Of a DNA stretch of 64,000 bases, positions 1 to 64,000 are shown one piece after another. The stretch covers positions 1,984,001 to 2,048,000 of the forward strand of contig NZ_AP019841.1 of NCBI RefSeq assembly GCF_007990445.1, given 5' to 3'. The notes below the pieces were generated by a model. The model worked only from the letters and a program-made list of their open reading frames with translations, had not been told where the DNA came from and did not search any database. Within the stretch, counting starts at the first letter, position 1, and each line of letters begins with the position of its first letter. The translations under genes and the position numbers were made by a program. Source of the DNA: Leptotrichia wadei (GTDB taxonomy: Bacteria > Fusobacteriota > Fusobacteriia > Fusobacteriales > Leptotrichiaceae).

Positions 1-385
1 ATTCACTTGATTTGTCAATTGCAGGTGGTGCAACATCAAAACTTCTTCTCCAGATAAGCACTTGGTCATCTCCATATTTTTTAGCAGTTTCTGCTTTATT
101 CAATCCTTGTAATGCACCATAGTGTCTTTCATTCAATCTCCAAGATTTGTAAACTGGAATATACAATTCATCCAATTCTTCCAAAACATAATTTAAAGTT
201 TTGATAGCTCTTTTTAAGTAAGAAGTATAAGCAACATCAAAAACTAATCCTTTTTCCTTTAATGCTTTTCCTCCAGCTTTTGCTTCTTCAACTCCTTTAG
301 GACTCAAATCCACATCTTTCCAACCAGTAAATTTGTTTTCCAAATTCCATTGGCTTTCACCATGTCTGATTAATACTAATTTCAT
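1..385 (-). CDS. gpmA: 2,3-bisphosphoglycerate-dependent phosphoglycerate mutase, N-terminal part (cut by window edge)
   Basis: Glycolytic enzyme interconverting 3- and 2-phosphoglycerate. The leftward frame starts at 385 with a good AGGAGG-type ribosome binding site at about 391-397. It opens with [14 protein letters not shown], the phosphohistidine RHGE motif of the histidine phosphatase superfamily. [13 protein letters not shown] and the later [12 protein letters not shown] segment are characteristic of the cofactor-dependent GpmA type. About 128 of the usual 230-250 residues are visible; the C-terminus lies beyond position 1. Identification rests on these motifs and is secure. Confidence 0.95.
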
Positions 386-439
386 AAGTTTCCTCCTTAA
401 AATAATATTTTTATTAATGTTACGCATTTTATGCTTAAA

Positions 440-475
440 AACCTGAACCTCCCACGACTAAAGTCGCAGGGTTTT
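440..475 (-). repeat. IS200/IS605-type right-end hairpin relic
   Basis: A short palindrome (CGACT at 455-459 against AGTCG at 462-466, flanked by CCCA/AGGG) lies directly downstream of the decayed tnpB fragment, where IS605-family right-end hairpins sit. It resembles the CTCCC...GGGAG end hairpin of the intact TnpB element at 26.46 kb but is not identical. Confidence 0.5.
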
Positions 476-492
476 AAAATCTTTAAAAGTAT

Positions 493-690
493 TTAAAAAT
501 TTTCTAAGAAGTTTGATAGCACAACAACTATCCTTATTCTTTTAGGCGTGTTCAGCTCGCCCCTATTGTATAGGACAACATTTAAGTCCACAACTTTACT
601 TTTCTTTAGAATATTTAATACTCCATTACAGTCTTCAATCAAAGATATTATATTACATATTCTACATTTTATCTACTAAAATTTTTCCAT
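493..690 (-). pseudogene. Decayed TnpB C-terminal fragment (IS200/IS605 family)
   Basis: Reading leftward, the frame that ends with TAA at 493-495 encodes a CxxC pair, then IEDCNGVLNIL, which aligns with the ID-R-DYNAALNI end of TnpB (Zn finger followed by the last RuvC motif). It continues into RGELNTPKRI, a typical TnpB tail. The catalytic Asp region reads EDCN rather than DRDYN, and upstream codons are broken by stops. This is the dead 3' end of a transposon nuclease gene, with its end hairpin just downstream at 440-475. Confidence 0.6.
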
Positions 691-878
691 ATGCTTACTA
701 AATTTTCGTGCAATTCATCTCACAACTAAAATTCCGAGTATTCTTGCACTATTTCATAAACTTTTTTATATTTAATTGCAGCAAAACTGCTTTAAAATTG
801 AACTCAAAAGTTACAACTGGTTATTTATTTAAACTCTAATTTTAATTAATTTTTATCAGCTTAATCTTAAAAAATCAA

Positions 879-1166
879 CTATTTTTCTTCAACTTCCACA
901 ACTGTTTCTGAAACAGCTGTATTTGTAGATAATTCTTTTTCAGCAATTAAATCTTCAAGACGTTCTTTTGTTGTCATCAATTCTTCAAGATTCATGTTAT
1001 CGTAAGTTGCTTCTGAAGATGTTTTTATATTTATTCCTTGTTTTCTTAAAAAACTGTCAACTTTGCTTTGATTTTTTTTGTATAAATAGTAACCAACTGC
1101 AACTGTTCCTACTCCAACTGCCGCTCCCACTAAATGCTCTTTCTTTATATTTCCGAATTTTATCAT
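879..1166 (-). CDS. Small single-pass membrane protein at the end of the FezB-like operon
   Basis: 95 residues, start 1166 preceded by a GGAGG site. Residues about 12-29 (VGAAVGVGTVAVGYYLYKK) form one Gly/Val-rich membrane segment. A charged, probably helical tail with many Glu/Lys residues and the segment LEELMTTKERLEDLIAEKE follows. It is the last gene of the leftward operon containing the P1B ATPase. Small one-helix proteins of this type (for example DUF6110-like) are often encoded beside such ATPases, but I could not confirm family membership. Function unknown; a role as an accessory subunit of the metal compartment is inferred from position only. Confidence 0.6.
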   Translation of the reverse strand: MIKFGNIKKEHLVGAAVGVGTVAVGYYLYKKNQSKVDSFLRKQGINIKTSSEATYDNMNLEELMTTKERLEDLIAEKELSTNTAVSETVVEVEEK

Positions 1167-1242
1167 TTTATTACCTCCAAATTTTTAATTTATTTATTAT
1201 ATTTTTTCAAATAATTATATATTAATATTTTTTTATAACTAT

Positions 1243-1294
1243 GTGAATTACTCCTACTTGTAGAATCTGGTGATTTCTTGATATCTTTTGTTAA
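1243..1294 (-). repeat. IS605-type terminal relic
   Basis: This stretch matches the right end of the TnpB element at 26450-26505: GTGAATTACTCC, then TTGTAGAA, then ATTTCTTGATATCTTTTGTTAA against the corresponding GTGAACTACTCC...CTTCTTGGGAAGTATCTGCTTTTGTTAG blocks, with internal mismatches. It has no associated gene and sits between the 95- and 248-residue genes of the metal operon. Confidence 0.5.
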
Positions 1295-1317
1295 ATTCTT
1301 TTACTTTAAATCACAAT

Positions 1318-2064
1318 TTATTTCAAAGCTATATATTTATCATCCGAATCTTCATCTGATCTCTTGCTAAAGAATATATGATCTATTAAATCACTTACAT
1401 TCTCAATAGTTTTATCATTTTTCACATCCACAACATAATGGAATTTCCCATTTTCAGCTTTTAACCGATAAATTCTCACTTCTTTATTCGATACATTATT
1501 TAATACAAGGTGTCGTCCAAAAGTTGTAAGCCACATAAGTGCTATTGCTGTAACTGATCTATTCGCCATATAGGATCTTAAAAGATACAATGCTGGTAAA
1601 ATTTCAATGTCAAAGAAACCTTTTCTTTGTGTTTCCATATAGGCGTGTTCCATAATTGCCGCTGTTGTAAGTCCCGCTGTAAAATTGTTTATATCCAATT
1701 GTAATTTTTCAATTTTACTTTTTCCAAGTCCGTACAAGAAAGAAAGCAAAATCGCAGCTCCAGAATATACAGACAACGAATCTATTGATTTTTCCTCAAA
1801 ATCTTCCACTAATTTTACCGAAGTCATGCCGTGCTCAACTGATAATGCTGTCGCAGTTCGATAAATCACTTCATCAATCGTAATTTCCTCTGGCTCAAAA
1901 GTTATAAGCAATGTATTTATAGTTTTATTATATCGTAAAGCTGTACTTTTTGCTCCAACTTTTATTGTTTCAAAAAATTTTTTTGTGTCAATAATTTCGT
2001 GTGAAACTTTAAATCTGACACGATTCGGTAACTTATGCAATACCGTCAAAATTAATTTTTTCAT
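1318..2064 (-). CDS. HMA-like domain/membrane protein of the FezB-like operon
   Basis: 248 residues, start 2064 after a GGAGG site. Residues about 12-20 (KLPNRVRFK) give a degenerate copy of the GR-x-R motif shared by the operon. Residues 20-80 look like an HMA-type alpha/beta fold without the metal-binding CxxC pair. Hydrophobic segments around 100-116, 125-140 and 160-185 suggest a membrane hairpin region like the N-terminal part of a P1B ATPase. A polar C-terminal tail follows. The gene lies 36 bases downstream of the ATPase gene and is co-directional. Probably a structural or scaffolding partner of the ATPase; exact role unknown. Confidence 0.65.
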   Translation of the reverse strand: MKKLILTVLHKLPNRVRFKVSHEIIDTKKFFETIKVGAKSTALRYNKTINTLLITFEPEEITIDEVIYRTATALSVEHGMTSVKLVEDFEEKSIDSLSVYSGAAILLSFLYGLGKSKIEKLQLDINNFTAGLTTAAIMEHAYMETQRKGFFDIEILPALYLLRSYMANRSVTAIALMWLTTFGRHLVLNNVSNKEVRIYRLKAENGKFHYVVDVKNDKTIENVSDLIDHIFFSKRSDEDSDDKYIALK

Positions 2065-2100
2065 ATAATTTCCTCCAAAATCAGATACGCCACAAAAATT

Positions 2101-4284
2101 CTATTTATTGACATCATATTTTAAAAGTCTTAATGAATTTCCAACTACTAAAATTGTTATTGAATTATGTAAAACTGAACTATATATTGCTGGTAGCAAT
2201 CCTGTCGCACCTAATACAAGTGCAAAACTGTTTATTCCAATCGCCATCGCAAAATTTTGTTTTATAATTTTTACAGTATTTTTAGCTAAACCAATTACAG
2301 CTGGTATTAACAACGGATCGTCAGAAGTTATTGTAACATCGGCAGCTTCCATTGCAACATCTGTTCTAGTGCTTCCAAGTGCTATTCCTACATTTGCGTA
2401 AGAAAGAGCTGGAGCATCGTTTATTCCATCTCCAATCATAATAACTTTTGATCCGATTGAACGGAATTTCAAAATATCTTTCGCCTTATCTTCTGGTAAC
2501 AATTCAGATTCATATCTATCCATTGACATACTATTTGCAATAGTTTCAGCCTGTTGTCTCAAGTCTCCTGTAAGTAGCACAATATCGTCTATTCCTTGAT
2601 TTCTCAAACGGTTCATAGCTTTTTTGATATTTTCTCTTGGTGGATCAGAAACTCCGATTACACCGATTAAATTCTCATTTTTAGCCACATAAATAACGAT
2701 TTCTCCATTATTTTGCATTCCTTTTACCACATCAACTGACATCTCTACCGAAATATTATTTTCTTCCATGTATCTTCTGCTTCCCACACGAATAATATCC
2801 TTATTTACATAAGTTTCAATTCCTCTTGCCACTCTAATTACATCTTCTTTATGTCGTGGTATTTTTAATCCTCTATTTCTTACTTCGTTTAAAATCGCAC
2901 TCGCCAAAGGGTGTGTAGAAGTTTCTTCAGCAGCCGCAGCTAATGCAATCATTCTATTATCTTTCATATTTTTAGCAAAAGTTTTTACTGTTTGAACTTT
3001 AGGTTTTCCTTCTGTAATTGTTCCAGTTTTATCAAATATTACAGTATCAGCCTTTGAAAGTTCTTCCAAATAATTGCTTCCTTTAATCAAGATTCCGTTT
3101 TTAGCAGCTGTATTAATTGAAGCAGAAAATGCTGTCGCTGTCGACAATCTTATTCCACATGAATAATCAATTACAAGCATACTCAATGCCTTTTGTAAAT
3201 TTCTAGTTGAAGCGTAAACTATTCCAGCAAGAAGGAAATTTAACGGAATCAACTGTGCAGAAAATGCATCGGCGTAAGATTGAATGTCCGCTTTGTTAAA
3301 CGAAGCATCTTCTACCAATTTTATAATTCTTGAAGCCGTTCTGTCATCTCCAACTTTTTCAGCTCTTACAGTGATATTTCCACTTTTCAAAAGCGTTCCA
3401 GCAAAAACTTCCTGTCCTGTTTCCTTTTTAACAGGCATATATTCTCCAGTAATCGCCGATTGGTCAATTACCGCACTTCCCTTTTCAATTGTTCCATCGA
3501 CACTTATTTTTTCTCCAGTTTGAACAAGTATCAAATCACCTTTTTTAATTTCTTCAATTGGAACTTTTTTCGCCACTTGGTCTTCATCTTCAGACGCTTT
3601 CCAAACATAGTTTTCTCCAACACTTAGCATATCTTTAATTACGCCACGAGTTTTTTTCATAGTATAAGCCGTCAAAAGTTCTGCAATTCTTTCTAAAATC
3701 ATAATTGTCAAAGCTGTTCGCTCACTTCCTAAAGCGATACTACTTACAATCGCCGTAGAACTCAATGTATCCGCATTCGGACGCTTATTCTGAATCAATG
3801 ACAAAATTCCATTTTTTAAAACAGGCAATGCCAAAGAAATTGTTGAAATAGTTTTGTAATTAAATAATCTTCTAATTCCAGTCAATTTCGTTTTTGGACC
3901 TGGAAGCAAAAGCAATAATACTGCCACTCCAATATTTTTCATAATTTCTTTTGGTGATTCTTCCTGTAATCGTCTTTCTATCACATATTTATTCGATGCT
4001 TGTTTTTTATCATTTTTGTAAATATCCACCAAATACCCATTCAATGTATTTTGAAGCAAAGATACAAAATTTTCTCCAGTTAGCGAAAAGTTATCAAAAT
4101 AAATAAGTACAGAACCTGTAATAGTTGAAATTTCAACACTTTTTATATAATGAACTTGCATTAAACGCTTTGTTATTTCTTCTTTGTGAACGCCAAGATA
4201 TTTTAACGCTCTTGAACGAATTCTAATTCTCCCACGAATTTCATGCAAAATCTCACAATTTAGCAAATAATTTCTACCAGCCAT
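2101..4284 (-). CDS. P1B-type heavy-metal ATPase, FezB-like (Ser-Cys-Gly in place of CPC)
   Basis: 727 residues. Primary metal-transporting ATPase of the inner or organelle membrane. Visible: an N-terminal RGRIRIRS motif (residues 17-24) and an HMA-like domain lacking CxxC. Next come the actuator loop with TGEYMPVKK, the phosphorylation motif DKTGTITEGK near residue 416, an HP-type motif (STHPLASA) and the hinge GDGINDAPAL. The membrane metal site reads DYSCGIRLS (about 373-381): Cys-Pro-Cys is replaced by Ser-Cys-Gly with no proline. That signature and the N-terminal RxGRxR-like motif fit what I recall of P1B-6 ATPases (FezB of ferrosomes); other P1B subgroups are possible. It is the central gene of a five-gene operon. 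Likely cargo is iron, by analogy. Confidence 0.85.
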   Translation of the reverse strand: MAGRNYLLNCEILHEIRGRIRIRSRALKYLGVHKEEITKRLMQVHYIKSVEISTITGSVLIYFDNFSLTGENFVSLLQNTLNGYLVDIYKNDKKQASNKYVIERRLQEESPKEIMKNIGVAVLLLLLPGPKTKLTGIRRLFNYKTISTISLALPVLKNGILSLIQNKRPNADTLSSTAIVSSIALGSERTALTIMILERIAELLTAYTMKKTRGVIKDMLSVGENYVWKASEDEDQVAKKVPIEEIKKGDLILVQTGEKISVDGTIEKGSAVIDQSAITGEYMPVKKETGQEVFAGTLLKSGNITVRAEKVGDDRTASRIIKLVEDASFNKADIQSYADAFSAQLIPLNFLLAGIVYASTRNLQKALSMLVIDYSCGIRLSTATAFSASINTAAKNGILIKGSNYLEELSKADTVIFDKTGTITEGKPKVQTVKTFAKNMKDNRMIALAAAAEETSTHPLASAILNEVRNRGLKIPRHKEDVIRVARGIETYVNKDIIRVGSRRYMEENNISVEMSVDVVKGMQNNGEIVIYVAKNENLIGVIGVSDPPRENIKKAMNRLRNQGIDDIVLLTGDLRQQAETIANSMSMDRYESELLPEDKAKDILKFRSIGSKVIMIGDGINDAPALSYANVGIALGSTRTDVAMEAADVTITSDDPLLIPAVIGLAKNTVKIIKQNFAMAIGINSFALVLGATGLLPAIYSSVLHNSITILVVGNSLRLLKYDVNK

Positions 4285-4314
4285 AAAATTTTCCTTTCTT
4301 TTTATTCCACAAAC

Positions 4315-4686
4315 TTAAAGTTTTTTTATCAAATCATAAAAAATTTCCAGATTATCTTCTATTTCTTTCAAGGATTTATTTTCATACAATTCAGGATGAT
4401 TGATAACCGTTTTCCAAACTTTGTTCATCCATTCAAGTATTTCCTTTTCTGAAATCAAATTTGGATCATAATAAAGCAAAATTTTATTCGTTATATACGA
4501 ATATTCAACACTTTTTATCCCTTTTTTTGATAAAATCAGTTTTTTTACTTCATTATCATATTTTTTTAATTCCTCTGGAACCTTTGATAAATTTGGAACA
4601 AATAGCCTAAGTCTTCCAGGAATACTGTGCACTACCTTTATCTGATTAAACATCAGATACGTTGTTCTAAAAAAATTTTCTAACAT
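4315..4686 (-). CDS. Small GRLR-motif HMA-like protein
   Basis: About 123 residues if it starts at the ATG at 4686 (AAAGGG upstream); an in-frame TTG lies at 4701. The protein contains HSIPGRLRLFVPNL near its N-terminus. A beta-alpha-beta-beta pattern follows (KGIKSVEYSYITNKILLYYDP) like an HMA domain but with no cysteine pair. No clear membrane span apart from a weakly hydrophobic N-terminus. It lies between the 161-residue gene and the ATPase gene in the same direction with short gaps, so co-transcription is likely. It shares the GR-L-R motif with its neighbours. Function inferred only from the operon. Confidence 0.65.
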   Translation of the reverse strand: MLENFFRTTYLMFNQIKVVHSIPGRLRLFVPNLSKVPEELKKYDNEVKKLILSKKGIKSVEYSYITNKILLYYDPNLISEKEILEWMNKVWKTVINHPELYENKSLKEIEDNLEIFYDLIKKL

Positions 4687-4712
4687 CTTTTTCCCTTTCA
4701 ATTTTTTGTCTA

Positions 4713-5198
4713 CTATTTTCTTTTCTCGTCTGATAAAAGTCTAGAAGCCCACCATAACAATGTAGCTCCTTTAGGTAATCCTGGAACTTTCCATAATTTT
4801 TTTATTCCATAAAAAATAAAAATACCTGCAGTTAATGTCTTCAAATCCAAATAACCTTTACTCTTGTTATAAACAGCCATATCTGCTGATTCAAATATCT
4901 GCTTTAACAACTCTTTTATTCTCCCAGGTTTATTCTTCAAGGCTTCCTCATCCAAATGAAGCAATCTCAACACTACCAAATACAAAAAAGAACTTTCAAT
5001 AACTTTTTCATCAAAATAAATCAGAATACTTCCAGTAACAGAATTAACTTCCACGGAATTTATTCCTTCTATTTTACGAATATTATTTAAAAATTCCTTT
5101 TTTAGCTCCTCGTCATCCTTCAGCACTTCTGTCTGCAACCGCAAACGCCCATTTTGATAATGTTTCACTTGAATAACGCCATAAAAACTTTGTAACAT
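4713..5198 (-). CDS. First gene of the FezB-like operon: GRLR-motif HMA-like membrane protein
   Basis: 161 residues, start 5198 after AAGGAG. Residues about 15-20 read NGRLRL. Then comes a CxxC-less HMA-like unit (EGINSVEVNSVTGSILIYFD) closely resembling the ATPase N-terminal unit (IKSVEISTITGSVLIYFD). After a polar linker, residues about 122-150 contain a hydrophobic stretch (LTAGIFIFYGIKKLW...ATLLWWASRLL) that could be one or two membrane helices. As the promoter-proximal gene it defines the operon start. Most likely a membrane accessory protein of the putative ferrosome; FezA/FezX-type assignment cannot be made without alignment. Confidence 0.65.
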   Translation of the reverse strand: MLQSFYGVIQVKHYQNGRLRLQTEVLKDDEELKKEFLNNIRKIEGINSVEVNSVTGSILIYFDEKVIESSFLYLVVLRLLHLDEEALKNKPGRIKELLKQIFESADMAVYNKSKGYLDLKTLTAGIFIFYGIKKLWKVPGLPKGATLLWWASRLLSDEKRK

Positions 5199-5227
5199 AA
5201 CCGACTCCTTAACCTTTTTTATAATTC

Positions 5228-5256
5228 ATTATATACCTTTTCATTTTAAATTACAA
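5228..5256 (-). promoter_or_regulatory. Promoter of the FezB-like operon
   Basis: Leftward -35 TTGTAA (5251-5256) and -10 TATAAT (5228-5233) with a 17-base spacer, 30 bases upstream of the first start codon. I saw no convincing Fur box over it. Confidence 0.6.
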
Positions 5257-5298
5257 GATAGATTTTCTTCATAATCTTTCTAAATTTTTATTTTTACC

Positions 5299-5327
5299 TT
5301 TACTTTAGACAAAATTAACGATACAAT
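5299..5327 (+). promoter_or_regulatory. Promoter for truA
   Basis: TTTACT (5299-5304), 17-base spacer, TACAAT (5322-5327), 35 bases before the truA start; divergent from the metal-operon promoter. Confidence 0.45.
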
Positions 5328-5362
5328 ATAAAAAAGAAAAAAGAAAAATAAAAAGGAAAAAT

Positions 5363-6121
5363 ATGAAAAAAAGAAATGTAAAAATCATTTATCAATATGA
5401 TGGAAGCAAGTTTTTGGGATTTCAAAGGCAAAAGGATAATAACGTAAAAACTGTTCAAGGAGAAATTGAAAAAATAATTTTAAAAGCATTTTCCCAAAAT
5501 ATAAATATGATTTCTTCAGGAAGGACTGACAAGGGAGTTCATGCAATGGAACAAGTTTCTAATTTTCTAATTGACGGCAATATTCCTCTGGAAGCAATAA
5601 AAAGGCAAATTAATAAATCTTTAAAAGGTGAGGTTAAAATTTTAAATATCACAGAAGCAAATGAAAATTTTAATGCACGTTTTGATGCTAAAAATCGAGC
5701 TTATTTATATATTATGAGAGCAGAGAAGGATATTACGCCATTTGAGTCAAATTACATAACTGGTCTTAAAGAAAAAGTGGAGGTGGAAAAATTTCAGAAA
5801 ATAATGGACTCCTTTATTGGAAAACACGATTTCAGCAGTTTTATGAAAAAGGATAAGGCTTATAGAAATCCTGTGAGAGAAATTTTTTATATAAAATGCT
5901 ATTATGATAAAAAATTCGGGAAAAATCAGGTAAATATTGAAATTTGCGGAAATGGATTTTTAAAAACTATGGTCAGAATTATGATTGGCTCAGCACTTGC
6001 TGTTTATTTTGGAAAAGAAAAAGAAAATTATATTATAAAAAGGCTAAAAAATCCTGATGCTGATAATAAAAAGATTTTAGCACCTTCAGAAGGGTTATAT
6101 CTGTATAAAGTGAATTACTAA
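5363..6121 (+). CDS. truA: tRNA pseudouridine(38-40) synthase TruA
   Basis: 252 residues, normal for the family. Converts uridines 38-40 of the tRNA anticodon arm to pseudouridine in the cytoplasm. N-terminal IIYQYDGSKFLGFQRQ, the catalytic-Asp motif SGRTDKGVHA (Asp56) and RNPVREI and FLKTMVRIMIG are all family hallmarks. An AAAGGA site lies before the ATG. It is divergent from the metal operon and followed 42 bases later by an acetyltransferase gene, which may be co-transcribed. Confidence 0.95.
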   Translation: MKKRNVKIIYQYDGSKFLGFQRQKDNNVKTVQGEIEKIILKAFSQNINMISSGRTDKGVHAMEQVSNFLIDGNIPLEAIKRQINKSLKGEVKILNITEANENFNARFDAKNRAYLYIMRAEKDITPFESNYITGLKEKVEVEKFQKIMDSFIGKHDFSSFMKKDKAYRNPVREIFYIKCYYDKKFGKNQVNIEICGNGFLKTMVRIMIGSALAVYFGKEKENYIIKRLKNPDADNKKILAPSEGLYLYKVNY

Positions 6122-6163
6122 AAAGTTATTATTAAAAAAAAGAAAAAAAGAAAGAGAGATTTT

Positions 6164-6640
6164 ATGGAAAAAAATTATAAAATAAAAATTCTGGATGCAA
6201 AAAAAGATTCAGATTTGTTATTTAAAATTGTAGAACATGAAAACAAAGTTTTTGGAGAAGCAACCGTTGGGAACTGGAATATTAAGCCATTTGCCAAATA
6301 TGGAAAAGTTTTTGCAATGTTAAGCGATGATAAAGACAGTAAGGATGAATTAATGTCGGTTATTGAGGTTTTAAGCAGTTTTGACAGGGAAATTGCTTAT
6401 GTTTATGGAGTTTCTACTGTCCCAAAATTTCAAAAAAACGGATATGCGAGAATACTTCTTCAATTTGTAATGGAAACTTTGAAGGAAATGGGAATAAAAA
6501 AAATAGAACTTACTGTTGATATGGATAACTTTACTGCGAAAAGAATTTATGAAAAATTGGGATTTGAAATAGTAGATAATTTAGATAATGAATATGGGGA
6601 CAATGTTGAACGATACTTGATGAGATATTCGATAAAATAA
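6164..6640 (+). CDS. GNAT-family N-acetyltransferase
   Basis: 158 residues. The GNAT acetyl-CoA binding region is visible: VYGVSTVPKFQKNGYARILLQF corresponds to strand beta4 plus the Q/R-x-x-G-x-G/A loop (QKNGYA). It is followed by IELTVDMDNFTAKRIYEKLGFE, the usual N-x-x-A...YEKLGF end of GNAT domains. Substrate cannot be told. An AGAGAG site precedes the ATG, and it directly follows truA. Confidence 0.85.
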   Translation: MEKNYKIKILDAKKDSDLLFKIVEHENKVFGEATVGNWNIKPFAKYGKVFAMLSDDKDSKDELMSVIEVLSSFDREIAYVYGVSTVPKFQKNGYARILLQFVMETLKEMGIKKIELTVDMDNFTAKRIYEKLGFEIVDNLDNEYGDNVERYLMRYSIK

Positions 6641-6847
6641 TAATTATATTTTTCATTAACTTTTATATAATGAAATTAAAATGGTAATCAAATATAATTA
6701 GGATATAATATAATGCACCTTAATTTTTATGTATTTAAAATTTGAGGAACACTTTTATTGTTTGGTAAAAATTAATCAAAATTTTAAAATTACTAAATAT
6801 ATTAATTGTAATACCCCCCATAAAATTATATTGAGGAGTGATTAATT

Positions 6848-7087
6848 ATGAAAAAATTAATATTAGGAATATTTTTATTATTTAGCGTTCTTAGTTTCTC
6901 AAGATACGTAGAACGTTGCAAAATAGTGTCAGATAATACTTGCGTAAGTTTAAAATCAGGAAAAAGATTTAATTTTAGCGGCCATCCTTTTGCATCAGCT
7001 GCATATGGAAGCGTTTACAGAGTATATTTTGAAGGAAATGGATATAAAAACCTGTACTTCACAGGAAATGAATATCTCTACAATTAA
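6848..7087 (+). CDS. Small secreted protein, unknown
   Basis: 79 residues with a clear signal peptide (MKKLILGIFLLFSVLSFS) and a GAGGAG ribosome binding site. The mature part of about 60 residues has two cysteines (in ERCKIVSDNTC) that could form a disulfide, plus aromatic/Gly-rich segments. No family recognised. The gene stands alone, about 200 bases after the acetyltransferase gene and 160 before the amidase gene. Confidence 0.7.
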   Translation: MKKLILGIFLLFSVLSFSRYVERCKIVSDNTCVSLKSGKRFNFSGHPFASAAYGSVYRVYFEGNGYKNLYFTGNEYLYN

Positions 7088-7244
7088 ATTTATTTTGTAA
7101 CAAACTAAGTCAAAAAATTTCCAATACTTTTTAGTAATTTTAGAAATTTCTATTTTTACCAGACAATAAACATTAAAAATCTAATTTTTATACTCAAATA
7201 ATAAAATAAATAAATTTAAAAATAAAAAAAGAAAGGAATCAACT

Positions 7245-7931
7245 ATGAAATTATTATTAAAATTAGCAATTTTAATTAGCAGCATTTCAGGATTGGCAAA
7301 TGCAGCTGAAAAAGTATGTATCGATCCAGGACACCAAGCAAAGGGAAATATGCAAACAGAAGAAGTGGCTCCTGGTTCAAGCAAAAGAAAAACAAAAGTA
7401 GCTTACGGAACAAGAGGTGTTGCAACTAAAAAGCCTGAATATCAGTTAGCCCTTGAAGTAGGCTTAAAATTAAGAGATGCTTTAAAGGATAAAGGATACT
7501 CAGTATTTATGGTAAGAGAAAAAAATGATGTAAATATAAGCAACAAAGAAAGAGCCCTAATGACAAATAAAGAAGGCTGTGATGTATATTTAAGATTACA
7601 TGCAGATGCAGGAGGAAGCAGTAACAGAGGAGCAACTGTACTTACATCATCATCTAAAAATCCGTACACAAAAAGCGTACAGCAATCAAGTGATAAATTC
7701 TCAAAAGCAATCCTGTCAGAATACACAAAAGCAACAGGCTTCAAAAGCCGAGGCGTTTCCTACAGAGATGACCTGACAGGAACAAACTGGTCAACAGTTA
7801 CAAACACATTACTAGAAATGGGATTCATGACAAATCCTGAGGAAGACAGAAAAATGGCTTCTCCTGACTTCCAAAATGTGATGGTAGAAGGGATTGTAAA
7901 TGGGATTGAAAAGTATTTTAGAGAAAAATAA
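7245..7931 (+). CDS. Secreted N-acetylmuramoyl-L-alanine amidase (Amidase_3)
   Basis: 228 residues: signal peptide (about 1-20, ending ANA) and then a single zinc amidase domain. Zinc ligands are His30 in CIDPGH, Glu65 in KPEYQLALEVG and His119 in YLRLHADA. The catalytic glutamate is Glu191 in LLEMGFMTN. It cleaves the bond between N-acetylmuramic acid and the stem peptide L-alanine in peptidoglycan. There is no targeting (AMIN, SH3 or LysM) domain, so it is a minimal exported hydrolase. AAGGAA precedes the ATG and a terminator follows at 7965. Confidence 0.92.
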   Translation: MKLLLKLAILISSISGLANAAEKVCIDPGHQAKGNMQTEEVAPGSSKRKTKVAYGTRGVATKKPEYQLALEVGLKLRDALKDKGYSVFMVREKNDVNISNKERALMTNKEGCDVYLRLHADAGGSSNRGATVLTSSSKNPYTKSVQQSSDKFSKAILSEYTKATGFKSRGVSYRDDLTGTNWSTVTNTLLEMGFMTNPEEDRKMASPDFQNVMVEGIVNGIEKYFREK

Positions 7932-7964
7932 CAAAATTTTATTTTAATTTGAACAATAAAAAAA

Positions 7965-7988
7965 TCTGTCATAATTGGCAGACTTTTT
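7965..7988 (+). terminator. Terminator after the amidase gene
   Basis: Stem TCTGTCA/TGGCAGA with a TAAT loop followed by CTTTTTT. Confidence 0.75.
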
Positions 7989-8079
7989 TATATAAAGATT
8001 AATTCACTAATATTATACCTCATTATTTAATTTTTAAAAATAAAATAATATTTCTTAAAATCCAAAAATTTTTTTCACT

Positions 8080-8117
8080 ATAAAAAGGCTGCTAATTCCA
8101 AAACAGCCTTTATTTTT
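8080..8117 (-). terminator. Terminator after the AAA-ATPase-like gene (bidirectional form)
   Basis: Stem AAGGCTG (8085-8091)/CAGCCTT (8104-8110) flanked by A and T runs on both sides. It lies just beyond the 3' end of the leftward gene at 8167. Confidence 0.7.
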
Positions 8118-8166
8118 TAACATCTAATCTTATTTAAAATTTAATAGTTTTTCCACTTCATTTCAA

Positions 8167-9864
8167 CTAATCTCTATCAAATTTCACTTCAAATTCTTTC
8201 CCCAAAAATGCAATCCCAATCTTTAAAACTTTCTCAACCCCAGCGTTTCTCAAAACTGAAGAATATTTTTTTTCATCAATTTGTCTTAATGCAATCTCAC
8301 ATTCTTTCTCAAGTTTCTCTTTTAAATTATCTTTTTCTAATTTTTCAACTAAATTCACAATTTTTAACTCAAAAATTATTCCTTCTCTTCCTCCTAAAAT
8401 ATTTTTAGGTTTCAAAAGCAAGTCATATCTACCTTTTCCTGCAAAGCCATTTGATGTAATTTCATATTCATTTCTTAATTTCAAAATCAACCCCAACATC
8501 AATCCATGATAAAATTGCTCTTTATAATTTCCATTTACATCAAAAATTCCAGTATTTTCCAATAAAATTTTATTCAGTTCAAATTTAAATTTTTCAATAT
8601 CTCCACTTTTTAATGCATTAGTAAATTTTGAAAAATTATTAGAATCTCTAAAATAAACTTCTATAAACATTTTAGAAAACATCTTCAAAATTTCTTCATT
8701 TGGAATTTTCAAATAAACTTCTTCTTCATCTTCATCGTTTTTTTTGGCTAAAGTTAAGTATCCACTATGAAAAAATAAGTTCCATATATTTTTCTCAAAA
8801 TTAGCTTCTAAATTTCCAAAAGTCATACTATCATTAATCGTTTCAAAAATATTTTCTTTATTTAAAAGTCTTGAAAACTCATCAAAAATCTCATTCTTCA
8901 ATTTTTCCAAATATAACTGAATCAATCCATTACCGCTCGTATTCACCCAATAAGGTCGCAATTTCCCCTTTTTCAAAAAATTAATAATCGACCAAGGATT
9001 ATACACTTTTGTATCTCCGAACAAATAACCATTGTACCATTTTTGAACATCTTCCAACTCATATTCCAAATTAAAATCTTTCAAAGCCTCTTCAACTTCA
9101 TCTTCCATAATCCCAAAATATTCCGTAAATTCACTATCCAAAATCGTATGAACTTCCAAATTATTCAACCCTGAAAAAATATTTTCCTTCGCAACTCTTA
9201 AAATTCCAGTTATTACACTCATTTCAAGATATTCATTATCCTTCAAAACAGATCCGTAAAAACTTTTGAAAAAATCAATAGTTTCGTTGTAATAACCATT
9301 TATATAGGAATTTATTATTGGCTGATCATACTCATCAATTAATACAATCACCTTTTTCCCATAATATTCATACAAATATTTTGACAAATTTAACAAAGAA
9401 TTTTTCCAATCTGCTAAATCTAAAGTTCTTCTTACTGAATTAAATTTTTCAATCTCAATTTCGTCCATTTTTTCAGTTAAAAATTTATATTTTGTATAAA
9501 GCCTTTCAATAATTCCTTTAACTTCTCTAAATCCGCTTTTCCAGTTTTTTTCATTATAATCTTTAAATGAAATTGAAATTACGGGAAACTCCCCTTGTTT
9601 ATTAAAATATTCACTTTTAGAAATATTAAGTCCTTCAAATAAGTTTTTGTTTTCATCTTTATTTTTAACATCAAAAAAATATTTCAACATCGATATATTC
9701 AGTGTTTTCCCAAATCGTCTTGGACGAGTGAATAATTTTACTTTTGAACGATCTTCTAAAATATTTTCAATAAATTTAGTTTTATCAAAATAATAATAAT
9801 CGTATTCTATAATTTCTTTAAAATCAGACAATCCAATCGGTAATTTCTTTTTCCTTTTTTTCAT
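8167..9864 (-). CDS. AAA-ATPase-like protein with C-terminal PD-(D/E)xK nuclease-like domain
   Basis: 565 residues. N-terminal AAA-ATPase_like domain: YYYFDKTKFI then LFTRPRRFGKTLNISML (P-loop around residues 45-55) and VIVLIDEYDQPI (Walker B region). A middle helical region contains the conserved YNGY-x-FG and PWSI motifs. The C-terminal PDDEXK_9-like domain has GKGRYDLLL and IFELKIV (Asp and Glu-x-Lys). Start 9864 after GGGGGAAT. A paralogue lies at 24693-26348. These proteins are common and multicopy in Fusobacteriota and Bacteroidota; their function is unknown, with defence or DNA-transaction roles only suspected. Codon use is as AT-rich as its neighbours. Confidence 0.88.
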   Translation of the reverse strand: MKKRKKKLPIGLSDFKEIIEYDYYYFDKTKFIENILEDRSKVKLFTRPRRFGKTLNISMLKYFFDVKNKDENKNLFEGLNISKSEYFNKQGEFPVISISFKDYNEKNWKSGFREVKGIIERLYTKYKFLTEKMDEIEIEKFNSVRRTLDLADWKNSLLNLSKYLYEYYGKKVIVLIDEYDQPIINSYINGYYNETIDFFKSFYGSVLKDNEYLEMSVITGILRVAKENIFSGLNNLEVHTILDSEFTEYFGIMEDEVEEALKDFNLEYELEDVQKWYNGYLFGDTKVYNPWSIINFLKKGKLRPYWVNTSGNGLIQLYLEKLKNEIFDEFSRLLNKENIFETINDSMTFGNLEANFEKNIWNLFFHSGYLTLAKKNDEDEEEVYLKIPNEEILKMFSKMFIEVYFRDSNNFSKFTNALKSGDIEKFKFELNKILLENTGIFDVNGNYKEQFYHGLMLGLILKLRNEYEITSNGFAGKGRYDLLLKPKNILGGREGIIFELKIVNLVEKLEKDNLKEKLEKECEIALRQIDEKKYSSVLRNAGVEKVLKIGIAFLGKEFEVKFDRD

Positions 9865-10087
9865 AATAATTCCCCCTTTTTTTTTAATACTTTTTTCAAT
9901 TTTATCAAAAATATAAACATTTTGTCAATTACATTATTTTATACTTTTTAGTAAATTTATTATAAAATTTTTTTATGAAATTTAATCTATCAATTGGAAA
10001 TGGTTATTTATTTAATTATTTAAAATTGTCACAAATAGCCTATTTATAATGCTTTTTTGATTTTAATTAAATTTTTTAAAAAAAGTG

Positions 10088-10116
10088 TTGACAAATTTGA
10101 AAAAATGTAATATTAT
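10088..10116 (+). promoter_or_regulatory. SigA-type promoter of the heat-shock operon
   Basis: TTGACA (10088-10093), exactly 17 bases, TATTAT (10111-10116), 11 bases upstream of the CIRCE operator. Confidence 0.85.
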
Positions 10117-10126
10117 ATATTTGTAG

Positions 10127-10153
10127 TTAGCAACCTAAGTTAGAGAGTGCTAA
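10127..10153 (+). promoter_or_regulatory. CIRCE operator (HrcA binding site)
   Basis: TTAGCAACC-N9-GAGTGCTAA. The right half-site is perfect against the TTAGCACTC-N9-GAGTGCTAA consensus; the left half has two mismatches. Placed between the promoter and hrcA, it allows HrcA autoregulation and repression of the chaperone genes. Confidence 0.9.
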
Positions 10154-10176
10154 CAAAAAATAAGGAAGGTGCCGAG

Positions 10177-11190
10177 ATGAATGATAGAGAGCAATTAATT
10201 TTAAAGGCTATTATCAAACATTATCTGGAATTTGGCGAGAGCGTGGGATCACGGACACTTGAGAAGAAATATAATATTGGAGTGTCTTCAGCCACTATCA
10301 GAAATACAATGGCAGATTTGGAAGATAAGGGTCTGATTGCAAAAACACATACATCTTCTGGACGTATTCCGACAAGTGAAGGATATAAGCTGTATGTCGA
10401 TGAGCTTTTGAAAATTAGGGATATTTCCCAAGAAGAAAAGGCGAAAGTCATGCAGGCGTACAATAAACGGATGAATCAAATTGATATGATATTTGAAGAA
10501 ACATCCAGGTTATTGTCAAAGATTAGTCAATATGCTGGAGTCGTTTTAGAGCCGGCATTTACGCAGGAAGGTGTAAAAAAAGTAAAACTGGTGCATATTA
10601 ATGACACGACTGTACTTGCTGTGGTTGTAATGAATTCATCCCTTACAAAAAATTTGAATATCTTTTTGGAAAATCCTGTAACTGAAAGCGAAGTTGAGAA
10701 AATAAATAATTTTTTAAATGAAAAAATTGTAAATAGTCAGTATTTTACATTATCTGATTTAAAGGATTTTTTCACAAATACAAATTTATTTTCACAAAGC
10801 GATTTTCAAGGCAACGGGATTTCAGATGAAGGAAAGTTATTTTTTGAAGGCGGAACGAATCTTATTGAAAACAATACATCTGATATTATGAACATTATAA
10901 ATCGTGTAAAATTGTTTAATAACCCAAATGATTTGCGAAATGTATTTTCACAGTTTTTGCAAATGGAAGAGTTTAAGGATGGAGAGGTAAATGTAATTTT
11001 TGGAGAAGATTTGAAAATTGCAGGACTTGAAGACTTCTCATTCGTGTTTTCAGTTTATACGTTAAATAATGCAAGAGGAATTATCGGTGTAATTGGGCCA
11101 AAGCGGATGGAATATTCAAAAACAGTTGGATTAGTTGAATATGTAGCAGAAGAAGTAAATCAATTATTAAATCAAAAAAATAAACAATAA
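10177..11190 (+). CDS. hrcA: Heat-inducible transcription repressor HrcA
   Basis: 337 residues from the ATG at 10177, which has AAGGAAGG upstream. An in-frame GTG at 10147 lies inside the CIRCE operator and is not a plausible start. N-terminal winged helix: ERQLILKAIIKHYLEFGESVGSRTLEKKY and SSATIRNTMADLEDKGLI. The recognition-wing segment KTHTSSGRIPTSEGYK is diagnostic, followed by a GAF-like/dimerisation domain. Represses its own operon through CIRCE and is stabilised by GroEL in studied systems. First gene of the operon, 18 bases before grpE. Confidence 0.97.
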   Translation: MNDREQLILKAIIKHYLEFGESVGSRTLEKKYNIGVSSATIRNTMADLEDKGLIAKTHTSSGRIPTSEGYKLYVDELLKIRDISQEEKAKVMQAYNKRMNQIDMIFEETSRLLSKISQYAGVVLEPAFTQEGVKKVKLVHINDTTVLAVVVMNSSLTKNLNIFLENPVTESEVEKINNFLNEKIVNSQYFTLSDLKDFFTNTNLFSQSDFQGNGISDEGKLFFEGGTNLIENNTSDIMNIINRVKLFNNPNDLRNVFSQFLQMEEFKDGEVNVIFGEDLKIAGLEDFSFVFSVYTLNNARGIIGVIGPKRMEYSKTVGLVEYVAEEVNQLLNQKNKQ

Positions 11191-11208
11191 AGAGAGCGGG
11201 GTTTTTAA

Positions 11209-11784
11209 ATGTCTGAAAAAGATTTAGAAAAAGAAGCTAAAGACAAAGAATCAAAAGAAACACTAGATAAAGAAACTAAAGAAGCTAAAGCTGATGATTC
11301 TGAAAAAGAAGTTAAAGAAGAAACACCTGAAGAAGTAATCGCAAAACTTGAAAAGGACTTGGAAGAATGGAAAAGTTCTTATACAAGAAAATTAGCTGAA
11401 TTTCAAAACTTCACAAAAAGAAAAGAAAATGAAGTTGCTGAAATGAAAAAATATGCTTCTGAAGGAATTATTACAAAATTATTAGATAATATTGATAATT
11501 TAGAAAGAGCTGAACAAGCTTCTGCTGAAACTAAAAACTTTGACGCATTGGTTGAAGGAGTTAATATGATTTTGAGAAATCTGAGAAATCTTTTGACTGA
11601 AGAAGGTGTTGAAGAATTGGAAGCAGCGGAAGGTGTGAAATTTAATCCTTATGAACATCAAGCGATGATGACTGAAAATGTGGAAAATTTAGACAATGAT
11701 GTTATTGTGAAAGTGTTTCAAAAAGGATATAAATTGAAAGGGAAAGTTATAAGACCAGCGATGGTAACAGTTAATAAGAAATAA
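11209..11784 (+). CDS. grpE: Nucleotide exchange factor GrpE
   Basis: 191 residues. A long Lys/Glu-rich coiled-coil N-terminus (about 1-60) leads into the GrpE core: YTRKLAEFQNFTKRKENE, then LLDNIDNLERA. The C-terminal beta domain ends VFQKGYKLKGKVIRPAMVTV, the signature segment. It releases ADP from DnaK. It sits between hrcA and an unknown gene; all are tightly spaced and co-directional, hence under CIRCE control. Confidence 0.96.
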   Translation: MSEKDLEKEAKDKESKETLDKETKEAKADDSEKEVKEETPEEVIAKLEKDLEEWKSSYTRKLAEFQNFTKRKENEVAEMKKYASEGIITKLLDNIDNLERAEQASAETKNFDALVEGVNMILRNLRNLLTEEGVEELEAAEGVKFNPYEHQAMMTENVENLDNDVIVKVFQKGYKLKGKVIRPAMVTVNKK

Positions 11785-11799
11785 CGAGAGAAGTATATT

Positions 11800-12852
11800 A
11801 TGAGAAAATTAAAGAAAAATAGTAAAGATCAAATAAATATATATTTTGAAAATAATAACATAAAGACTCAAAATATAGGAGAAATAGAAATCTCTTCTTT
11901 AGCAAATTATGACACTGCTAAATCAAAACCTAAAATTTATTACAGTAAGGAAATTTTTTTAGATAGTAATATTATTGGTAAATTTACAGTTTTGGATAAA
12001 ATGAATTTAAAAGATAAAAATTCTTTTATAAGTTTATTTCAAAATATGGAATATACATGGAATATTTTCCCATATATATGGGAAAATGCTGGTAAGAAAA
12101 AATTGAAGTTACAAGAAGATAGAGACATTATAATTCAAACATTGAAAAATTATGAGAATTTTGCTAGAAAATATAGCACGAATATTGAAAAAGATAGTAT
12201 TGGTAATGAAGTAAATAAATATTGGAGTATAATTGAGGAAATTAATGGTAATAAAAAATATTTGTTAGTATATAATACGATATATGCAATGGTATTATAT
12301 TCATTTTATATAAAAATAATTAAGATAGCCAATAAATATGCTAAGAAAAAATATATACAAGAATTAATAGATTTCATTGAAAGAATAGGTGTATATCTGG
12401 AAAATGAAACTCTTCTATGTATGGAATATTTGAAAGATAATACAGAACTTTGTCCAAAATTTTTTAAGATAGATAATTTGACAAAAGATGTATTAGAAAA
12501 AATAAGAAATAGATCATGGGATTTATTTCATTTAAGATTTATAGAGGAAGATTTTGTTATGAATGAAGATATAATATTTCCATATATTGCAACAGATGAT
12601 AAAGGATTTAAAATTGTAATAAAATTTAATCCAATAAAACAAATTATAATAGAAAATGGTATAGTTATACCTGTACATGAAAAAAATATTTTGACTGAAA
12701 ACAGTGATTATGCAAAAGTGATAGAGAAATTAAAAAATAAATACAGATTCGAAAAAATGGTAGAATCATCTTATGATGAAAAATTATTAAAAATAGAACA
12801 AGTAATAAAAGATATTAAGAATAAAATAAAAAATGAAATATCAAAATTATAA
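11800..12852 (+). CDS. Unknown 350-residue protein inserted between grpE and dnaK
   Basis: No family recognised with confidence. The protein is Lys/Ile/Asn-rich and cytoplasmic-looking, without a signal peptide. Segments of note: KEIFLDSNIIGKFTVLD near residues 48-64, which superficially resembles the first Asp strand of a PIN-type nuclease; a hydrophobic stretch YNTIYAMVLYSFYIKIIKIA (about 158-177); RNRSWDLFHLRFIEEDF (about 230-246); and a Lys-rich coiled C-terminus. It begins 15 bases after grpE and ends 22 bases before dnaK, so it should be heat-shock co-regulated. Codon use is even more AT-rich than grpE and dnaK, suggesting later insertion. It could be a stress toxin or defence gene; that is speculation. 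Confidence 0.7.
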   Translation: MRKLKKNSKDQINIYFENNNIKTQNIGEIEISSLANYDTAKSKPKIYYSKEIFLDSNIIGKFTVLDKMNLKDKNSFISLFQNMEYTWNIFPYIWENAGKKKLKLQEDRDIIIQTLKNYENFARKYSTNIEKDSIGNEVNKYWSIIEEINGNKKYLLVYNTIYAMVLYSFYIKIIKIANKYAKKKYIQELIDFIERIGVYLENETLLCMEYLKDNTELCPKFFKIDNLTKDVLEKIRNRSWDLFHLRFIEEDFVMNEDIIFPYIATDDKGFKIVIKFNPIKQIIIENGIVIPVHEKNILTENSDYAKVIEKLKNKYRFEKMVESSYDEKLLKIEQVIKDIKNKIKNEISKL

Positions 12853-12859
12853 ATTTTAA

Positions 12860-14701
<1,842 letters not shown>

Positions 14702-14740
14702 TTTTAAAAAATAAGAAATTTAAATAAGAATATTATGAAG

Positions 14741-14768
14741 GAAGGGGAAGTTGTTCTCCTTCTTTTGT
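14741..14768 (+). terminator. Terminator after dnaK
   Basis: Stem GAAGGGGAA (14741-14749)/TTCTCCTTC (14754-14762) with a GTTG loop, then TTTTG. It ends the hrcA-grpE-X-dnaK transcript before the epimerase gene. Confidence 0.8.
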
Positions 14769-14863
14769 AGAAATAATTGATTTTTAAAAAAGTGTCTGGA
14801 ATTATTGGATTTGGAATTGAGGTTATGGTAAGAATAAATTCTTTATAGAGGATGTGTTAAAAG

Positions 14864-15745
14864 ATGGAAAGTACAATAAATACCCTAAAATATGGAAATA
14901 TTGAAATTGCAGTTGCGGATAGAGGAGCGGAATTACGAAGTTACAAAGTAGATGGAGAAGAGTTTATGTGGGACAGGAATCCTGAGTTTTGGGCTGCCAG
15001 TTCACCTGTGTTGTTTCCGTTTGTTGGAACTATAAAAAATGGGGCTTATAGTTTTGATGGGGAAAAGTATGAAATTTCTACACGGCATGGGTTTGCTCGG
15101 ACTGAGGATTTTGAACTGGTTGAGAAGTCTGAAAACTTTTTGAAGTTTAGGTTTTCTTCTAATAAGGAAACTTTGGAGAAGTATCCGTTTGAGTTTGAAT
15201 TGTTTATAACTTATACAATTGTTGGAAATACTCTGGAGATCGGGTATAATGTTGTGAATAAAAATGATTCTGATATATATTTTTCGCTTGGAACACATCC
15301 TGCATTTGCACTTGATGTAAATGATGACATAAAATTGAGTGATTATTATTTGGAATTTGAGAAAAATGAGACTTCAAAGAAATATAAATTGAATGAAAAA
15401 GGGCTTGTTTTAGATGAAAAAGCTGATTGCTTGAATAATGAAAATAAATTGCATATTACTGAAACAGTGTTTGATGATGATGCGATAATTTTTGAAGACT
15501 TGAAATCAGAAAAGGTTGTGATAAAAAATAGTAAAAATTCAAAAGAGTTAAGTGTTAAATATAAAGGTTTTCATTATGTTGCATTTTGGAGCAAATCGAA
15601 AGCTCCGTTTGTGTGCATAGAGCCTTGGTATGGAATTTCTGATTTTGAGAATACGAGCGGGAAATTAGAAGAAAAAATTGGAATTTTGAAATTGGAAGCT
15701 GGAGAGGAATTTTTTGCAAAATTAGTTATTGAAGGAAAAAAATAA
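14864..15745 (+). CDS. Aldose 1-epimerase family protein (LacX-like)
   Basis: 293 residues. Galactose-mutarotase-like beta sandwich: AVADRGAELRSYKVDGEEFMW, SSPVLFPFVGTIKNGAY, ISTRHGFAR (catalytic-site His), FSLGTHPAFAL (second conserved His) and the distal CIEPWYGISDFEN with the general-base-type Glu. These fit the LacX/YihR-like subgroup, which interconverts sugar anomers; the exact sugar is unknown. It starts 162 bases after dnaK, beyond the terminator, and so is probably separately transcribed. Confidence 0.88.
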   Translation: MESTINTLKYGNIEIAVADRGAELRSYKVDGEEFMWDRNPEFWAASSPVLFPFVGTIKNGAYSFDGEKYEISTRHGFARTEDFELVEKSENFLKFRFSSNKETLEKYPFEFELFITYTIVGNTLEIGYNVVNKNDSDIYFSLGTHPAFALDVNDDIKLSDYYLEFEKNETSKKYKLNEKGLVLDEKADCLNNENKLHITETVFDDDAIIFEDLKSEKVVIKNSKNSKELSVKYKGFHYVAFWSKSKAPFVCIEPWYGISDFENTSGKLEEKIGILKLEAGEEFFAKLVIEGKK

Positions 15746-15931
15746 ACAAAAATTTAAATTTTATATTGGATTTATTGGAAAATTAAGTTATAATATATTC
15801 AATTAACTTTAAAACTGATTATTAAACAATTATATTTTTAGTATGATATTTAAGGTTTAATGTAGACTAAAAAATTATAAGTTCCATTAGTTGACAATAT
15901 TTTTATGGAATTATAATAGAAGGAAGTGAAA

Positions 15932-16414
15932 ATGTTAGATGTACTAAAAAATAATTTAAAAAAGTTTTCAATTTTTGTAGGTGCATTTTCGTTTGGAAGA
16001 TTATTTTATAATTATGGCATTAATTTCTTTAATTTACATATAATTATATATTTTATAATCATGTTAGGAATTTGTTTTTTCGTTAGCAAATCACTAAAAA
16101 TAGGATTTGAAAATGCGATTGTTGAAACTTTTTTATTAGTTTTAATTCATATATTTCAATTGAATATAAGTTTTAAATCATTTTTATATGGAGTTGCCAT
16201 ATTTATTTCAATTAGTTCAATTTTTAATAAAATAAGAGAGTCTGGAAAAGGAAAGGATTCCATTACAGGGATTTTATATTTATTAATTGCCTTAACAGTA
16301 CTATTTGTATTTTATAAAAATCCAGGTTCTATATTGTACTTTAGAGGTGTAGAAAATATAACTAACGAAATGTTAATATTGTTTGGGTTAATAAGTTTAA
16401 TTGGAAGTATTTAA
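15932..16414 (+). CDS. Hypothetical integral membrane protein
   Basis: About 160 residues starting at the ATG at 15932 with AGGAAG upstream; an in-frame GTG lies at 15926. Four to five hydrophobic segments: about 14-32, 35-50, 60-80, 110-126 and 138-158. The loops are basic. No family recognised. It lies between the epimerase gene and dnaJ. Confidence 0.6.
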   Translation: MLDVLKNNLKKFSIFVGAFSFGRLFYNYGINFFNLHIIIYFIIMLGICFFVSKSLKIGFENAIVETFLLVLIHIFQLNISFKSFLYGVAIFISISSIFNKIRESGKGKDSITGILYLLIALTVLFVFYKNPGSILYFRGVENITNEMLILFGLISLIGSI

Positions 16415-16533
16415 ATTTATTGTACCAAAAATAAAATTAAAGTTTTTGAATAAATAATTATAATTTATAAAAAATAAAAAACATAAATAGATAAAATAAA
16501 ATTTGCAGAAGCGGAAAGGATAAAAGATAGAAA

Positions 16534-17724
16534 ATGGCAAAAAAAGATTATTATGAAGTGCTTGGCGTACCTAAAAACGCTTCGGAACAGGATATAAAAA
16601 AAGCGTATAGGAGTATGGCGAAAAAATATCATCCAGATAGAAATAAGGATAATCCTGAAGCTGAAGCCAAATTTAAGGAAGTACAGGAAGCAAATGAAGT
16701 ATTAAGCGATCCGCAAAAAAGAGCGGCTTATGACCAGTATGGACATGCGGCATTTGAAAATGGAGGAGCTGGAGCAGGTGGCTTTGGTGGACAAGGCTTC
16801 GGTGGACAAGGTTTTGGCGGTGCTGGCGGATTTGATTTTGAAGATTTAGGAGATATTTTTGGAAGCTTTGGAAGTTTTTTTGGTGGAAGAGGTCAAGCTC
16901 AAAGTCAAGGACCAAAAGTGCATAGAGGAGATGATTTAAGATACAACTTGGTATTAACTCTTGAAGAAGTGGCTTTTGGTGTAGAAAAAGAATTAAAATA
17001 TAAAAGAAATGGACAATGTCACACTTGTCATGGAAGCGGTGCTGAACCTGGACACGGTACAAAAACATGTGATAAATGTAATGGTTCGGGACATATAAAA
17101 GTTCAGCAAAGAACATTATTTGGAATGGCAAGCGGAATACAGGAATGTGATAAGTGTCACGGAACTGGAAAAATACCTGAAAAAGAATGTCATACTTGTC
17201 ATGGAACAGGTTTGGAAAGAGAAACATTTACGAAAAAGGTAAGATTCCCGTCAGGTCTTCAAACTGGACAAAAATTAATAGTAAGAGGATGTGGAGATGC
17301 AGGAGCAAACGGTGGAATCTTTGGAGATTTAAGAGTATATATAACTGTTGCAAAACATGATATTTTTGATAGAATAAGTGAATATGACATTTGTTGTGAA
17401 GTTCCTTTAAAAATGACAACAGCTATTTTAGGTGGCGAAGTAGAAGTACCTACACTTAATGGTAAGAAAAAAATTGTAATTCCAGAAGGAACTCAAAACG
17501 GAAAAATCTTTAGATTGAAAAATGAAGGAATAAAATATAGCCGAAGTGAAAACAGAGGAGATGAAATTGTAGAAATAAAAGTAGAAACTCCAACAAATCT
17601 TACTGACAAGCAAAAGGAAATTTTACGTGAATTTGACGGTTCGCTTGACAATAAGAAAAATTATAAAAAAGCTCATTCATTTAAAGACAAAATAAAAAGA
17701 TTTTTCAGTAAATTTGAAAATTGA
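16534..17724 (+). CDS. dnaJ: Chaperone DnaJ (Hsp40)
   Basis: 396 residues, full type I DnaJ. J domain with YHPDRN (HPD at about 34-36), then a Gly/Phe-rich linker of repeated GFGGQ units. Four CxxCxGxG zinc repeats follow: [24 protein letters not shown] and CHTCHGTG. C-terminal substrate-binding domains contain [17 protein letters not shown]. It stimulates DnaK ATPase activity and delivers substrates. Here it is separated from dnaK by two unrelated genes and a terminator. The start has GCGGAAAGG upstream. I saw no separate CIRCE site before it. Confidence 0.97.
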
Positions 17725-17780
17725 AAATTCTGGCAATCATAAAAATAAAGATTGATAAAAATTATATTATATTTAAATAA

Positions 17781-17817
17781 AAATACTCTGATTTAAATTA
17801 ATTGGAGTATTTTTTTA
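17781..17817 (+). terminator. Terminator after dnaJ
   Basis: Stem AAATACTC (17781-17788)/GAGTATTT (17805-17812) and a T run. Confidence 0.8.
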
Positions 17818-18135
17818 TTATTCCCTTTGATACCAGATTTACTTACAAAGATTAAAGACTTTTGTCAATAAATAAAATATAATTTTAATTTAATGAAATT
17901 TAATATTGAGAACAATAAACCTTTGATAACTATGTAAACTTAAAATTTAGTAAAACAAATATCCTGAAGCAGGTAAAAAACTTAAGTTATCAAATATATC
18001 AAATACTAATATCAAAAGAATTTGAATATATTCCTAAAAACAAGAATATTATAATAGAATAATAACAAAAATCACATTATTTTAAAGTATAATATTAATT
18101 AATTCAAAAAATTAAAAAAAGGAAGGAAAAGTACA
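17818..18135. other. Intergenic stretch before the aquaporin gene
   Basis: No gene seen. It contains an inverted pair TTGATAACT (around 17932)/AGTTATCAA (around 17984) about 50 bases apart, of unknown meaning, and a TATAAT-like -10 near 18089 that could serve the aquaporin gene. Confidence 0.4.
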
Positions 18136-18791
18136 ATGAAAAAGTATGTAGCAGAATTTATTGGTACAGCTGTCCTAGTTCTATTCGGTTGTGGAACTGC
18201 AGCAGTTTTAGGTACAAAAGGTAGCGAAGTCAATGTCGCCTACTTAGCAACAGCCTTTGCATTTGGATTATCAATCGTAGCAATGGCCTAGGAAACATAT
18301 CAGGATGCCATATCAACCCTGCAGTTTCGATCGGAGTTTTATTATCAGGAAAAATGAGCATTAAAGACTTTATTGGATATGTTATTGCTCAATTTTTAGG
18401 AGGAATCTTTGGAGCATTTATCTTAATGTCATTGATTGGAAAAGAACATGGATTAGGTACAAACGGATTATTTGATGCAAGTATTGGAAAATCATTATTA
18501 ATTGAAATTATTTTAACATTTGTATTTGTAATCGCAATTTTAGGAGTCACTTCAAAAGTCTCAAATGGAGCGGTTGCAGGATTAGTAATCGGTTTGTCAT
18601 TAACTTTAATTCATATTTTTGGAATTCACTTTACAGGAACATCTGTAAATCCAGCAAGAAGTTTTGGCCCAGCATTATTTATGGGTGGAGATGCATTAAC
18701 ATCAGTTTGGGTATTTATTGTAGCACCTCTAATTGGTGGAGCATTAGCAGCCCTTTGTTATAAATGGTTATCTGCTGAAATTGAAGAATAA
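18136..18791 (+). pseudogene. aqpZ: Aquaporin/MIP channel, frameshifted
   Basis: The start at 18136 (GGAAGGA upstream) encodes MKKYVAEFIGTAVLVLFGCG, the typical AqpZ first helix, up to VAMA. There TAG at 18289-18291 stops the frame. The downstream frame carries GNISGCHINPAVSIG (first NPA) and GTSVNPARSFGPALF (second NPA). Family members read A-Y-S-I-G at the junction, so about seven bases are missing between GCC-TA and GGA. Both NPA motifs and six membrane spans are otherwise preserved, so inactivation is recent, unless this is a sequencing error. Water or small-solute channel when intact; the AqpZ rather than GlpF assignment is tentative. Confidence 0.85.
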
Positions 18792-18831
18792 CGAAAATTA
18801 AAAGTTATTTTTCCTTTTAAAAATAAACTAA

Positions 18832-18872
18832 AAAAACTGCATTTCTTATTTATTTAAGTGCAGTTTTTATTT
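18832..18872 (+). terminator. Terminator after the aquaporin gene
   Basis: AAAAACTGCA (18832-18841)/TGCAGTTTTT (18859-18868) perfect stem ending in T-rich sequence. Confidence 0.8.
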
Positions 18873-18877
18873 AATTT

Positions 18878-19072
18878 TTATTTTTTTAAAATCCTAATAC
18901 TATTGTCAACATCACATCTTTCGAGTTTAGTTCCCATAAATGCAGCTTTAAATTCCCATTTCTCATTTATCCCAGCATTATCAACTGTATCTTCCTGTCT
19001 TCCCCAATTCATTTCCAGCTTCATCATAACAAGAAATTGAAATTTTAATAAAAAAAAACATAAATCATCCAC
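18878..19072 (-). pseudogene. Possible protein-gene remnant
   Basis: A 64-codon leftward frame whose second half (KLEMNWGRQEDTVDNAGINEKWEF...) has a protein-like charged composition unlike noise in this AT-rich DNA. It has no good ribosome binding site and no recognised family. It may be the tail of a lost gene beside the island border. Confidence 0.25.
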
Positions 19073-19127
19073 AATAACTTTATGAATCTTTATGTTAATA
19101 TCAATACTATATTTATTTTTTTGTTTA

Positions 19128-19207
19128 AATGGTGCCCACGCATAGTTATTTAGCTAAAAATGTGTATTTGAAAGATAAAAGTTGTCAGTAAGTTGCCAGT
19201 AAAATTT
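19128..19207. repeat. Putative left border repeat of the accessory island
   Basis: AATGGTGCCCA (19128-19138) equals the 11 bases at 28014-28024 that cover the tRNA-Phe 3' end. A second segment, AGTTGTCAGTAAGTTGCC... at 19180-19207, matches 25 of 28 bases in direct orientation with 27859-27886. Possible attachment-site remnant; no integrase gene remains. Confidence 0.35.
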
Positions 19208-19269
19208 CAGTTACTTTTTTAAAATTTCTTTTCATAAAATTTCAAATTCTCACCCTAAATTGTAATATT

Positions 19270-20300
19270 AAATGCAACATTTTTCAAATTTCCTCAAATT
19301 TAATTTCATGTAAAAATTTTTCAAATGGTGTTGCATAGTTTAAACATTTTCTAGGTCTTGAATTTATTAGCATTAAGGTTCTTAGCAAGTCTTCTGTTTC
19401 TACTTTTGATATATCGGTCTTCTTTGGTTAAAATTCTCTTAGAAGACCGTTACTATTTTCATTGCATCCTCTCTGCCATGAGCAATAAGGATCTGCAAAA
19501 TAGAAATCTATTCCCATTTCCTCTACTTTTTTCCAGTATGAAAATTCTTTTCCTCTATCTGATGTAAAAGTTTTAAATGCTTCTTTCGGAATATTTGATG
19601 TTAACTGCTTTATTGCTTCCAACATCGAATTTTTACTTCTATCTGGCATTTTTATTGCTACATAAAATCTCGTCTTTAACTCCACAAATGTTGCAAAACA
19701 AGCTTTGCTCTCTCCTCTTGACGAAACTACGGAATCCAACTCCCAATGTTCAAAAACTTCTTTTTTTTTGACTTCTTCTGGTCTTTCACTAATTGACTTT
19801 CCAATATTAAATTTTCCTCTCGTTTCTTTAGTTTTCGCTGTTTTTCCTTTTCTTGATACATCAAAAAAATTCTTATACAGCCAGTTGTAAATAGTTTTAA
19901 AAGATAATTTTCCTTTTAGTTCTGGTCCTACAATTTGTTCTGGCGACCACCTTTCACAAAGTTTAGACTCTATCAAATTCTTTAATTCAGAAGTAATTTT
20001 GTAATTTCTGCCTTTTTTACATCCTTTATTATTGGCATTTATTTGAGCTTTTTCAGCACAGTATTCACCTTTAACTCTCTTAATTTCTCGATAAATAGTA
20101 GTCTTATCTTTTTCAAGAATTTCAGCAATCCTCGCTATTTTTTAATTTTCTTTTAGCAAAACTTCTAGTTTATTTCTTTTATTTATGGTAAAATGTTTAT
20201 GACTCATGATATATTTCCTTTCGTTAATGTTTTTGTGGTTACTAACATTTTAACACGAAATTATCATGAGTTCTATTTTATTTTAAAATTTGTTGCATTT
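19270..20300 (-). mobile_element. IS30-family insertion sequence, inactive
   Basis: About 1.03 kb bounded by inverted ends AAATGCAACA (19270-19279) and TGTTGCATTT (20291-20300). It contains one leftward transposase gene with two internal stops. Size and single-ORF organisation fit IS30. Confidence 0.8.
19284..20207 (-). pseudogene. IS30-family transposase with two nonsense codons
   Basis: Start 20207 (MSHKHFTINKRNKLEVLL, AAGGAAAT upstream) and natural end at 19284. The 307-residue reading frame has an N-terminal helix-turn-helix (IAEILEKDKTTIYREIKR). The IS30 DDE core follows: HWELDSVVSSRG, FTSDRGKEF and NENSNGLLREF. TAA at 20142-20144 (codon 22) and TAA at 19428-19430 (just after REF, where homologues have Phe) interrupt it. 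The frame stays open elsewhere, indicating recent inactivation by point mutations. Confidence 0.88.
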
Positions 20301-20696
20301 TATTATACAATCTATCATTCATTGCAGTTACTTAATTTCTTTATTCCGCTAACTTCATTTAGAGGAATTGCACTAGCAATAGCGGTTAACAGTAAAAATA
20401 AAACCACAAAATTAAACCTCATTTTGCCCACTTCCATTCTATTTACTGAATTTGGACTTTGTTTAACTACCAACTCAAACTCTCCTTCTGATAATTCACT
20501 CAATATTAGTTTCTCATTGGAACATTCAAAAGTCCTTCAAAGTCTATATTTTAAAGGGTTTATAATTTAATTTGTTACCAGTACACTTATTTTATTTTAA
20601 TTAAAGATATTCAATTTGTTTATCTTGATAAAAAAATATTTATTATATCATTTCAGCTACTTTTTTACGATAATTTTTTTGATTTGTTGCAATATA
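20301..20696. other. Stretch between IS30 and IS5 elements
   Basis: No convincing gene. A leftward frame (20315-20422) encodes a 35-residue peptide beginning MRFNFVVLFLLLTAIASAIP, like an isolated signal peptide. It is preceded in frame by about 40 acidic residues, so it may be the end of a disrupted membrane-anchored protein. The rest is AT-rich filler. Confidence 0.3.
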
Positions 20697-21590
20697 TTAG
20701 ACCTGTTCGATACTTATTATAAATTGCACAAATCAACGAAAATCTCAGGGCAAATTTTCTTCTCTTGTTTCTATAACGTGTAGACACTATCCTGAATTTC
20801 TTGATATGCCTGTTCACATGCTCTATGTAGATTCTACGTCTTGAAATAATTGAATTGTATTTCTTGTCCTCCTTAGTTAGTTTATGCTTTTTCGTCGATT
20901 TCTAGGCACCAAGCTGTTGCCGTGTATCTTATCCATACCTATGTATCCCTTGTCGGCAATTAAAAGGACATCTTTTGAAAAATGCACACGGCTTCTGCAG
21001 AACAGCCTGAAGTCATGAACGCTCCCGTGCGAAAACGATACGTTGAGTATACTTAAATCCTTTTCGTCTGCCACTATCTGAGCCTTTATAGTATGTTTTT
21101 TCCTTTTTCCTGAATAATATTTCCGCTGTTTTTTTTAGGACGCTCAATTTCACATTTCGTAGCATCAACCAGCACGACTTCTATCTCAGTGTCCCTGACA
21201 AGTTCCCTTTTTTTGGGCAAAGAAAACTCCTCGCTTTTTATCAAGATGTTTTCAACCCACTTAACGCACTCACAGACGGTACTTTTTGCAACACCGTATT
21301 CAAAGGCAATATTTTCCATAGTCCTGTAGTCACGATAGTATGAAAGCATAATTACAAGTCTGTTAAGAACAGACAGTTTTGGCGGATGTCCGCCTCTTAA
21401 ATGTTCAATTCTGTATGCTTCATTCAAAAGTTTCAGCATTTTATCAAAGGTATTTTTTTTAATGCCAAAAATTTTCTGATAGTTTTTGTCTTTAAGTTTT
21501 TTTATTCTTTCAACATTGTTTATCATTTTCATCACCAGTATTATTATACCCTGATATTGGTCTTTATACAAGGTTATCGAACAGGTCTAA
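20697..21590 (-). mobile_element. IS5-family insertion sequence
   Basis: About 0.89 kb with perfect 14-base inverted ends AGACCTGTTCGATA (20699-20712) and TATCGAACAGGTCT (21575-21588), flanked by TA on both sides. It carries one leftward DDE transposase split over three frames. Confidence 0.8.
20700..21571 (-). pseudogene. IS5-type DDE transposase (DDE_Tnp_4 class), frameshifted
   Basis: N-terminal part (21571 to about 21128): helix-turn-helix KLSVLNRLVIMLSYYRDYRTMENIA and VVLVDATKCEIERPKK. The second frame (to 20877) has YYSGKRKKHTIKAQIVAD and LLIADKGYIGMDKIH. The third frame has KLTKEDKKYNSIISRRRIYIEHVNRHIKKFRI. The first shift is a -1 change at an A8-C run (T8 at 21129-21136), matching an A-AAA-AAC slippery heptamer, so it could be programmed. 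The second is at a T5 run (20888-20892) and looks like a plain one-base loss. Probably inactive overall. Confidence 0.82.
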
Positions 21591-21629
21591 TGTTAATTTA
21601 AAAAATTTATTCATAGTTGATTTCCTCTT

Positions 21630-22064
21630 TTAGTTTTTTAATATTTCCATTAGACTACATGCATTCATTTTTTGATATTTCGAAGCTTTAGAAAGTATAT
21701 CTTTTTCTTTTTCTTTTGGAATATAAATTAAAATATTTTTTTCATTTTTTTCTAACCCCAACATTTTACTTAAAACAACTTTTTTAGAATCAAAAAAATT
21801 TCGTTTACTTTCACCATAACTTAGAATCATTCCTAAAGAAACTATGATATCCCAGCTACTTTTTACTTCCACCAAATTTTGGTTATCGTCTAACTTGTAT
21901 AACTTTATATTTTTCTTTTTAAGTTCTTGATACGAATTAAAGTAATATTCTTTTTCTTCTTCTAATGAATTTATTTTACATTTTATATTATTTTGTTTTT
22001 CTCTAATTACAAATACAATAATTAATGAGAAAAAAATTAATACTATAGTTATACATTTTTTCAT
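21630..22064 (-). CDS. Hypothetical membrane-anchored protein
   Basis: 144 residues. An N-terminal signal anchor (CITIVLIFFSLIIVFVI) is followed by a basic, hydrophilic domain (KCKINSLEEEKEYYFNSYQELKKKN...). No lipobox and no known family. It lies at the downstream end of the group of co-directional unknown genes 22129-24602 and starts 65 bases after the 212-residue gene, so it may belong to the same unit. Confidence 0.55.
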   Translation of the reverse strand: MKKCITIVLIFFSLIIVFVIREKQNNIKCKINSLEEEKEYYFNSYQELKKKNIKLYKLDDNQNLVEVKSSWDIIVSLGMILSYGESKRNFFDSKKVVLSKMLGLEKNEKNILIYIPKEKEKDILSKASKYQKMNACSLMEILKN

Positions 22065-22128
22065 ATTATATTTCCTCTTAATTCAAAAAATTTTTATATA
22101 TATCTAATATTTTTATAAGAATCCGTCT

Positions 22129-22767
22129 TTAAAATAAATATTTATTATTGTTATTAGCATCTTTTCCTTTTCTTAATTCTGAATCTAGTTCTTTTATTAT
22201 TCTTTCTATCTCTTTTTGATCAACTGATAAAGTAGATAATACATAAATTATTAATAAATCTCTTTGGTTTTCTACTTCTTTTATTTCTAAAAGCCCAAAA
22301 ACAAATGAAGAAACTTTTTTTTGCATTTCTTGTAAACCTTTTTCTATAATGCTTTGAATAATTTTGGTTATTTTATTACTCTTTCTAACTTCTTTATTAT
22401 ATTTCCCTTCTGCCAATAAATAAGATAAATGTTCATAAACTTCTCGACCGTTTCTTACTTCTCTTAATTTATCATCATCATCTATGATTCTAAAAATTGT
22501 ACCTGATCTTTTAATATATTGGTATAGTTTATAATAATAATTTCTCGTAGCATTATCAGGAAGTTTAGTTGGGTTTATATTATCTTCTATAGTTTTTACT
22601 ACTTTAAATGTAATTTCTTCAACATAAGTCCTTATCATTAATGGATCTGAGCCTAAAAGATTATTTCTAAAAAAACTATCTAATTCTCTATAATGTATAT
22701 AACCATACTTTAAAGCATTTTTTATTTCATTAATTTCTATTGCTGTTATTTTACCTTTTCTATTCAT
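22129..22767 (-). CDS. Hypothetical helical protein of the island gene group
   Basis: 212 residues, no signal peptide. It is rich in Lys/Glu/Ile and predicted to be mostly helical. An AAGGAAGTTATAGC site precedes the ATG at 22767. The middle part (RDLLIIYVLSTLSVDQKEIERIIKEL) is moderately hydrophobic. It directly follows the 185-residue gene (15-base gap) in the same direction. No family recognised; probably a component of the same system as its two upstream neighbours. Confidence 0.55.
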   Translation of the reverse strand: MNRKGKITAIEINEIKNALKYGYIHYRELDSFFRNNLLGSDPLMIRTYVEEITFKVVKTIEDNINPTKLPDNATRNYYYKLYQYIKRSGTIFRIIDDDDKLREVRNGREVYEHLSYLLAEGKYNKEVRKSNKITKIIQSIIEKGLQEMQKKVSSFVFGLLEIKEVENQRDLLIIYVLSTLSVDQKEIERIIKELDSELRKGKDANNNNKYLF

Positions 22768-22782
22768 ATGCTATAACTTCCT

Positions 22783-23340
22783 TTAATTTAAATTTATATC
22801 ACTTTCATTGAAAGCTGTCTGTTTTAATTCTAATTCAAAATATCCTTCTCCAGCTCTAGTATTACCACTTGATGATAAAAGATTGCTGCTTAATGAAGTT
22901 TCTGGAAGTTCTTCTCCTGCTTCATTATCTTTGTCAAATAAATGTTTTACACTTTTATATTGGTTAAATAATGTTCCCATACCAAGTGTTCCCATTATTC
23001 CACTAACTATTCCTTCGCCTTCATCTTCGGGACTATTATTTTCTGAAGCTGTGGGAAGCAATCTTCCTACAATTCTTAATGTTACTTGGCTTTGAGAAGC
23101 ACTCATTGTTTCACCATATATTGGGTTTGTGCTGTAAGATACTTCCAGTATTTCATCACTTGAAAGAATCACTCCGCCTTGCTGTGTCAATCCTCCCATT
23201 GCATTTGAAATTGGATTTTTATTTTCTCCATTTGAGACAAAGTTCATTGCTACATTTGGAACTGAAACATTACCTAAGCCTCCGAACGGATTATTTGATG
23301 TATTGTTATTTCCTCCAGCTATACTTACTCTAAATTTCAC
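22783..23340 (-). CDS. Hypothetical protein related to the 'membrane-associated protease 1' type
   Basis: 185 residues starting MKFRVSIAGG, with a Gly/Asn/Ser-rich N-terminus. The segment LSSDEILEVSYSTNPIYGETMSASQSQVTLRIVGRL resembles the N-terminal strand region of the 24228-24602 protein. A Gly-rich loop and a hydrophilic C-terminus follow. Such proteins are annotated in Firmicutes near VgrG-like and toxin genes. I infer an extracellular or apparatus-type beta protein, without proof. The name 'protease' in databases is not supported by any visible catalytic motif here. Confidence 0.5.
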   Translation of the reverse strand: MKFRVSIAGGNNNTSNNPFGGLGNVSVPNVAMNFVSNGENKNPISNAMGGLTQQGGVILSSDEILEVSYSTNPIYGETMSASQSQVTLRIVGRLLPTASENNSPEDEGEGIVSGIMGTLGMGTLFNQYKSVKHLFDKDNEAGEELPETSLSSNLLSSSGNTRAGEGYFELELKQTAFNESDINLN

Positions 23341-23376
23341 AATTTTTCCTCCTGTTTATTTCTTTTATTTAAATTT

Positions 23377-24159
23377 TTATTCTACTATTATTTTTCTAGG
23401 TATTATTCTTTTTTTCTCAACTTTTTTTCTTTCTGTTCCTAAATTATCTAATATTGTCAATAAATGTCTGAACATTTGTTCATTTGTATAATTTTCATCT
23501 GTCAAATTAAGTTTTGCATTTATATATGAAGTTATAACATCACGTTCTATAACCTCTTGCTGTAAACAAGTTACATAGAAATTTATATCAAAAATATCAA
23601 GATTTTCCTTTTTTGAAACTTCCTTTCCCCATAGTTTTAATACATGTGGATGAAAAGTTCCCCATTTATGTACTGAAGAATATTTTGTATTTATAATCTC
23701 CATCAAGTTAAAATCTCTTCTCAAATCCCTGAAATTTTGATAATCATTTCTCAATTCAGCCCCTTCTCTTGTAATAAATCTTGTTATCTCAATTTCATCT
23801 TCATTAACATTTTCACCAAGCTCCAGCACAAAACGTCCTTCCCTTACATAATATTTTCTTTCTTCTATATCTGACACTAATTTAAGTTTTAATATATATC
23901 GTTCCTCTTGTTTTGGCATATCAAATATATAATCTTCCTTCATCCAAAAAAGTTCCCCGTTGCATTTTGCCATTCCTTTTGTAATTGTCACTATTCTCTC
24001 GCTGTAATTGGGTATTAAGTCGAACCCTTTTATTATTCCATTACTTTTGTCATAATACATCAAGCTCAATACTTCAAGCGGGTTATCTCTTAATAAATCC
24101 AAATCTTCCTTTTCCAGCACATTTCCTTTTTTAAAAACTGGATATTTATTTATAAACAT
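23377..24159 (-). CDS. Hypothetical structural protein (family often mis-annotated 'DNA and RNA helicase')
   Basis: 260 residues, start 24159 after AGGAGG. It begins MFINKYPVFKKGNVLEKEDLDLLRDNP, a pattern I associate with a conserved family accompanying the 124-residue gene's family. No Walker motifs, so a helicase role is not credible. The beta-rich middle (RIVTITKGMAKCNGELFWMKEDYIF) and paired charged strands suggest a baseplate- or shell-like protein. It sits in a leftward unit with the genes on both sides. Function unresolved. Confidence 0.5.
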   Translation of the reverse strand: MFINKYPVFKKGNVLEKEDLDLLRDNPLEVLSLMYYDKSNGIIKGFDLIPNYSERIVTITKGMAKCNGELFWMKEDYIFDMPKQEERYILKLKLVSDIEERKYYVREGRFVLELGENVNEDEIEITRFITREGAELRNDYQNFRDLRRDFNLMEIINTKYSSVHKWGTFHPHVLKLWGKEVSKKENLDIFDINFYVTCLQQEVIERDVITSYINAKLNLTDENYTNEQMFRHLLTILDNLGTERKKVEKKRIIPRKIIVE

Positions 24160-24189
24160 TATTTTTGTAATTTCCTCCTATAAAAATAA

Positions 24190-24222
24190 AAGGAGATAGA
24201 CGGGATTGTCTACCTCCTTGTG
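24190..24222 (-). terminator. Strong hairpin between the 124- and 260-residue genes
   Basis: Leftward stem AAGGAGGTAGAC/GTCTATCTCCTT (one internal mismatch pair) followed by TTATTTTT. It ends the upstream transcript or attenuates it. Confidence 0.75.
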
Positions 24223-24227
24223 TTACA

Positions 24228-24602
24228 TTATGCTTCCTGAGCAGCATATCCACCTTCAATTGCAACTTCTTTAACTTTCTCTTTTTTCTGTTTGATTTTC
24301 AATGAGAATGTTCCAGTTCCTGCCTGATTTCCATAGGCCTCTTCGTAATCGACAACAAACGCATTTGTCATATCAATTTTTCTTACCATTTGTCCTGCGG
24401 ATATTACCTCTAATGATACAGTTCTGTATGCATCGCTTGATTCAGCAGGTACTAACGACCATTGAGCAACCTTTCTTGTGTCATCTTCAGCATCTCCATT
24501 TGTAGCTGCCAAAATTTTCCCTTTGATTTCAAGAATAATTCCTAAATCAGTTGCTCTTGCGTTTGAATCATCAGGTGATTCTGAAAGAAATTTAACATCC
24601 AA
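24228..24602 (-). pseudogene. 'Membrane-associated protease 1'-type protein, 5' end lost
   Basis: 124 residues read from a TTG at 24602. The frame is open further upstream, with E-S-I-L-D-V-K preceded by about 22 more codons, to a TAA near 24673, but contains no ATG. The core PDDSNARATDLGIILEIKGKI, AQWSLVPAESSDAYR, SAGQMVRKIDMTNAFVVDY and GTGTFSLKIKQKK is the family signature as I remember it. Homologues have about 30-40 more N-terminal residues. The adjacent 24693-26348 gene probably replaced the 5' end. An AAGGAG lies before an ATT codon, so a rare start is conceivable. Confidence 0.55.
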
Positions 24603-24692
24603 GATGCTTTCCTTTTCTAATAAAATTTCTTCTCCTTGTCCTTTTACGTTCTAAATTGCAAATTTTTGAAATTTGATTTTAATTTCTAACTT

Positions 24693-26348
24693 TTATTTAC
24701 TAACAACCTTCACACTTTTACCATAAAACGCTATCCCAATCTTCAAAATATTCTTTATCCCTCTAGCCTTCAACCTTGTATCATACTTTTTCTTATCTAT
24801 CTGCTTCAAAGCCTCTTCTGCCTTTGCTCTCATTCCTTTTTCAGTCTTTGAAATTTTAAATTCCATAAGATATGCCTTCTCATTGCTTTTTATTGGTATC
24901 ATCGCTAAATCATATCTTCCATATCCGCTCTCATTATTTGAGACAATTTCATATCTTCCCATAAGAAATCCTACAAGCCCTATCATAAATACCTGATAAA
25001 TTTTTTCCATTTCACTGTCCAAATCAAAATGGCTTAACATGTTTATCATTATTTCACTCAATGTTTTCTCAAATTTTCTAATATCTCCATTTTCAAGAGC
25101 TTTTATTAAAGTATTTGTCTTTACTTCTGTTCCAAAAAATCTATTCAAAAATAAATCTCCAAAATAACTTCTTATTTCTCTGTTCGGTATTTTTAAATTA
25201 TAAGTATTTTTGGATTCTATTCTTTCCGCCTGTTTTTCAGCTTTTGTCAAATATCCACTATATAAAAATAACTGCCAAATCTCATCATCATTACTCAAAA
25301 GACTTTTTATTGTAGTCCCATCCGAAATATATTTTTCAATGCTTTCTCCGTCAGTAAATTTCTTTAAATCAGTATAAACACTTTCTCCAACATTATCAAG
25401 CATATTTCCCAAAAGCATATTTCCAGAAACATTTGCCCAGTATGATTTTATTTCTTTTTCTCTTAAATAATTGACAATAGACCATGGATTGTATATTTGC
25501 TCATTTCCAAAAAGATATCCATTGTACCAGCTTCTTACTTCTTCAATTTTATATTTCATATTAAAGTAATCAAGCATTTCAATTACTTCGCTTTCCAAAA
25601 GCCCAAAGTATTCTGCATAATTTTTGCTAAGTACAGTATTCACATAAAGATTGTTTAAGCCTGAAAAAATTCCTTCCTTTATAATCCTTGTTATTCCCGT
25701 AAGAATGCCATATTTCAATGAATCATTTGTCTTTAATGCAGAACTATAAAATACTTGAAAAAATTCTATCACTTCATTGTAATAACCTTTATCAAAAGCA
25801 TTTATTATTGGAGAATCATACTCATCTATCAAAACTATTACTTTTTTCCCATAATATTCACAAAGAAAATCAGACAAAAGTTCCAGTGAAGTATTGAGAT
25901 CAATATCATTTTTTCTGTTTTTAATGGAATTATATATCTCTTTATCATCTTCATCCATCTTGTCTGTAATATATTGAAATTCACGATAAAGTTTTGAAAT
26001 TACTTTTTTTATTTCTAAACGACACATTTCCCAGGTATCCGCTTTCAAATCCTTTAACGAAATAAATATTACAGGATATTTTCCTTGTTCACTCATATAT
26101 TTACTATCAGATATTTTTAAATTTTCAAAAAGTGTTTTATTCTCATCTTTATTTTTGACATCAAAAAAATATTTAATCATTGACATATTAAGCGTTTTTC
26201 CAAATCTTCTTGGTCTTGTAAAAAGTGTTACAGGAGTTCTATTTTCAAGCATTTTTTCTATTAATAATGATTTATCCACATAATAATATCCATCTTTTAT
26301 TATTCTTTCAAAGTTTTCCACCCCTACTGGAACTGCTTTTTTATTCAT
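24693..26348 (-). CDS. AAA-ATPase-like/PD-(D/E)xK protein, paralogue of the 8.2-9.9 kb gene
   Basis: 551 residues. Same architecture as the 8167-9864 product: YYYVDKSLLIEKML, P-loop region LFTRPRRFGKTLNMSM, Walker B VIVLIDEYDSPI, then WYNGYLFG and YNPWSIVNYL. The nuclease-like end has GYGRYDLAM and LMEFKISK. Sequence has diverged throughout, so the copies are old paralogues rather than a recent duplication. The start at 26348 has AAGGAAA upstream. It lies inside the island, directly upstream of the truncated 124-residue gene. Role unknown. Confidence 0.88.
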   Translation of the reverse strand: MNKKAVPVGVENFERIIKDGYYYVDKSLLIEKMLENRTPVTLFTRPRRFGKTLNMSMIKYFFDVKNKDENKTLFENLKISDSKYMSEQGKYPVIFISLKDLKADTWEMCRLEIKKVISKLYREFQYITDKMDEDDKEIYNSIKNRKNDIDLNTSLELLSDFLCEYYGKKVIVLIDEYDSPIINAFDKGYYNEVIEFFQVFYSSALKTNDSLKYGILTGITRIIKEGIFSGLNNLYVNTVLSKNYAEYFGLLESEVIEMLDYFNMKYKIEEVRSWYNGYLFGNEQIYNPWSIVNYLREKEIKSYWANVSGNMLLGNMLDNVGESVYTDLKKFTDGESIEKYISDGTTIKSLLSNDDEIWQLFLYSGYLTKAEKQAERIESKNTYNLKIPNREIRSYFGDLFLNRFFGTEVKTNTLIKALENGDIRKFEKTLSEIMINMLSHFDLDSEMEKIYQVFMIGLVGFLMGRYEIVSNNESGYGRYDLAMIPIKSNEKAYLMEFKISKTEKGMRAKAEEALKQIDKKKYDTRLKARGIKNILKIGIAFYGKSVKVVSK

Positions 26349-26449
26349 AAATTTTTTCCTTTCTTAGTAAACAAAAAACGATTAAATCCAAAAAAAAGAA
26401 ACAATAAAACATACTATAATATACAACAAAAAAAAGAAAAGGGCAACAC

Positions 26450-26600
26450 GTGAACTACTCCCGCTTTTAGAAGTGGGAGCTTCTTGGGAAGTATCTGCTT
26501 TTGTTAGCCAAATATATTTACCAAGCTCTTCGGGTAGTTCCTACCCTGTCTTTTTTTATTTTCTTAATATTTCAACATTTCTTTTCCAATGTTTTTTATA
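26450..26600 (-). ncRNA. Putative omega-RNA (reRNA) at the tnpB 3' end
   Basis: In this family the guide RNA scaffold spans the tnpB 3' end and the right end. Here the stretch holds two hairpins (GGGTAGGAACTACCC at about 26533-26547 and CTCCC...GGGAG at 26458-26479). The scaffold would end at the GTGAAC boundary, and the guide would be copied from sequence just left of 26450. The 5' limit is a guess. Confidence 0.5.
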
Positions 26601-27661
26601 TTCAGTGCCGCATTGTAATCTCTATCAATTTCAATTCCACAACACTCACATTTATAACTTCTTTCTGATAATTTAAGCTCCTCTTTAATATTTCCACATC
26701 TACTACAAGTTTTCGATGACGGAAACCACTTATCTATCTTCAAAAATTGTTTCCCTAAAAACATCAACTTATACTCAAGCATTCTCAAAAACATTCCCCA
26801 TCCATTATCTCCTACACTTTTACCAAAATTTAATGCCTGGCTCATGCCTTTCATATTCAAATCCTCGACAACCACAGCATTATATATTTCAGACAATTTT
26901 TTCGATAATTTATGTAAAAAATCTCTTCGGCAATTTTTAATATACTCATGCAATTTTGATATTTTCGCTTTTTGCTTATACCAATTTTTAGAAAATTTCA
27001 CTTTTCTTGACAATGATTTCTGCAATTTTTTCAATTTTTTCTCCAACATCCTAAAATATCTTGGATAATCAGCCCTTTGGTTTTCAGAACTGATAAATAA
27101 TTCAGACATAGAAAAATCAAGCCCAATTACTTTATCATTACTTGGGATTTTTTGAATTTCTTTTTCAAATTCTGTCAAAACAGAAACATAGTAATTTCCA
27201 TTACTGTTTGTCAATGTTACTGACTTTATCTTGTAATCCTTCGGTATTTCTCTATGATATTTTAATTTTATTCTTTTCAATTTTGGTAAAACCAAATATT
27301 TGTTTTCCTCAATTCGTATCGAATTGTTCACACAATTTGTCGTATAACTTTTGACACTTTTCTTTTTAGATTTGAACCTCGGAAATTTTGCCCTCTTCTG
27401 AAAAAAATTCGTAAACGATCGTTTTACATTCAATTGAGCATTTGAAAGTGCCAAACTGTCCACTTCTTTCAAAAATTGATTTTCACTTTTCAAACTAGCA
27501 GGTGTAATTATTTTATTTTTTCCAGTTTCTTCATAAAATTTATTCGCAGTATACAAAATCGTATTGTAAACAAAACGAACACATCCAAAAGTCTTGTTTA
27601 TCAATAATTTCTGTTCCTTATTTGGATAAATTCTGTATTTGAATGCTAAATTATATTTCAT
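26564..27661 (-). CDS. tnpB: RNA-guided nuclease TnpB
   Basis: 365 residues, intact. N-terminal wedge/REC part: AFKYRIYPNKEQKLLINKTFG. RuvC catalytic residues appear intact: Asp182 in VIGLDFSM, Glu266 in VVVEDLNM and Asp348 in IDRDYNAALNI. Between the last two is a zinc ribbon, CSRCG (319-323) with KCECCG (337-342). In studied relatives TnpB cuts DNA next to a short motif under omega-RNA guidance and promotes transposon retention. Start 27661 after AGGAGGTG. No tnpA beside it. Its reading frame is undamaged, unlike the other IS genes in this window. Confidence 0.93.
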   Translation of the reverse strand: MKYNLAFKYRIYPNKEQKLLINKTFGCVRFVYNTILYTANKFYEETGKNKIITPASLKSENQFLKEVDSLALSNAQLNVKRSFTNFFQKRAKFPRFKSKKKSVKSYTTNCVNNSIRIEENKYLVLPKLKRIKLKYHREIPKDYKIKSVTLTNSNGNYYVSVLTEFEKEIQKIPSNDKVIGLDFSMSELFISSENQRADYPRYFRMLEKKLKKLQKSLSRKVKFSKNWYKQKAKISKLHEYIKNCRRDFLHKLSKKLSEIYNAVVVEDLNMKGMSQALNFGKSVGDNGWGMFLRMLEYKLMFLGKQFLKIDKWFPSSKTCSRCGNIKEELKLSERSYKCECCGIEIDRDYNAALNIKNIGKEMLKY

Positions 27662-27755
27662 GAAATTACACCTCCTTTTGATTTTGAATATTATTTTTAA
27701 TTATTTCTTTAGAGATTTTATCATTAATGATTTCTCTTTGATATTTTATACAAAA

Positions 27756-27784
27756 ATTGTATCATAAGAGTATCCTTTTTTCAA
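27756..27784 (-). promoter_or_regulatory. tnpB promoter
   Basis: TTGAAA (27779-27784), 17 bases, TACAAT (27756-27761). The -10 overlaps the palindrome ATACAA-N3-TTGTAT. The same promoter block recurs in the relic at 51.78-51.84 kb. Confidence 0.6.
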
Positions 27785-27858
27785 TTTTTTTACAAAAAAA
27801 GCAATTCCTCTCCCACTTGTAGAAAGCCTACGACTTCTTGCTATCTTTTTGTTAAAAT

Positions 27859-27887
27859 AGTTGCCAGTAAGTTGCCAATAAATTTTT
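27859..27887. repeat. Right border direct repeat of the accessory island
   Basis: AGTTGCCAGTAAGTTGCC... directly repeated, with 3 mismatches in 28, at 19180-19207, about 150 bases inside the tRNA-Phe 3' end. Confidence 0.35.
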
Positions 27888-27952
27888 AATGTATTGAAAT
27901 AAATAGAAACAGATTAAGACAGGATAAAACTGCAAAGTACTATAAATAAAAG

Positions 27953-27989
27953 AAAAAAGTGCAATTCAGCATAAACACTGATTTGCACT
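27953..27989 (-). terminator. Terminator of the tRNA operon
   Basis: Leftward stem AGTGCAA (27983-27989)/TTGCACT (27958-27964) followed by TTTTTTC, 27 bases beyond tRNA-Phe. Confidence 0.75.
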
Positions 27990-28015
27990 ATATATCACAT
28001 TTTTAACTATTCTAA

Positions 28016-28091
28016 TGGTGCCCAGACGCGGAATCGAACCACGGACACAGGGATTTTCAGTCCCTTGCTCTACCGACTGAGCTATCTGGGC
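28016..28091 (-). tRNA. tRNA-Phe (GAA)
   Basis: 76 nt with encoded CCA. Acceptor stem GCCCAGA/TCTGGGC, anticodon loop CTGAAAA, T loop GTTCGATTC. Last gene of the tRNA operon; its 3' end abuts the accessory island. Confidence 0.97.
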
Positions 28092-28095
28092 ATAA

Positions 28096-28182
28096 TGGCG
28101 GGTGAACTGGGATTCGAACCCAGACATCTTGCGATTTCGCCGGTTTTCAAGACCGGTCCCTTAGCCGTTCGGACATCCACCC
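28096..28182 (-). tRNA. tRNA-Ser (TGA)
   Basis: 87 nt with a long variable arm; anticodon loop CTTGAAA; acceptor GGGTGGA/TTCACCC; ends GCCA. Confidence 0.96.
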
Positions 28183-28260
28183 ACAACTCTATTAAAATAT
28201 TAACATTATACTTTCCAAAAAAAATACCACAATTTCAAATTATGGTCCTAAAAGAATAAA

Positions 28261-28335
28261 TGGTACGGCCTAGGGGGATCGAACCCCTGTTGCCAGGATG
28301 AAAACCTGGAGTCCTAACCACTAGACGAAGGCCGC
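28261..28335 (-). tRNA. tRNA-Glu (TTC)
   Basis: 75 nt, anticodon loop TTTTCAT, acceptor GCGGCCT/AGGCCGT, encoded CCA. Confidence 0.96.
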
Positions 28336-28347
28336 ATAAAACTCAAA

Positions 28348-28424
28348 TGGTGGATCCAGCTGGACTTGAACCAGCGACCGCTCGGTTATGAGCCGAGTGC
28401 TCTAACCAACTGAGCTATGGATCC
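28348..28424 (-). tRNA. tRNA with CAT anticodon (Met or Ile2)
   Basis: 77 nt, acceptor GGATCCA/TGGATCC, anticodon loop CTCATAA, encoded CCA. The body (GGTCGCTGGTTCAAGTCCAGC) resembles lysidine-modified tRNA-Ile2 of other bacteria, but elongator Met cannot be excluded by eye. Confidence 0.9.
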
Positions 28425-28427
28425 ATA

Positions 28428-28504
28428 TGGCGTGCCTGAAGAGATTCGAACTCCTGGCCCACGGCTTAGAAGGCCGTTGCTCTATCCAACTGAGCTACAG
28501 GCAC
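28428..28504 (-). tRNA. tRNA-Arg (TCT)
   Basis: 77 nt, acceptor GTGCCTG/CAGGCAC, anticodon loop CTTCTAA, ends GCCA. Confidence 0.96.
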
Positions 28505-28519
28505 ATATGGTTATTTAGA

Positions 28520-28595
28520 TGGTGAGCCATACTGGGATCGAACCAGTGACACCTTGATTAAAAGTCAAGTGCTCTACCGACTGAGCTAATGGCTC
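28520..28595 (-). tRNA. tRNA-Lys (TTT)
   Basis: 76 nt, acceptor GAGCCAT/ATGGCTC, anticodon loop CTTTTAA, encoded CCA. Confidence 0.97.
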
Positions 28596-28601
28596 ATATT
28601 T

Positions 28602-28677
28602 TGGAGCGGGAGACGAGGGTCGAACTCGCGACATTCAGCTTGGAAGGCTGACGCTCTACCAACTGAGCTACTCCCGC
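28602..28677 (-). tRNA. tRNA-Gly (TCC)
   Basis: 76 nt, acceptor GCGGGAG/CTCCCGC, anticodon loop CTTCCAA, encoded CCA. Confidence 0.96.
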
Positions 28678-28690
28678 ATAATATGATTTG

Positions 28691-28778
28691 TGGTGCCTCG
28701 GGCCGGACTTGAACCGGCACGGGATAAATTCCCACAGGATTTTAAGTCCTGTGCGTCTACCGATTTCGCCACCAAGGC
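28691..28778 (-). tRNA. tRNA-Leu (TAA)
   Basis: 88 nt with long variable arm; anticodon loop CTTAAAA; acceptor GCCTTGG/CCGAGGC; encoded CCA. First gene of the tRNA operon. Confidence 0.96.
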
Positions 28779-28830
28779 ATTGGTAACCTTATTTTTAGCA
28801 TTTCTTTTACTTATTCACAACTACTCAATT

Positions 28831-28859
28831 AGTATATCATATCTAAATTATATTGTCAA
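28831..28859 (-). promoter_or_regulatory. tRNA operon promoter
   Basis: Leftward TTGACA (28854-28859), 17 bases, TATACT (28831-28836), about 50 bases before tRNA-Leu. Confidence 0.8.
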
Positions 28860-28937
28860 CACTTTTTTTCGATTTTTTTACATTTTTTTTAAAAGTGTAT
28901 TGTATAATCAAATGCAACAAAAAAATATATTAAAAAA

Positions 28938-28999
28938 ACATAGTAAAAATGATATACTAAAATCTCTTACAAAATTAGAAAGGATCATTCTTACTATGT
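28938..28999. repeat. Inverted repeat between tRNA operon and acyl-synthetase gene
   Basis: ACATAGTAAAAATGA (28938-28952) and TCATTCTTACTATGT (28985-28999) pair over 15 bases with one mismatch, loop 32. Just upstream is AAATGCAACA (about 28910), equal to the IS30 end at 19270. Possibly a small IS-derived remnant. No gene lies in 28779-29054. Confidence 0.4.
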
Positions 29000-29054
29000 A
29001 AAATAATAATAACATAAATTTAAAAAAGTCACTATAAATATTTAGCTTTTTCCT

Positions 29055-31535
29055 TTATTTTTCAACATATTCCCTTATAATTTTTTCTGCCTTTTGAGCT
29101 ATTTCATCATAAGTTCCTTCTGGCTTAAATTTTTCCAGCACTGCTACCTCAATCTTTTTAGGCTTTGGAAATTTCATATATCTCGAATATGCCTCAAATG
29201 CTCCTTTTATACCAATACATTGAATATCAATATTTAATTCCTTTGCTATAATAGCAAATACTTTTTTAAATTGGGCAACTTTTCCATCTTTTGTTCTCGC
29301 ACCTTCTGGAAAAATTACAATACTTTTTCCGCTTTTTAAATATCCTACAATTTCTTCCACACTTTTTCTGACATTTTTATTAATATCAATTAATACAACA
29401 TTTCCATTTGAAACAAGCAGTTTCATTACACCTTTTTTAAAATACCAGTCAATTGCTAAAAATAATGTATTAAAAACAATTTTTCCAGGAAATAATGAAC
29501 CTAAAATTAATGGATCTACAAAACTTTGGTGATTTGATACAAAAATTTGTGGATCATTTGTTAATTTTTTCTTGTCAATTTTTCTCACTCTAAAATACAA
29601 GTCAACAACTGGCTGTAATGCTTTTAAGAATCTTGTCACCCAACGCTTTTTATTGTCTTGTATAGGCTTCGTTTCACTGATAATTTGCTTCCAGTCTACA
29701 TCATTATCTTCAAATTTTGTAGCTTTTTGGTTAATATATTCAGATAATAATTTTAAATTCGGCATTTCAGCAAATTTTTCTTCATCCAGCTGAATTCCAA
29801 AACTATTTTCAATAAATGCAAAAAATTCTACAATATCAAGGGAATCCATTCCAATTTCAAGTTCCAGATTTTCTTCTGGCTGCGGCTCAATTCCTTTGTT
29901 TTTCTTGACATATTCCTTTAATATTTTATATGCTTCATCTGTTGGCTCAGGTGTTTTTTCTTTTTTTACAATTTCATTTTTTTCATATAAATCAGGCAAC
30001 ATGAATCTACGTATTTTTCCAACCCGAGTTTTTGGCAACTCTTCCTCAAATAACTTATAATCAAGAACCTTCTCATAGTTATGTGCCTTCAAATTATAAT
30101 CTTCTACAATATTTCTAATATAAGCCTTTGTATTTGTAATTCCACGTTTTCTAAATTCCAGCAATTCTGGAACAATTATTGCAGCCAGTTTATTCTGATG
30201 ATTAAAAATTCCAATTTCCTTAATTAAGCCATTACTTTTTGCAATTACTCTATTTTCAAGCGTTTCTGGATCAATATTCTTACCATTTGACAAGACAATC
30301 ATCGTATTTTTTCTTCCACGAATTGTAACAAATCCTTCTTCATCAATTGTCGCTAAATCTCCTGTTTTGAACCATCCATCTTCAGTAATCACTTCTGCTG
30401 TCTTTTCAGGTTTATTGTAATATCCCTTCATAACAATTGGTCCCTTAACCCATAATTCTTCATCTACAATTTTTATATCTACATTATATAACTTTTTCCC
30501 AACAGTTCCAATTTTTCTCTCTTTTTTTGAATTTACAGCAATAACTGGAGAAGTTTCAGTAAGTCCATAACCTTCCAAAGCATAAAATCCCAATGTTTCG
30601 TAAAATTTTGAAATTTCAGGATCCATTTTCGCTCCACCAACGACGATAAAATCAAGGTGACCTCCAAACTTTTTATGAACTTTCGCAAAAACTTTTCTTT
30701 TTATTTTCAATGATTTTACATTGCTCATCATTTTATAAATAAATCTTGTAATAAATTTTGCATCAATTTGCTGCTTTATCCCATCATAGAACATTTTAAA
30801 TACTCTAGGCACTCCAATTATGGCAGTTACCCTATTTTTTTCAAGCGCTTCAAATATTTCCTTACTAGCGATTTTTTTCGCAAATACGACTGATGTCTGA
30901 TATTTCATCATCAAAAGCACGCTCGCAGTTAAAGGCAAAACATGATGAAACGGCAATATTGCTAAAATCTGATCTCTATAATCAAATATTCCCTTTTCAT
31001 AAAGCCCTTCCATTTCAGTATTTAAATTATTAAACGACAGCATTACTCCTTTTGGATTCCCTGTTGTTCCTGAAGTATAAAGCATAGCGGCTGTTTCATC
31101 TCCAGTCGGATTACCCAGCTCAAATTGCATATTTTTTATAACATCCATTTTTTCCAGCTCAATAGTAATTTTATCCACATTTACTAATTTTATGCTGCTT
31201 TTTAAGCTATATTTGTCAACTGCTTCCAAAACATTTTTTTCTGTTTCATCTGAACAAAAAACCACATTTGGATGTGAATCTTCCAGCACATATAAAATTT
31301 CATTTGGATTACTATTGGCATCAATGGCAATTCCAGCAGATCTTTTATCCCATACGGAAAAAAAGCTGTAAATCCATTCTGGACGATTTTCCATAACAAT
31401 CAGCCCAAATTTTTCACTTCCTAAATCAACTATATATTCAGAAAAATATTTTATATTATTTATCAAGTCAATATAATTAATATGTTTATTCTCAAAATCA
31501 ACTAACGCCAATCTTTCTGTTCTTTCTAAAAACAT
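29055..31535 (-). CDS. Acyl-activating enzyme/ACP/acyltransferase fusion (Aas-like)
   Basis: 826 residues from the ATG at 31535 (AGGAGGAAAATT upstream). Three modules are visible. First, an AMP-dependent acyl synthetase (TAAMLYTSGTTGNPKGVMLS, GYGLTETSPV, GWFKTGDLATIDEEGF). Second, an acyl carrier domain with the phosphopantetheine serine in IGMDSLDIVEF. Third, a C-terminal PlsC acyltransferase with SNHQSFVDP (HX4D) and FPEGART. Likely activates fatty acids, holds them on the built-in ACP and acylates a lysophospholipid at the membrane. The order synthetase-ACP-PlsC differs from E. coli Aas (acyltransferase first, no ACP). Stand-alone gene. Confidence 0.9.
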   Translation of the reverse strand: MFLERTERLALVDFENKHINYIDLINNIKYFSEYIVDLGSEKFGLIVMENRPEWIYSFFSVWDKRSAGIAIDANSNPNEILYVLEDSHPNVVFCSDETEKNVLEAVDKYSLKSSIKLVNVDKITIELEKMDVIKNMQFELGNPTGDETAAMLYTSGTTGNPKGVMLSFNNLNTEMEGLYEKGIFDYRDQILAILPFHHVLPLTASVLLMMKYQTSVVFAKKIASKEIFEALEKNRVTAIIGVPRVFKMFYDGIKQQIDAKFITRFIYKMMSNVKSLKIKRKVFAKVHKKFGGHLDFIVVGGAKMDPEISKFYETLGFYALEGYGLTETSPVIAVNSKKERKIGTVGKKLYNVDIKIVDEELWVKGPIVMKGYYNKPEKTAEVITEDGWFKTGDLATIDEEGFVTIRGRKNTMIVLSNGKNIDPETLENRVIAKSNGLIKEIGIFNHQNKLAAIIVPELLEFRKRGITNTKAYIRNIVEDYNLKAHNYEKVLDYKLFEEELPKTRVGKIRRFMLPDLYEKNEIVKKEKTPEPTDEAYKILKEYVKKNKGIEPQPEENLELEIGMDSLDIVEFFAFIENSFGIQLDEEKFAEMPNLKLLSEYINQKATKFEDNDVDWKQIISETKPIQDNKKRWVTRFLKALQPVVDLYFRVRKIDKKKLTNDPQIFVSNHQSFVDPLILGSLFPGKIVFNTLFLAIDWYFKKGVMKLLVSNGNVVLIDINKNVRKSVEEIVGYLKSGKSIVIFPEGARTKDGKVAQFKKVFAIIAKELNIDIQCIGIKGAFEAYSRYMKFPKPKKIEVAVLEKFKPEGTYDEIAQKAEKIIREYVEK

Positions 31536-31759
31536 AATTTTCCTCCTTTTTTTACATTTTTCAAAATTCAATTAAGTATATCATAATCACAGATAAAATT
31601 CAATTTTAGATTATTTTGATTATTTAAATATTTGTTTATAAAATTAATTATGATAAATAAATTCATTATAGTTTTACTAACAAACGAAATATTTCTATTG
31701 ATTATTCTAAAATATATTGTAAAATATAAAAGACAATTTTAGAAAGGAAAATTAAGATT

Positions 31760-32056
31760 ATGAAACAAATTTTTATTGTAGCTACAACTTATACAAAGCC
31801 ATTAGATGAAGTGGGAAAATTTAGACAAGATCACTTTGCATTTATTCAAAAAAATATTGATGCTGGAAAATTTATCGCAGGAGGACGTCAAAATCCGCCA
31901 ACAGGAGGACTTATCTTGGCATATAACGTAACAAGGGAAGAACTTGAAGAAATATTAAAGGAAGACCCTTATTATAAAAATAATCTAATTGAAACTGTGA
32001 TAACTGAATTTACACCTGCATTGCTTGATAAGGAATTTGAAAAATATTCTAAATAA
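31760..32056 (+). CDS. YciI-family protein
   Basis: 98 residues, a single YCII dimeric alpha/beta-barrel domain: IFIVATTYTKPLDEVGKFRQDHFAFIQKNIDAGKFIAGGRQ and the His-Asp pair DHFAF typical of the family. ILAYNVTREELEEILKEDPYY follows. Cytoplasmic, substrate unknown; some members are dehalogenase- or hydrolase-like. GAAAGGAAA precedes the ATG; a terminator follows at 32206. Confidence 0.85.
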   Translation: MKQIFIVATTYTKPLDEVGKFRQDHFAFIQKNIDAGKFIAGGRQNPPTGGLILAYNVTREELEEILKEDPYYKNNLIETVITEFTPALLDKEFEKYSK

Positions 32057-32205
32057 ATAATAAAAAGTATTTTTAGAATTATCTAACTTAATCCGGTGAC
32101 TTAATATAAATAATTTGAATAAACAAATTCTAAGTGAAATAATTATTAATTTAGATAGTTCAAGAACATAATTTAAATTATTTTTAAGTATATTAATTCA
32201 ATAAA

Positions 32206-32253
32206 AAAGAACCTGCTCTATAATTAACAAAAATAGAAACAGGTTCTTTATTT
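32206..32253. terminator. Bidirectional terminator between YciI gene and gdhA
   Basis: AAAGAACCTG (32206-32215)/CAGGTTCTTT (32240-32249), perfect 10-base stem with A and T runs outside; it serves both convergent genes. Confidence 0.8.
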
Positions 32254-32293
32254 CATATTTAACTTACTATCAAACTATCAAAAACTTAAAAAA

Positions 32294-33547
32294 TTAATAC
32301 CATCCTCTTAATTTCATTGCTTTTGAAATTCTTTCAATACTCTTCATATAAGCGGCATTTCTTAAATCTACTTTATATTCATCTGCTAAAGCCCATACAT
32401 CTTCAAATGCTCCTGACAATAATGCAGCTTCTTTTTGTTGAACTTCATCAAATGGCCAATAGTAACTTTGCAAGTTTTGTACCCATTCAAAGTATGAAAC
32501 TACAACTCCACCTGAATTTGCTAAGATATCAGGAACAACTACGATTCCTTTTTTGAATAAAATTTCATCAGCTTCAGGAGTTGTTGGTCCGTTTGCTCCT
32601 TCTGCAACTACTTTTGCTTTAACTCTGTCAGCATTTTCAGAAGTAATTTGATTTTCTAATGCACAAGGCGCTAAAACATCAACTTCCAATTCTAATAATT
32701 CAGCATTTGTAATATCTTTTCCATATCCTTTGTTTTCTGTAATACGTCCATTTGCTTCAAAATCTTTGATTACAGCTTCCATGTCAATTCCATTTTCATT
32801 ATAAATTGCAACATGTGAATTTGAGAAGGCTACAATTTTTGCACCATCTTTGTGTGCATAATAAGCTGTATAGAATCCAACATTTCCAAATCCTTGTACA
32901 GCATAAGTTGCACCTTTTACATCAATGTTTAATTTTGCTAAAGCTTTTTTAGCTGTCAAATTAACTCCGTAACCAGTTGCTTCTGTTCTTGCAAGAGATC
33001 CTCCAAATTCTAAAGGTTTTCCTGTAAATACACCTTTTGTCGATTTTCCTGTAACTTCTTCATAAGCATCAACCATCCAAGACATAATTTGTCCATTTGT
33101 ATTAACATCTGGAGCTGGTATGTCAACTTTTTCTCCGATAATTGGAGAAATTGCTTTTGCAAATCCTTTAGAAATTCTTTCTAATTCATCTTTAGAATAT
33201 TCTTTAGGATCAATTGCCATTCCACCTTTTCCACCACCGTAAGGGATTCCTGCAACTGAACATTTAAATGTCATCCAAGTTGATAGAGCTTTTACTTCAT
33301 CTCTTGTTACGCCTGGATGGAATCTAAGTCCACCTTTAAAGGGTCCTACCGCATTGTTATGCTGTGATCTATATCCTATAAATGTCTTAACTGTTCCATT
33401 GTCTAATTTTACTGGGAACGACACTTCCAACACTCTCATAGGATTTTTCAAAATTTCATAAACAGCTGGATCTGCATTTAATTTATCACAAGCTGATTTA
33501 ATTTGCTTTTGCGCAATTTCAAATGGATTCAATGTTTCTTTTGCCAT
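32294..33547 (-). CDS. gdhA: Glutamate dehydrogenase
   Basis: 417 residues, the hexameric Glu/Leu/Phe/Val dehydrogenase family. Visible: FIGYRSQHNNAVGPFKGGLRFHP, the catalytic-lysine region IPYGGGKGGMAIDP, IPAPDVNTNGQIMSWM, the nucleotide-binding VQGFGNVG and VVPDILANSGGVVVSYFEW. It interconverts glutamate and 2-oxoglutarate plus ammonia and, in amino-acid fermenters, feeds glutamate catabolism. Length of about 417 and sequence style suggest the NAD(H)-type rather than the 450-residue NADP type. AGAGAGGTAG precedes the ATG. Confidence 0.93.
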   Translation of the reverse strand: MAKETLNPFEIAQKQIKSACDKLNADPAVYEILKNPMRVLEVSFPVKLDNGTVKTFIGYRSQHNNAVGPFKGGLRFHPGVTRDEVKALSTWMTFKCSVAGIPYGGGKGGMAIDPKEYSKDELERISKGFAKAISPIIGEKVDIPAPDVNTNGQIMSWMVDAYEEVTGKSTKGVFTGKPLEFGGSLARTEATGYGVNLTAKKALAKLNIDVKGATYAVQGFGNVGFYTAYYAHKDGAKIVAFSNSHVAIYNENGIDMEAVIKDFEANGRITENKGYGKDITNAELLELEVDVLAPCALENQITSENADRVKAKVVAEGANGPTTPEADEILFKKGIVVVPDILANSGGVVVSYFEWVQNLQSYYWPFDEVQQKEAALLSGAFEDVWALADEYKVDLRNAAYMKSIERISKAMKLRGWY

Positions 33548-34044
33548 CTTTTCTACCTCTCTTTTTTCTAGTCTATTTGATTTTCAACTTTCCTGCCGAA
33601 GATCTTCTCTACTTGTATATAATACTACAATTCCACATAAATTTGCAAGCATTTTTTCACTCACATTTCTTATTTTTTACATGTGAAAAATCCCAAAAAT
33701 TCAATTTTTATCGCATATTCTTACCAATTCAAATCTTTAAAAAAAATTTATTTTTTTCTACTTTTCTTCTGAAAATTCATCCACTCAAACACATTTTCAA
33801 ATATCTAAAAACTAATAAATTTCTTAACAGTCTTATTATCAAACAAATTATCTATTATCATATTTTATTAGATTTTTTCGATAAATTGATATTTAATTTT
33901 CAATTTTCTCTGTCATTGTAATAAAAAAATTCTTCAATTTCATCTTTTATTTGCAAATAAACAATTTTATCATTGGAAAATTCTATGATTTTTTTCACAA
34001 AAAATAGTATAATATAAAAAAGTTTTTAAAAATTGAGGTGAAAA
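33548..34044. other. Long intergenic stretch with esterase-tail fragment
   Basis: No gene seen. Bases 33766-33798 repeat, without a mismatch, 33 bases of the 3' end of the esterase gene (35686-35718) in the same orientation. On the minus strand they encode the same ENVFEWMNFQKK tail before stopping. A TATAAT near 34010 serves cca. Confidence 0.6.
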
Positions 34045-35385
34045 ATGAAATTAGAAAATTATACTTTTGATGAGAAAGCAACAAAAATTTTAGAAAAATT
34101 AAATTCGAATGGGAATAAAGGGTATTTTGTTGGAGGCTGTTTACGAGATGTTCTTTTAGGTAAAATTCCAAAAGATATCGACATTGCAACAAATATGGGA
34201 TATAATGATATAAAAAAAATATTTTCTGATTATCCGACAAAGGAAGTTGGAAAAGCTTTTGGAATTTTGATAATTCATTATGAAGATGAAAATTTTGAGA
34301 TTGCAAAATTTAGAACAGATATTGGGAGCGATGGGAGAAGACCAGATTCTGTTGAGTTTGTGAACGATATTGAAGATGATTTATTGCGAAGGGATTTTAC
34401 ATTTAATGCGATGGCATTTAATGAAAAGGATGGACTTATTGATATTTTTAACGGACAAGAAGATATTAAAAATAAGATTATTCGATTTGTTGGGAAACCG
34501 AAAAAACGGTTGCAAGAAGATGGACTTCGACTGATGAGAGCTTTTAGATTTATGAGTCAATTGGGATTTGATTTCGAGAAAAATACAGAAATTGCGATAA
34601 AAGAAAATATTCATGTGTTAGAAAAAATTTCTCAAGAACGAATTACAAGTGAATTAAATAAATTAATTGTTGGAAAATATGCTGTTAAAAGTTTTGAAAA
34701 AATGAAAGAATTAAAGGTTCTCGATTATGTTTTACCTGAGTTAAAAGTGATTTATGATTTTGATCAGAATAATCCGTATCACAAATTTACACTTTGGGAA
34801 CATAGCATGAATGTACTTGATGGCGTGAGTCCTGAATTAACAACACGTTGGAGTGCACTTCTTCACGATATTGGAAAACCTGAAGCAAAAACTGTTGATG
34901 AAAAAACTGGATATTTTCATTTTTACAAGCATGAAATTATTGGAGCTTCCATTGCAAAACGAATTATGTCTAGACTTGGTCAATCAAACAACATAAGAGA
35001 TGATGTCTACACAATTGTAAAAAATCATATGAAATTACATAATAGCCAAAGTGAAAAAACAATAAAAACATTGATTAGCAACTACGGTGAATTAAATACT
35101 AAAAGATTAATTGATTTAGCAATTTCTGATGATGGTGGAAAAGGTCACGAAAATGACAGAAATGATAATTTGTGGAAAACTTTTTATCATATTGTGGAAA
35201 ACATGAAAGTTCCTACGATAAATTCTTTAAATATCAACGGTTACGACTTAATGGAACTTGGAATTTATAATAAAGAAATTCAGAAAGTGAAAAAATATTT
35301 ATTAAATGAACTTTTAGAAGGGAATATTGAAAATTCTAAAGAAGAATTGATTGAAAAAGTTAAGGAATATATTCTTAAAAATTAG
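34045..35385 (+). CDS. cca: CCA-adding tRNA nucleotidyltransferase with HD domain
   Basis: 446 residues. Class II nucleotidyltransferase head: GYFVGGCLRDVLLGKIPKDIDIATN (G-G-x-x-R-D and the D-x-D metal pair), then DLLRRDFTFNAMAFN and a KKRLQEDGLRLMRAFRF neck. An HD-type phosphohydrolase domain follows with TLWEHSMNV and LLHDIGKP. It repairs or adds the 3' CCA of tRNA; here most tRNA genes already encode CCA, so it is mainly a repair function. GAGGTGAAAA precedes the ATG. Confidence 0.93.
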   Translation: MKLENYTFDEKATKILEKLNSNGNKGYFVGGCLRDVLLGKIPKDIDIATNMGYNDIKKIFSDYPTKEVGKAFGILIIHYEDENFEIAKFRTDIGSDGRRPDSVEFVNDIEDDLLRRDFTFNAMAFNEKDGLIDIFNGQEDIKNKIIRFVGKPKKRLQEDGLRLMRAFRFMSQLGFDFEKNTEIAIKENIHVLEKISQERITSELNKLIVGKYAVKSFEKMKELKVLDYVLPELKVIYDFDQNNPYHKFTLWEHSMNVLDGVSPELTTRWSALLHDIGKPEAKTVDEKTGYFHFYKHEIIGASIAKRIMSRLGQSNNIRDDVYTIVKNHMKLHNSQSEKTIKTLISNYGELNTKRLIDLAISDDGGKGHENDRNDNLWKTFYHIVENMKVPTINSLNINGYDLMELGIYNKEIQKVKKYLLNELLEGNIENSKEELIEKVKEYILKN

Positions 35386-35667
35386 TTTTTTAGAAAAATA
35401 TCGAGGGATTTCTTTATCATTCTAGAAAGTGTAAAAATTTAAAGTGTAAAAATTTTTGCGTAAATAAAATAGCAAAGTAATGAATTTACTAGCTTCATCT
35501 ATCCATTTACACAAAATTCTGTACACACTTTTATTATCTTTGAAATAAAAATTTGAGAGTGTAAATTTTTTGTATAATCATAGTAATAGTCCTTTAAATT
35601 GGCATATTTATCCACATAACTATACAAACTTTTAAACACTCCCTATTTTTATTTCATACAATTCAAA

Positions 35668-37266
35668 TTATTTTCTTTTAACTTTCTTCTGAAAATTCAT
35701 CCACTCAAACACATTTTCGAACGTTTTCCCTTTCAACTGAGCCTTTTCACTTCCACCTTTTCCAGCATTACTCGGTTCAAACCCAAAAGTTGTCTCATCT
35801 TTAGAATTTCTTATTTTATCTCGATTTTGTACACCTTCTACTTGATTATTCAAAAAATATATCCATGAAAAATGTCCTGGAAATCTAGAGTTTGGTTCAT
35901 CTGTTCCAGTTACATTTTCATAATATGAATACCAAGCATTGTCAGCTCCAGCCTTCAATAAATCTCTATATGTTGGAAGCGAGAATTTCTGCGGTGTAAC
36001 AATCCCATCATCTGCCGCTGCAATAAACCAAACTGGTGTTTTTTTCATTTTTTGAATTTTTTCTTTTGTTACCCATAATTTTTTAGTTTCCTCAAATTTT
36101 GAAACCGCACTATTTTCTCCACCTGCAGAAACTTCAATATCTTTTGCTTTGTAAGTTCCATCTGCATTTCTAGCATACTCATGGTAAGCATATGCCTCAC
36201 AAATTGGTACAGCTGCTGCAAAATAGTCTGGATAAGTGATTATCATGTTTACTGTCATATATCCACCATTTGAATCTCCAGCAAGATAAATTCTTTCTGC
36301 ATCAACAGATGGATTATGTTTCACATATTCTTTAATTGTATCCATTAAAATTTGCGTATATCGTGAAACTCCACTTCCGTTACCATTTGTCCCATCGCCT
36401 TCGTCCATCCAATAAGTAGGCGATTGAACAGCCAATACAAAGGCTCCTTTTGTATCAGTTCCTTTCGTAGTAAAATATTTTTGAATTTCTTCTTTCGCAA
36501 GTGCCGAAGTTTCTGTACCCAAAATATCAATATCAGGATCTGTTCCACCTTCACCTTGTCCATGAAGCCAAATAATTAGCGGTTTTTTATCTCCTTTTTT
36601 CAAAGTTTCTGGCTCATAAGCCGCCATTTCCAATTTCAAATTTTCCACTTTTTTCGTAATCGGATTTTTGTAATTTCCACTAAAAGAATTTCTATAAGTG
36701 AACAATTCCGTATCAGTCGAAACTCGATTATTAATCACATCCTCCTTTTTATTAACTGCATAATTTTTCCCATCAACAGTAACTTTTCCATCAATTTCTA
36801 CAACATATTCTTTCGCCCATTCATTAAAAAATTTCTTCATGTTATAAGAAAATGGAGAACCTTCATATTTCAAAGTTTTCTGATTAAATACATTTTCCAA
36901 TTCAAGCGTAACAATCCCAGTATCAAAGGCTTTTTCTCCTTTATTATCCGAAACATACACATTAGTTACCTTTCTCTCAACTCCATCTGTCTTAACTTTC
37001 CAGTCATTTTTATCAAGCCCTGTAATTCGATAATTATCCATTTTCATAATAATTTTACTCACAGTAGGCCCACTCTCAAAACCTTTTACAAAAATACTGA
37101 TTTTTTTTATTCCGTTATAATTTTCTAATTTCACAGCCTTTTCACTAACCTTCCTATTATCAACTTTCTTTATATTTACTTTTCCCTTACTTTCACGTGT
37201 TGAACTATTTCCAATTATCCCTATCGCTAATACAGAAAACAATGCAATCATTAATTTTTTTCTCAT
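35668..37266 (-). CDS. Secreted alpha/beta-hydrolase esterase (poly-hydroxybutyrate depolymerase-like)
   Basis: 532 residues. An N-terminal signal sequence (LMIALFSVLAIGIIGNSS) leads to a beta-sandwich-like N-domain of about 150 residues (VSKIIMKMDNYRITGLDKNDW...). The catalytic alpha/beta-hydrolase domain has PLIIWLHGQGEGG (oxyanion region), IYLAGDSNGGYMT (nucleophile Ser in GDSNG), FIAAADDGIV (acid) and FPGHFSWIYF (His). Likely hydrolyses esters or peptides outside the membrane; substrate unknown. It lies 133 bases downstream of the broken PTS gene, after a terminator. Its 3' end is duplicated at 33.77 kb. Confidence 0.82.
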   Translation of the reverse strand: MRKKLMIALFSVLAIGIIGNSSTRESKGKVNIKKVDNRKVSEKAVKLENYNGIKKISIFVKGFESGPTVSKIIMKMDNYRITGLDKNDWKVKTDGVERKVTNVYVSDNKGEKAFDTGIVTLELENVFNQKTLKYEGSPFSYNMKKFFNEWAKEYVVEIDGKVTVDGKNYAVNKKEDVINNRVSTDTELFTYRNSFSGNYKNPITKKVENLKLEMAAYEPETLKKGDKKPLIIWLHGQGEGGTDPDIDILGTETSALAKEEIQKYFTTKGTDTKGAFVLAVQSPTYWMDEGDGTNGNGSGVSRYTQILMDTIKEYVKHNPSVDAERIYLAGDSNGGYMTVNMIITYPDYFAAAVPICEAYAYHEYARNADGTYKAKDIEVSAGGENSAVSKFEETKKLWVTKEKIQKMKKTPVWFIAAADDGIVTPQKFSLPTYRDLLKAGADNAWYSYYENVTGTDEPNSRFPGHFSWIYFLNNQVEGVQNRDKIRNSKDETTFGFEPSNAGKGGSEKAQLKGKTFENVFEWMNFQKKVKRK

Positions 37267-37315
37267 AATTAAATTCTCCTTCTTTTAATAAATTATTGTA
37301 CAATAAAATTTTCAA

Positions 37316-37344
37316 AAAAGGCAGGAGCCAAAACTCCCGCCAAA
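37316..37344 (-). terminator. Terminator after the PTS remnant
   Basis: Leftward GGCGGGAG (37334-37341)/CTCCTGCC (37320-37327) stem, then TTTTTTG. Confidence 0.8.
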
Positions 37345-37399
37345 TTTATCATTTTTAAGTTCTACATCAATGATATACTGCAAAACTTAAACTATATTT

Positions 37400-38015
37400 T
37401 TATTTTGTTAAACTTCCTTTATTTAATTTTGGATTCTTTGAAAATACAAATGTTAATACAAATGCCAATCCAAAAGCAACTATAGAAGCCAGCCAGAATC
37501 CCAATTGATGAGCACCTTCAAATTTAATTGATAAGAATGCTAATGCGATTCCTCCAACTCCAATTCCATTTGCCAATACATTAAATCCTGTAGAAATAAC
37601 TGCTGCTAATGCTGAAGCTGTTATTGCCGCATAGAATGGGTACATATATTTCAAGTTTGCTCCGAATAATGCTGGTTCTGTAATTCCAAAACAAGCTGAT
37701 ACAGTTGAAGATAATGAAACTGATTCTTGTTTTTTATCTTGTTTATAAATAAAGTATGTTGCAAAAACTGCACCTGACTGAGCCATATTTGACAAAGCAA
37801 TCAATGGCCAAATGTTCCGCCTGAAGCTGCCGCCAATTGTAAATCAACTGCTATAAATGTGTGATGTAGTCCTGCCCAATTTCTTTTGGACTTGCTTTTC
37901 CTTCATCTGCAAGGGAAAATCTCATTCTAGTCGCACAGTGAGTAACTGCCACAACATTTTCTTTTCCACCGATAAGTTCCAGCAACTTAACGGCGTCATT
38001 ATGATATTTGCTCAT
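37400..38015 (-). pseudogene. PTS EIIBC (trehalose/sucrose type) with internal deletion
   Basis: Start 38015 (GGAGGAAT upstream) encodes a standard EIIB N-terminus: SKYHNDAVKLLELIGGKENV and the phosphocysteine motif VTHCATRMRFSL. After about 46 residues the sequence jumps into the late EIIC region (GLHHTFIAVDLQLAAASGGT). A lost base after GGC-GGA-ACA-TTT then shifts the frame. It ends in MAQSGAVFATYFIYK, TVSACFGITEPALFG and a final membrane block. About 300 EIIC residues are missing. The HCATRMRF style suggests the glucose-superfamily trehalose/sucrose group. Non-functional as a transporter. Confidence 0.82.
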
Positions 38016-38258
38016 AAAAGATTCCTCCCATAATATAAATTATAATAAAATATTTTTTTATAACGTTATTTATTATAACTTATTTTTGCACAAAGTCAAC
38101 ACTATTTTAGAAAAAACTATAACTTTAATTTTAAAATTAATAAATATTAACTTCTTTATATCAAAAAGTTATATTATTTCCAAATTTATCAAGAATTTTT
38201 TGGTAAATAAAAAACTGCAATATTATAAAATAAAGCAGTTCTTAAGAGAGTTAAATTT

Positions 38259-39314
38259 TTAGTTCATTTCAAATTCAATATAAACAGTTTTTGAAATATT
38301 TAGTTTTTTTGGAGAAATTACAATGTTTCTTCTTGATGACTCATCTAAAAGTTCTCTGTCTGACTTTTTTAAATCTTCTTCATCATAATCGGCACTCATA
38401 TTATAACTATAGTTATAATCCCTGTAAGGATGAATTACTCCATTTGATTTATCAGTTATTGTAACTGGGTTTTTTAAGTTTAAGTCTGTTTTTCCCAAAA
38501 TAACTTGTGCTTTCTTCAAGGCTTCCTTGTAGGCATTTTCATAAAGTTCATTTTCCAATTGCTGTTTATTGTCAATATCATATTCAATGCTTCCATTTGT
38601 TCCAATACCAAGAGCATTTGCCACACTTATTATATTCCCAAGGTTTTTCAGATCTCTTGTTTCAACTTCAATGTCGTGTGAAACTACTTGAACATCTTTT
38701 CTCTTACTTGTCCGTTTTTCAAGGCTGATTTCCTTATTGTCATAACCTGAAATTTTTACTGTATTTACAGGAATTCCAGCTCTTCCTAATTTTTGCTGAA
38801 TATCGTTAAATCTTGCCATTGCATTTTGATATGCCTGCTTATTTGTTGCATTTTGTGATTCAATGGTAAAAATGTATGTACCGTTTTTACTTCTATTTAA
38901 AGAATAGATTTTTTCATTTGCAAGTACATTCATAAAGTTTTTCAATGTATCAAGCGAGATTTTATCAACTTCTACAGAAAGTTTAGTCTGATATTCTTTT
39001 TTCCCCTTATTTTCAATTACAGTATCCCAATTATAAGTTTCATAAGTGGAATATCCTGTTGAATTAATCTTGCTGTACTTTGTCCCAGTCTGAGCAAGCA
39101 ATCTTTTGTATCTTTCCAAAATTTGCGAATTTTCAGCACTCGCCTTATCTAAACTTTCATTTTCTGTCCGAATCGTAAGAACAATTTTTGCTGAATTTGG
39201 TGCAATTTCTTTTTTTGAAACTCCTCTAACCTGTATTCTTTTTCCAGTAATTTCACTATCTGAAAATGATAATACTGAAAAAACTATCATAAGTAATGCT
39301 ATTATTCTTTTCAT
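38259..39314 (-). CDS. SIMPL-domain (DUF541) exported protein
   Basis: 351 residues with a signal peptide (MKRIIALLMIVFSVLSFS). The SIMPL/YggE fold follows: IQVRGVSKKEIAPNSAKIVLTIRTENESLDKA, ISGYDNKEISLEKRTSKRKD and LYENAYKEALKKAQVILGKTDLNL. Periplasmic; YggE-type proteins are linked to oxidative-stress tolerance, and the mechanism is unknown. A paralogue is encoded immediately upstream (39421-40542), same direction, 106 bases apart. GAAAGGAATTTT precedes the start. Confidence 0.85.
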   Translation of the reverse strand: MKRIIALLMIVFSVLSFSDSEITGKRIQVRGVSKKEIAPNSAKIVLTIRTENESLDKASAENSQILERYKRLLAQTGTKYSKINSTGYSTYETYNWDTVIENKGKKEYQTKLSVEVDKISLDTLKNFMNVLANEKIYSLNRSKNGTYIFTIESQNATNKQAYQNAMARFNDIQQKLGRAGIPVNTVKISGYDNKEISLEKRTSKRKDVQVVSHDIEVETRDLKNLGNIISVANALGIGTNGSIEYDIDNKQQLENELYENAYKEALKKAQVILGKTDLNLKNPVTITDKSNGVIHPYRDYNYSYNMSADYDEEDLKKSDRELLDESSRRNIVISPKKLNISKTVYIEFEMN

Positions 39315-39420
39315 TTTAAAATTCCTTTCTCAATTTCAATTTTTATAAAAATTAAAATATTATATTTACTGGCTTTATAATTATCCACATAAAACTGAAC
39401 ATTTTTATTTTCACTTTAAA

Positions 39421-40542
39421 TTATTTCATCTCATACATAACCGATATATTCTGTGTCAATTTTAACGGTTTTGGAGTATAATCAACCCTAGATTTGCCAG
39501 CTCGCATTGACATAGGTGCAGGCATTGCCACTTCCTTAGCCTCAAGTCTATTAAGTCCTAGTGTTGGTCCATCATAAGCCACACTCCAGTCCTGATCAAT
39601 CCTGTCAATCATCTTTTGCTGAAATTCCACATCTTCACTTACAATAATAGGTTCTCCCAGCTTCATCTTGCTCGAACGTAAGATGCTTTCTGCTTTCTGC
39701 TTTGTCTGATTATAAGCATCTTTATACATTTCTGACTCAATTCTGTCTTTATCTGACAAGTCAAAATTAATTGAACCGTTTATGTTTATTCCGTTGTCAT
39801 CGGCAATTGAAATTATTGTATTAAGTTCCTTTATATTTTTTGTTGTAAGTACAAATTCATCTGTAACATAGTAAACATCTTTTTTTGTACCTTTATTTTC
39901 TGTATAATTTTCCTTTATTTCATAATCACTCAAAATAATATCATTTTCAGGGATTCCGGCTGAAACTAGCTTTCTTCTGGAAGTATTAAGTTTGTTAAAC
40001 ACTTTATTTAAAGCCTGGTCAACTGTTGTTCCATTTTCATTTATATTAAATGCAAATGTATTTTCATCAAAATTTTTCTGAATACTTTGTAAATTATCTC
40101 CATCTTCCAAGTCAATTAATGCTGAAATCTTGTTAAAATCTGTATTTTTCACAAGCATCTCCATTTTCACATCATAAGAAGTTGGCTTTTTCTCAGCTTT
40201 TTTCACATTCTTGCCTGGAACTGTCTTTACATCCAAAATATCCTCATCATCTTCATATTCCGTCCCTTTTCTATTATAAAATGCTGTTGTTTCCAGATTT
40301 TCCAGTGATATTCTTCTAGCTTTCAAATCATTCTTAAATTTCTCAACTTTTTTATTTACCTCATTTGTTGCCTGATTTAAGTTTTTCCCCTTCACTTCAA
40401 CTTTAAAATTAATTTTTGCTAAATCTGGCATAATTTCCCTTTCTGCATTACCCGTAACACTAATTTTTCTCACAAGATTTTCATTCGCTCCAAATGAAAA
40501 TACACTTAACAGAGAAAATAGCGCAATTGCTACTTTTTTCAT
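39421..40542 (-). CDS. SIMPL-domain (DUF541) exported protein, paralogue
   Basis: About 373 residues from the ATG at 40542, which has GGAGGGA directly upstream; a reading from 40554 would place that site inside the coding region. Signal peptide MKKVAIALFSLLSVFSFG, then SIMPL core: ISVTGNAEREIMPDLAKINFKVEVKGKNLNQA and MYKDAYNQTKQKAESIL. It differs from its neighbour by a charged insert near residues 105-125 (DDEDILDVKTVPGKN) and a tail containing MPAPMSMRAGKS. The tandem pair probably arose by duplication. Confidence 0.85.
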   Translation of the reverse strand: MKKVAIALFSLLSVFSFGANENLVRKISVTGNAEREIMPDLAKINFKVEVKGKNLNQATNEVNKKVEKFKNDLKARRISLENLETTAFYNRKGTEYEDDEDILDVKTVPGKNVKKAEKKPTSYDVKMEMLVKNTDFNKISALIDLEDGDNLQSIQKNFDENTFAFNINENGTTVDQALNKVFNKLNTSRRKLVSAGIPENDIILSDYEIKENYTENKGTKKDVYYVTDEFVLTTKNIKELNTIISIADDNGININGSINFDLSDKDRIESEMYKDAYNQTKQKAESILRSSKMKLGEPIIVSEDVEFQQKMIDRIDQDWSVAYDGPTLGLNRLEAKEVAMPAPMSMRAGKSRVDYTPKPLKLTQNISVMYEMK

Positions 40543-40744
40543 TTTTCCCTCCATAATTTCACTTGATTATTTATTTTCCAAATTTTTATTTTCTAAATTA
40601 AGTATAACACGATAAAATTAAAAGTAAATGAGAAATTTTATTTTTATTTTAAGATTTTTTATAAAAAATAATATATATCATTTTTTCAATATTTATGGTA
40701 TTATATAAAATAAAGAATTATAAATAAAAATAACGAGGTGAAAA

Positions 40745-41722
40745 ATGGCCACACAATATAAATTTAGTTATGCTAAAACTTTTAAAACTGTTATTGTAGT
40801 GATTTGTCTAGTTACACTAGCAATATTTGGAAAAGATGTTTTTGAACGTCATTTTTTTAACACTAGACTTACTGTTATTCCTGATGTTACAGGGCTTGAC
40901 AAGAAAGAAGCGATAAAATACTTGAAGGAAGCTGGATTAAAAGTCAAGGTTATTAATTCCAAAACAGAAAAGGTACCGCTAGATACGGTGTATAATCAGG
41001 ATCCACGATCTGGGAAGGAAGTAAAAGTAAACAGAGTTGTAAGAATCTGGGTTAATAATGGGGAAGATGTAAAAGTCCCTAATATTATTGGATTGGAACT
41101 GCTTGAGGCAAGATCTCGGCTAAAAGGGTTAAATATTCAAATTGAAACAATTGATTATTATCCATCTAACCAAAAATACAACACTATTTTGGGAGTTTAT
41201 CCAAAACCAGGTACAAAACTGGAAATTAACCAGAAAATATCAATACTTGTTTCTTCACAGCAAATGATAGATCCATCAGTTATGCCAAATATAACAGGAC
41301 TTGATTTAAATGATGCAAGAGAAGTGTTAAAGCAAATTGGACTTGAAATTAGCTCAATATCTCAAACAAATGATCCAACATTGCCGGTAAATACAATTAT
41401 TTCTACAAATCCTGCAGCTGGAACAAAAATACAGCGTGGACAGAAAGTATCTGTTGTAATAAATAATGGAGCGAGTGCAAAAAAACGTGCTAAATCAAAT
41501 GAAGAAATTATTAATCGTTCTCGAGATAATATAAATGAGAAAGAAATTGAAAAAACTATTGATGATACAATAAATCAAATAGACAATAATACTCAAAAAA
41601 CTCCTCAACAAAATGACAAGCAGCAAAATAACGGTAACACACCTGCTTCTCCGCCTAATAATTCAAATAATGGTGGAACTTCCAGCGAACCAAATACTGG
41701 CGGTGGAGACGATGATGACTAG
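40745..41722 (+). CDS. PASTA-domain membrane protein without kinase
   Basis: 325 residues. A short cytoplasmic start and one membrane helix (about 15-30, TVIVVICLVTLAIFG) precede three extracellular PASTA repeats: VIPDVTGLDKKEAIKYLKEAGL, VPNIIGLELLEARSRLKGL and MPNITGLDLNDAREVLKQIGL. A low-complexity Asn/Gln/Pro tail ends DDDD. PASTA repeats bind peptidoglycan or muropeptides in Ser/Thr kinases and PBPs. Here no kinase domain precedes them, although rsgA and rpe follow exactly as they follow prkC in Firmicutes. GAGGTGAAAA ribosome binding site. Confidence 0.88.
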   Translation: MATQYKFSYAKTFKTVIVVICLVTLAIFGKDVFERHFFNTRLTVIPDVTGLDKKEAIKYLKEAGLKVKVINSKTEKVPLDTVYNQDPRSGKEVKVNRVVRIWVNNGEDVKVPNIIGLELLEARSRLKGLNIQIETIDYYPSNQKYNTILGVYPKPGTKLEINQKISILVSSQQMIDPSVMPNITGLDLNDAREVLKQIGLEISSISQTNDPTLPVNTIISTNPAAGTKIQRGQKVSVVINNGASAKKRAKSNEEIINRSRDNINEKEIEKTIDDTINQIDNNTQKTPQQNDKQQNNGNTPASPPNNSNNGGTSSEPNTGGGDDDD

Positions 41723-41821
41723 AAATATAAAAATTAGATTTGCTATCTAAATTATAAATTAAATATAGAAAAATAAAGAAAGGAGACGGGAGTTATTTTA
41801 AGGCTTCATTAAACTTGGTTC

Positions 41822-41879
41822 AATAACTATGTAATTTTATTATCAAGGGGTCAAGGCCCCTTGTTACTATATAGTTATT
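41822..41879. repeat. Compound palindrome upstream of rsgA
   Basis: Inner stem CAAGGGG (41844-41850)/CCCCTTG (41857-41863) inside an outer AATAACTAT (41822-41830)/ATAGTTATT (41871-41879). There is no T run, so not a simple terminator. The inner palindrome recurs at 50535-50556. Confidence 0.6.
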
Positions 41880-41919
41880 CTATAAACTACAGATTTTAAA
41901 ATTTCTCCCAAATATTTTT

Positions 41920-42819
41920 ATAAAAGGAAAAGTTATTAGAAAAATAAAGGGATTTTACTATGTTCTAGATGAAAATTCCAAAAATTTAAGTGAAGAAAAT
42001 ATTTATGAATGTAAATTACGTGGAACGCTAAAAATGAAAAATAACAAAATGAATTGTATAATCGGTGATATGGTAGAATTTGATGAAAAAGAAAAAGTTA
42101 TTGAAAAAATTGAGAAAAGGAAAAACTTTTTATATCGCCCGCTTATTGCAAATATTGATTTTATTGGTATTTTATTTGCAATAAAAAGTCCAGACTTTGA
42201 TTTTACAAATTTTCAGAAAATGCTTTTGAATGCAAATTCTCAAAATATTCCAGTTGTGCTAATCTTATCTAAAATTGACTTGGCTTCACAAGAAGAACTG
42301 GAAGAATTTTTTAATAAATTCAAAAAAATTTTTAAAGAGGCAATTTCCATTTTTCCAATTTCTACCGAAACAAAAACTGGACTTTCAGAATTAAAGCAAT
42401 ACATAAATGAAAAATCCGTCGTAGTTTCAGGACCATCTGGAGCTGGAAAATCAACGCTTATTAACACTTTAATTGGAGAAGAAGTATTAACTACAAATGA
42501 TGTCAGCGGAAAAACTGGAAAAGGACGGCACACAACGATAGAGAGCCGATTTTTTATGACAGCTCCCCACTCTTATCTAATAGATACGCCTGGATTTTCA
42601 ACGCTGGACTTTCCAAAACTGGAAAATAAAAAGGGATTGGAAAAATTATTTCCAGAATTTCTGGAATTTATTCCTAACTGTAAATTCCGTGACTGTATTC
42701 ACGTAAATGAGCCAAATTGTGCAATAAAGGAAAATGTGGAAAATGGAAATATTTCAAGGGAACGATACGATTTTTACCTGTATTCGCTAGAAAATATAAA
42801 ATTTTTAAAGTATACTTAA
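41920..42819 (+). CDS. rsgA: Ribosome small-subunit GTPase RsgA
   Basis: Circularly permuted GTPase that matures the 30S subunit. Motif order is ILSKIDL (G4), GPSGAGKSTLINTLIG (G1), TTIESRFF (G2) and LIDTPGFS (G3). The zinc site NCKFRDCIHVNEPNC closes it. The first in-frame ATG is at 42034, but the N-terminal OB-fold (GKVIRKIKGFYYVLDENS...YECKLRGTL) is encoded in frame upstream. With it the protein reaches the usual length of about 299 residues only if translation begins near a non-standard AUA/AUU around 41914-41920. The normal start and its ribosome site appear separated by the palindrome at 41822. From 42034 the protein would lack the OB fold. Confidence 0.88.
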   Translation: MKGKVIRKIKGFYYVLDENSKNLSEENIYECKLRGTLKMKNNKMNCIIGDMVEFDEKEKVIEKIEKRKNFLYRPLIANIDFIGILFAIKSPDFDFTNFQKMLLNANSQNIPVVLILSKIDLASQEELEEFFNKFKKIFKEAISIFPISTETKTGLSELKQYINEKSVVVSGPSGAGKSTLINTLIGEEVLTTNDVSGKTGKGRHTTIESRFFMTAPHSYLIDTPGFSTLDFPKLENKKGLEKLFPEFLEFIPNCKFRDCIHVNEPNCAIKENVENGNISRERYDFYLYSLENIKFLKYT

Positions 42820-42866
42820 ATAATTTTCATTTGAATAAATATTACTAAAGAAAAGAGTTGATTTTT

Positions 42867-43499
42867 ATGGATAAAAAGGTTATAATATCGCCTTCTCTGC
42901 TTGCTGCGGATTTCAGTAAATTAAGGGAAGAAATCGCAGAAGTGGAAAAATTTGGAGCAGAATATCTGCATTTGGATGTTATGGATGGGAACTTTGTGCC
43001 AAATATCAGTTATGGAGCTCCTGTTATTTCATCTTTAAGAAAGCATAGCAATCTTGTATTTGATGTTCATTTAATGGTAAATGAGCCTGATTATCTGATA
43101 AAGGATTTTGCACAGTTTTCTGATATTATCACAGTTCATGCTGAAGCTGTAAAACACTTGAACAGAACAATTCAGCTGATAAAATCTTTTGGGAAAAAAG
43201 TAGGAGTTGCACTAAATCCTTCTACTCCGCTAGATATTTTAAAATATGAATTAAAAAATATTGACATGGTGCTAATTATGACTGTAAATCCTGGCTTTGG
43301 CGGTCAAAAATTTATTCCCGAAATGGTTCAGAAAATAAAGGACTTGCGAGAAATTGATAAAAATATTGACATTGAAGTGGATGGCGGAATAAACAATGAA
43401 ACTGCAAAACTTGTGAAGGAAGCCGGAGCAAATATTTTAGTTGCAGGTTCATATATTTTTAGTGGAAATTACAAGGAAAAAATTGAATCTTTAAAATAA
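42867..43499 (+). CDS. rpe: Ribulose-phosphate 3-epimerase
   Basis: About 210 residues from the ATG at 42867 (an in-frame TTG at 42858 is less likely). TIM-barrel epimerase of the pentose phosphate pathway: ISPSLLAADFSKL, YLHLDVMDGNFVPNISYG (metal-binding His/Asp), FDVHLMV, LIMTVNPGFGGQKFIP and DIEVDGGINNETA. It follows rsgA by 47 bases, the conserved rsgA-rpe arrangement. Confidence 0.95.
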   Translation: MDKKVIISPSLLAADFSKLREEIAEVEKFGAEYLHLDVMDGNFVPNISYGAPVISSLRKHSNLVFDVHLMVNEPDYLIKDFAQFSDIITVHAEAVKHLNRTIQLIKSFGKKVGVALNPSTPLDILKYELKNIDMVLIMTVNPGFGGQKFIPEMVQKIKDLREIDKNIDIEVDGGINNETAKLVKEAGANILVAGSYIFSGNYKEKIESLK

Positions 43500-43539
43500 A
43501 GAAAAAAACAAAAAAAAATTAAGAAAGGGGAAAATCAAA

Positions 43540-44202
43540 ATGTATGAGAAAATTGAAAATCTATTAGACAACTTTTATAAAACATACTATAAAATTGAAG
43601 AAATTAACTTAAATCAGGTAATAAAGTGCTTGACAACATCGGAACTGCATATCATTGAAGCAATTGGAGAAAATGAAATTACAATGAATGAACTTTCTGA
43701 TAAATTGGGCATTACAATGGGAACAGCTTCTGTTGCTGTAAACAAATTAACTGAAAAGCAATTTCTAGAACGTTCTCGGTCGAATACCGACAGACGTAAA
43801 GTTTTTGTTAAACTGACTCAAAAGGGAGAGGTTGCCTTAAATTATCACGGTAATTTCCATTCGACTATCTTAGAAAAAATAACAGAGGATATTCCAAAGG
43901 AAAAATTAGATACATTTGTTGAAGTTTTTGAAACAATTATGAGAAACCTTAATAAAGTCAAAAAGGACATCCAGCCTGAATCAATCTTGAATTTTGAAAA
44001 GGGCGATTTAGTTCAAGTATCTTCAATCAAGGGAAGCACAGCCATTAGAAAATATTTGAACGAAAAAGGTGTTGTAATAAAATCGCTAATCAAAATTTTA
44101 AATATTGATAAATATTTAATAAATATGATTGTTGATGGAGATGAAAAGGTACTAAATGTTGAGGATGCTGAAAATATCATGGTTAGAAAAAATGCACTTT
44201 AA
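43540..44202 (+). CDS. MarR-type regulator with C-terminal FeoA-like domain
   Basis: 220 residues. Winged helix (about 28-100): LTTSELHIIEAIGENEITMNELSDKLGITMGTASVAVNKL and RSRSNTDRRKVFVKLTQKGE, the MarR wing. After a helical dimerisation part, residues about 148-218 (FEKGDLVQVSSIKGSTAIRKYLNEKG...) look like a FeoA/SH3-type domain, as at the C-terminus of DtxR-like metalloregulators. It could sense a metal; the FezB-like operon 40 kb away would be a possible target, but nothing in the sequence links them. Good AAAGGGG site; 40 bases after rpe. Confidence 0.75.
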   Translation: MYEKIENLLDNFYKTYYKIEEINLNQVIKCLTTSELHIIEAIGENEITMNELSDKLGITMGTASVAVNKLTEKQFLERSRSNTDRRKVFVKLTQKGEVALNYHGNFHSTILEKITEDIPKEKLDTFVEVFETIMRNLNKVKKDIQPESILNFEKGDLVQVSSIKGSTAIRKYLNEKGVVIKSLIKILNIDKYLINMIVDGDEKVLNVEDAENIMVRKNAL

Positions 44203-44243
44203 AAAATAACTGAAAAAATATAAAAATAAAAAAGGAGGGAAAT

Positions 44244-45905
44244 ATGCTCTATTTAGATGGAATTGGAATTTCATTTCTTGTAAAGGAAATAAAGGAAAAA
44301 ATATTACGATATAAATTGACAAAAATTTTTCAATATGACAGAGTGTCATTTTCACTCTTTTTTGGAAAAAATAACCTGCTTTTTCAAGTAAAGGATAATT
44401 CAACAATTTTTTATTTAAAAGATGAAAAAGATCCAAATACTGACTTCCAGTCAAAATTTCTGCTTTCATTAAAAAAGTACCTGCAAAATTCTATTTTAAT
44501 TAATATTAGACAGGAAGGCTTTGACAGGATTGTATATTTTGACTTTGAAAAGTTAAATCAATTTGGAGATGTGGAAAAGTATACGTTAATTATTGAAATT
44601 ATGGGAAAGGCAAGTAATATTTTCCTGACTTGTAAAGATAAAATTCTGTCTGCACTTTTTTTTACTTCGATTGATGTTGGAAACCGTGTTATTATGACTG
44701 GAGCAAAGTACACATTGCCTTTTGAGGAAAAAAAGATTTCGCCAATTTATTTGGAAAAGGAAAATTTTCCATTTGAAACAGAAACTTTTTTGGAAAAGAT
44801 TGAAGGTGCTGGGCGTGCTTTTGCGTTACAGTGTTCACAAGATTATGATGTTTTTAAAAAATATCTGTCTAGTTACAAACCTGTAATGTATGAAATATTA
44901 AATCGTGGAAAAATTCAGAAAGTTCTGACTTATAATGAGTTTTCAGAATTTAGTCAGAAGGAAAATACTAATTTAGAAAATAATCCAGAAAATAAAAATA
45001 ACAGAAAATATTTTGAAACTTTGAATGAAGGCTTAAATGCTTATTTTAAAACAACAATTACTTCCAATGTCATTAGTGAAAAAAAGAAAAGTTTGTTAAA
45101 ATATGTTGATTCGCAAATAAAAAAATTCAAAAAAATAGAAAAAAATATAAAAGTTGACTTGAAAAAAAATGAAAATTTTGAAAATTATAAAAATATCGGA
45201 GATATTTTGGCGGCAAATATGCACCAGATAAAATATGGAATGAAAAAAGTTACAGTTTTTGATTTTTATAATAATCAGGAAATTACGATAAATCTTGATC
45301 CGCTTTTATCTCCAAATGATAATTTAAATTTTTATTATAATAAGTATAATAAAGGAAAACGTACTATTTCAGCCTTAAATATAAGATTTTCCGACATTCA
45401 GGATGAAATAAAATATTTTGAAGAAATAAAAATGTTCATTGAAAAGGAAAATGATTTTATTGGGATTGAAGAAATTGAAAATGAACTGAATTTATCAGAT
45501 AATGGAAATAAAATAAAAAATAAAATTAAATTGAATAAAACAAAAAAACGTGAATTATTGTCATTTGACTATAAAGGTTTTCAAATCTTTGTTGGAAGAA
45601 ATAATAAAGAGAATGAGGAAATATCCTTTTCTAAAGGGCAGCCAAACGATATATGGATGCATATAAAGGATATTCCTGGAAGCCATGTTCTTATTTTACG
45701 AAATAATCAAGAACTTCCTGAAGATGCTTTAATTTATGCCGCAAATCTCGCTTGTGAATATTCTAAAGCAAAAAAAGGCGATAAAGTTACAGTTGATTAC
45801 TGTGAAAGAAAATTTGTCAAGAAAATAAAGAATAGTAAGCCTGGAAATGTGACTTATACTAATTTTCATTCATTATTAGTTAATGTTACAGAAAAATCTC
45901 TTTAA
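44244..45905 (+). CDS. rqcH: Rqc2 homologue RqcH (NFACT protein)
   Basis: 553 residues. NFACT-N domain at the start (MLYLDGIGISFLVKEI...), a long Lys-rich coiled coil (about 280-420), and the C-terminal NFACT-R domain: SKGQPNDIWMHIKDIPGSHVLIL and DKVTVDYCERKFVKKIKNSKPGNVTYTN. In bacteria RqcH recruits tRNA-Ala to stalled 50S subunits and adds C-terminal alanine tails for degradation. Older annotation is fibronectin-binding protein. AAAGGAGGGAAAT precedes the ATG. Confidence 0.9.
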   Translation: MLYLDGIGISFLVKEIKEKILRYKLTKIFQYDRVSFSLFFGKNNLLFQVKDNSTIFYLKDEKDPNTDFQSKFLLSLKKYLQNSILINIRQEGFDRIVYFDFEKLNQFGDVEKYTLIIEIMGKASNIFLTCKDKILSALFFTSIDVGNRVIMTGAKYTLPFEEKKISPIYLEKENFPFETETFLEKIEGAGRAFALQCSQDYDVFKKYLSSYKPVMYEILNRGKIQKVLTYNEFSEFSQKENTNLENNPENKNNRKYFETLNEGLNAYFKTTITSNVISEKKKSLLKYVDSQIKKFKKIEKNIKVDLKKNENFENYKNIGDILAANMHQIKYGMKKVTVFDFYNNQEITINLDPLLSPNDNLNFYYNKYNKGKRTISALNIRFSDIQDEIKYFEEIKMFIEKENDFIGIEEIENELNLSDNGNKIKNKIKLNKTKKRELLSFDYKGFQIFVGRNNKENEEISFSKGQPNDIWMHIKDIPGSHVLILRNNQELPEDALIYAANLACEYSKAKKGDKVTVDYCERKFVKKIKNSKPGNVTYTNFHSLLVNVTEKSL

Positions 45906-45973
45906 AAAATATTTTCTAAAATTAGATTATTATGTATCTTTCCTTTTAATCAAAAAAATGTTTTTACTGCTTA

Positions 45974-46002
45974 TTGACAAATGCCAAAAACTGTTGTAAA
46001 AT
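45974..46002 (+). promoter_or_regulatory. ptsH promoter
   Basis: TTGACA (45974-45979), 17 bases, TAAAAT (45997-46002), 30 bases before the start codon. Confidence 0.7.
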
Positions 46003-46032
46003 TAAAGTAATGATATTTAAGGAGGACTAATA

Positions 46033-46293
46033 ATGGCAAGTAAAACAGTTACTATGACAAATCCTACAGGATTACATACAAGACCAGGTGGAGTATTTGT
46101 TGCTAAAGCAAAAGAATTTGAAAGTAAAGTAGAAGTTGAAAATGAAGGGAAAAAAGTAAACGGAAAATCTTTATTGAAATTATTATCAATTGGAATTAAA
46201 AACGGTTCAGAAGTTACAGTTCACGCTGAAGGGCCTGATGCTGAACAAGCAGTTGAAGTATTAGGAGAATTGTTAGCAACTATTAGAGACTAA
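46033..46293 (+). CDS. ptsH: Phosphocarrier protein HPr
   Basis: 86 residues. Accepts phosphate from enzyme I on the histidine in GLHTRPG (usual motif GLHARPA) and passes it to sugar EII proteins. The regulatory Ser46 region reads NGKSLLKLLSIG, which keeps the serine and so allows HPr-kinase control in principle. ptsI is not adjacent, so this is a monocistronic gene with its own promoter and terminator. AAGGAGGAC ribosome site. Confidence 0.93.
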   Translation: MASKTVTMTNPTGLHTRPGGVFVAKAKEFESKVEVENEGKKVNGKSLLKLLSIGIKNGSEVTVHAEGPDAEQAVEVLGELLATIRD

Positions 46294-46310
46294 TAAATTC
46301 ATTTAAAATT

Positions 46311-46376
46311 ACGCCAAGAAATCTATGTTTTTAAAAATTTCTTTTTTAGACATTTGATGAATGGCGTTTTTTTATT
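46311..46376 (+). terminator. Terminator after ptsH
   Basis: ACGCCA (46311-46316)/TGGCGT (46362-46367) with an inner AGAAAT/ATTTCT arm, then TTTTTTT. Confidence 0.7.
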
Positions 46377-46438
46377 TAAAAAAATAATAAAAATAAGACT
46401 GCATGCAGCAGAATTAAAAGATCTGATAAAAAAAATAA

Positions 46439-46472
46439 GGAAATAGCTGAAATTTTACACTATTTCCTTTTA
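46439..46472. terminator. Terminator-like hairpin downstream of the LprI-like gene
   Basis: GGAAATAG (46439-46446)/CTATTTCC (46460-46467) followed by TTTT. Confidence 0.6.
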
Positions 46473-46545
46473 TAGTAAAACTTATTAAAAATAGAACTCA
46501 AAAACTATAATTATTTTACTCAAGCCCTAAATTTATTAGGATTTC

Positions 46546-46971
46546 TCATTTATTTAATTTATCGTATCTTTTTGCCAATTGCAATGCTCTGTCTTTTGTT
46601 ATTGATAATCTATCACTAGCGGCAAGTTCCCCAGCCATTCTTGGTCCTTCTTCTGCCTCATATTTATCGTACGCCTTCTGAACTTTAGTTTCTCTATCCT
46701 TTTTCCATTTTTGCTGTTCAGCTTTAAATTTTACTTTTTCCTTTGCTGGCAGTTTTTTTAGAATCAAATCATAGACTTTATTCATTTCTTTTTCCCATTC
46801 AGTATCCAAATCTAGTGAAGCATTTATCATATCAGCTCTTACTCCACTATCCCATCCAGCCTGTGCTTTTTCTTCTAAAGTTTTCATTCTTTTTGTCAAT
46901 TCATTTTCATATTTCCCTGCAAATGCAACAGCTCCTAAAAGTAATAATCCTGCTATTAATAATTTTCTCAT
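46546..46971 (-). CDS. LprI-like exported protein (DUF1311 type)
   Basis: 141 residues with signal peptide MRKLLIAGLLLLGAVAFA. The mature helical part carries the LprI/DUF1311 pattern: DLDTEWEKEMNKVYDLILKKLPAKEKVKFKAEQQKWKKDRE, then ALQLAKRYDKLN. In mycobacteria LprI inhibits lysozyme; here the family match is moderate and the usual cysteines are absent. A lipoprotein paralogue is encoded at 49281-49802. GGAGTTGATA precedes the ATG. Confidence 0.7.
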   Translation of the reverse strand: MRKLLIAGLLLLGAVAFAGKYENELTKRMKTLEEKAQAGWDSGVRADMINASLDLDTEWEKEMNKVYDLILKKLPAKEKVKFKAEQQKWKKDRETKVQKAYDKYEAEEGPRMAGELAASDRLSITKDRALQLAKRYDKLNK

Positions 46972-47056
46972 TTTTTATCAACTCCTATTTTTTGTATTTT
47001 GCATTAAATCACAAACCTCTTTTTTAATCAACTTAATTTTCAACAAAATTCAGATA

Positions 47057-47398
47057 TTAATTATATCCTGTTGGACAATAATCCTTTAATATATATGGAA
47101 AAATTATATTCCCGTCCTTATCAATTTCAACCATTGTTTGAAGTTTTGTATCAAAAGTAAATCTTCTGTCATCTCCAGTATCTTTAGTTCCATATTCAAC
47201 GGTAAATCCATTTTTTGCTACAGTTATAGGTTCGTCCCATCCGCCGTCATCCTCGCCACGTAAATACCACTTTTCATTTTTTTTAAATATTTCAAGACCT
47301 TGATATTTTCCTGCTGCTTTTTCCAAATTATGTTTTCCATCTGTAGTAACTTTTATCGCAAATGCTGGTATCACAGCTAACGCCATAATTAAAAACAA
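47057..47398 (-). CDS. Small exported protein, unknown, with doubtful start
   Basis: 113 residues from a TTG at 47398. In frame upstream lie I-I-K-K-V (ATT ATT AAA AAA GTA), which would complete a standard signal peptide ending AVIPAFA. A GAGCAGG lies at the right distance for an ATT start near 47410-47413, as if ATG had mutated to ATT. The mature part (KVTTDGKHNLEKAAGKYQGLEIFKKNEKWYL...) is hydrophilic with Gly/Asp-rich loops. No family recognised. It is one of the run of leftward exported-protein genes. Confidence 0.6.
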   Translation of the reverse strand: MFLIMALAVIPAFAIKVTTDGKHNLEKAAGKYQGLEIFKKNEKWYLRGEDDGGWDEPITVAKNGFTVEYGTKDTGDDRRFTFDTKLQTMVEIDKDGNIIFPYILKDYCPTGYN

Positions 47399-47459
47399 TA
47401 CTTTTTTAATAATTATTACCTGCTCTTTCTGTTTAAATTTATCATTTCTTAATCACAAC

Positions 47460-47933
47460 TTATTTATACAGTTTATAATAATCACGGTATAATTTATACA
47501 TTTCAGGATTATCTTCAGGGAAATCTTTCAAATGTTCAGGATCATCAATTTTATCATGATTTTCTCGTACAATACTAATTATTCTTTTCGTTTTTCTATT
47601 CAAAATTACTGGATCTTTTAATTTTGTATCGTATCCAACACAGATATATTCATCACAAAGCACATTTTTTTCCTTAACTGCATTTGTAATTCGTGGCGAC
47701 TCATTTTCATCTCCAGTATCAGAAGCGTAATCCCAGAACTGATAATTCCCGTTTTTCAATTTTTTGATTTCTATTGAAGTATCATCTGCTGATATCTCTC
47801 TTTTCAGCAATATTTCCTCATGCAGTTTTCCATCGCTTGTGAAAGGCAAATCATAACCTTTGTAACTAAATTCTTCTTCTGAAAACCCAATGACTCCCAT
47901 CAATAGCAATAATGCCATAATAATTTTTTTCAT
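47460..47933 (-). CDS. Exported protein, paralogue of 49964-50311
   Basis: 157 residues; signal peptide MKKIIMALLLLMGVIGFS. Core: DGKLHEEILLKREISADDTSIEIKKLKNGNYQFWD and VLCDEYICVGYDTKLKDPVIL, shared with the 49964-50311 product, including the two cysteines of CDE-x-IC. A unique acidic C-terminal tail of about 40 residues follows (DDPEHLKDFPEDNPEMYK). No known family. GGAGGGAACG ribosome site. Confidence 0.7.
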   Translation of the reverse strand: MKKIIMALLLLMGVIGFSEEEFSYKGYDLPFTSDGKLHEEILLKREISADDTSIEIKKLKNGNYQFWDYASDTGDENESPRITNAVKEKNVLCDEYICVGYDTKLKDPVILNRKTKRIISIVRENHDKIDDPEHLKDFPEDNPEMYKLYRDYYKLYK

Positions 47934-48042
47934 TTTCGTTCCCTCCGCTTTCTATTTTTTCTTCTTTGTTTATTTTTTCACTAATAATATATCATAACTT
48001 TATTAAAGAAAAATGAGAGTTTTTATTTTACTTATTATTTTT

Positions 48043-49239
48043 CTAGTCTGCTTTTACTGTTTCATAAACTTTATTTTTATCTCTTATTTCATATACATCC
48101 TTTTCATGATTATATTTCATGCCAAAACTTTCATAATCAGCACCCGCTAAAATTTTACCTTTAAAATAAACATTTCTTCTTCCTTTTGCATATTCAGTAT
48201 CGCCATATGCACTAAACTGATGGCTTTCTGCTTTTTCAAGTTTTTTAAATGCACCTTCATCTGTATCTAAGTAATAAACTACATTATACTTATTTATATA
48301 TTTGTCATTATATGTCGATAAATTATATGGATCAACCTTAGGAGCATCTTTTATTTTTACAAGTTTATGATTTTTTACAAAATACATACTGTCCTTATCG
48401 TGATACAAGTTAGTTTTGATTGCTAACTGTGAAAGATTTTCAATATCCACTTCCTTACCGTCTATCGGAACTATACTTCCGTCTTTCTCAACAATGTAAA
48501 ATCCATTTTTATCTTCTATAAGAAAATTGTCAACTAATCTGCTTATTTTCTTAAATGTTTTTACATCTATACCTTTTAATTTCTTATTTTCATAATAGAC
48601 ATTGTTTTTATCTTTTGAATAATATCCATTTACTACAGATCCAAAATCATATGTTAATTCAAATGTGTTTTTATCTGCTCCTTCTATTTTTTTATTTCCA
48701 TAGTAAACATTATTTTTATCCTTTATATAAGGAAGTTCTATTATCTTAATAGTGTCTCTATCAACACCCAATATTTTCTTACCCCCAAAATAAATATTAT
48801 TTTTATCTTTTGAAAAACCATCACTTCCTATTTGGAATGTAGGTAAATCTGCTCCTATTATTTTTCTATTTGAATAATAAATATTGTTTTTATCTTTTGA
48901 ATACAATTGATTTATCACTTCATACGTCTGAGGATCATACGGTAATTTTTCCAGTACCAAATTATCACTATCTCCATCAATATTGTAAATTCCATTTTTA
49001 TCTTTTAGATATCGACGCGCACTCCCGCTAATATTTATAATTTGAAAAGTAATCGGATCTATTCCTTCTAATTTTTTCCACCCTCTATTTTCCCAGACAT
49101 AAACTCCATTTTTATCTTTTGCATATACAGCATCTATTTCCTGAAATGTTGCTTTATCTATTTTTGGATTACTTCCTGCATAACTTATATTTACTGATAA
49201 AATCATAATTACAAATATTTTAAAAACTTTATTTTTCAT
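48043..49239 (-). CDS. DKNYY-repeat exported protein
   Basis: 398 residues; signal peptide (IFVIMILSVNISYAG). The body consists of about nine repeats of the DKNYY type: YSKDKNNIYYSNRKIIGADLPTFQ-like units in which D-K-N-x-x-Y-Y is followed by a G-x-D-x-x-T-F turn. This matches the DKNYY family of surface or periplasmic repeat proteins of unknown function. It stands alone among other leftward exported-protein genes. GGAGAAAC precedes the ATG. Confidence 0.82.
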   Translation of the reverse strand: MKNKVFKIFVIMILSVNISYAGSNPKIDKATFQEIDAVYAKDKNGVYVWENRGWKKLEGIDPITFQIINISGSARRYLKDKNGIYNIDGDSDNLVLEKLPYDPQTYEVINQLYSKDKNNIYYSNRKIIGADLPTFQIGSDGFSKDKNNIYFGGKKILGVDRDTIKIIELPYIKDKNNVYYGNKKIEGADKNTFELTYDFGSVVNGYYSKDKNNVYYENKKLKGIDVKTFKKISRLVDNFLIEDKNGFYIVEKDGSIVPIDGKEVDIENLSQLAIKTNLYHDKDSMYFVKNHKLVKIKDAPKVDPYNLSTYNDKYINKYNVVYYLDTDEGAFKKLEKAESHQFSAYGDTEYAKGRRNVYFKGKILAGADYESFGMKYNHEKDVYEIRDKNKVYETVKAD

Positions 49240-49280
49240 AACTAATGTTTCTCCTTCATTATTTTTTTAATCTGTAAATA

Positions 49281-49802
49281 TTATTTATTATTTAATAAAT
49301 CATATCTTTTTGCCAATTCTAAAGTTCTTTTCTCTATTCCACTTGCCCAGGCATTTCCTCCTAGAGTTCCTGATATTGTTCCACCTTCTGACTCTTCAGT
49401 ACTTTTTTCAACATCTTCCTTAACTTTTTTTAACCATTCTTCCTGCTCTTTTTGCAATTTTGCCTTTTCATTTTCTGATAATTTTGATAATAACAATTCA
49501 TAAACCTTTTTCATTTCTGTTTCCCATGAATCTCCTAATTTTTGAATTGCATTATTCATGTCTGCTGTCACTCCAGAATCCAAAACTGGCTGAATTTCCT
49601 TTTTTACTGCTTCCATTCTTTCCAATATTTGAGTTTCATAACTGCTTTCTGATTTTATGCTGCTTGAAGAAACTGCCGTTGTTTTATTAACTTCTTGCTT
49701 TATTTCCGTTTCTTTCGTTTCCTTTTTTTCATCTTTTCCAGATTTTGAACATGCGACAACTCCCATTAATAGTACTGTTAATGTAAAAAATAGTTTTTTC
49801 AT
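49281..49802 (-). CDS. LprI-like lipoprotein
   Basis: 173 residues; lipoprotein signal with lipobox GVVAC (Cys about 18). A charged low-complexity linker (GKDEKKETKETEIK...) leads to an LprI/DUF1311-like domain: DSWETEMKKVYELLLSKLSENEKAKLQKEQEEWLKKVKED and RTLELAKRYDLLNNK. It is paralogous to 46546-46971, sharing the W-E-x-E-M-x-K-V-Y and ELAKRYD-LN motifs. Possible envelope lysozyme inhibitor by family analogy. Confidence 0.7.
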   Translation of the reverse strand: MKKLFFTLTVLLMGVVACSKSGKDEKKETKETEIKQEVNKTTAVSSSSIKSESSYETQILERMEAVKKEIQPVLDSGVTADMNNAIQKLGDSWETEMKKVYELLLSKLSENEKAKLQKEQEEWLKKVKEDVEKSTEESEGGTISGTLGGNAWASGIEKRTLELAKRYDLLNNK

Positions 49803-49963
49803 AAGTTTTTCTCCATTTTTTTATTATTCAATTTTTCATTAATTATTATATCGTAAATTTATTAAAGAAAAATGAGAGTCACAAACAACAACATCTATTG
49901 CTATACAATTATTTTTTTGTTCTTTTTTTGCCTATTTCTCTCTCCTTGTTAAATGTACGAATT

Positions 49964-50311
49964 TTACCATTCAGGATAAATAACTCTCATATCTTCAGGA
50001 TCTATGAATACTGCCTTTTTCAATTCCACATCATATCCAATGCAGATAGTTTCATCACAAATAGAATTTTTTTTCACTGTTGCTTTTTCAACAGATGCTT
50101 CACTGTCAGGCTCCTCAGAAGAACGTACGATTTCATACTCTCCATTTCCTGTTTTTCTTATTTCTAACTCTGTATCTTCCGAAACTATGCTTCTATTTAA
50201 CAATTTTTCTTCATGTAATTTCCCATCTGTATTAAATTTTAAATCAAGTCCTGCCGCTCCATAACTTATTGCTCCTATTAGCAGTATTGCCATTAATAGC
50301 ATTTTTTTCAT
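49964..50311 (-). CDS. Exported protein, paralogue of 47460-47933
   Basis: 115 residues; signal peptide MKKMLLMAILLIGAISYG. Shares FNTDGKLHEEKLLNRSIVSEDTELEIRKTGNGEYE and SICDETICIGYDVELKKAVF with the longer paralogue but lacks its acidic tail. Two conserved cysteines may form a disulfide. Function unknown. GGAAGATTTG before the ATG. Confidence 0.7.
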   Translation of the reverse strand: MKKMLLMAILLIGAISYGAAGLDLKFNTDGKLHEEKLLNRSIVSEDTELEIRKTGNGEYEIVRSSEEPDSEASVEKATVKKNSICDETICIGYDVELKKAVFIDPEDMRVIYPEW

Positions 50312-50636
50312 ACAAATCTTCCTCCCTGTTTATTTTATTAATATTATACCATATAATTTTTTAAAAAAAATACAATTATAACAATTTTAGTTTAAATGTC
50401 ATATTTTTATGATTTATTCATCAATCCTTGTATTCCTTGCCTTAAATTGTTTATCCATTTTTTAATTATTTAAATTTTAGCTGATTTTTGAAGTAACATA
50501 AATTGAAATGATTGATTTGTCTTGAATTTTTTGGCAAGGGGATTAGAATCCCCTTGTTAATAATAAAATTAATTTTAAATTTATAAATTTAAACTGCTGA
50601 ATTGATTTATTGCTATTTTTTGAATAAAAAACTGCA
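50312..50636. other. Intergenic stretch with palindrome and a possible gene scar
   Basis: Contains the hairpin CAAGGGG (50535-50541)/CCCCTTG (50550-50556), equal to the core of the palindrome at 41844-41863. A minus-strand run, WINNLRQGIQGLMNKS followed by a stop (near 50415-50460), could be the last codons of a lost gene. Confidence 0.4.
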
Positions 50637-50981
50637 TTACTTGACTAAAAGACAAGAAGTATTTCTTCCATTTTGTTTAAGCGTCATGTGATTTCCCTTT
50701 ATATGGATTTTGACATTTTCATCGCTATATTTTTCTCCATTTGAAGATTCAACCCTATTCAACTGCCATTTTTTATATGTTTTCATATCCAAAAGCTGAA
50801 CTGTTTCATCTGTAATATAATTTACAGTATATATTTTTTTTTTGCAGTTAAATTTTTTAAATACAACTTCCCTGCGTTTATCATTTATAACAGGATTTTT
50901 TCTTTTAACAGCTCCATTTAAAACACATCCTATTAATAATATCCCAAATAACATTATTGTTAATTTTTTTGATATTTTCAT
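50637..50981 (-). CDS. MliC-like lysozyme-inhibitor lipoprotein
   Basis: 114 residues; lipoprotein signal with lipobox LLIGC (Cys about 19). The mature part fits the MliC/PliC pattern: a first Cys (FNCKKKIYTVNY), then QLNRVESSNGEKYSDENVKIHIKGNHMTLKQNGRNTSC. In this the S-x-G-x-K-Y-S loop, the K-G-N block and the terminal Cys correspond to the C-type lysozyme inhibitor fold. Predicted to be tethered to a membrane and protect peptidoglycan from host lysozyme. Match judged by eye. Confidence 0.65.
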   Translation of the reverse strand: MKISKKLTIMLFGILLIGCVLNGAVKRKNPVINDKRREVVFKKFNCKKKIYTVNYITDETVQLLDMKTYKKWQLNRVESSNGEKYSDENVKIHIKGNHMTLKQNGRNTSCLLVK

Positions 50982-51026
50982 AAAAATTCCCGCTTTCCCT
51001 TTTTTATTTTCAATAAAGTTAAAACA

Positions 51027-51674
51027 TTAAACATTATGAACTCTTACTCCATATCTGAAATATTTTCTCCAGTATGGACTCTTTAACGATGACATTACAA
51101 CTCCTTTTGAAGATGAAGCATTAATAAAAAGTGTGTTACCAACATAAACTGCTGTATGATTTGTTCTATTTCCAGGCTTAAAGAAAACAATATCTCCCGA
51201 TCTCAAGTTTTTGGCTGAGACTCTTGTCCCTTGCTTTACTTGCTGTGTTGAAACTCTTGGAAGCTCCTTATTGAAAACTTCACGATAGACTCTACGTGTC
51301 AATGCTGAACAATCTATACCCTTTCTAGAATCTCCTCCTAATACATATCTTGTCCCACGCCACTTGCTATAGGAAGTTAAAAGTTTTTTTTCTACAGCCG
51401 CTCTTTTTCTTTCTTGAGTTGATCCCGAAGTCATCGCCTTTCTATGTCTTTGTCTTAATTCTGCCATTTTTGTCTCAACAAGATCACTTTTATTTTTCGC
51501 AGAAACTCCATAAATTCCGCTATTTCCACTACTATGAGCTTTTTTTACGTTTAAAGGCTTATGAGAAGTTTTAGATTTTACAGTTTTTTTCCCCTTCGAT
51601 GTTTTTGCATGAAGATTTGTTCCTACAAAAGTTGATAACATACATATCGCAGTCAAAAATTTATTTTTTTTCAT
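51027..51674 (-). CDS. NlpC/P60-family cell-wall peptidase
   Basis: 215 residues; signal peptide about 1-23, a basic linker, then one NlpC/P60 domain (about 100-215). Catalytic Cys122 is in GIDCSALTRRVY and His173 in RTNHTAVYVGN. The third polar position (His in Spr/NlpC) is Asn185 in LFINASSSKGV. RVSTQQVKQG and LRSGDIVFF are family hallmarks. It cleaves peptide stems of peptidoglycan (gamma-D-Glu-diaminoacid type). Start 51674 after GAAAGGAAT. Confidence 0.9.
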   Translation of the reverse strand: MKKNKFLTAICMLSTFVGTNLHAKTSKGKKTVKSKTSHKPLNVKKAHSSGNSGIYGVSAKNKSDLVETKMAELRQRHRKAMTSGSTQERKRAAVEKKLLTSYSKWRGTRYVLGGDSRKGIDCSALTRRVYREVFNKELPRVSTQQVKQGTRVSAKNLRSGDIVFFKPGNRTNHTAVYVGNTLFINASSSKGVVMSSLKSPYWRKYFRYGVRVHNV

Positions 51675-51739
51675 ATATTTTTTATTCCTTTCAAAATTAG
51701 TTTTTATAATATTTTTATCACATTAATTTTATCATTTTA

Positions 51740-51843
51740 GTGAATTACTCCAGCATTCACATTTATAACTTTTCTTCAATGTTTTATACAAAAATTGTAT
51801 CATAGATATATACTTTTTTCAATTTTTTTACAAAAAAAGTACA
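51740..51843. repeat. Internally deleted IS605-type relic
   Basis: GTGAATTACTCC (right-end boundary, as at 26450 and 1243) is followed after about 25 bases by the tnpB promoter block: ATACAAAAATTGTAT, TTTTTTCAATTTTTTTACAA and AAAAAAG (compare 27746-27800). The whole tnpB gene is missing between them. Confidence 0.6.
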
Positions 51844-51945
51844 CTAAACAAATTTAAAAATTACATTAATTAACTTACTAGACTATAAAAAGGGAGTCAA
51901 AACTCCCCTTATTAAATAAATTTGCCTAACTATAATTCAAAATTT

Positions 51946-52731
51946 TTATTTATTAACTTTTTCAAATGTCAAAGTTTTTCCCTTATCTGTTGTCAAAATC
52001 AAAGTTTTTTGATCAGATAACTTAACTTTTTTAGAATTTCCTAAAAGTTCCAAAAATTCCCTTTCAACTTTCATAAGATTTTCAGGGCCTGCCATTCTTG
52101 TTGAACCAAGAGGACCAATTTTAATATTATTATCAGTTATTTCACAATTTCCAAAATAATTGTTTATTCCTGAATTTCCATTTATTCTGTTTTCACTAAA
52201 TGAAATGGTAATACCCTCTTCGCTTTCTGAAATTAATTTGCTGACATCTTTTCCATCCATGTTCAAAAGTTTCCAGCTTGTATCTTGCAACTGTTTATTC
52301 AATGTCAAGACTTTAAAAGTCCAGATTTCCTTTTTATTCTTGCTCAAAGTTAAAGTGCTGGCATTATAGCTGATTTTTGGAGAAGATTGTAAAATATCAA
52401 AGAAATTTTGTTCAATGCTCATTAATTCTTCTGGACCTGCCATCAAAGTTGTAGCCACGCCAGCTGATAAAGTCGAGTTATTTTTAATTTTATAATTTCC
52501 AAAATAATTATTTATCCCAGAAAATCCATTAATTTTGTCGCCTGAAAAATTAATTGTAACTTTACCACCCTTCGGAATTTCAACATTTTTTCCATTTCGA
52601 TTAATTTGCACCAATTCCCACGAAGTTTCATTTAAGTTATAGATTTTTTTTCTTTTAGAATATGCACTTAAAACAAAGCAATTTAACAAAAAGACTGTAA
52701 AAATTCCAATTAAAATAGACATTTTTTTCAT
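51946..52731 (-). CDS. Tandem META-domain (HslJ-like) exported protein
   Basis: 261 residues; N-terminal signal sequence with the cysteine in LLNCFVLSA. Two META/DUF306 domains follow: ETSWELVQINRNG...INGFSGINNYFGNYKI...TTLMAGPEELM, then DTSWKLLNMDGKDV...INGNSGINNYFGNCEI...STRMAGPENLM. The conserved G-x-N-x-Y-x-G and T-R/L-M-A-G-P motifs appear in each. HslJ-type META proteins are outer-membrane or periplasmic and linked to stress or novobiocin resistance. The duplication is internal and fairly recent. Confidence 0.85.
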   Translation of the reverse strand: MKKMSILIGIFTVFLLNCFVLSAYSKRKKIYNLNETSWELVQINRNGKNVEIPKGGKVTINFSGDKINGFSGINNYFGNYKIKNNSTLSAGVATTLMAGPEELMSIEQNFFDILQSSPKISYNASTLTLSKNKKEIWTFKVLTLNKQLQDTSWKLLNMDGKDVSKLISESEEGITISFSENRINGNSGINNYFGNCEITDNNIKIGPLGSTRMAGPENLMKVEREFLELLGNSKKVKLSDQKTLILTTDKGKTLTFEKVNK

Positions 52732-52843
52732 TTTAAATACCTCTTTCCTAATTTTTCTTAATTTTATTTCCTTCTTAACTAAAGAATAACATATATTTGT
52801 TAAAGAAAAATGAGAAAACGGAAATCTTTACTTTTTATTTTTT

Positions 52844-53566
52844 CTACCAAGCTGAATTTATTAAAACTTCTTCTCCATATCCACCATTCATTTTTTGAGG
52901 ATTTGTAGAATTGTAAGCTCTTTGAACTCTTATTCCACGAATTCCTAATTCTCTTGCAGCTAAAATATCATCGTCGCTGTCACCATAGTGGATTGAAACA
53001 TTATGTTTTTTCATGTAAAATGATTTGTCATATTTGTACCCACCTGTCGGAGTATCAGCTGTGTATTCTACATAAACTTCTTCTGGTAAATCAAAGTATC
53101 TTTGCAATGTTTTTGATAATTTTGTTGAAGTATAGTTTTTATCTTTTGAATGTTTTGTTCTTCCTGTAATAAAAAATATGTGATCTCCTCTTTCCAAATG
53201 CATTTTAATTAAATCTTTTGCAGATTGTTTTGGAATTGAGTGTTCATCTCCGTTTTCAGCAACATAATCCCAAAATTTTTGATTATACAAATAACTTGCA
53301 GCTCCTCTTTTATCTCCTGGAATTTGGAAATGATATTGCCCATAATTAAAATAACCGCTTGAATGCACCAATGTATCATCAATATCAAAACTTACATTAA
53401 TAGGGCCTTTCCCTTCTAAACTTTTCTTAATGTCATCAACAGATACAAAATGAACAGCCTTCTGAACTTTGTCTGTCGAATAAAATCCTTCGTGAGTATA
53501 AGGAACTTTTGGTCCTGCTGCAAATATTACAGATGCAGCAAATAAAAATAATAATGCCTTTTTCAT
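52844..53566 (-). CDS. aphA: Class B acid phosphatase
   Basis: 240 residues with a signal peptide ending IFAAG. HAD-type core: FDIDDTLVHSSGYF (nucleophile Asp61, acid/base Asp63), FFITGRTKHS, a lysine in YKYDKSFYMKK and IHYGDSDDDILAA. GYFNYGQYHF and WDYVAENGDEHSIPK are typical of AphA. Periplasmic non-specific phosphomonoesterase that releases phosphate from nucleotides and sugar phosphates. AGGAGGAAATG precedes the ATG. Confidence 0.92.
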   Translation of the reverse strand: MKKALLFLFAASVIFAAGPKVPYTHEGFYSTDKVQKAVHFVSVDDIKKSLEGKGPINVSFDIDDTLVHSSGYFNYGQYHFQIPGDKRGAASYLYNQKFWDYVAENGDEHSIPKQSAKDLIKMHLERGDHIFFITGRTKHSKDKNYTSTKLSKTLQRYFDLPEEVYVEYTADTPTGGYKYDKSFYMKKHNVSIHYGDSDDDILAARELGIRGIRVQRAYNSTNPQKMNGGYGEEVLINSAW

Positions 53567-53602
53567 AACATTTCCTCCTATATATTTTTTTTATTTTTTT
53601 TA

Positions 53603-53761
53603 TTATCTTATAGGTTCACAGCCTATAAATTCTCCCTTTGCCGTATAAGTACACAAATTTCCCGCTTTTTCTCTTCCATCACCTTTAGGAATCTTGAAAT
53701 AAGAGCAGCTAGATGATAATACTGCTAAAACTAATGTTAGAAGCATTGTTACCTTTTTCAT
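53603..53761 (-). CDS. Small lipoprotein
   Basis: About 52 residues from the ATG at 53761, which has GAGGAGGA upstream. Signal MKKVTMLLTLVLAVLSSSC with lipobox Cys, then a short mature part containing two more cysteines (NLCTYTAKGEFIGCEPIR). Unknown function; leftward, between aphA and gapN. Confidence 0.65.
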   Translation of the reverse strand: MKKVTMLLTLVLAVLSSSCSYFKIPKGDGREKAGNLCTYTAKGEFIGCEPIR

Positions 53762-53814
53762 AGGAAAATCCTCCTCTAAAATAATTTTCATTTAAAATTT
53801 TAAAAATTAAATGT

Positions 53815-53846
53815 AAAAAAAAGATGCTTTCCCGAAAGAAAACATC
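53815..53846 (-). terminator. Terminator after gapN
   Basis: Leftward GATGTTTTC/GAAAGCATC (one mismatch) with a TTTCGG loop, then a long T run. Confidence 0.75.
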
Positions 53847-53854
53847 CCTTAATT

Positions 53855-55273
53855 TTATATATCAAATACGATAGATTTAACTCTTGTCATGCTTTCTATA
53901 CTGTATTTTATCCCTTGAACTCCTGCTCCTGAACCTTTAATTCCTAAGAATGGGAAGCTGTCAGGCCCTCTTTGAGTCTTGTTATTTATATGTACTGTTC
54001 CTACTTCCAATTTTTCAGCAATTTCAAATGCTAATGGGAAATTTTTTGTAAATACTGCTGATTGAAGTCCATATTCTGATTTATTTGCAATTTCTACTGC
54101 TTCATCTACAGATTTTACTCTGATAATTGGCAATACTGGTCCAAATGGTTCTTCCCAGGCGATTCTCATATCAGTTGTTACGTTGTCAAAAACTACTGGC
54201 CAGATTAGATTTTTTTCTCTTTTTACTGTTGTTAATGCTTTTGCACCTTTTTCTTGTGCATCTTTTATTAATCCTTCGATAAAGTCTGCTGATGGAGTAT
54301 CAATTACTGTTGTAATGTCAGCATTGTCAAAAGGATCTCCAACAGTTAATTTTTCAACTTTTTCTTTTATCAAGTTTGCTAATTTATCTGCAACTGAATC
54401 CATTACAAGTACTCTTTTAATGGCAGTACATCTTTGTCCAGAATAGCTAAATGCTCCTGCTACGATATTTTTAGCGGCATTTTCCAAGTCTGCATCTTCT
54501 AATACAATTCCAGCATCTTTTCCACCTAATTCAAGCATAATTGGACGCATTCCAGCAAGTTTTCCGATTTTTTCCCCAATTGGTGTACTTCCTGTAAAAT
54601 TTATAAAGTTTACTTCTTTGTGTTCAATCAAATAATCTCCGATTTCAGAACCTTTTCCAGTTACAGAGTTAAATACTCCTGCTGGAATTCCAGCTTCTGC
54701 AAATACTTGTGTTAATAACAGCCCGCTTATTGATCCTTGTGTAGGCGGTTTGAAAATTACTACATTTCCTCCGATTAAAGCTGGTGCAATTTTAGATGCT
54801 GACAGATTTACTGGGTAGTTGAAAGGTGCGATTGCAAGTACAACTCCAACTGGCTCTCTTTTTACAGCTCCATATTTTCTCTTGCTTCCAGCTTCAAATC
54901 CACCACCATTTACAAATTCTCCAGTGATTCTAAGCCCTTCTTCTGCAGCGTATCTAATTAAATCAGCAGTTCTCACAACTTCTGAAATAGCGGCTTTAAT
55001 TCCTTTGGCTACTTCCTTTGCCAAGTTTTCCCCAATTTTATCCTTGTCTCTTTCAAGAATATCAGCAGCCTTATTCAAATATGCGGCTCTTTCTACGGCT
55101 GACAATGCTCTCCAAGCAGGCAAAGCCTTTCTGGCAGATTCCATAGCATAATCAACATCTTCTCTTGACATAGCTGGAACTGTTCCAAGTTCTTCCCCGT
55201 TTATTGGTGAATAAATAGTTATTGTATTTTTAGAGTCTTTCCACTCTCCATTCACTAAATTTTGATAATTCAT
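53855..55273 (-). CDS. gapN: NADP-dependent glyceraldehyde-3-phosphate dehydrogenase (non-phosphorylating)
   Basis: 472 residues from the ATG at 55273 (AGGAGGTA upstream). Aldehyde dehydrogenase superfamily: VLAIAPFNYPVNL, NFTGSTPIGEKIG, LELGGKDAGIVLEDAD (Glu) and SGQRCTAIKRV (catalytic Cys). The end ESMTRVKSIVFDI closely resembles streptococcal GapN. Oxidises glyceraldehyde-3-phosphate directly to 3-phosphoglycerate, making NADPH and bypassing an ATP-yielding step. Monocistronic. Confidence 0.9.
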   Translation of the reverse strand: MNYQNLVNGEWKDSKNTITIYSPINGEELGTVPAMSREDVDYAMESARKALPAWRALSAVERAAYLNKAADILERDKDKIGENLAKEVAKGIKAAISEVVRTADLIRYAAEEGLRITGEFVNGGGFEAGSKRKYGAVKREPVGVVLAIAPFNYPVNLSASKIAPALIGGNVVIFKPPTQGSISGLLLTQVFAEAGIPAGVFNSVTGKGSEIGDYLIEHKEVNFINFTGSTPIGEKIGKLAGMRPIMLELGGKDAGIVLEDADLENAAKNIVAGAFSYSGQRCTAIKRVLVMDSVADKLANLIKEKVEKLTVGDPFDNADITTVIDTPSADFIEGLIKDAQEKGAKALTTVKREKNLIWPVVFDNVTTDMRIAWEEPFGPVLPIIRVKSVDEAVEIANKSEYGLQSAVFTKNFPLAFEIAEKLEVGTVHINNKTQRGPDSFPFLGIKGSGAGVQGIKYSIESMTRVKSIVFDI

Positions 55274-55423
55274 CAAAATACCTCCTTATTTTACATATCT
55301 TTTATTTTACTGTACACTTTATTTTATCATATATTTTACATAATTAATATAGTTTTTTTCATATATTTTCTATTTTGCCGCTTATCACATCTGATTTACA
55401 GTTCCAAAAACATAAGTTTACTG

Positions 55424-56962
55424 TTATAATTCAAAAAAATCTTTTTTAAACACTCTTTTAATTTCAAACTTTTTCCGTTCCAGCCTTTCTGGCAGCTCAT
55501 TTATCCAAACTAACGGATCTTTAGGATTTACAAGCCTTTTTATATTATCCCGCTTTTTCTCTTCATCAAACCAGATAAGTTTCGTAATCGCCCCAGCCCC
55601 AATTCCAATAATTGTCTTATTTTCCTCAATCATTTCAATATTGTAAATCGATTCACATCCATTTAATGAATATCCAAGATTTTCTCCCCATTGAAAGCTG
55701 TTTTTCTGGCGATACATATAATATGGAAAAAGCCCTTTATTTTTAGTAACATTTCCAATTTTTTCATAAATTTTCCCATAATCCAGCACATCTTTATGAG
55801 CATAATTCTCCTTATTAAGACGGCTTGCATTTTTTATTGCCAAATTATGAATTGTCAGATTTTCCATGTCATACTTTGAAATTTCATCCATCGTATACAG
55901 AATATCTTCTGTATTTTCACGTGGCAGTCCCAAAATCAAATCCATATTTATTTCCAATCCAAGATTTTTAGCAATTTTGTAAACGTTGTCAAACTGTTCC
56001 CTGTTATGGTAGCGATTTACGAGTTTTAGTGTCTTTTCATTAAAAGACTGGGGATTTATGCTGATTTTATTTACTCCATAACTTTTAATAACTGATAATT
56101 TTCCCTCATCCATCGTGTCAATTCTTCCAGCTTCAAATGTAAATTCCTTTAAATAATCTAAATTGTAATTTTCCTTTACTGTTTTTAGTAATTTATCAAT
56201 TTCTTCTGCCGTTAAAATCGAAGGCGTTCCTCCGCCAATGTAAATTGTGTTAATTTTTAAATCCAGTTCCTGTGTTAATTGCCCAATTTCACGGATTTCA
56301 TGATAAATTGACCCTATATATTCATCATATCTTTCGGAATATTTTCCACGTAGCAGGTAGGCTGGAAATGAGCAGTATGAACATTTTGTAGGACAAAAGG
56401 CAATTCCAATATAAATTCCTATTGTTTCCTTATCTAAATATGGTGCTTGACGTTTCACAATGTCTAGCAGAAGTTTCCGCTTTTCATCGCTTACAAAATA
56501 TATTTTTCCCAATATTTCATCAATTTCTTCATAAGACAATCCCATTTTTAAAAACCGTCCCACAATCTTTGTAGGACGTACACCTATTAAAATTCCCCAT
56601 TTATATTTATTTTTTTTATCAAACAATTCCATTAATGAGGCCTTTGCCATAACTTCCGCCTGATCAAAATATTCATCATTTATCTTCTTATGTGAAAAGG
56701 TCACTTTTTTTAAGATTTTTCCACTATTTTTGTCAATCAATGCTGTATTTACAGTAATTAATTCAGTATTTTTATTTTCATTATTTTCTAGTTTTCCACA
56801 ATCTTCTGAAAAGTTTTCCACATTTTTACCCTTTTCAAAATTTACATTAATTTCCACATTATTTTCACTGTTTTCAGAAATAACACCATAATTTTCAGGC
56901 AGAAGTACACGCACAAATTCCTCAAGTTTATTCTGATTAATCTCAATATTTGCTCTTATCAT
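55424..56962 (-). CDS. hemZ: Radical-SAM coproporphyrinogen dehydrogenase HemZ
   Basis: 512 residues. An N-terminal domain of about 180 residues precedes the radical SAM core with AFCPTKCSYCSFP (Cys190, Cys194, Cys197), INTIYIGGGTPS, KISINPQSFNEKTLKLVNR and MDLILGLPREN. A C-terminal HemN-like part contains FPYYMYRQKN. This length and FPYYMYRQK are HemZ traits. Oxygen-independent route to protoporphyrinogen or a related radical-SAM reaction; no other haem genes are nearby, so the physiological role is open. Its start follows the uppP stop without a gap, implying translational coupling. Confidence 0.88.
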   Translation of the reverse strand: MIRANIEINQNKLEEFVRVLLPENYGVISENSENNVEINVNFEKGKNVENFSEDCGKLENNENKNTELITVNTALIDKNSGKILKKVTFSHKKINDEYFDQAEVMAKASLMELFDKKNKYKWGILIGVRPTKIVGRFLKMGLSYEEIDEILGKIYFVSDEKRKLLLDIVKRQAPYLDKETIGIYIGIAFCPTKCSYCSFPAYLLRGKYSERYDEYIGSIYHEIREIGQLTQELDLKINTIYIGGGTPSILTAEEIDKLLKTVKENYNLDYLKEFTFEAGRIDTMDEGKLSVIKSYGVNKISINPQSFNEKTLKLVNRYHNREQFDNVYKIAKNLGLEINMDLILGLPRENTEDILYTMDEISKYDMENLTIHNLAIKNASRLNKENYAHKDVLDYGKIYEKIGNVTKNKGLFPYYMYRQKNSFQWGENLGYSLNGCESIYNIEMIEENKTIIGIGAGAITKLIWFDEEKKRDNIKRLVNPKDPLVWINELPERLERKKFEIKRVFKKDFFEL

Positions 56963-57787
56963 CTATTTTATAACTCCTACAAAATAAAGTGCCAGCACAA
57001 TTATTCCAAGAATGATCCGATAATATCCAAATACCTTGAAATCATGCTTTTTAATGTAGCTCATAAAGACTTTAATAACGGCATAGGCAAATATAAATGA
57101 AAGCACAAAACCTAATGCAATTAAAAACCATTCATATCCGCTTAATGCTGTTCCCAGCTTCACCAGCTTCAAAAGTGTCGCTCCAAGCATTGTCGGAATT
57201 GCAAGGAAAAATGAAAATTCTGTCGCTAAAATCCTATTTAATCCAAGCAAAACTCCTCCAATAATAGTGGCAGCGGATCTTGAAGTACCTGGAATCATCG
57301 CAAGGCATTGAAATAGCCCCACTCCAATTGCAGTTTTTATAGGCATTTGAGTAATTGAAGTAATTTTACCTTCCTTTTTTTCGCCAGATTCCAGCCAAAT
57401 AAGTATAACTCCGTAAATAATCAGCGTTATTGCCACAACTACTGAATTAAACAGCACTTTATCAATAACATCATCGAACAAAAGTCCTAAAACAACTGCT
57501 GGAAGCACTGCAATCACTATTTTTATCCACATTTGAACAATATCCATCCGCTGACTTTGACTAAGTCCTTTTGCAAACGGAAAAATTCTTTTCCAGTAAT
57601 ACACAACTACCGACAAAATTGCCCCTAGCTGTATAATTATCTTAAACGCATTTGCAAATTCCTCATTTTTCGATAATTGCAAAAATTGATCCACAATGAT
57701 CATATGTCCTGTGCTGCTGACAGGTATAAACTCTGTAAGCCCTTCCACAAGACTTAAAATAAATACTTTAATAATGTCTATGAACAT
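56963..57787 (-). CDS. uppP: Undecaprenyl-diphosphate phosphatase UppP (BacA)
   Basis: 274 residues, polytopic with about eight membrane helices. Signature motifs: VEGLTEFIPVSSTGHMI near the N-terminus and MIPGTSRSAATIIGG in the middle. Recycles undecaprenyl diphosphate to the monophosphate lipid carrier for peptidoglycan and other polymers; confers bacitracin tolerance. Directly upstream of hemZ, same strand, zero gap. GAAAGGAAA before the ATG. Confidence 0.95.
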   Translation of the reverse strand: MFIDIIKVFILSLVEGLTEFIPVSSTGHMIIVDQFLQLSKNEEFANAFKIIIQLGAILSVVVYYWKRIFPFAKGLSQSQRMDIVQMWIKIVIAVLPAVVLGLLFDDVIDKVLFNSVVVAITLIIYGVILIWLESGEKKEGKITSITQMPIKTAIGVGLFQCLAMIPGTSRSAATIIGGVLLGLNRILATEFSFFLAIPTMLGATLLKLVKLGTALSGYEWFLIALGFVLSFIFAYAVIKVFMSYIKKHDFKVFGYYRIILGIIVLALYFVGVIK

Positions 57788-57920
57788 AATAATTTCCTTT
57801 CCTCTTTATTTATACTAAATCCCATTTGAATTTGAAAAAGTTTTATCTATTTCTGGCAAGAATTAAGACTCCTTGGTGAACAGAATTTATGACAAATCTC
57901 TTATTCTAATGGAAATAGTA

Positions 57921-58739
57921 TTATATTTCAAAAAATTTCTCAATTACTGTTTTTAATCCATGTTCCATATTTGAAGTTGAAATAAATTTAGAAATACTTT
58001 TAATTTCAGGAATAGCATTTTCCACAGCCACAGGCATTCCCACAAGTTTCAATAATGGCTTATCATTTGCACTATCTCCAACCGCTATCATTTCCTCAGG
58101 CTTTATATTTTCGATTTCTCCCAATTTTTTCAATGTCTTCCCTTTATCCACATTTTTATTGGCAATTTCTAAAAATATTGGCTTTGAAATGGCAATAAAG
58201 TAGTCATTTCCATGAACTTTATTCATATGCTCTTCGGCTATTAATACTTCTTCAGGCGTTCCAATAATCATGCATTTTGTAGTTTTATCAATTCCTTTTT
58301 TTTCTAATTCTTCAAGCGAATCAAATTTTTGGAATTTCATTTTACATTGATCTGCTTCGTACATTACTCCTTCTGTTGCCTCTGTCCCATAAATCGTATC
58401 TCCAACATACAAAATCATCGGAACATTTATTTCCTTTGAAACCTTATAAACATTTTCAATATCCTTTTTTTCCAGCCCTTCGTGAAAAATCACTTCATTT
58501 GTCTTCATATCAATTAATTCGCCACCGTTAAATGCCAGCACGTAACCTTCATACTCATCCATCTGAAGTTCCTTCGCATACTCAAGCATCGCATAACTAG
58601 GTCTACCGCTTGCAAGCACAAATTTAACACCCTTTTCCCTTTGAACTTTCACAATCGCCTCAACATTCTCCCTTGTTATCCCATGTTCTTCATCCAGCAA
58701 CGTTCCATCCATATCAGTTGCAATTAATTTATAATCCAT
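57921..58739 (-). CDS. Cof-type HAD-IIB phosphatase
   Basis: 272 residues. Motif I IATDMDGTLLDEEHG, motif II LASGRPS, motif III lysine (NKNVDKGKTLKKLG) and motif IV AVGDSANDKPLL, with a C2B cap domain between. This is the Cof/YidA group that dephosphorylates small sugar phosphates or cofactors; substrate unknown. GGGAGGATTTT precedes the ATG. Confidence 0.92.
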   Translation of the reverse strand: MDYKLIATDMDGTLLDEEHGITRENVEAIVKVQREKGVKFVLASGRPSYAMLEYAKELQMDEYEGYVLAFNGGELIDMKTNEVIFHEGLEKKDIENVYKVSKEINVPMILYVGDTIYGTEATEGVMYEADQCKMKFQKFDSLEELEKKGIDKTTKCMIIGTPEEVLIAEEHMNKVHGNDYFIAISKPIFLEIANKNVDKGKTLKKLGEIENIKPEEMIAVGDSANDKPLLKLVGMPVAVENAIPEIKSISKFISTSNMEHGLKTVIEKFFEI

Positions 58740-58956
58740 AAAATCCTCCCACTTTCTTTATTTATAATTACTTTATTAATTTTTTCAAATCATATTTATC
58801 ATAAATATTATACAGGAAATATAGAAAAAAGTCCAACTTAATAACCCTTTATTAATATCCATATTTTTAAAATTATTTTCTAAGCAAAAAAAAAAAAAAT
58901 AAGGCTTCTGATATATAATATAAGCAAAACAATTTAAAAAATTAAAGGAGAAAGCC

Positions 58957-59601
58957 ATGAAAAAATTATTCTTAGTATCAATGCTATGCTTAACATTCAC
59001 AATTCCAGCCAAAGCAGATTTCTGGAAAAAATTAAAGAACGCTGTAATTGGAACAGATACTGCATCTTCATCAAATAGTTCTGGAAAAACTGGAGGAACT
59101 AGGGGATATTTAGTAAAAGATGATTGGGAAAATAAAATTGTAAATCCTTTTGATAAAAATGATTATAAAAATGAAGATGATATATATGGTGCAGAAAGAA
59201 ATTCTATATACACTTATAGAAATTTACAAGGAATATCAGAAAAAGTAAATTATGTAGAATGTAGAATAAAACCAGGAGGATTCTTATATGAAATTGGACG
59301 TGAAACTTTTTATGGATATGTTAAATTTCCAGTATATTGGACTCAGGGTTCTAATGTTTTAGGATGCTTTGAAAGAGATAAATCAGGAAAGGAAAAAGAA
59401 ATTCAAAGAGACATTTATTTTGATCATAATTTAGCAATGTATATTTGGGATAATCAATTAACAGTACAAACACTAGCTATGAAAAATGGAAAAGTTGCTA
59501 AAACTCAATCTCCTTTCTATGATTCTAAATATCCTTATTTCGATTCACAAAATCCTGGAACTGAAATTTTTATTAATGGGCAAAAAGTTAATATTAAATA
59601 G
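58957..59601 (+). CDS. Exported protein, unknown
   Basis: 214 residues; signal peptide MKKLFLVSMLCLTFTIPAKA. Mature part: DFWKKLKNAVIGTD, a Ser/Gly-rich linker, then a Tyr-rich beta-type domain (YTYRNLQGISEKVNYVECRI, FYGYVKFPVYWTQGSN) with two cysteines. No family recognised. First of a run of rightward membrane/exported genes. AAAGGAGAAAG site. Confidence 0.65.
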   Translation: MKKLFLVSMLCLTFTIPAKADFWKKLKNAVIGTDTASSSNSSGKTGGTRGYLVKDDWENKIVNPFDKNDYKNEDDIYGAERNSIYTYRNLQGISEKVNYVECRIKPGGFLYEIGRETFYGYVKFPVYWTQGSNVLGCFERDKSGKEKEIQRDIYFDHNLAMYIWDNQLTVQTLAMKNGKVAKTQSPFYDSKYPYFDSQNPGTEIFINGQKVNIK

Positions 59602-59634
59602 GTATTTAAATCTTTTGTTATTTTAAAGTGATGG

Positions 59635-59660
59635 AAACTGGGAGAAATCTCAGTTTTCTT
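59635..59660 (+). terminator. Weak terminator
   Basis: AAACTG (59635-59640)/CAGTTT (59651-59656) with inner AG/CT pairs, then TCTTGC. Confidence 0.5.
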
Positions 59661-59784
59661 GCTTAAAATTATTTTATCAAGAAAGATAAAAAAAGTCATA
59701 TGTTATAAAAAAATTTATTTTTATAAATTATAAAATTGCTTTGTAATATTTAAATATTATAATTTTTGAGAAAGGTAGGAAATT

Positions 59785-60402
59785 ATGAATAAACAAATAG
59801 TCAGAATTATTCAGTTTACGATAAATTCAGTCTTAATTTTTGTAACAGTAACTAGCGGAATTCTAGGATTTCTTCTTTTAATTCCTCTTGCATTAACAGC
59901 TCTTGTAAGTTTTTTTATTCATAACTGGAGCTTCTTTTGGAATTTTCTGGTTATAGTAGCCATTTTGCTGGGAGCTGCATTTTCCATAGATACGTTAAGT
60001 TTTAAACTGCCAGAAATGTTTGGAAAATTTTTTGATGAAGAGAAAGAAGATAAAAAAATATATCAGGAGTATGAAAATTGGTTTAATGAATGGTGTCAAA
60101 AAGAATATGAAAAATTTGAACGTGCAAGACAAGAACAGCAAAATCAAGGATATGGAGCTTATCATTCTACAGAAGATATAATTGAAAAATTTGAAGAAAA
60201 TCTAAAAATACTTGGACTGGAAGCAAATTCACAACTTTCTCTTCAAAACATTAAAAAAGCACATAGAACAAAGGCAAAAGAACTTCACCCAGACAAAAAT
60301 CCTGGAAAAGATACAACTGCCGATATGCAAAAAGTTAATGCGGCTAAAGAATATTTAGATGCTAATTTAGAATATTATTTATCTAAAAAATTTCAAAATT
60401 AA
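59785..60402 (+). CDS. Membrane-anchored J-domain protein
   Basis: 205 residues. Two N-terminal membrane helices (about 10-35 and 40-75), a charged Gln-rich region with YENWFNEWCQKEYEKFERARQEQQNQ, and a C-terminal J domain (about 135-205). The J domain has SLQNIKKAHRTKAKELHPDKNPG and the invariant HPD. It should recruit DnaK to the membrane. The C-terminal placement of the J domain after membrane spans resembles DjlA-like co-chaperones, but no TerB part is seen. GAGAAAGGTAGG site. Confidence 0.8.
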   Translation: MNKQIVRIIQFTINSVLIFVTVTSGILGFLLLIPLALTALVSFFIHNWSFFWNFLVIVAILLGAAFSIDTLSFKLPEMFGKFFDEEKEDKKIYQEYENWFNEWCQKEYEKFERARQEQQNQGYGAYHSTEDIIEKFEENLKILGLEANSQLSLQNIKKAHRTKAKELHPDKNPGKDTTADMQKVNAAKEYLDANLEYYLSKKFQN

Positions 60403-60481
60403 AAATAAAAATCTTAAAAGTTGAAATTTTTTATAAAATACATGATAATATAAAAAAAATATATTACTAGGAGGAAATATT

Positions 60482-60958
60482 ATGAAATGTTTTTATCATC
60501 ATGACAGAGATGCCCATGCTGTATGTAAAAACTGCAGCAAGGCAATTTGTAGTGACTGTACAGTAAATATAGGTGGAGAAATGTATTGCCCTGACTGTTT
60601 TAGCGGTTTAATTGATTATCAGGAAAAATATTTATCAAAATTAAGAATGATATACATTGTAAGTGGAATCATAGCAGCTGTGATATTTTTTATGAATGTA
60701 GGAAAAAATCTTGAAGGAGCTTTACTTCTGGCTATATGGATTGGAAGTGCTCCAATAGGCTTGTTTGCTGCAAAAAATGCACGAAATCCATATATCCCAG
60801 TCACTTTTGAAGGATTTGGAAGATTATTATTAATAAAATTAGGAGTAGCTCTTATATTTGGACCAATTTATGCAATAATTTCGATTTTTAATTATTTAAG
60901 TACATCAAAAACAGTTCAAGAAAATAAAGCTTTGCTTGAAAAAATAACATGTCGTTAA
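60482..60958 (+). CDS. B-box-type zinc-binding membrane protein
   Basis: 158 residues. The N-terminus MKCFYHHDRDAHAVCKNCSKAICSDCTV...YCPDCF has the spaced Cys/His set of a bacterial B-box-like zinc ribbon. Three hydrophobic segments follow (about 57-75, 82-100 and 118-140). Similar zinc-ribbon membrane proteins are common in Gram-positive bacteria; function unknown. It lies 79 bases after the J-domain gene. AGGAGGAAATAT site. Confidence 0.75.
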   Translation: MKCFYHHDRDAHAVCKNCSKAICSDCTVNIGGEMYCPDCFSGLIDYQEKYLSKLRMIYIVSGIIAAVIFFMNVGKNLEGALLLAIWIGSAPIGLFAAKNARNPYIPVTFEGFGRLLLIKLGVALIFGPIYAIISIFNYLSTSKTVQENKALLEKITCR

Positions 60959-61084
60959 ATAGCAAATAATCAAAAAAATTTAAAATTTATAAAATATTTT
61001 ATATTATTGTGTATTTTATAAAAATTTTAACTTTTGATATTCTATTAAAAAAAAATTATTAAACTAACAATGAAGGAGATTGAT

Positions 61085-61555
61085 ATGAAATCTAAAGAAT
61101 ATAATTACATAAAACTCTGCTATTTGGTAAAATATGTCTTTATTGCAATTTTTATCATAAGAGCATTATTTTTTATTATTTTTTTAGGAAAAGAAACAAA
61201 TGATGTAATAGTTGGTCTTATAATCTGGTCTGCCATTATTCTTTATCTTTTTAAAGGTTTTGATTTAGAAGGCTCATTGATAAAAAGAGAGCTGAAACGA
61301 AGAATGGATAAATTGCCAATACCAAAAGAAAATAATTTTAGCTGGTCAGAAAAAGGAGAAGTGGGAATATTTTTTACTGATCCTGAAAAAGGAACATTTT
61401 GGTTTTGCAGCAACCAGACAAATTATGATTTATATGTTTATCCGATAGCAGAATTTAGACTATATGAAAATAATACTACAATTTTTTTTGAAAAAGCAGC
61501 AGGAGATTGTGATTTAAAAAAATTTAAGATTTTAAAGCCAAAACAAGAAATTTAA
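61085..61555 (+). CDS. Hypothetical membrane protein
   Basis: About 156 residues from the ATG at 61085 (GAAGGAG upstream overlaps an earlier in-frame ATG at 61070). Two membrane helices (about 12-32 and 38-58) and a soluble C-terminal part of about 95 residues with FFTDPEKGTFWFCSNQTNYDLYVYPIAEFRLYENN. No family recognised. Part of the rightward membrane-protein run. Confidence 0.6.
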   Translation: MKSKEYNYIKLCYLVKYVFIAIFIIRALFFIIFLGKETNDVIVGLIIWSAIILYLFKGFDLEGSLIKRELKRRMDKLPIPKENNFSWSEKGEVGIFFTDPEKGTFWFCSNQTNYDLYVYPIAEFRLYENNTTIFFEKAAGDCDLKKFKILKPKQEI

Positions 61556-61585
61556 AATTCACAAATTTTTTCAAGGGAGGAAAAT

Positions 61586-62293
61586 ATGTTAATAGGAGAA
61601 GAAAAATATATATCTAGAGCAATAAAATTATTTAATAGCTCTTCAACTGCAATAAAATTAACAGTACTAGGGATTATCGCCTTATATATACTTATTGTGT
61701 TTCTTGTTATAAAGAGATCTAAACCTATTGAAGGTGTTACAAAAGGAAAAGTATGGATTGTTAATATCGTAGGATATGGACTTATAGGGCTTTTTTGGGG
61801 ATTTCTATTTGCTCTCTTTTCAGTTGTGCTTATAGAAGCTGTTGATATTTTTCGTAAAAGTTTTGGATTTAGTACATCTTCTGAAACTTTTCGATATTTA
61901 GTAGGATTTATTATAACAATGATTATCCATCTTACATTTTTTATTGTAGCAAATAACAGCTTTTTAAAATCGCCTAAAAATATAGGCTTGGAAGAATCTA
62001 TGACGCCTAAAAAATATGTAATGCTAATTTTAAAATTAATATGGTATGGATTTCTTATGACATACGGTCTTGGCTTCTTGTTTTTTTATATTCTTTATAA
62101 ACTTTTATTCGGTGTAAGTAAAGTTGCTGATACAGTACAAAATACAAGGGATTACTTTTATAAGGAACAGGATGATATTACTCTTAACCAATATGAAACA
62201 GGAGATTATGAAACAAAAGAAAAATTAAGAGAAGAAGCGGAGAATATATCACAAAGACGGAAAAATCGACAAAAAAATGGAAAATTTTGGTAA
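61586..62293 (+). CDS. Hypothetical polytopic membrane protein
   Basis: 235 residues with four to five hydrophobic segments (about 24-45, 55-85, 103-128, 150-178) and a basic/charged C-terminal tail (ENISQRRKNRQKNGKFW). No domain recognised. It starts 30 bases after the previous gene, so probably co-transcribed. AGGGAGGAAAAT site. Confidence 0.6.
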   Translation: MLIGEEKYISRAIKLFNSSSTAIKLTVLGIIALYILIVFLVIKRSKPIEGVTKGKVWIVNIVGYGLIGLFWGFLFALFSVVLIEAVDIFRKSFGFSTSSETFRYLVGFIITMIIHLTFFIVANNSFLKSPKNIGLEESMTPKKYVMLILKLIWYGFLMTYGLGFLFFYILYKLLFGVSKVADTVQNTRDYFYKEQDDITLNQYETGDYETKEKLREEAENISQRRKNRQKNGKFW

Positions 62294-62340
62294 AAAATTT
62301 AGATAAAAAAATTTAATAAACAAAAAAGGAAGTGAAAATA

Positions 62341-62799
62341 ATGAAAAAATTATTATTAGTCGGATTATTATTAGGAAGTTTTGCATTCGGACAAACAATT
62401 GTAACAAAAAAAGGAAGCTATTGCACAGGAATTACATCTATTGGTGGAGACCACGGTTCTGGAGCGGGAGAATTTTTTAGATTTTATAAAGTTTGTAATA
62501 TTAACGGAAAAGAATACAATGATGTAGCTCTTGGATACACTTGGGGAAGAAGTGATAATGTAGCGCCATATAAATTTTTCAATAAAAAGTTAAAAGCTAA
62601 TCATAAAACATACTTTAATGCAGGTACAAAATTAAATTTTGAAAAAAACTATACTGTAGAAATGCGTGGAACAGGTTACTCAAAATCATCTGAGCTTGGC
62701 TTTGAAAATGTCGGATTTTTTGAGAAAACTGTAAAAAACTATTTTGGTTTTGAAGCGGCAGACTACAAAAAATTGCCATTTACTGATGAAATTAAATAA
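62341..62799 (+). CDS. Exported protein, unknown
   Basis: About 152 residues from the ATG at 62341 (GGAAGTG upstream). Signal peptide MKKLLLVGLLLGSFAFG, then a beta-type domain: IVTKKGSYCTGITSIGGDHGSGAGEFFRFYKVCNINGKEY, with two cysteines and a Gly-rich loop. No family recognised. Confidence 0.65.
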   Translation: MKKLLLVGLLLGSFAFGQTIVTKKGSYCTGITSIGGDHGSGAGEFFRFYKVCNINGKEYNDVALGYTWGRSDNVAPYKFFNKKLKANHKTYFNAGTKLNFEKNYTVEMRGTGYSKSSELGFENVGFFEKTVKNYFGFEAADYKKLPFTDEIK

Positions 62800-62895
62800 T
62801 TTTGATAGAATTTTGAAAAGAAAATTTGGGATTGTCAAATAAAAATTATAAATATGAGCAGTCCACAAACTGCTAAAGAAAGGAAATATTTAAAT

Positions 62896-64000
62896 ATGAA
62901 AAAACTATCAATAGTAATTCTTATTTTGGCATTTATAGCATCTTGTTCAAACCAAAATAAGGATAATAATGCAAAAGATACTAGATATCAATCAGCTACT
63001 TATACAAAGCCGCAAAATCCACAAGGAGCTACGGTTGCATTAAATTCAACTGATTTTAGGGTTGACAACGATTTTATCTATTATAAAGGAGCAATTTTTA
63101 CAGGAAAAATTACATTTGATCTTCCACAAAAAAGCGGATATTTCTTTGTAAGTAATGGAAAATTGCAAGGGGAAACTGAAATAAATTATAAATTGACTGG
63201 AACGAAGAAAGTGCAAGTTTATGAGGAAGGAAAACTTATGCAGCTTACTCAAACTGAAAATAATGTAACAACTGTCGTAGATTATTCTGATGATCCTGCT
63301 TCTATCGATAACCGAAAAATTGTAAAGGTTGCTACAAAATATGATAAAGACTCGTATTCAATGGATTTTGTAACTTTGGATGGAGAAATTAAAAAAGATG
63401 GAAAAACTTTGAAGGATTTGGAAGTAAAAGAAGAAGATTATCAAAAATATGTAAGCGGAGTAGTTGGAGAAAATGGCGGAGTTTATAAAATTTACTATAG
63501 CTTTGACAACTCAACTGGAGAAGTTTCTGAAACACGATATAAACTTGATTCTAAAAAACAAAAAAGCGAAATATTGTCTGGAGTTAGAAAATTAAGTGAA
63601 ATTAATATGGTGCTTGAAAATGGAATGACTTTATTTAGAAGAATAATGTCAGCTACTGGAGAAAGTGCCACTCCTGCTGCTACAACTCCAGTTCCAGGAC
63701 AATCAGGACAGCCTGCCGCTCCTGCTCCAAATGCAACAAATTCAGCAAATACAACTAATCCAGCCAATCCACCAGCACAGTCTGGTCAGGATGAGGATTT
63801 GGCGACATTGGACAGAGTTTATGATGAAGTTATGCATAAAAATAATGAAAATATTTTAAAAACTTTTTCAAAACAAAAATTGGGATACATAAGAAATACA
63901 TTATTTGCTAAAAAAGGATACATATTTACAAAAAATCTTGAATATGCTAACTATTTTTCTAAAAAAAGCTGGTATCAAGGAAGATACAACACAGATAACC
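62896..64000 (+). CDS. YARHG-domain lipoprotein (cut by window end)
   Basis: Frame open from the ATG at 62896 to the end, 368 codons. Signal peptide with lipobox AFIASC (Cys about 17). The N-domain contains FIYYKGAIFTGKITFDLPQKSGY and KLTGTKKVQVYEEGKLMQL, resembling MORN/YwqK-type repeats. A Pro/Ala/Asn-rich linker (about 255-295) follows. The C-terminal segment KLGYIRNTLFAKKGYIFTKN with YFSKKSWYQGRY is a YARHG domain (R-N-x-x-x-A-x-x-G-Y-x-F). Anchored extracytoplasmic protein of unknown role. The reading frame continues past 64000. Confidence 0.85.
   Translation, partial: MKKLSIVILILAFIASCSNQNKDNNAKDTRYQSATYTKPQNPQGATVALNSTDFRVDNDFIYYKGAIFTGKITFDLPQKSGYFFVSNGKLQGETEINYKLTGTKKVQVYEEGKLMQLTQTENNVTTVVDYSDDPASIDNRKIVKVATKYDKDSYSMDFVTLDGEIKKDGKTLKDLEVKEEDYQKYVSGVVGENGGVYKIYYSFDNSTGEVSETRYKLDSKKQKSEILSGVRKLSEINMVLENGMTLFRRIMSATGESATPAATTPVPGQSGQPAAPAPNATNSANTTNPANPPAQSGQDEDLATLDRVYDEVMHKNNENILKTFSKQKLGYIRNTLFAKKGYIFTKNLEYANYFSKKSWYQGRYNTDN

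What the first reader, a model, noticed from the sequence alone, without database searches (positions are those of the whole stretch)
46546..53761. Envelope-protection island with several candidate lysozyme inhibitors
Two LprI-like proteins, one MliC-like lipoprotein, a tandem META protein, an NlpC/P60 peptidase, DKNYY and other small exported proteins occupy 7 kb, all leftward and each with its own ribosome site. LprI and MliC families inhibit lysozyme in other bacteria. For an oral or genital mucosal organism constantly exposed to lysozyme, this clustering is meaningful.
Basis: partly seen in the sequence, partly recalled or inferred. Interest (0 to 1): 0.55.

Follow-up and report, generated by a model that had tools for sequence, protein, structure and literature searches.

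The report
Two-component envelope-protein regulon in Leptotrichia
A run of small exported-protein genes in an oral bacterium, first read as a shield against our lysozyme, looks like part of a wider set of cell-envelope genes that share one unusual promoter and are probably switched on together by a sensor system, which brings a testable stress response into view in a little-studied genus.

Summary
In detail: eleven leftward genes for small exported proteins fill 46546-53761, including two PF07007 (LprI) proteins, a borderline MliC-like lipoprotein, double META, NlpC/P60 and DKNYY. The lysozyme reading is only partly supported: the LprI copies lack the family's cysteines, and the MliC copy has lost a serine needed for inhibition, while intact MliC domains lie elsewhere in the genome. 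What unites the genes is a promoter box, TCTCAT-N5-TTTAAT, 10 nt before an extended -10. It precedes an LprI gene, the META gene and a gene of an unnamed family ("K"). In 13 Leptotrichia genomes a 30-base pattern of it occurs 55 times, in 10 genomes (reversed control 0); 51 sites precede K, META, PepSY, LprI, DUF4153 or one lipoprotein family. In all 10, one site lies inside a regulator-kinase-PepSY-PepSY locus; the 3 genomes without the pattern lack that kinase's orthologue, but form one clade. Best reading: a PepSY-linked, OmpR-family two-component system drives an envelope regulon whose LprI-fold members restrain peptidoglycan-cutting enzymes. A plasmid in this genome carries another boxed LprI. 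Binding, signal and enzyme targets are untested.

The parts
46546..46971 (-). LprI-like exported protein p1, no cysteines
   Evidence: PF07007 41.6 bits; 41% identical to p5
47057..47410 (-). p2, shortened copy of a ~215-aa two-repeat exported protein; ATT where relatives have ATG
47460..47933 (-). p3, K family (no Pfam family over its cut-off), exported, conserved Cys pair
   Evidence: AF2 model of low to middling confidence
48002..48019 (-). promoter box CTCTCATTTTTCTTTAAT before p3
   Evidence: extended -10 TATATT at 47991-47986
48043..49239 (-). p4, DKNYY-repeat exported protein
   Evidence: PF13644 155.7 bits
49281..49802 (-). p5, LprI-like lipoprotein, no cysteine after the lipobox
   Evidence: PF07007 45.1 bits; four-helix model resembling DUF1311 3gi7 and the T6SS self-protection entry 4noo
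49861..49878 (-). promoter box CTCTCATTTTTCTTTAAT before p5
   Evidence: -10 TATAAT at 49850-49845
49964..50311 (-). p6, K family, exported
   Evidence: 41% identical to p3
50637..50981 (-). p7, MliC-like lipoprotein; Asn at the S89-equivalent, Lys kept at the K103-equivalent
51027..51674 (-). p8, NlpC/P60 peptidase
   Evidence: 97.3 bits
51946..52731 (-). p9, double META domain
   Evidence: 158.2 bits
52799..52816 (-). promoter box TTCTCATTTTTCTTTAAC before p9
   Evidence: -10 TATTCT at 52788-52783
52844..53566 (-). p10, AphA-type acid phosphatase; no box
   Evidence: TIGR01672 265.8 bits
53604..53761 (-). p11, 52-aa lipoprotein; no box
40617..40634 (-). weaker box TTCTCATTTACTTTTAAT before the SIMPL-domain exported protein 39421-40554; both hexamers and the 10-nt gap to the -10 kept; hexamers also kept in G007 and G012

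Best explanation
The stretch joins two gene sets for small exported proteins: set A (K - LprI - DKNYY - K - p2 - LprI) and set B (META - NlpC/P60 - MliC). Both contain promoters with a shared box, TCTCAT-N5-TTTAAT, ending 10 nt before an extended -10. The box is most likely bound by the OmpR-family response regulator of a regulator - kinase - PepSY - PepSY locus elsewhere in the genome, whose own PepSY genes carry the same box. Proposed working: a disturbance of the envelope, perhaps relayed by the PepSY proteins to the kinase, activates the regulator; it binds over the -35 region and recruits RNA polymerase; the cell then exports LprI-fold, K, META, PepSY and other proteins. LprI-fold proteins most likely bind and restrain peptidoglycan-cutting enzymes (own, a rival's or the host's). 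Shown by sequence: gene sets, box, its targets in the genus and the link to the locus. Inferred: binding, activation, signal and the enzymes inhibited.
For: Box with <=1 mismatch: 30 sites in 10 of 13 Leptotrichia genomes, reversed control 0 in 13; for all 30 a start codon of an ORF that looks exported or membrane-bound by eye lies 53-99 bases on from the first base of the site. Longer pattern with <=3 mismatches: 55 sites, control 0: PepSY 12, K 11, META 11, LprI 6, DUF4153 6, one lipoprotein family 5, other 4. Variation in 54 distinct contexts: hexamer 1 0/324 cells, spacer 24/270, hexamer 2 5/324. In 10 of 10 box-bearing genomes a box lies between the kinase gene and two PepSY genes of the same locus. 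Kinase orthologue (84-100%) in exactly those 10; in the 3 genomes without the pattern nothing above 50% at E<=1e-60. LprI model: the top five second-look entries are DUF1311 3gi7, an uncharacterized Burkholderia protein and three effector-immunity entries. PepSY-linked two-component modules are reported across phyla including Fusobacteria, and DbfQRS answers outer-membrane stress (PMC12714742, passages).
Against: The three genomes without kinase and box fall in one clade of a META tree (100/100), so the co-absence counts as one event. Two of them (G006, G010), and G022 of another genus, keep a diverged box before META without a kinase above 52%, so another regulator may read it. The two hexamers agree in only 4 of 6 positions, and periods of 7 and 9 give hexamer pairs just as alike. 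No expression or binding data exist here. 8 of 11 island genes have no box of their own and would need read-through or other promoters. An ECF sigma factor is not excluded: weak matches below the cut-off exist in 6 further genomes besides the 4 above it. LprI model Z 10-12 is below the ~13 at which helical bundles become convincing.
Confidence: 0.6

Rival explanations
1. Host-lysozyme shield: LprI and MliC proteins exported here directly inhibit salivary lysozyme.
For: PF07007 hits; MliC relationship; a genus relative is named an oral-taxon strain; further MliC domains in this genome keep both inhibitory residues.
Against: No cysteines after the lipobox in the LprI copies; Ser lost in the island MliC; ScwA, an LprI protein, has no lysozyme phenotype (PMC7933661, passages); several regulon partners have no lysozyme link that I know of.
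Confidence: 0.2
2. Immunity bank: the LprI proteins are stand-alone immunity proteins against muramidase effectors or bacteriocins of rival oral bacteria, multiplied and spread by plasmids.
For: The LprI model resembles the effector-immunity entries 4noo/4nso/4nsr at Z 10.4-10.9; DUF1311/LprI proteins are reported next to T6SS effectors (PMC12135965, passages); paralogues in tandem, and one on a plasmid.
Against: By eye no effector gene beside the copies in this genome, though not every neighbour was searched; the box is shared with META, DUF4153 and PepSY genes.
Confidence: 0.2
3. The box is real, but is read by a different regulator; the PepSY locus is one more target.
For: Diverged box without the kinase orthologue in G006, G010 and G022; paralogous kinases at 35-57% identity exist; weak sigma-domain matches.
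Against: The box is inside the locus in 10 of 10 genomes, and pattern and orthologue are both missing in 3 of 3; the Sigma70_r4_2 domain passes its cut-off in only 1 of the 10 box-bearing genomes.
Confidence: 0.25
4. A chance neighbourhood: unrelated small exported-protein genes that piled up in one lineage, with promoters copied along.
For: Set A sits beside an FtsH gene in 7 of 10 genomes and beside set B only in 3.
Against: p1, p3 and p5 stay together in 10 of 10 genomes and NlpC-MliC are adjacent in 11 of 13; the same box precedes non-homologous genes while flanking sequence differs.
Confidence: 0.12

Closest known systems
DbfQRS-like PepSY-linked two-component modules (V. cholerae DbfQRS, P. 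aeruginosa BqsRS)
   Same: OmpR-family regulator, kinase and small exported PepSY proteins in one locus; such modules are reported in Fusobacteria too (PMC12714742, passages)
   Different: Here two PepSY genes lie downstream of the kinase behind a box that is shared with LprI, K and META genes; the P. aeruginosa operator is TTAAG-N6-TTAAG (PMC4682146, passages)
LprI / DUF1311 (PF07007), incl. M. tuberculosis LprI and Salmonella ScwA
   Same: HMM score over the cut-off, exported, helical model like 3gi7
   Different: No cysteines after the lipobox; no fused MliC domain; paralogues beside K genes
T6SS self-protection protein of V. cholerae (4noo; also 4nso, 4nsr; the name TsiV3 is recalled)
   Same: Helical core, Z 10.4-10.9 over 90-95 residues
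   Different: 13-14% identity; no effector partner seen
MliC/PliC (PF09864)
   Same: Profile match, Cys pair, Lys of the inhibitory pair
   Different: Key Ser replaced by Asn in the window copy
PhoP-type operators
   Same: Hexamer-N5-hexamer layout (PMC2681069, passages)
   Different: Hexamers imperfectly alike (4 of 6)

Membership tests
PF07007 LprI | Curated HMM score | tested here: met
   41.6 and 45.1 bits vs 22
PF07007 LprI | Conserved cysteines | tested here: not met
   Both island copies and 27 of 28 LprI-like ORFs of the ten set-A regions have no Cys beyond residue 35; the exception is one Cys in an apparently frame-shifted tail in G009. Family statement from PMC7933661 (passages). So filed as LprI-like / LprI-fold only
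PF07007 LprI | Helical fold of DUF1311 | tested here: inconclusive
   3gi7 Z 10.8, 2.0 A over 91 residues; 6ar7 Z 12.4; under the ~13 advised for helical bundles
PF07007 LprI | Lysozyme inhibition | not testable with these tools
   Needs purified protein
PF09864 MliC | Curated HMM score | tested here: inconclusive
   Window copy 21.5 vs 22; 10 of 11 aligned members match at E<=0.01
PF09864 MliC | Ser of SxSG (PaMliC S89) | tested here: not met
   SSNG in the window copy; equivalence inferred from the 14-residue Ser-Lys spacing on 3f6z and PMC6033465
PF09864 MliC | Lys (PaMliC K103) | tested here: met
   IHIKGN
DbfQRS-like module | PepSY gene within four genes of a kinase or regulator | tested here: met
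   10 of 10 box-bearing Leptotrichia genomes, two PepSY genes each
DbfQRS-like module | PepSY protein acts on the kinase | not testable with these tools
   Needs genetics or binding assays
OmpR-family operator | Two conserved hexamers, 5-bp spacer | tested here: met
   0/324 and 5/324 mismatch cells in the hexamers vs 24/270 in the spacer
OmpR-family operator | Hexamers are direct repeats | tested here: inconclusive
   4 of 6 identical; other periods as good
K family vs known folds | Relationship to a solved fold (lipocalin-like, NlpE, PliC) | tested here: inconclusive
   No Foldseek hit at E<=0.001; best Z 6.6 in the second look; model pLDDT 68.5

The most novel reading that the evidence does not exclude
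Leptotrichia runs its envelope-stress response through a PepSY-sensing two-component system whose output is an undescribed arsenal of periplasmic peptidoglycan-hydrolase inhibitors: cysteine-free LprI proteins and the K family, which act as a pair. Plasmids pick up single boxed members, so protection spreads already wired to the host's sensor.
Probability: 0.25. Interest if true: 0.75.

Novelty: new variant of a known kind. Interest (0 to 1): 0.55.

Why it matters
Leptotrichia is an oral genus whose signalling is little studied: none of the six papers found with Leptotrichia, two-component system and response regulator has Leptotrichia in its title (search listing only), and no held paper has both Leptotrichia and LprI; the library lacks most subscription journals. 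The box gives a ready reporter and a named candidate sensor for an envelope response. It turns a list of unexplained small exported proteins (K, LprI-like, META, PepSY, DUF4153) into candidates for one response, and warns against reading LprI annotations as host-lysozyme inhibition.

Tried and rejected
An ECF sigma factor as reader of the box: Sigma70_r4_2 passes its cut-off in 4 of 13 genus genomes and in only one of the 10 with the box (G009); 6 more genomes have weaker matches at E<=0.001, so it is disfavoured, not excluded. An 11-bp direct repeat as proof of an OmpR-type site: symmetry alone does not show it; the variation pattern does better. Looser box searches are noisier: at <=2 mismatches the 19-mer has 6 sites in this genome and the reversed control 1; at <=3 mismatches in the window 3 sites are found where 6 of 100 shuffles give 3 or more, though the 3 found are exact. 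K family by sequence against solved structures: nothing better than E 0.046; by model: no clear fold. LprI p5 and MliC p7 by single sequence against solved structures: nothing useful. Genome-contig scan with K: 3 loci in 2 named Leptotrichia only, as the peptide patterns were strict. Plasmid search with the plasmid LprI: one distant hit in Fusobacterium vincentii, no annotation. The small exported protein at 6848-7087 resembles a boxed one in G004, but no box was found before it. Of the 55 sites, 4 were not given to a target family: G001 1706478 (next ORF at +605), G007 2052322 (no ORF of 55 aa found within 900 bases), G004 490602 (90-aa exported protein, DKNYY gene further on) and G009 387931 (253-aa exported protein at +340). 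In one search, 54 distinct contexts were used; loci L173-L175 and L180 and sites near locus ends were left out. The META tree has 12 of the 13 genus genomes (G002 left out) plus G022 and G019, and may mix paralogues. An earlier count said 12 K sites of 30; the right number is 11. T6SS genes in this genome were not searched for.
Full report
What is there. Between 46546 and 53761 lie eleven leftward ORFs; a crude rule gives 10 of them a signal sequence, and p2 shows one if read from its ATT. Pfam and NCBIfam name LprI (two), DKNYY, NlpC/P60, META (two domains), AphA acid phosphatase, and MliC just under its cut-off. p3 and p6 are 41% identical, have no Pfam family over its cut-off and are called K here; p2 is a weaker relative. 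p1 and p5 are 41% identical paralogues.

Two gene sets, not one island. In 10 of 13 genus genomes LprI and K genes lie together; the other three have only weaker K-like and separate LprI matches. p1-, p3- and p5-type genes are present in all 10 regions, DKNYY in 8, p6 in 8 and p2-type genes in 9. In 7 of the 10 this set A sits beside an FtsH gene, in 6 of these 7 with a PtsI gene on the other side; G004 has another gene there (names tested on the G002 copies). Only in the window's genome, G007 and G012 does it stand beside META-NlpC-MliC and AphA. G007 has in addition a short LprI-K-LprI copy (L120) next to what looks by eye like the end of an FtsH gene. NlpC and MliC are neighbours in 11 of 13 genomes, and META lies within the fetched flank in 9 of 13. 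K is not confined to the genus as the tool draws it: a K-like stretch (34% over 102 residues) lies near META in G022. The window's p2 is a shortened copy: the ~215-aa relatives have two repeats and an ATG start, while this one lacks an internal stretch and begins with ATT.

The lysozyme question. The LprI copies pass the curated score. Of 28 LprI-like ORFs in the ten regions, 27, both island copies among them, have no cysteine beyond the lipobox region; the one exception is in an apparently frame-shifted tail. A paper on the Salmonella LprI-domain protein ScwA states that Pfam members have conserved cysteines, finds no effect of ScwA on lysozyme sensitivity and links it to the level of the lytic transglycosylase MltD (PMC7933661, passages only). 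For MliC, PMC6033465 (passages) gives S89 and K103 of the P. aeruginosa protein as residues that interact with lysozyme, and shows that a double change of their counterparts ends inhibition by SliC. Placing the window copy on 3f6z and on its relatives puts Asn at the Ser site and Lys at the Lys site; G012 is the same and G007 has Gly and Glu. Eight of the 11 aligned copies keep Ser. The same genome has a tandem MliC protein (58.1 bits) and a single one (40.3 bits), and by eye all three of their domains keep Ser and Lys. So the island's copy is the least likely inhibitor of the set.

The shared box. The stretch before p3, p5 and META holds the same 19-mer, CTCATTTTTCTTTAAYAAA. In the whole genome four sites come within one mismatch: these three and one on contig C4; at two mismatches there are six, with one for the reversed control. 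In 13 genus genomes there are 30 sites within one mismatch, in 10 genomes, and none for the reversed pattern. For each of the 30 an ORF starts 53-99 bases on from the first base of the site: K 11, META 7, LprI 4, DUF4153 4, and a 458-475-aa lipoprotein family 4 (the DUF4153 name and the lack of a Pfam match were each tested on one copy). The logo (31 sites, one of them at two mismatches) shows that conservation runs beyond the pattern used, to a TG-N-TAT extended -10 and a T before the box. A longer pattern with up to three mismatches gives 55 sites in the same 10 genomes, control 0, with targets PepSY 12, K 11, META 11, LprI 6, DUF4153 6, the lipoprotein family 5 and other 4. These counts include orthologues and so are not independent. 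In the window's own genome the 7 sites precede K, two LprI, META, two PepSY genes and the lipoprotein; a weaker eighth, with both hexamers intact, precedes a SIMPL-domain exported protein at 39421-40554. Eight of the eleven island genes have no box of their own.

Layout. Over 54 distinct contexts the left hexamer TCTCAT never varies (0 of 324 cells), the 5-bp spacer varies in 24 of 270, the right hexamer TTTAAT in 5 of 324, and the three bases after it in 58 of 162. The box ends 10 nt before the -10. Hexamer-N5-hexamer is the layout given for PhoP (PMC2681069, passages; that PhoP belongs to the OmpR family is recalled). The hexamers themselves are only 4 of 6 alike, so a direct repeat is not proven.

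The probable regulator. One site in this genome lies between a kinase gene and a PepSY gene. The locus is response regulator (Response_reg and Trans_reg_C), kinase (HAMP, HisKA, HATPase_c), box, PepSY, PepSY. In all 10 genomes with the box the same order is found, with regulators 89-97% and kinases 84-96% identical to the window genome's in the other nine and both PepSY genes present. In G006, G008 and G010, the three genomes with no match to either pattern, no kinase above 50% identity was found at E<=1e-60. A META tree puts these three, with G022, in one clade at 100/100, so this counts as a single co-loss or co-gain. G006, G010 and G022 carry a diverged form of the box before META, TCTAAT and TTTAAT with 5-6 bp between them, which may be read by a related regulator; none was seen in G008. 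Modules of PepSY, kinase and regulator are described across phyla including Fusobacteria, and DbfQ of V. cholerae acts on its kinase; the system responds to outer-membrane stress (PMC12714742, passages). F. nucleatum's sigma-E answers oxygen rather than lysozyme, though an antimicrobial conjugate also induced it (PMC11005410 and PMC12153356, passages). In Leptotrichia a matching sigma domain passes its cut-off in 4 of 13 genomes, only one of them with the box; six more have weaker matches.

What the proteins may do. The LprI model (pLDDT 75.6; residues 1-51 mostly below 50) is a helical bundle; the best second-look entries are 6ar7 (Z 12.4), three effector-immunity entries (4noo, 4nso, 4nsr; Z 10.4-10.9) and DUF1311 3gi7 (Z 10.8), before other rows at 9.0 and below. 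That is suggestive only for a helical bundle. LprI-domain proteins have been implicated in toxin antagonism and T6SS immunity (PMC12135965, passages), and that the V. cholerae effector in question cuts peptidoglycan is recalled. This is why I commit to restraint of peptidoglycan-cutting enzymes, as an inference. The K model is a small beta-meander with weak resemblance (best Z 6.6) to barrel domains, among them NlpE and PliC; no claim is made.

Mobility. Contig C4 (8.15 kb) has Mob_Pre, Rep_OBD and integrase genes and an LprI lipoprotein with the box and no cysteine after its lipobox; a third of it matches a L. wadei plasmid. Its promoter stretch is nearly identical to that of the K gene p6 in G001, so promoter and gene look recombined.

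Verdict. This is most likely an envelope-protein regulon with a candidate sensor, a new variant of PepSY-linked two-component control, in which a host-lysozyme role is one of several options.

Noticed in passing
L178 (G000:C4), 1314-1778 minus, box at 1841-1812: A plasmid-like contig of this genome (Mob_Pre, Rep_OBD, integrase) carries a boxed LprI lipoprotein; its promoter stretch is nearly identical to that of a chromosomal K gene in G001.
   Followed up: partly
window 52844-53566: The AphA protein is 99% identical to that of G022, which the tool places in another genus, but 87-94% to those of G008, G017 and G019: possible recent transfer.
   Followed up: no
L078 and L079 (G000:C1 853-861 kb and 1331-1343 kb): DKNYY repeats are heavily expanded: 38 matches in the genome, with long arrays at two other places.
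   Followed up: no
window 39421-40554: SIMPL-domain exported protein with a weaker box; the box hexamers are kept in G007 and G012.
   Followed up: partly
window 6848-7087: Small exported protein 49% identical to a boxed one in G004 near a DKNYY gene, but without a box here.
   Followed up: partly
L176:1180-1842 and L177:1121-1486: Tandem and single MliC proteins with both inhibitory residues kept; better lysozyme-inhibitor candidates than the island's copy.
   Followed up: partly
L143 (G022): A K-like stretch (34% over 102 residues) lies within 1.5 kb of META in a genome the tool places in another genus.
   Followed up: no
L074:4622-5242: An LprI protein that does have cysteines, encoded upstream of a gene whose product looks like an Hsp70 by eye.
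   Followed up: no
NZ_CP084075.1: A 2.1-Mb Fusobacterium vincentii record filed as a plasmid, by size a chromosome.
   Followed up: no
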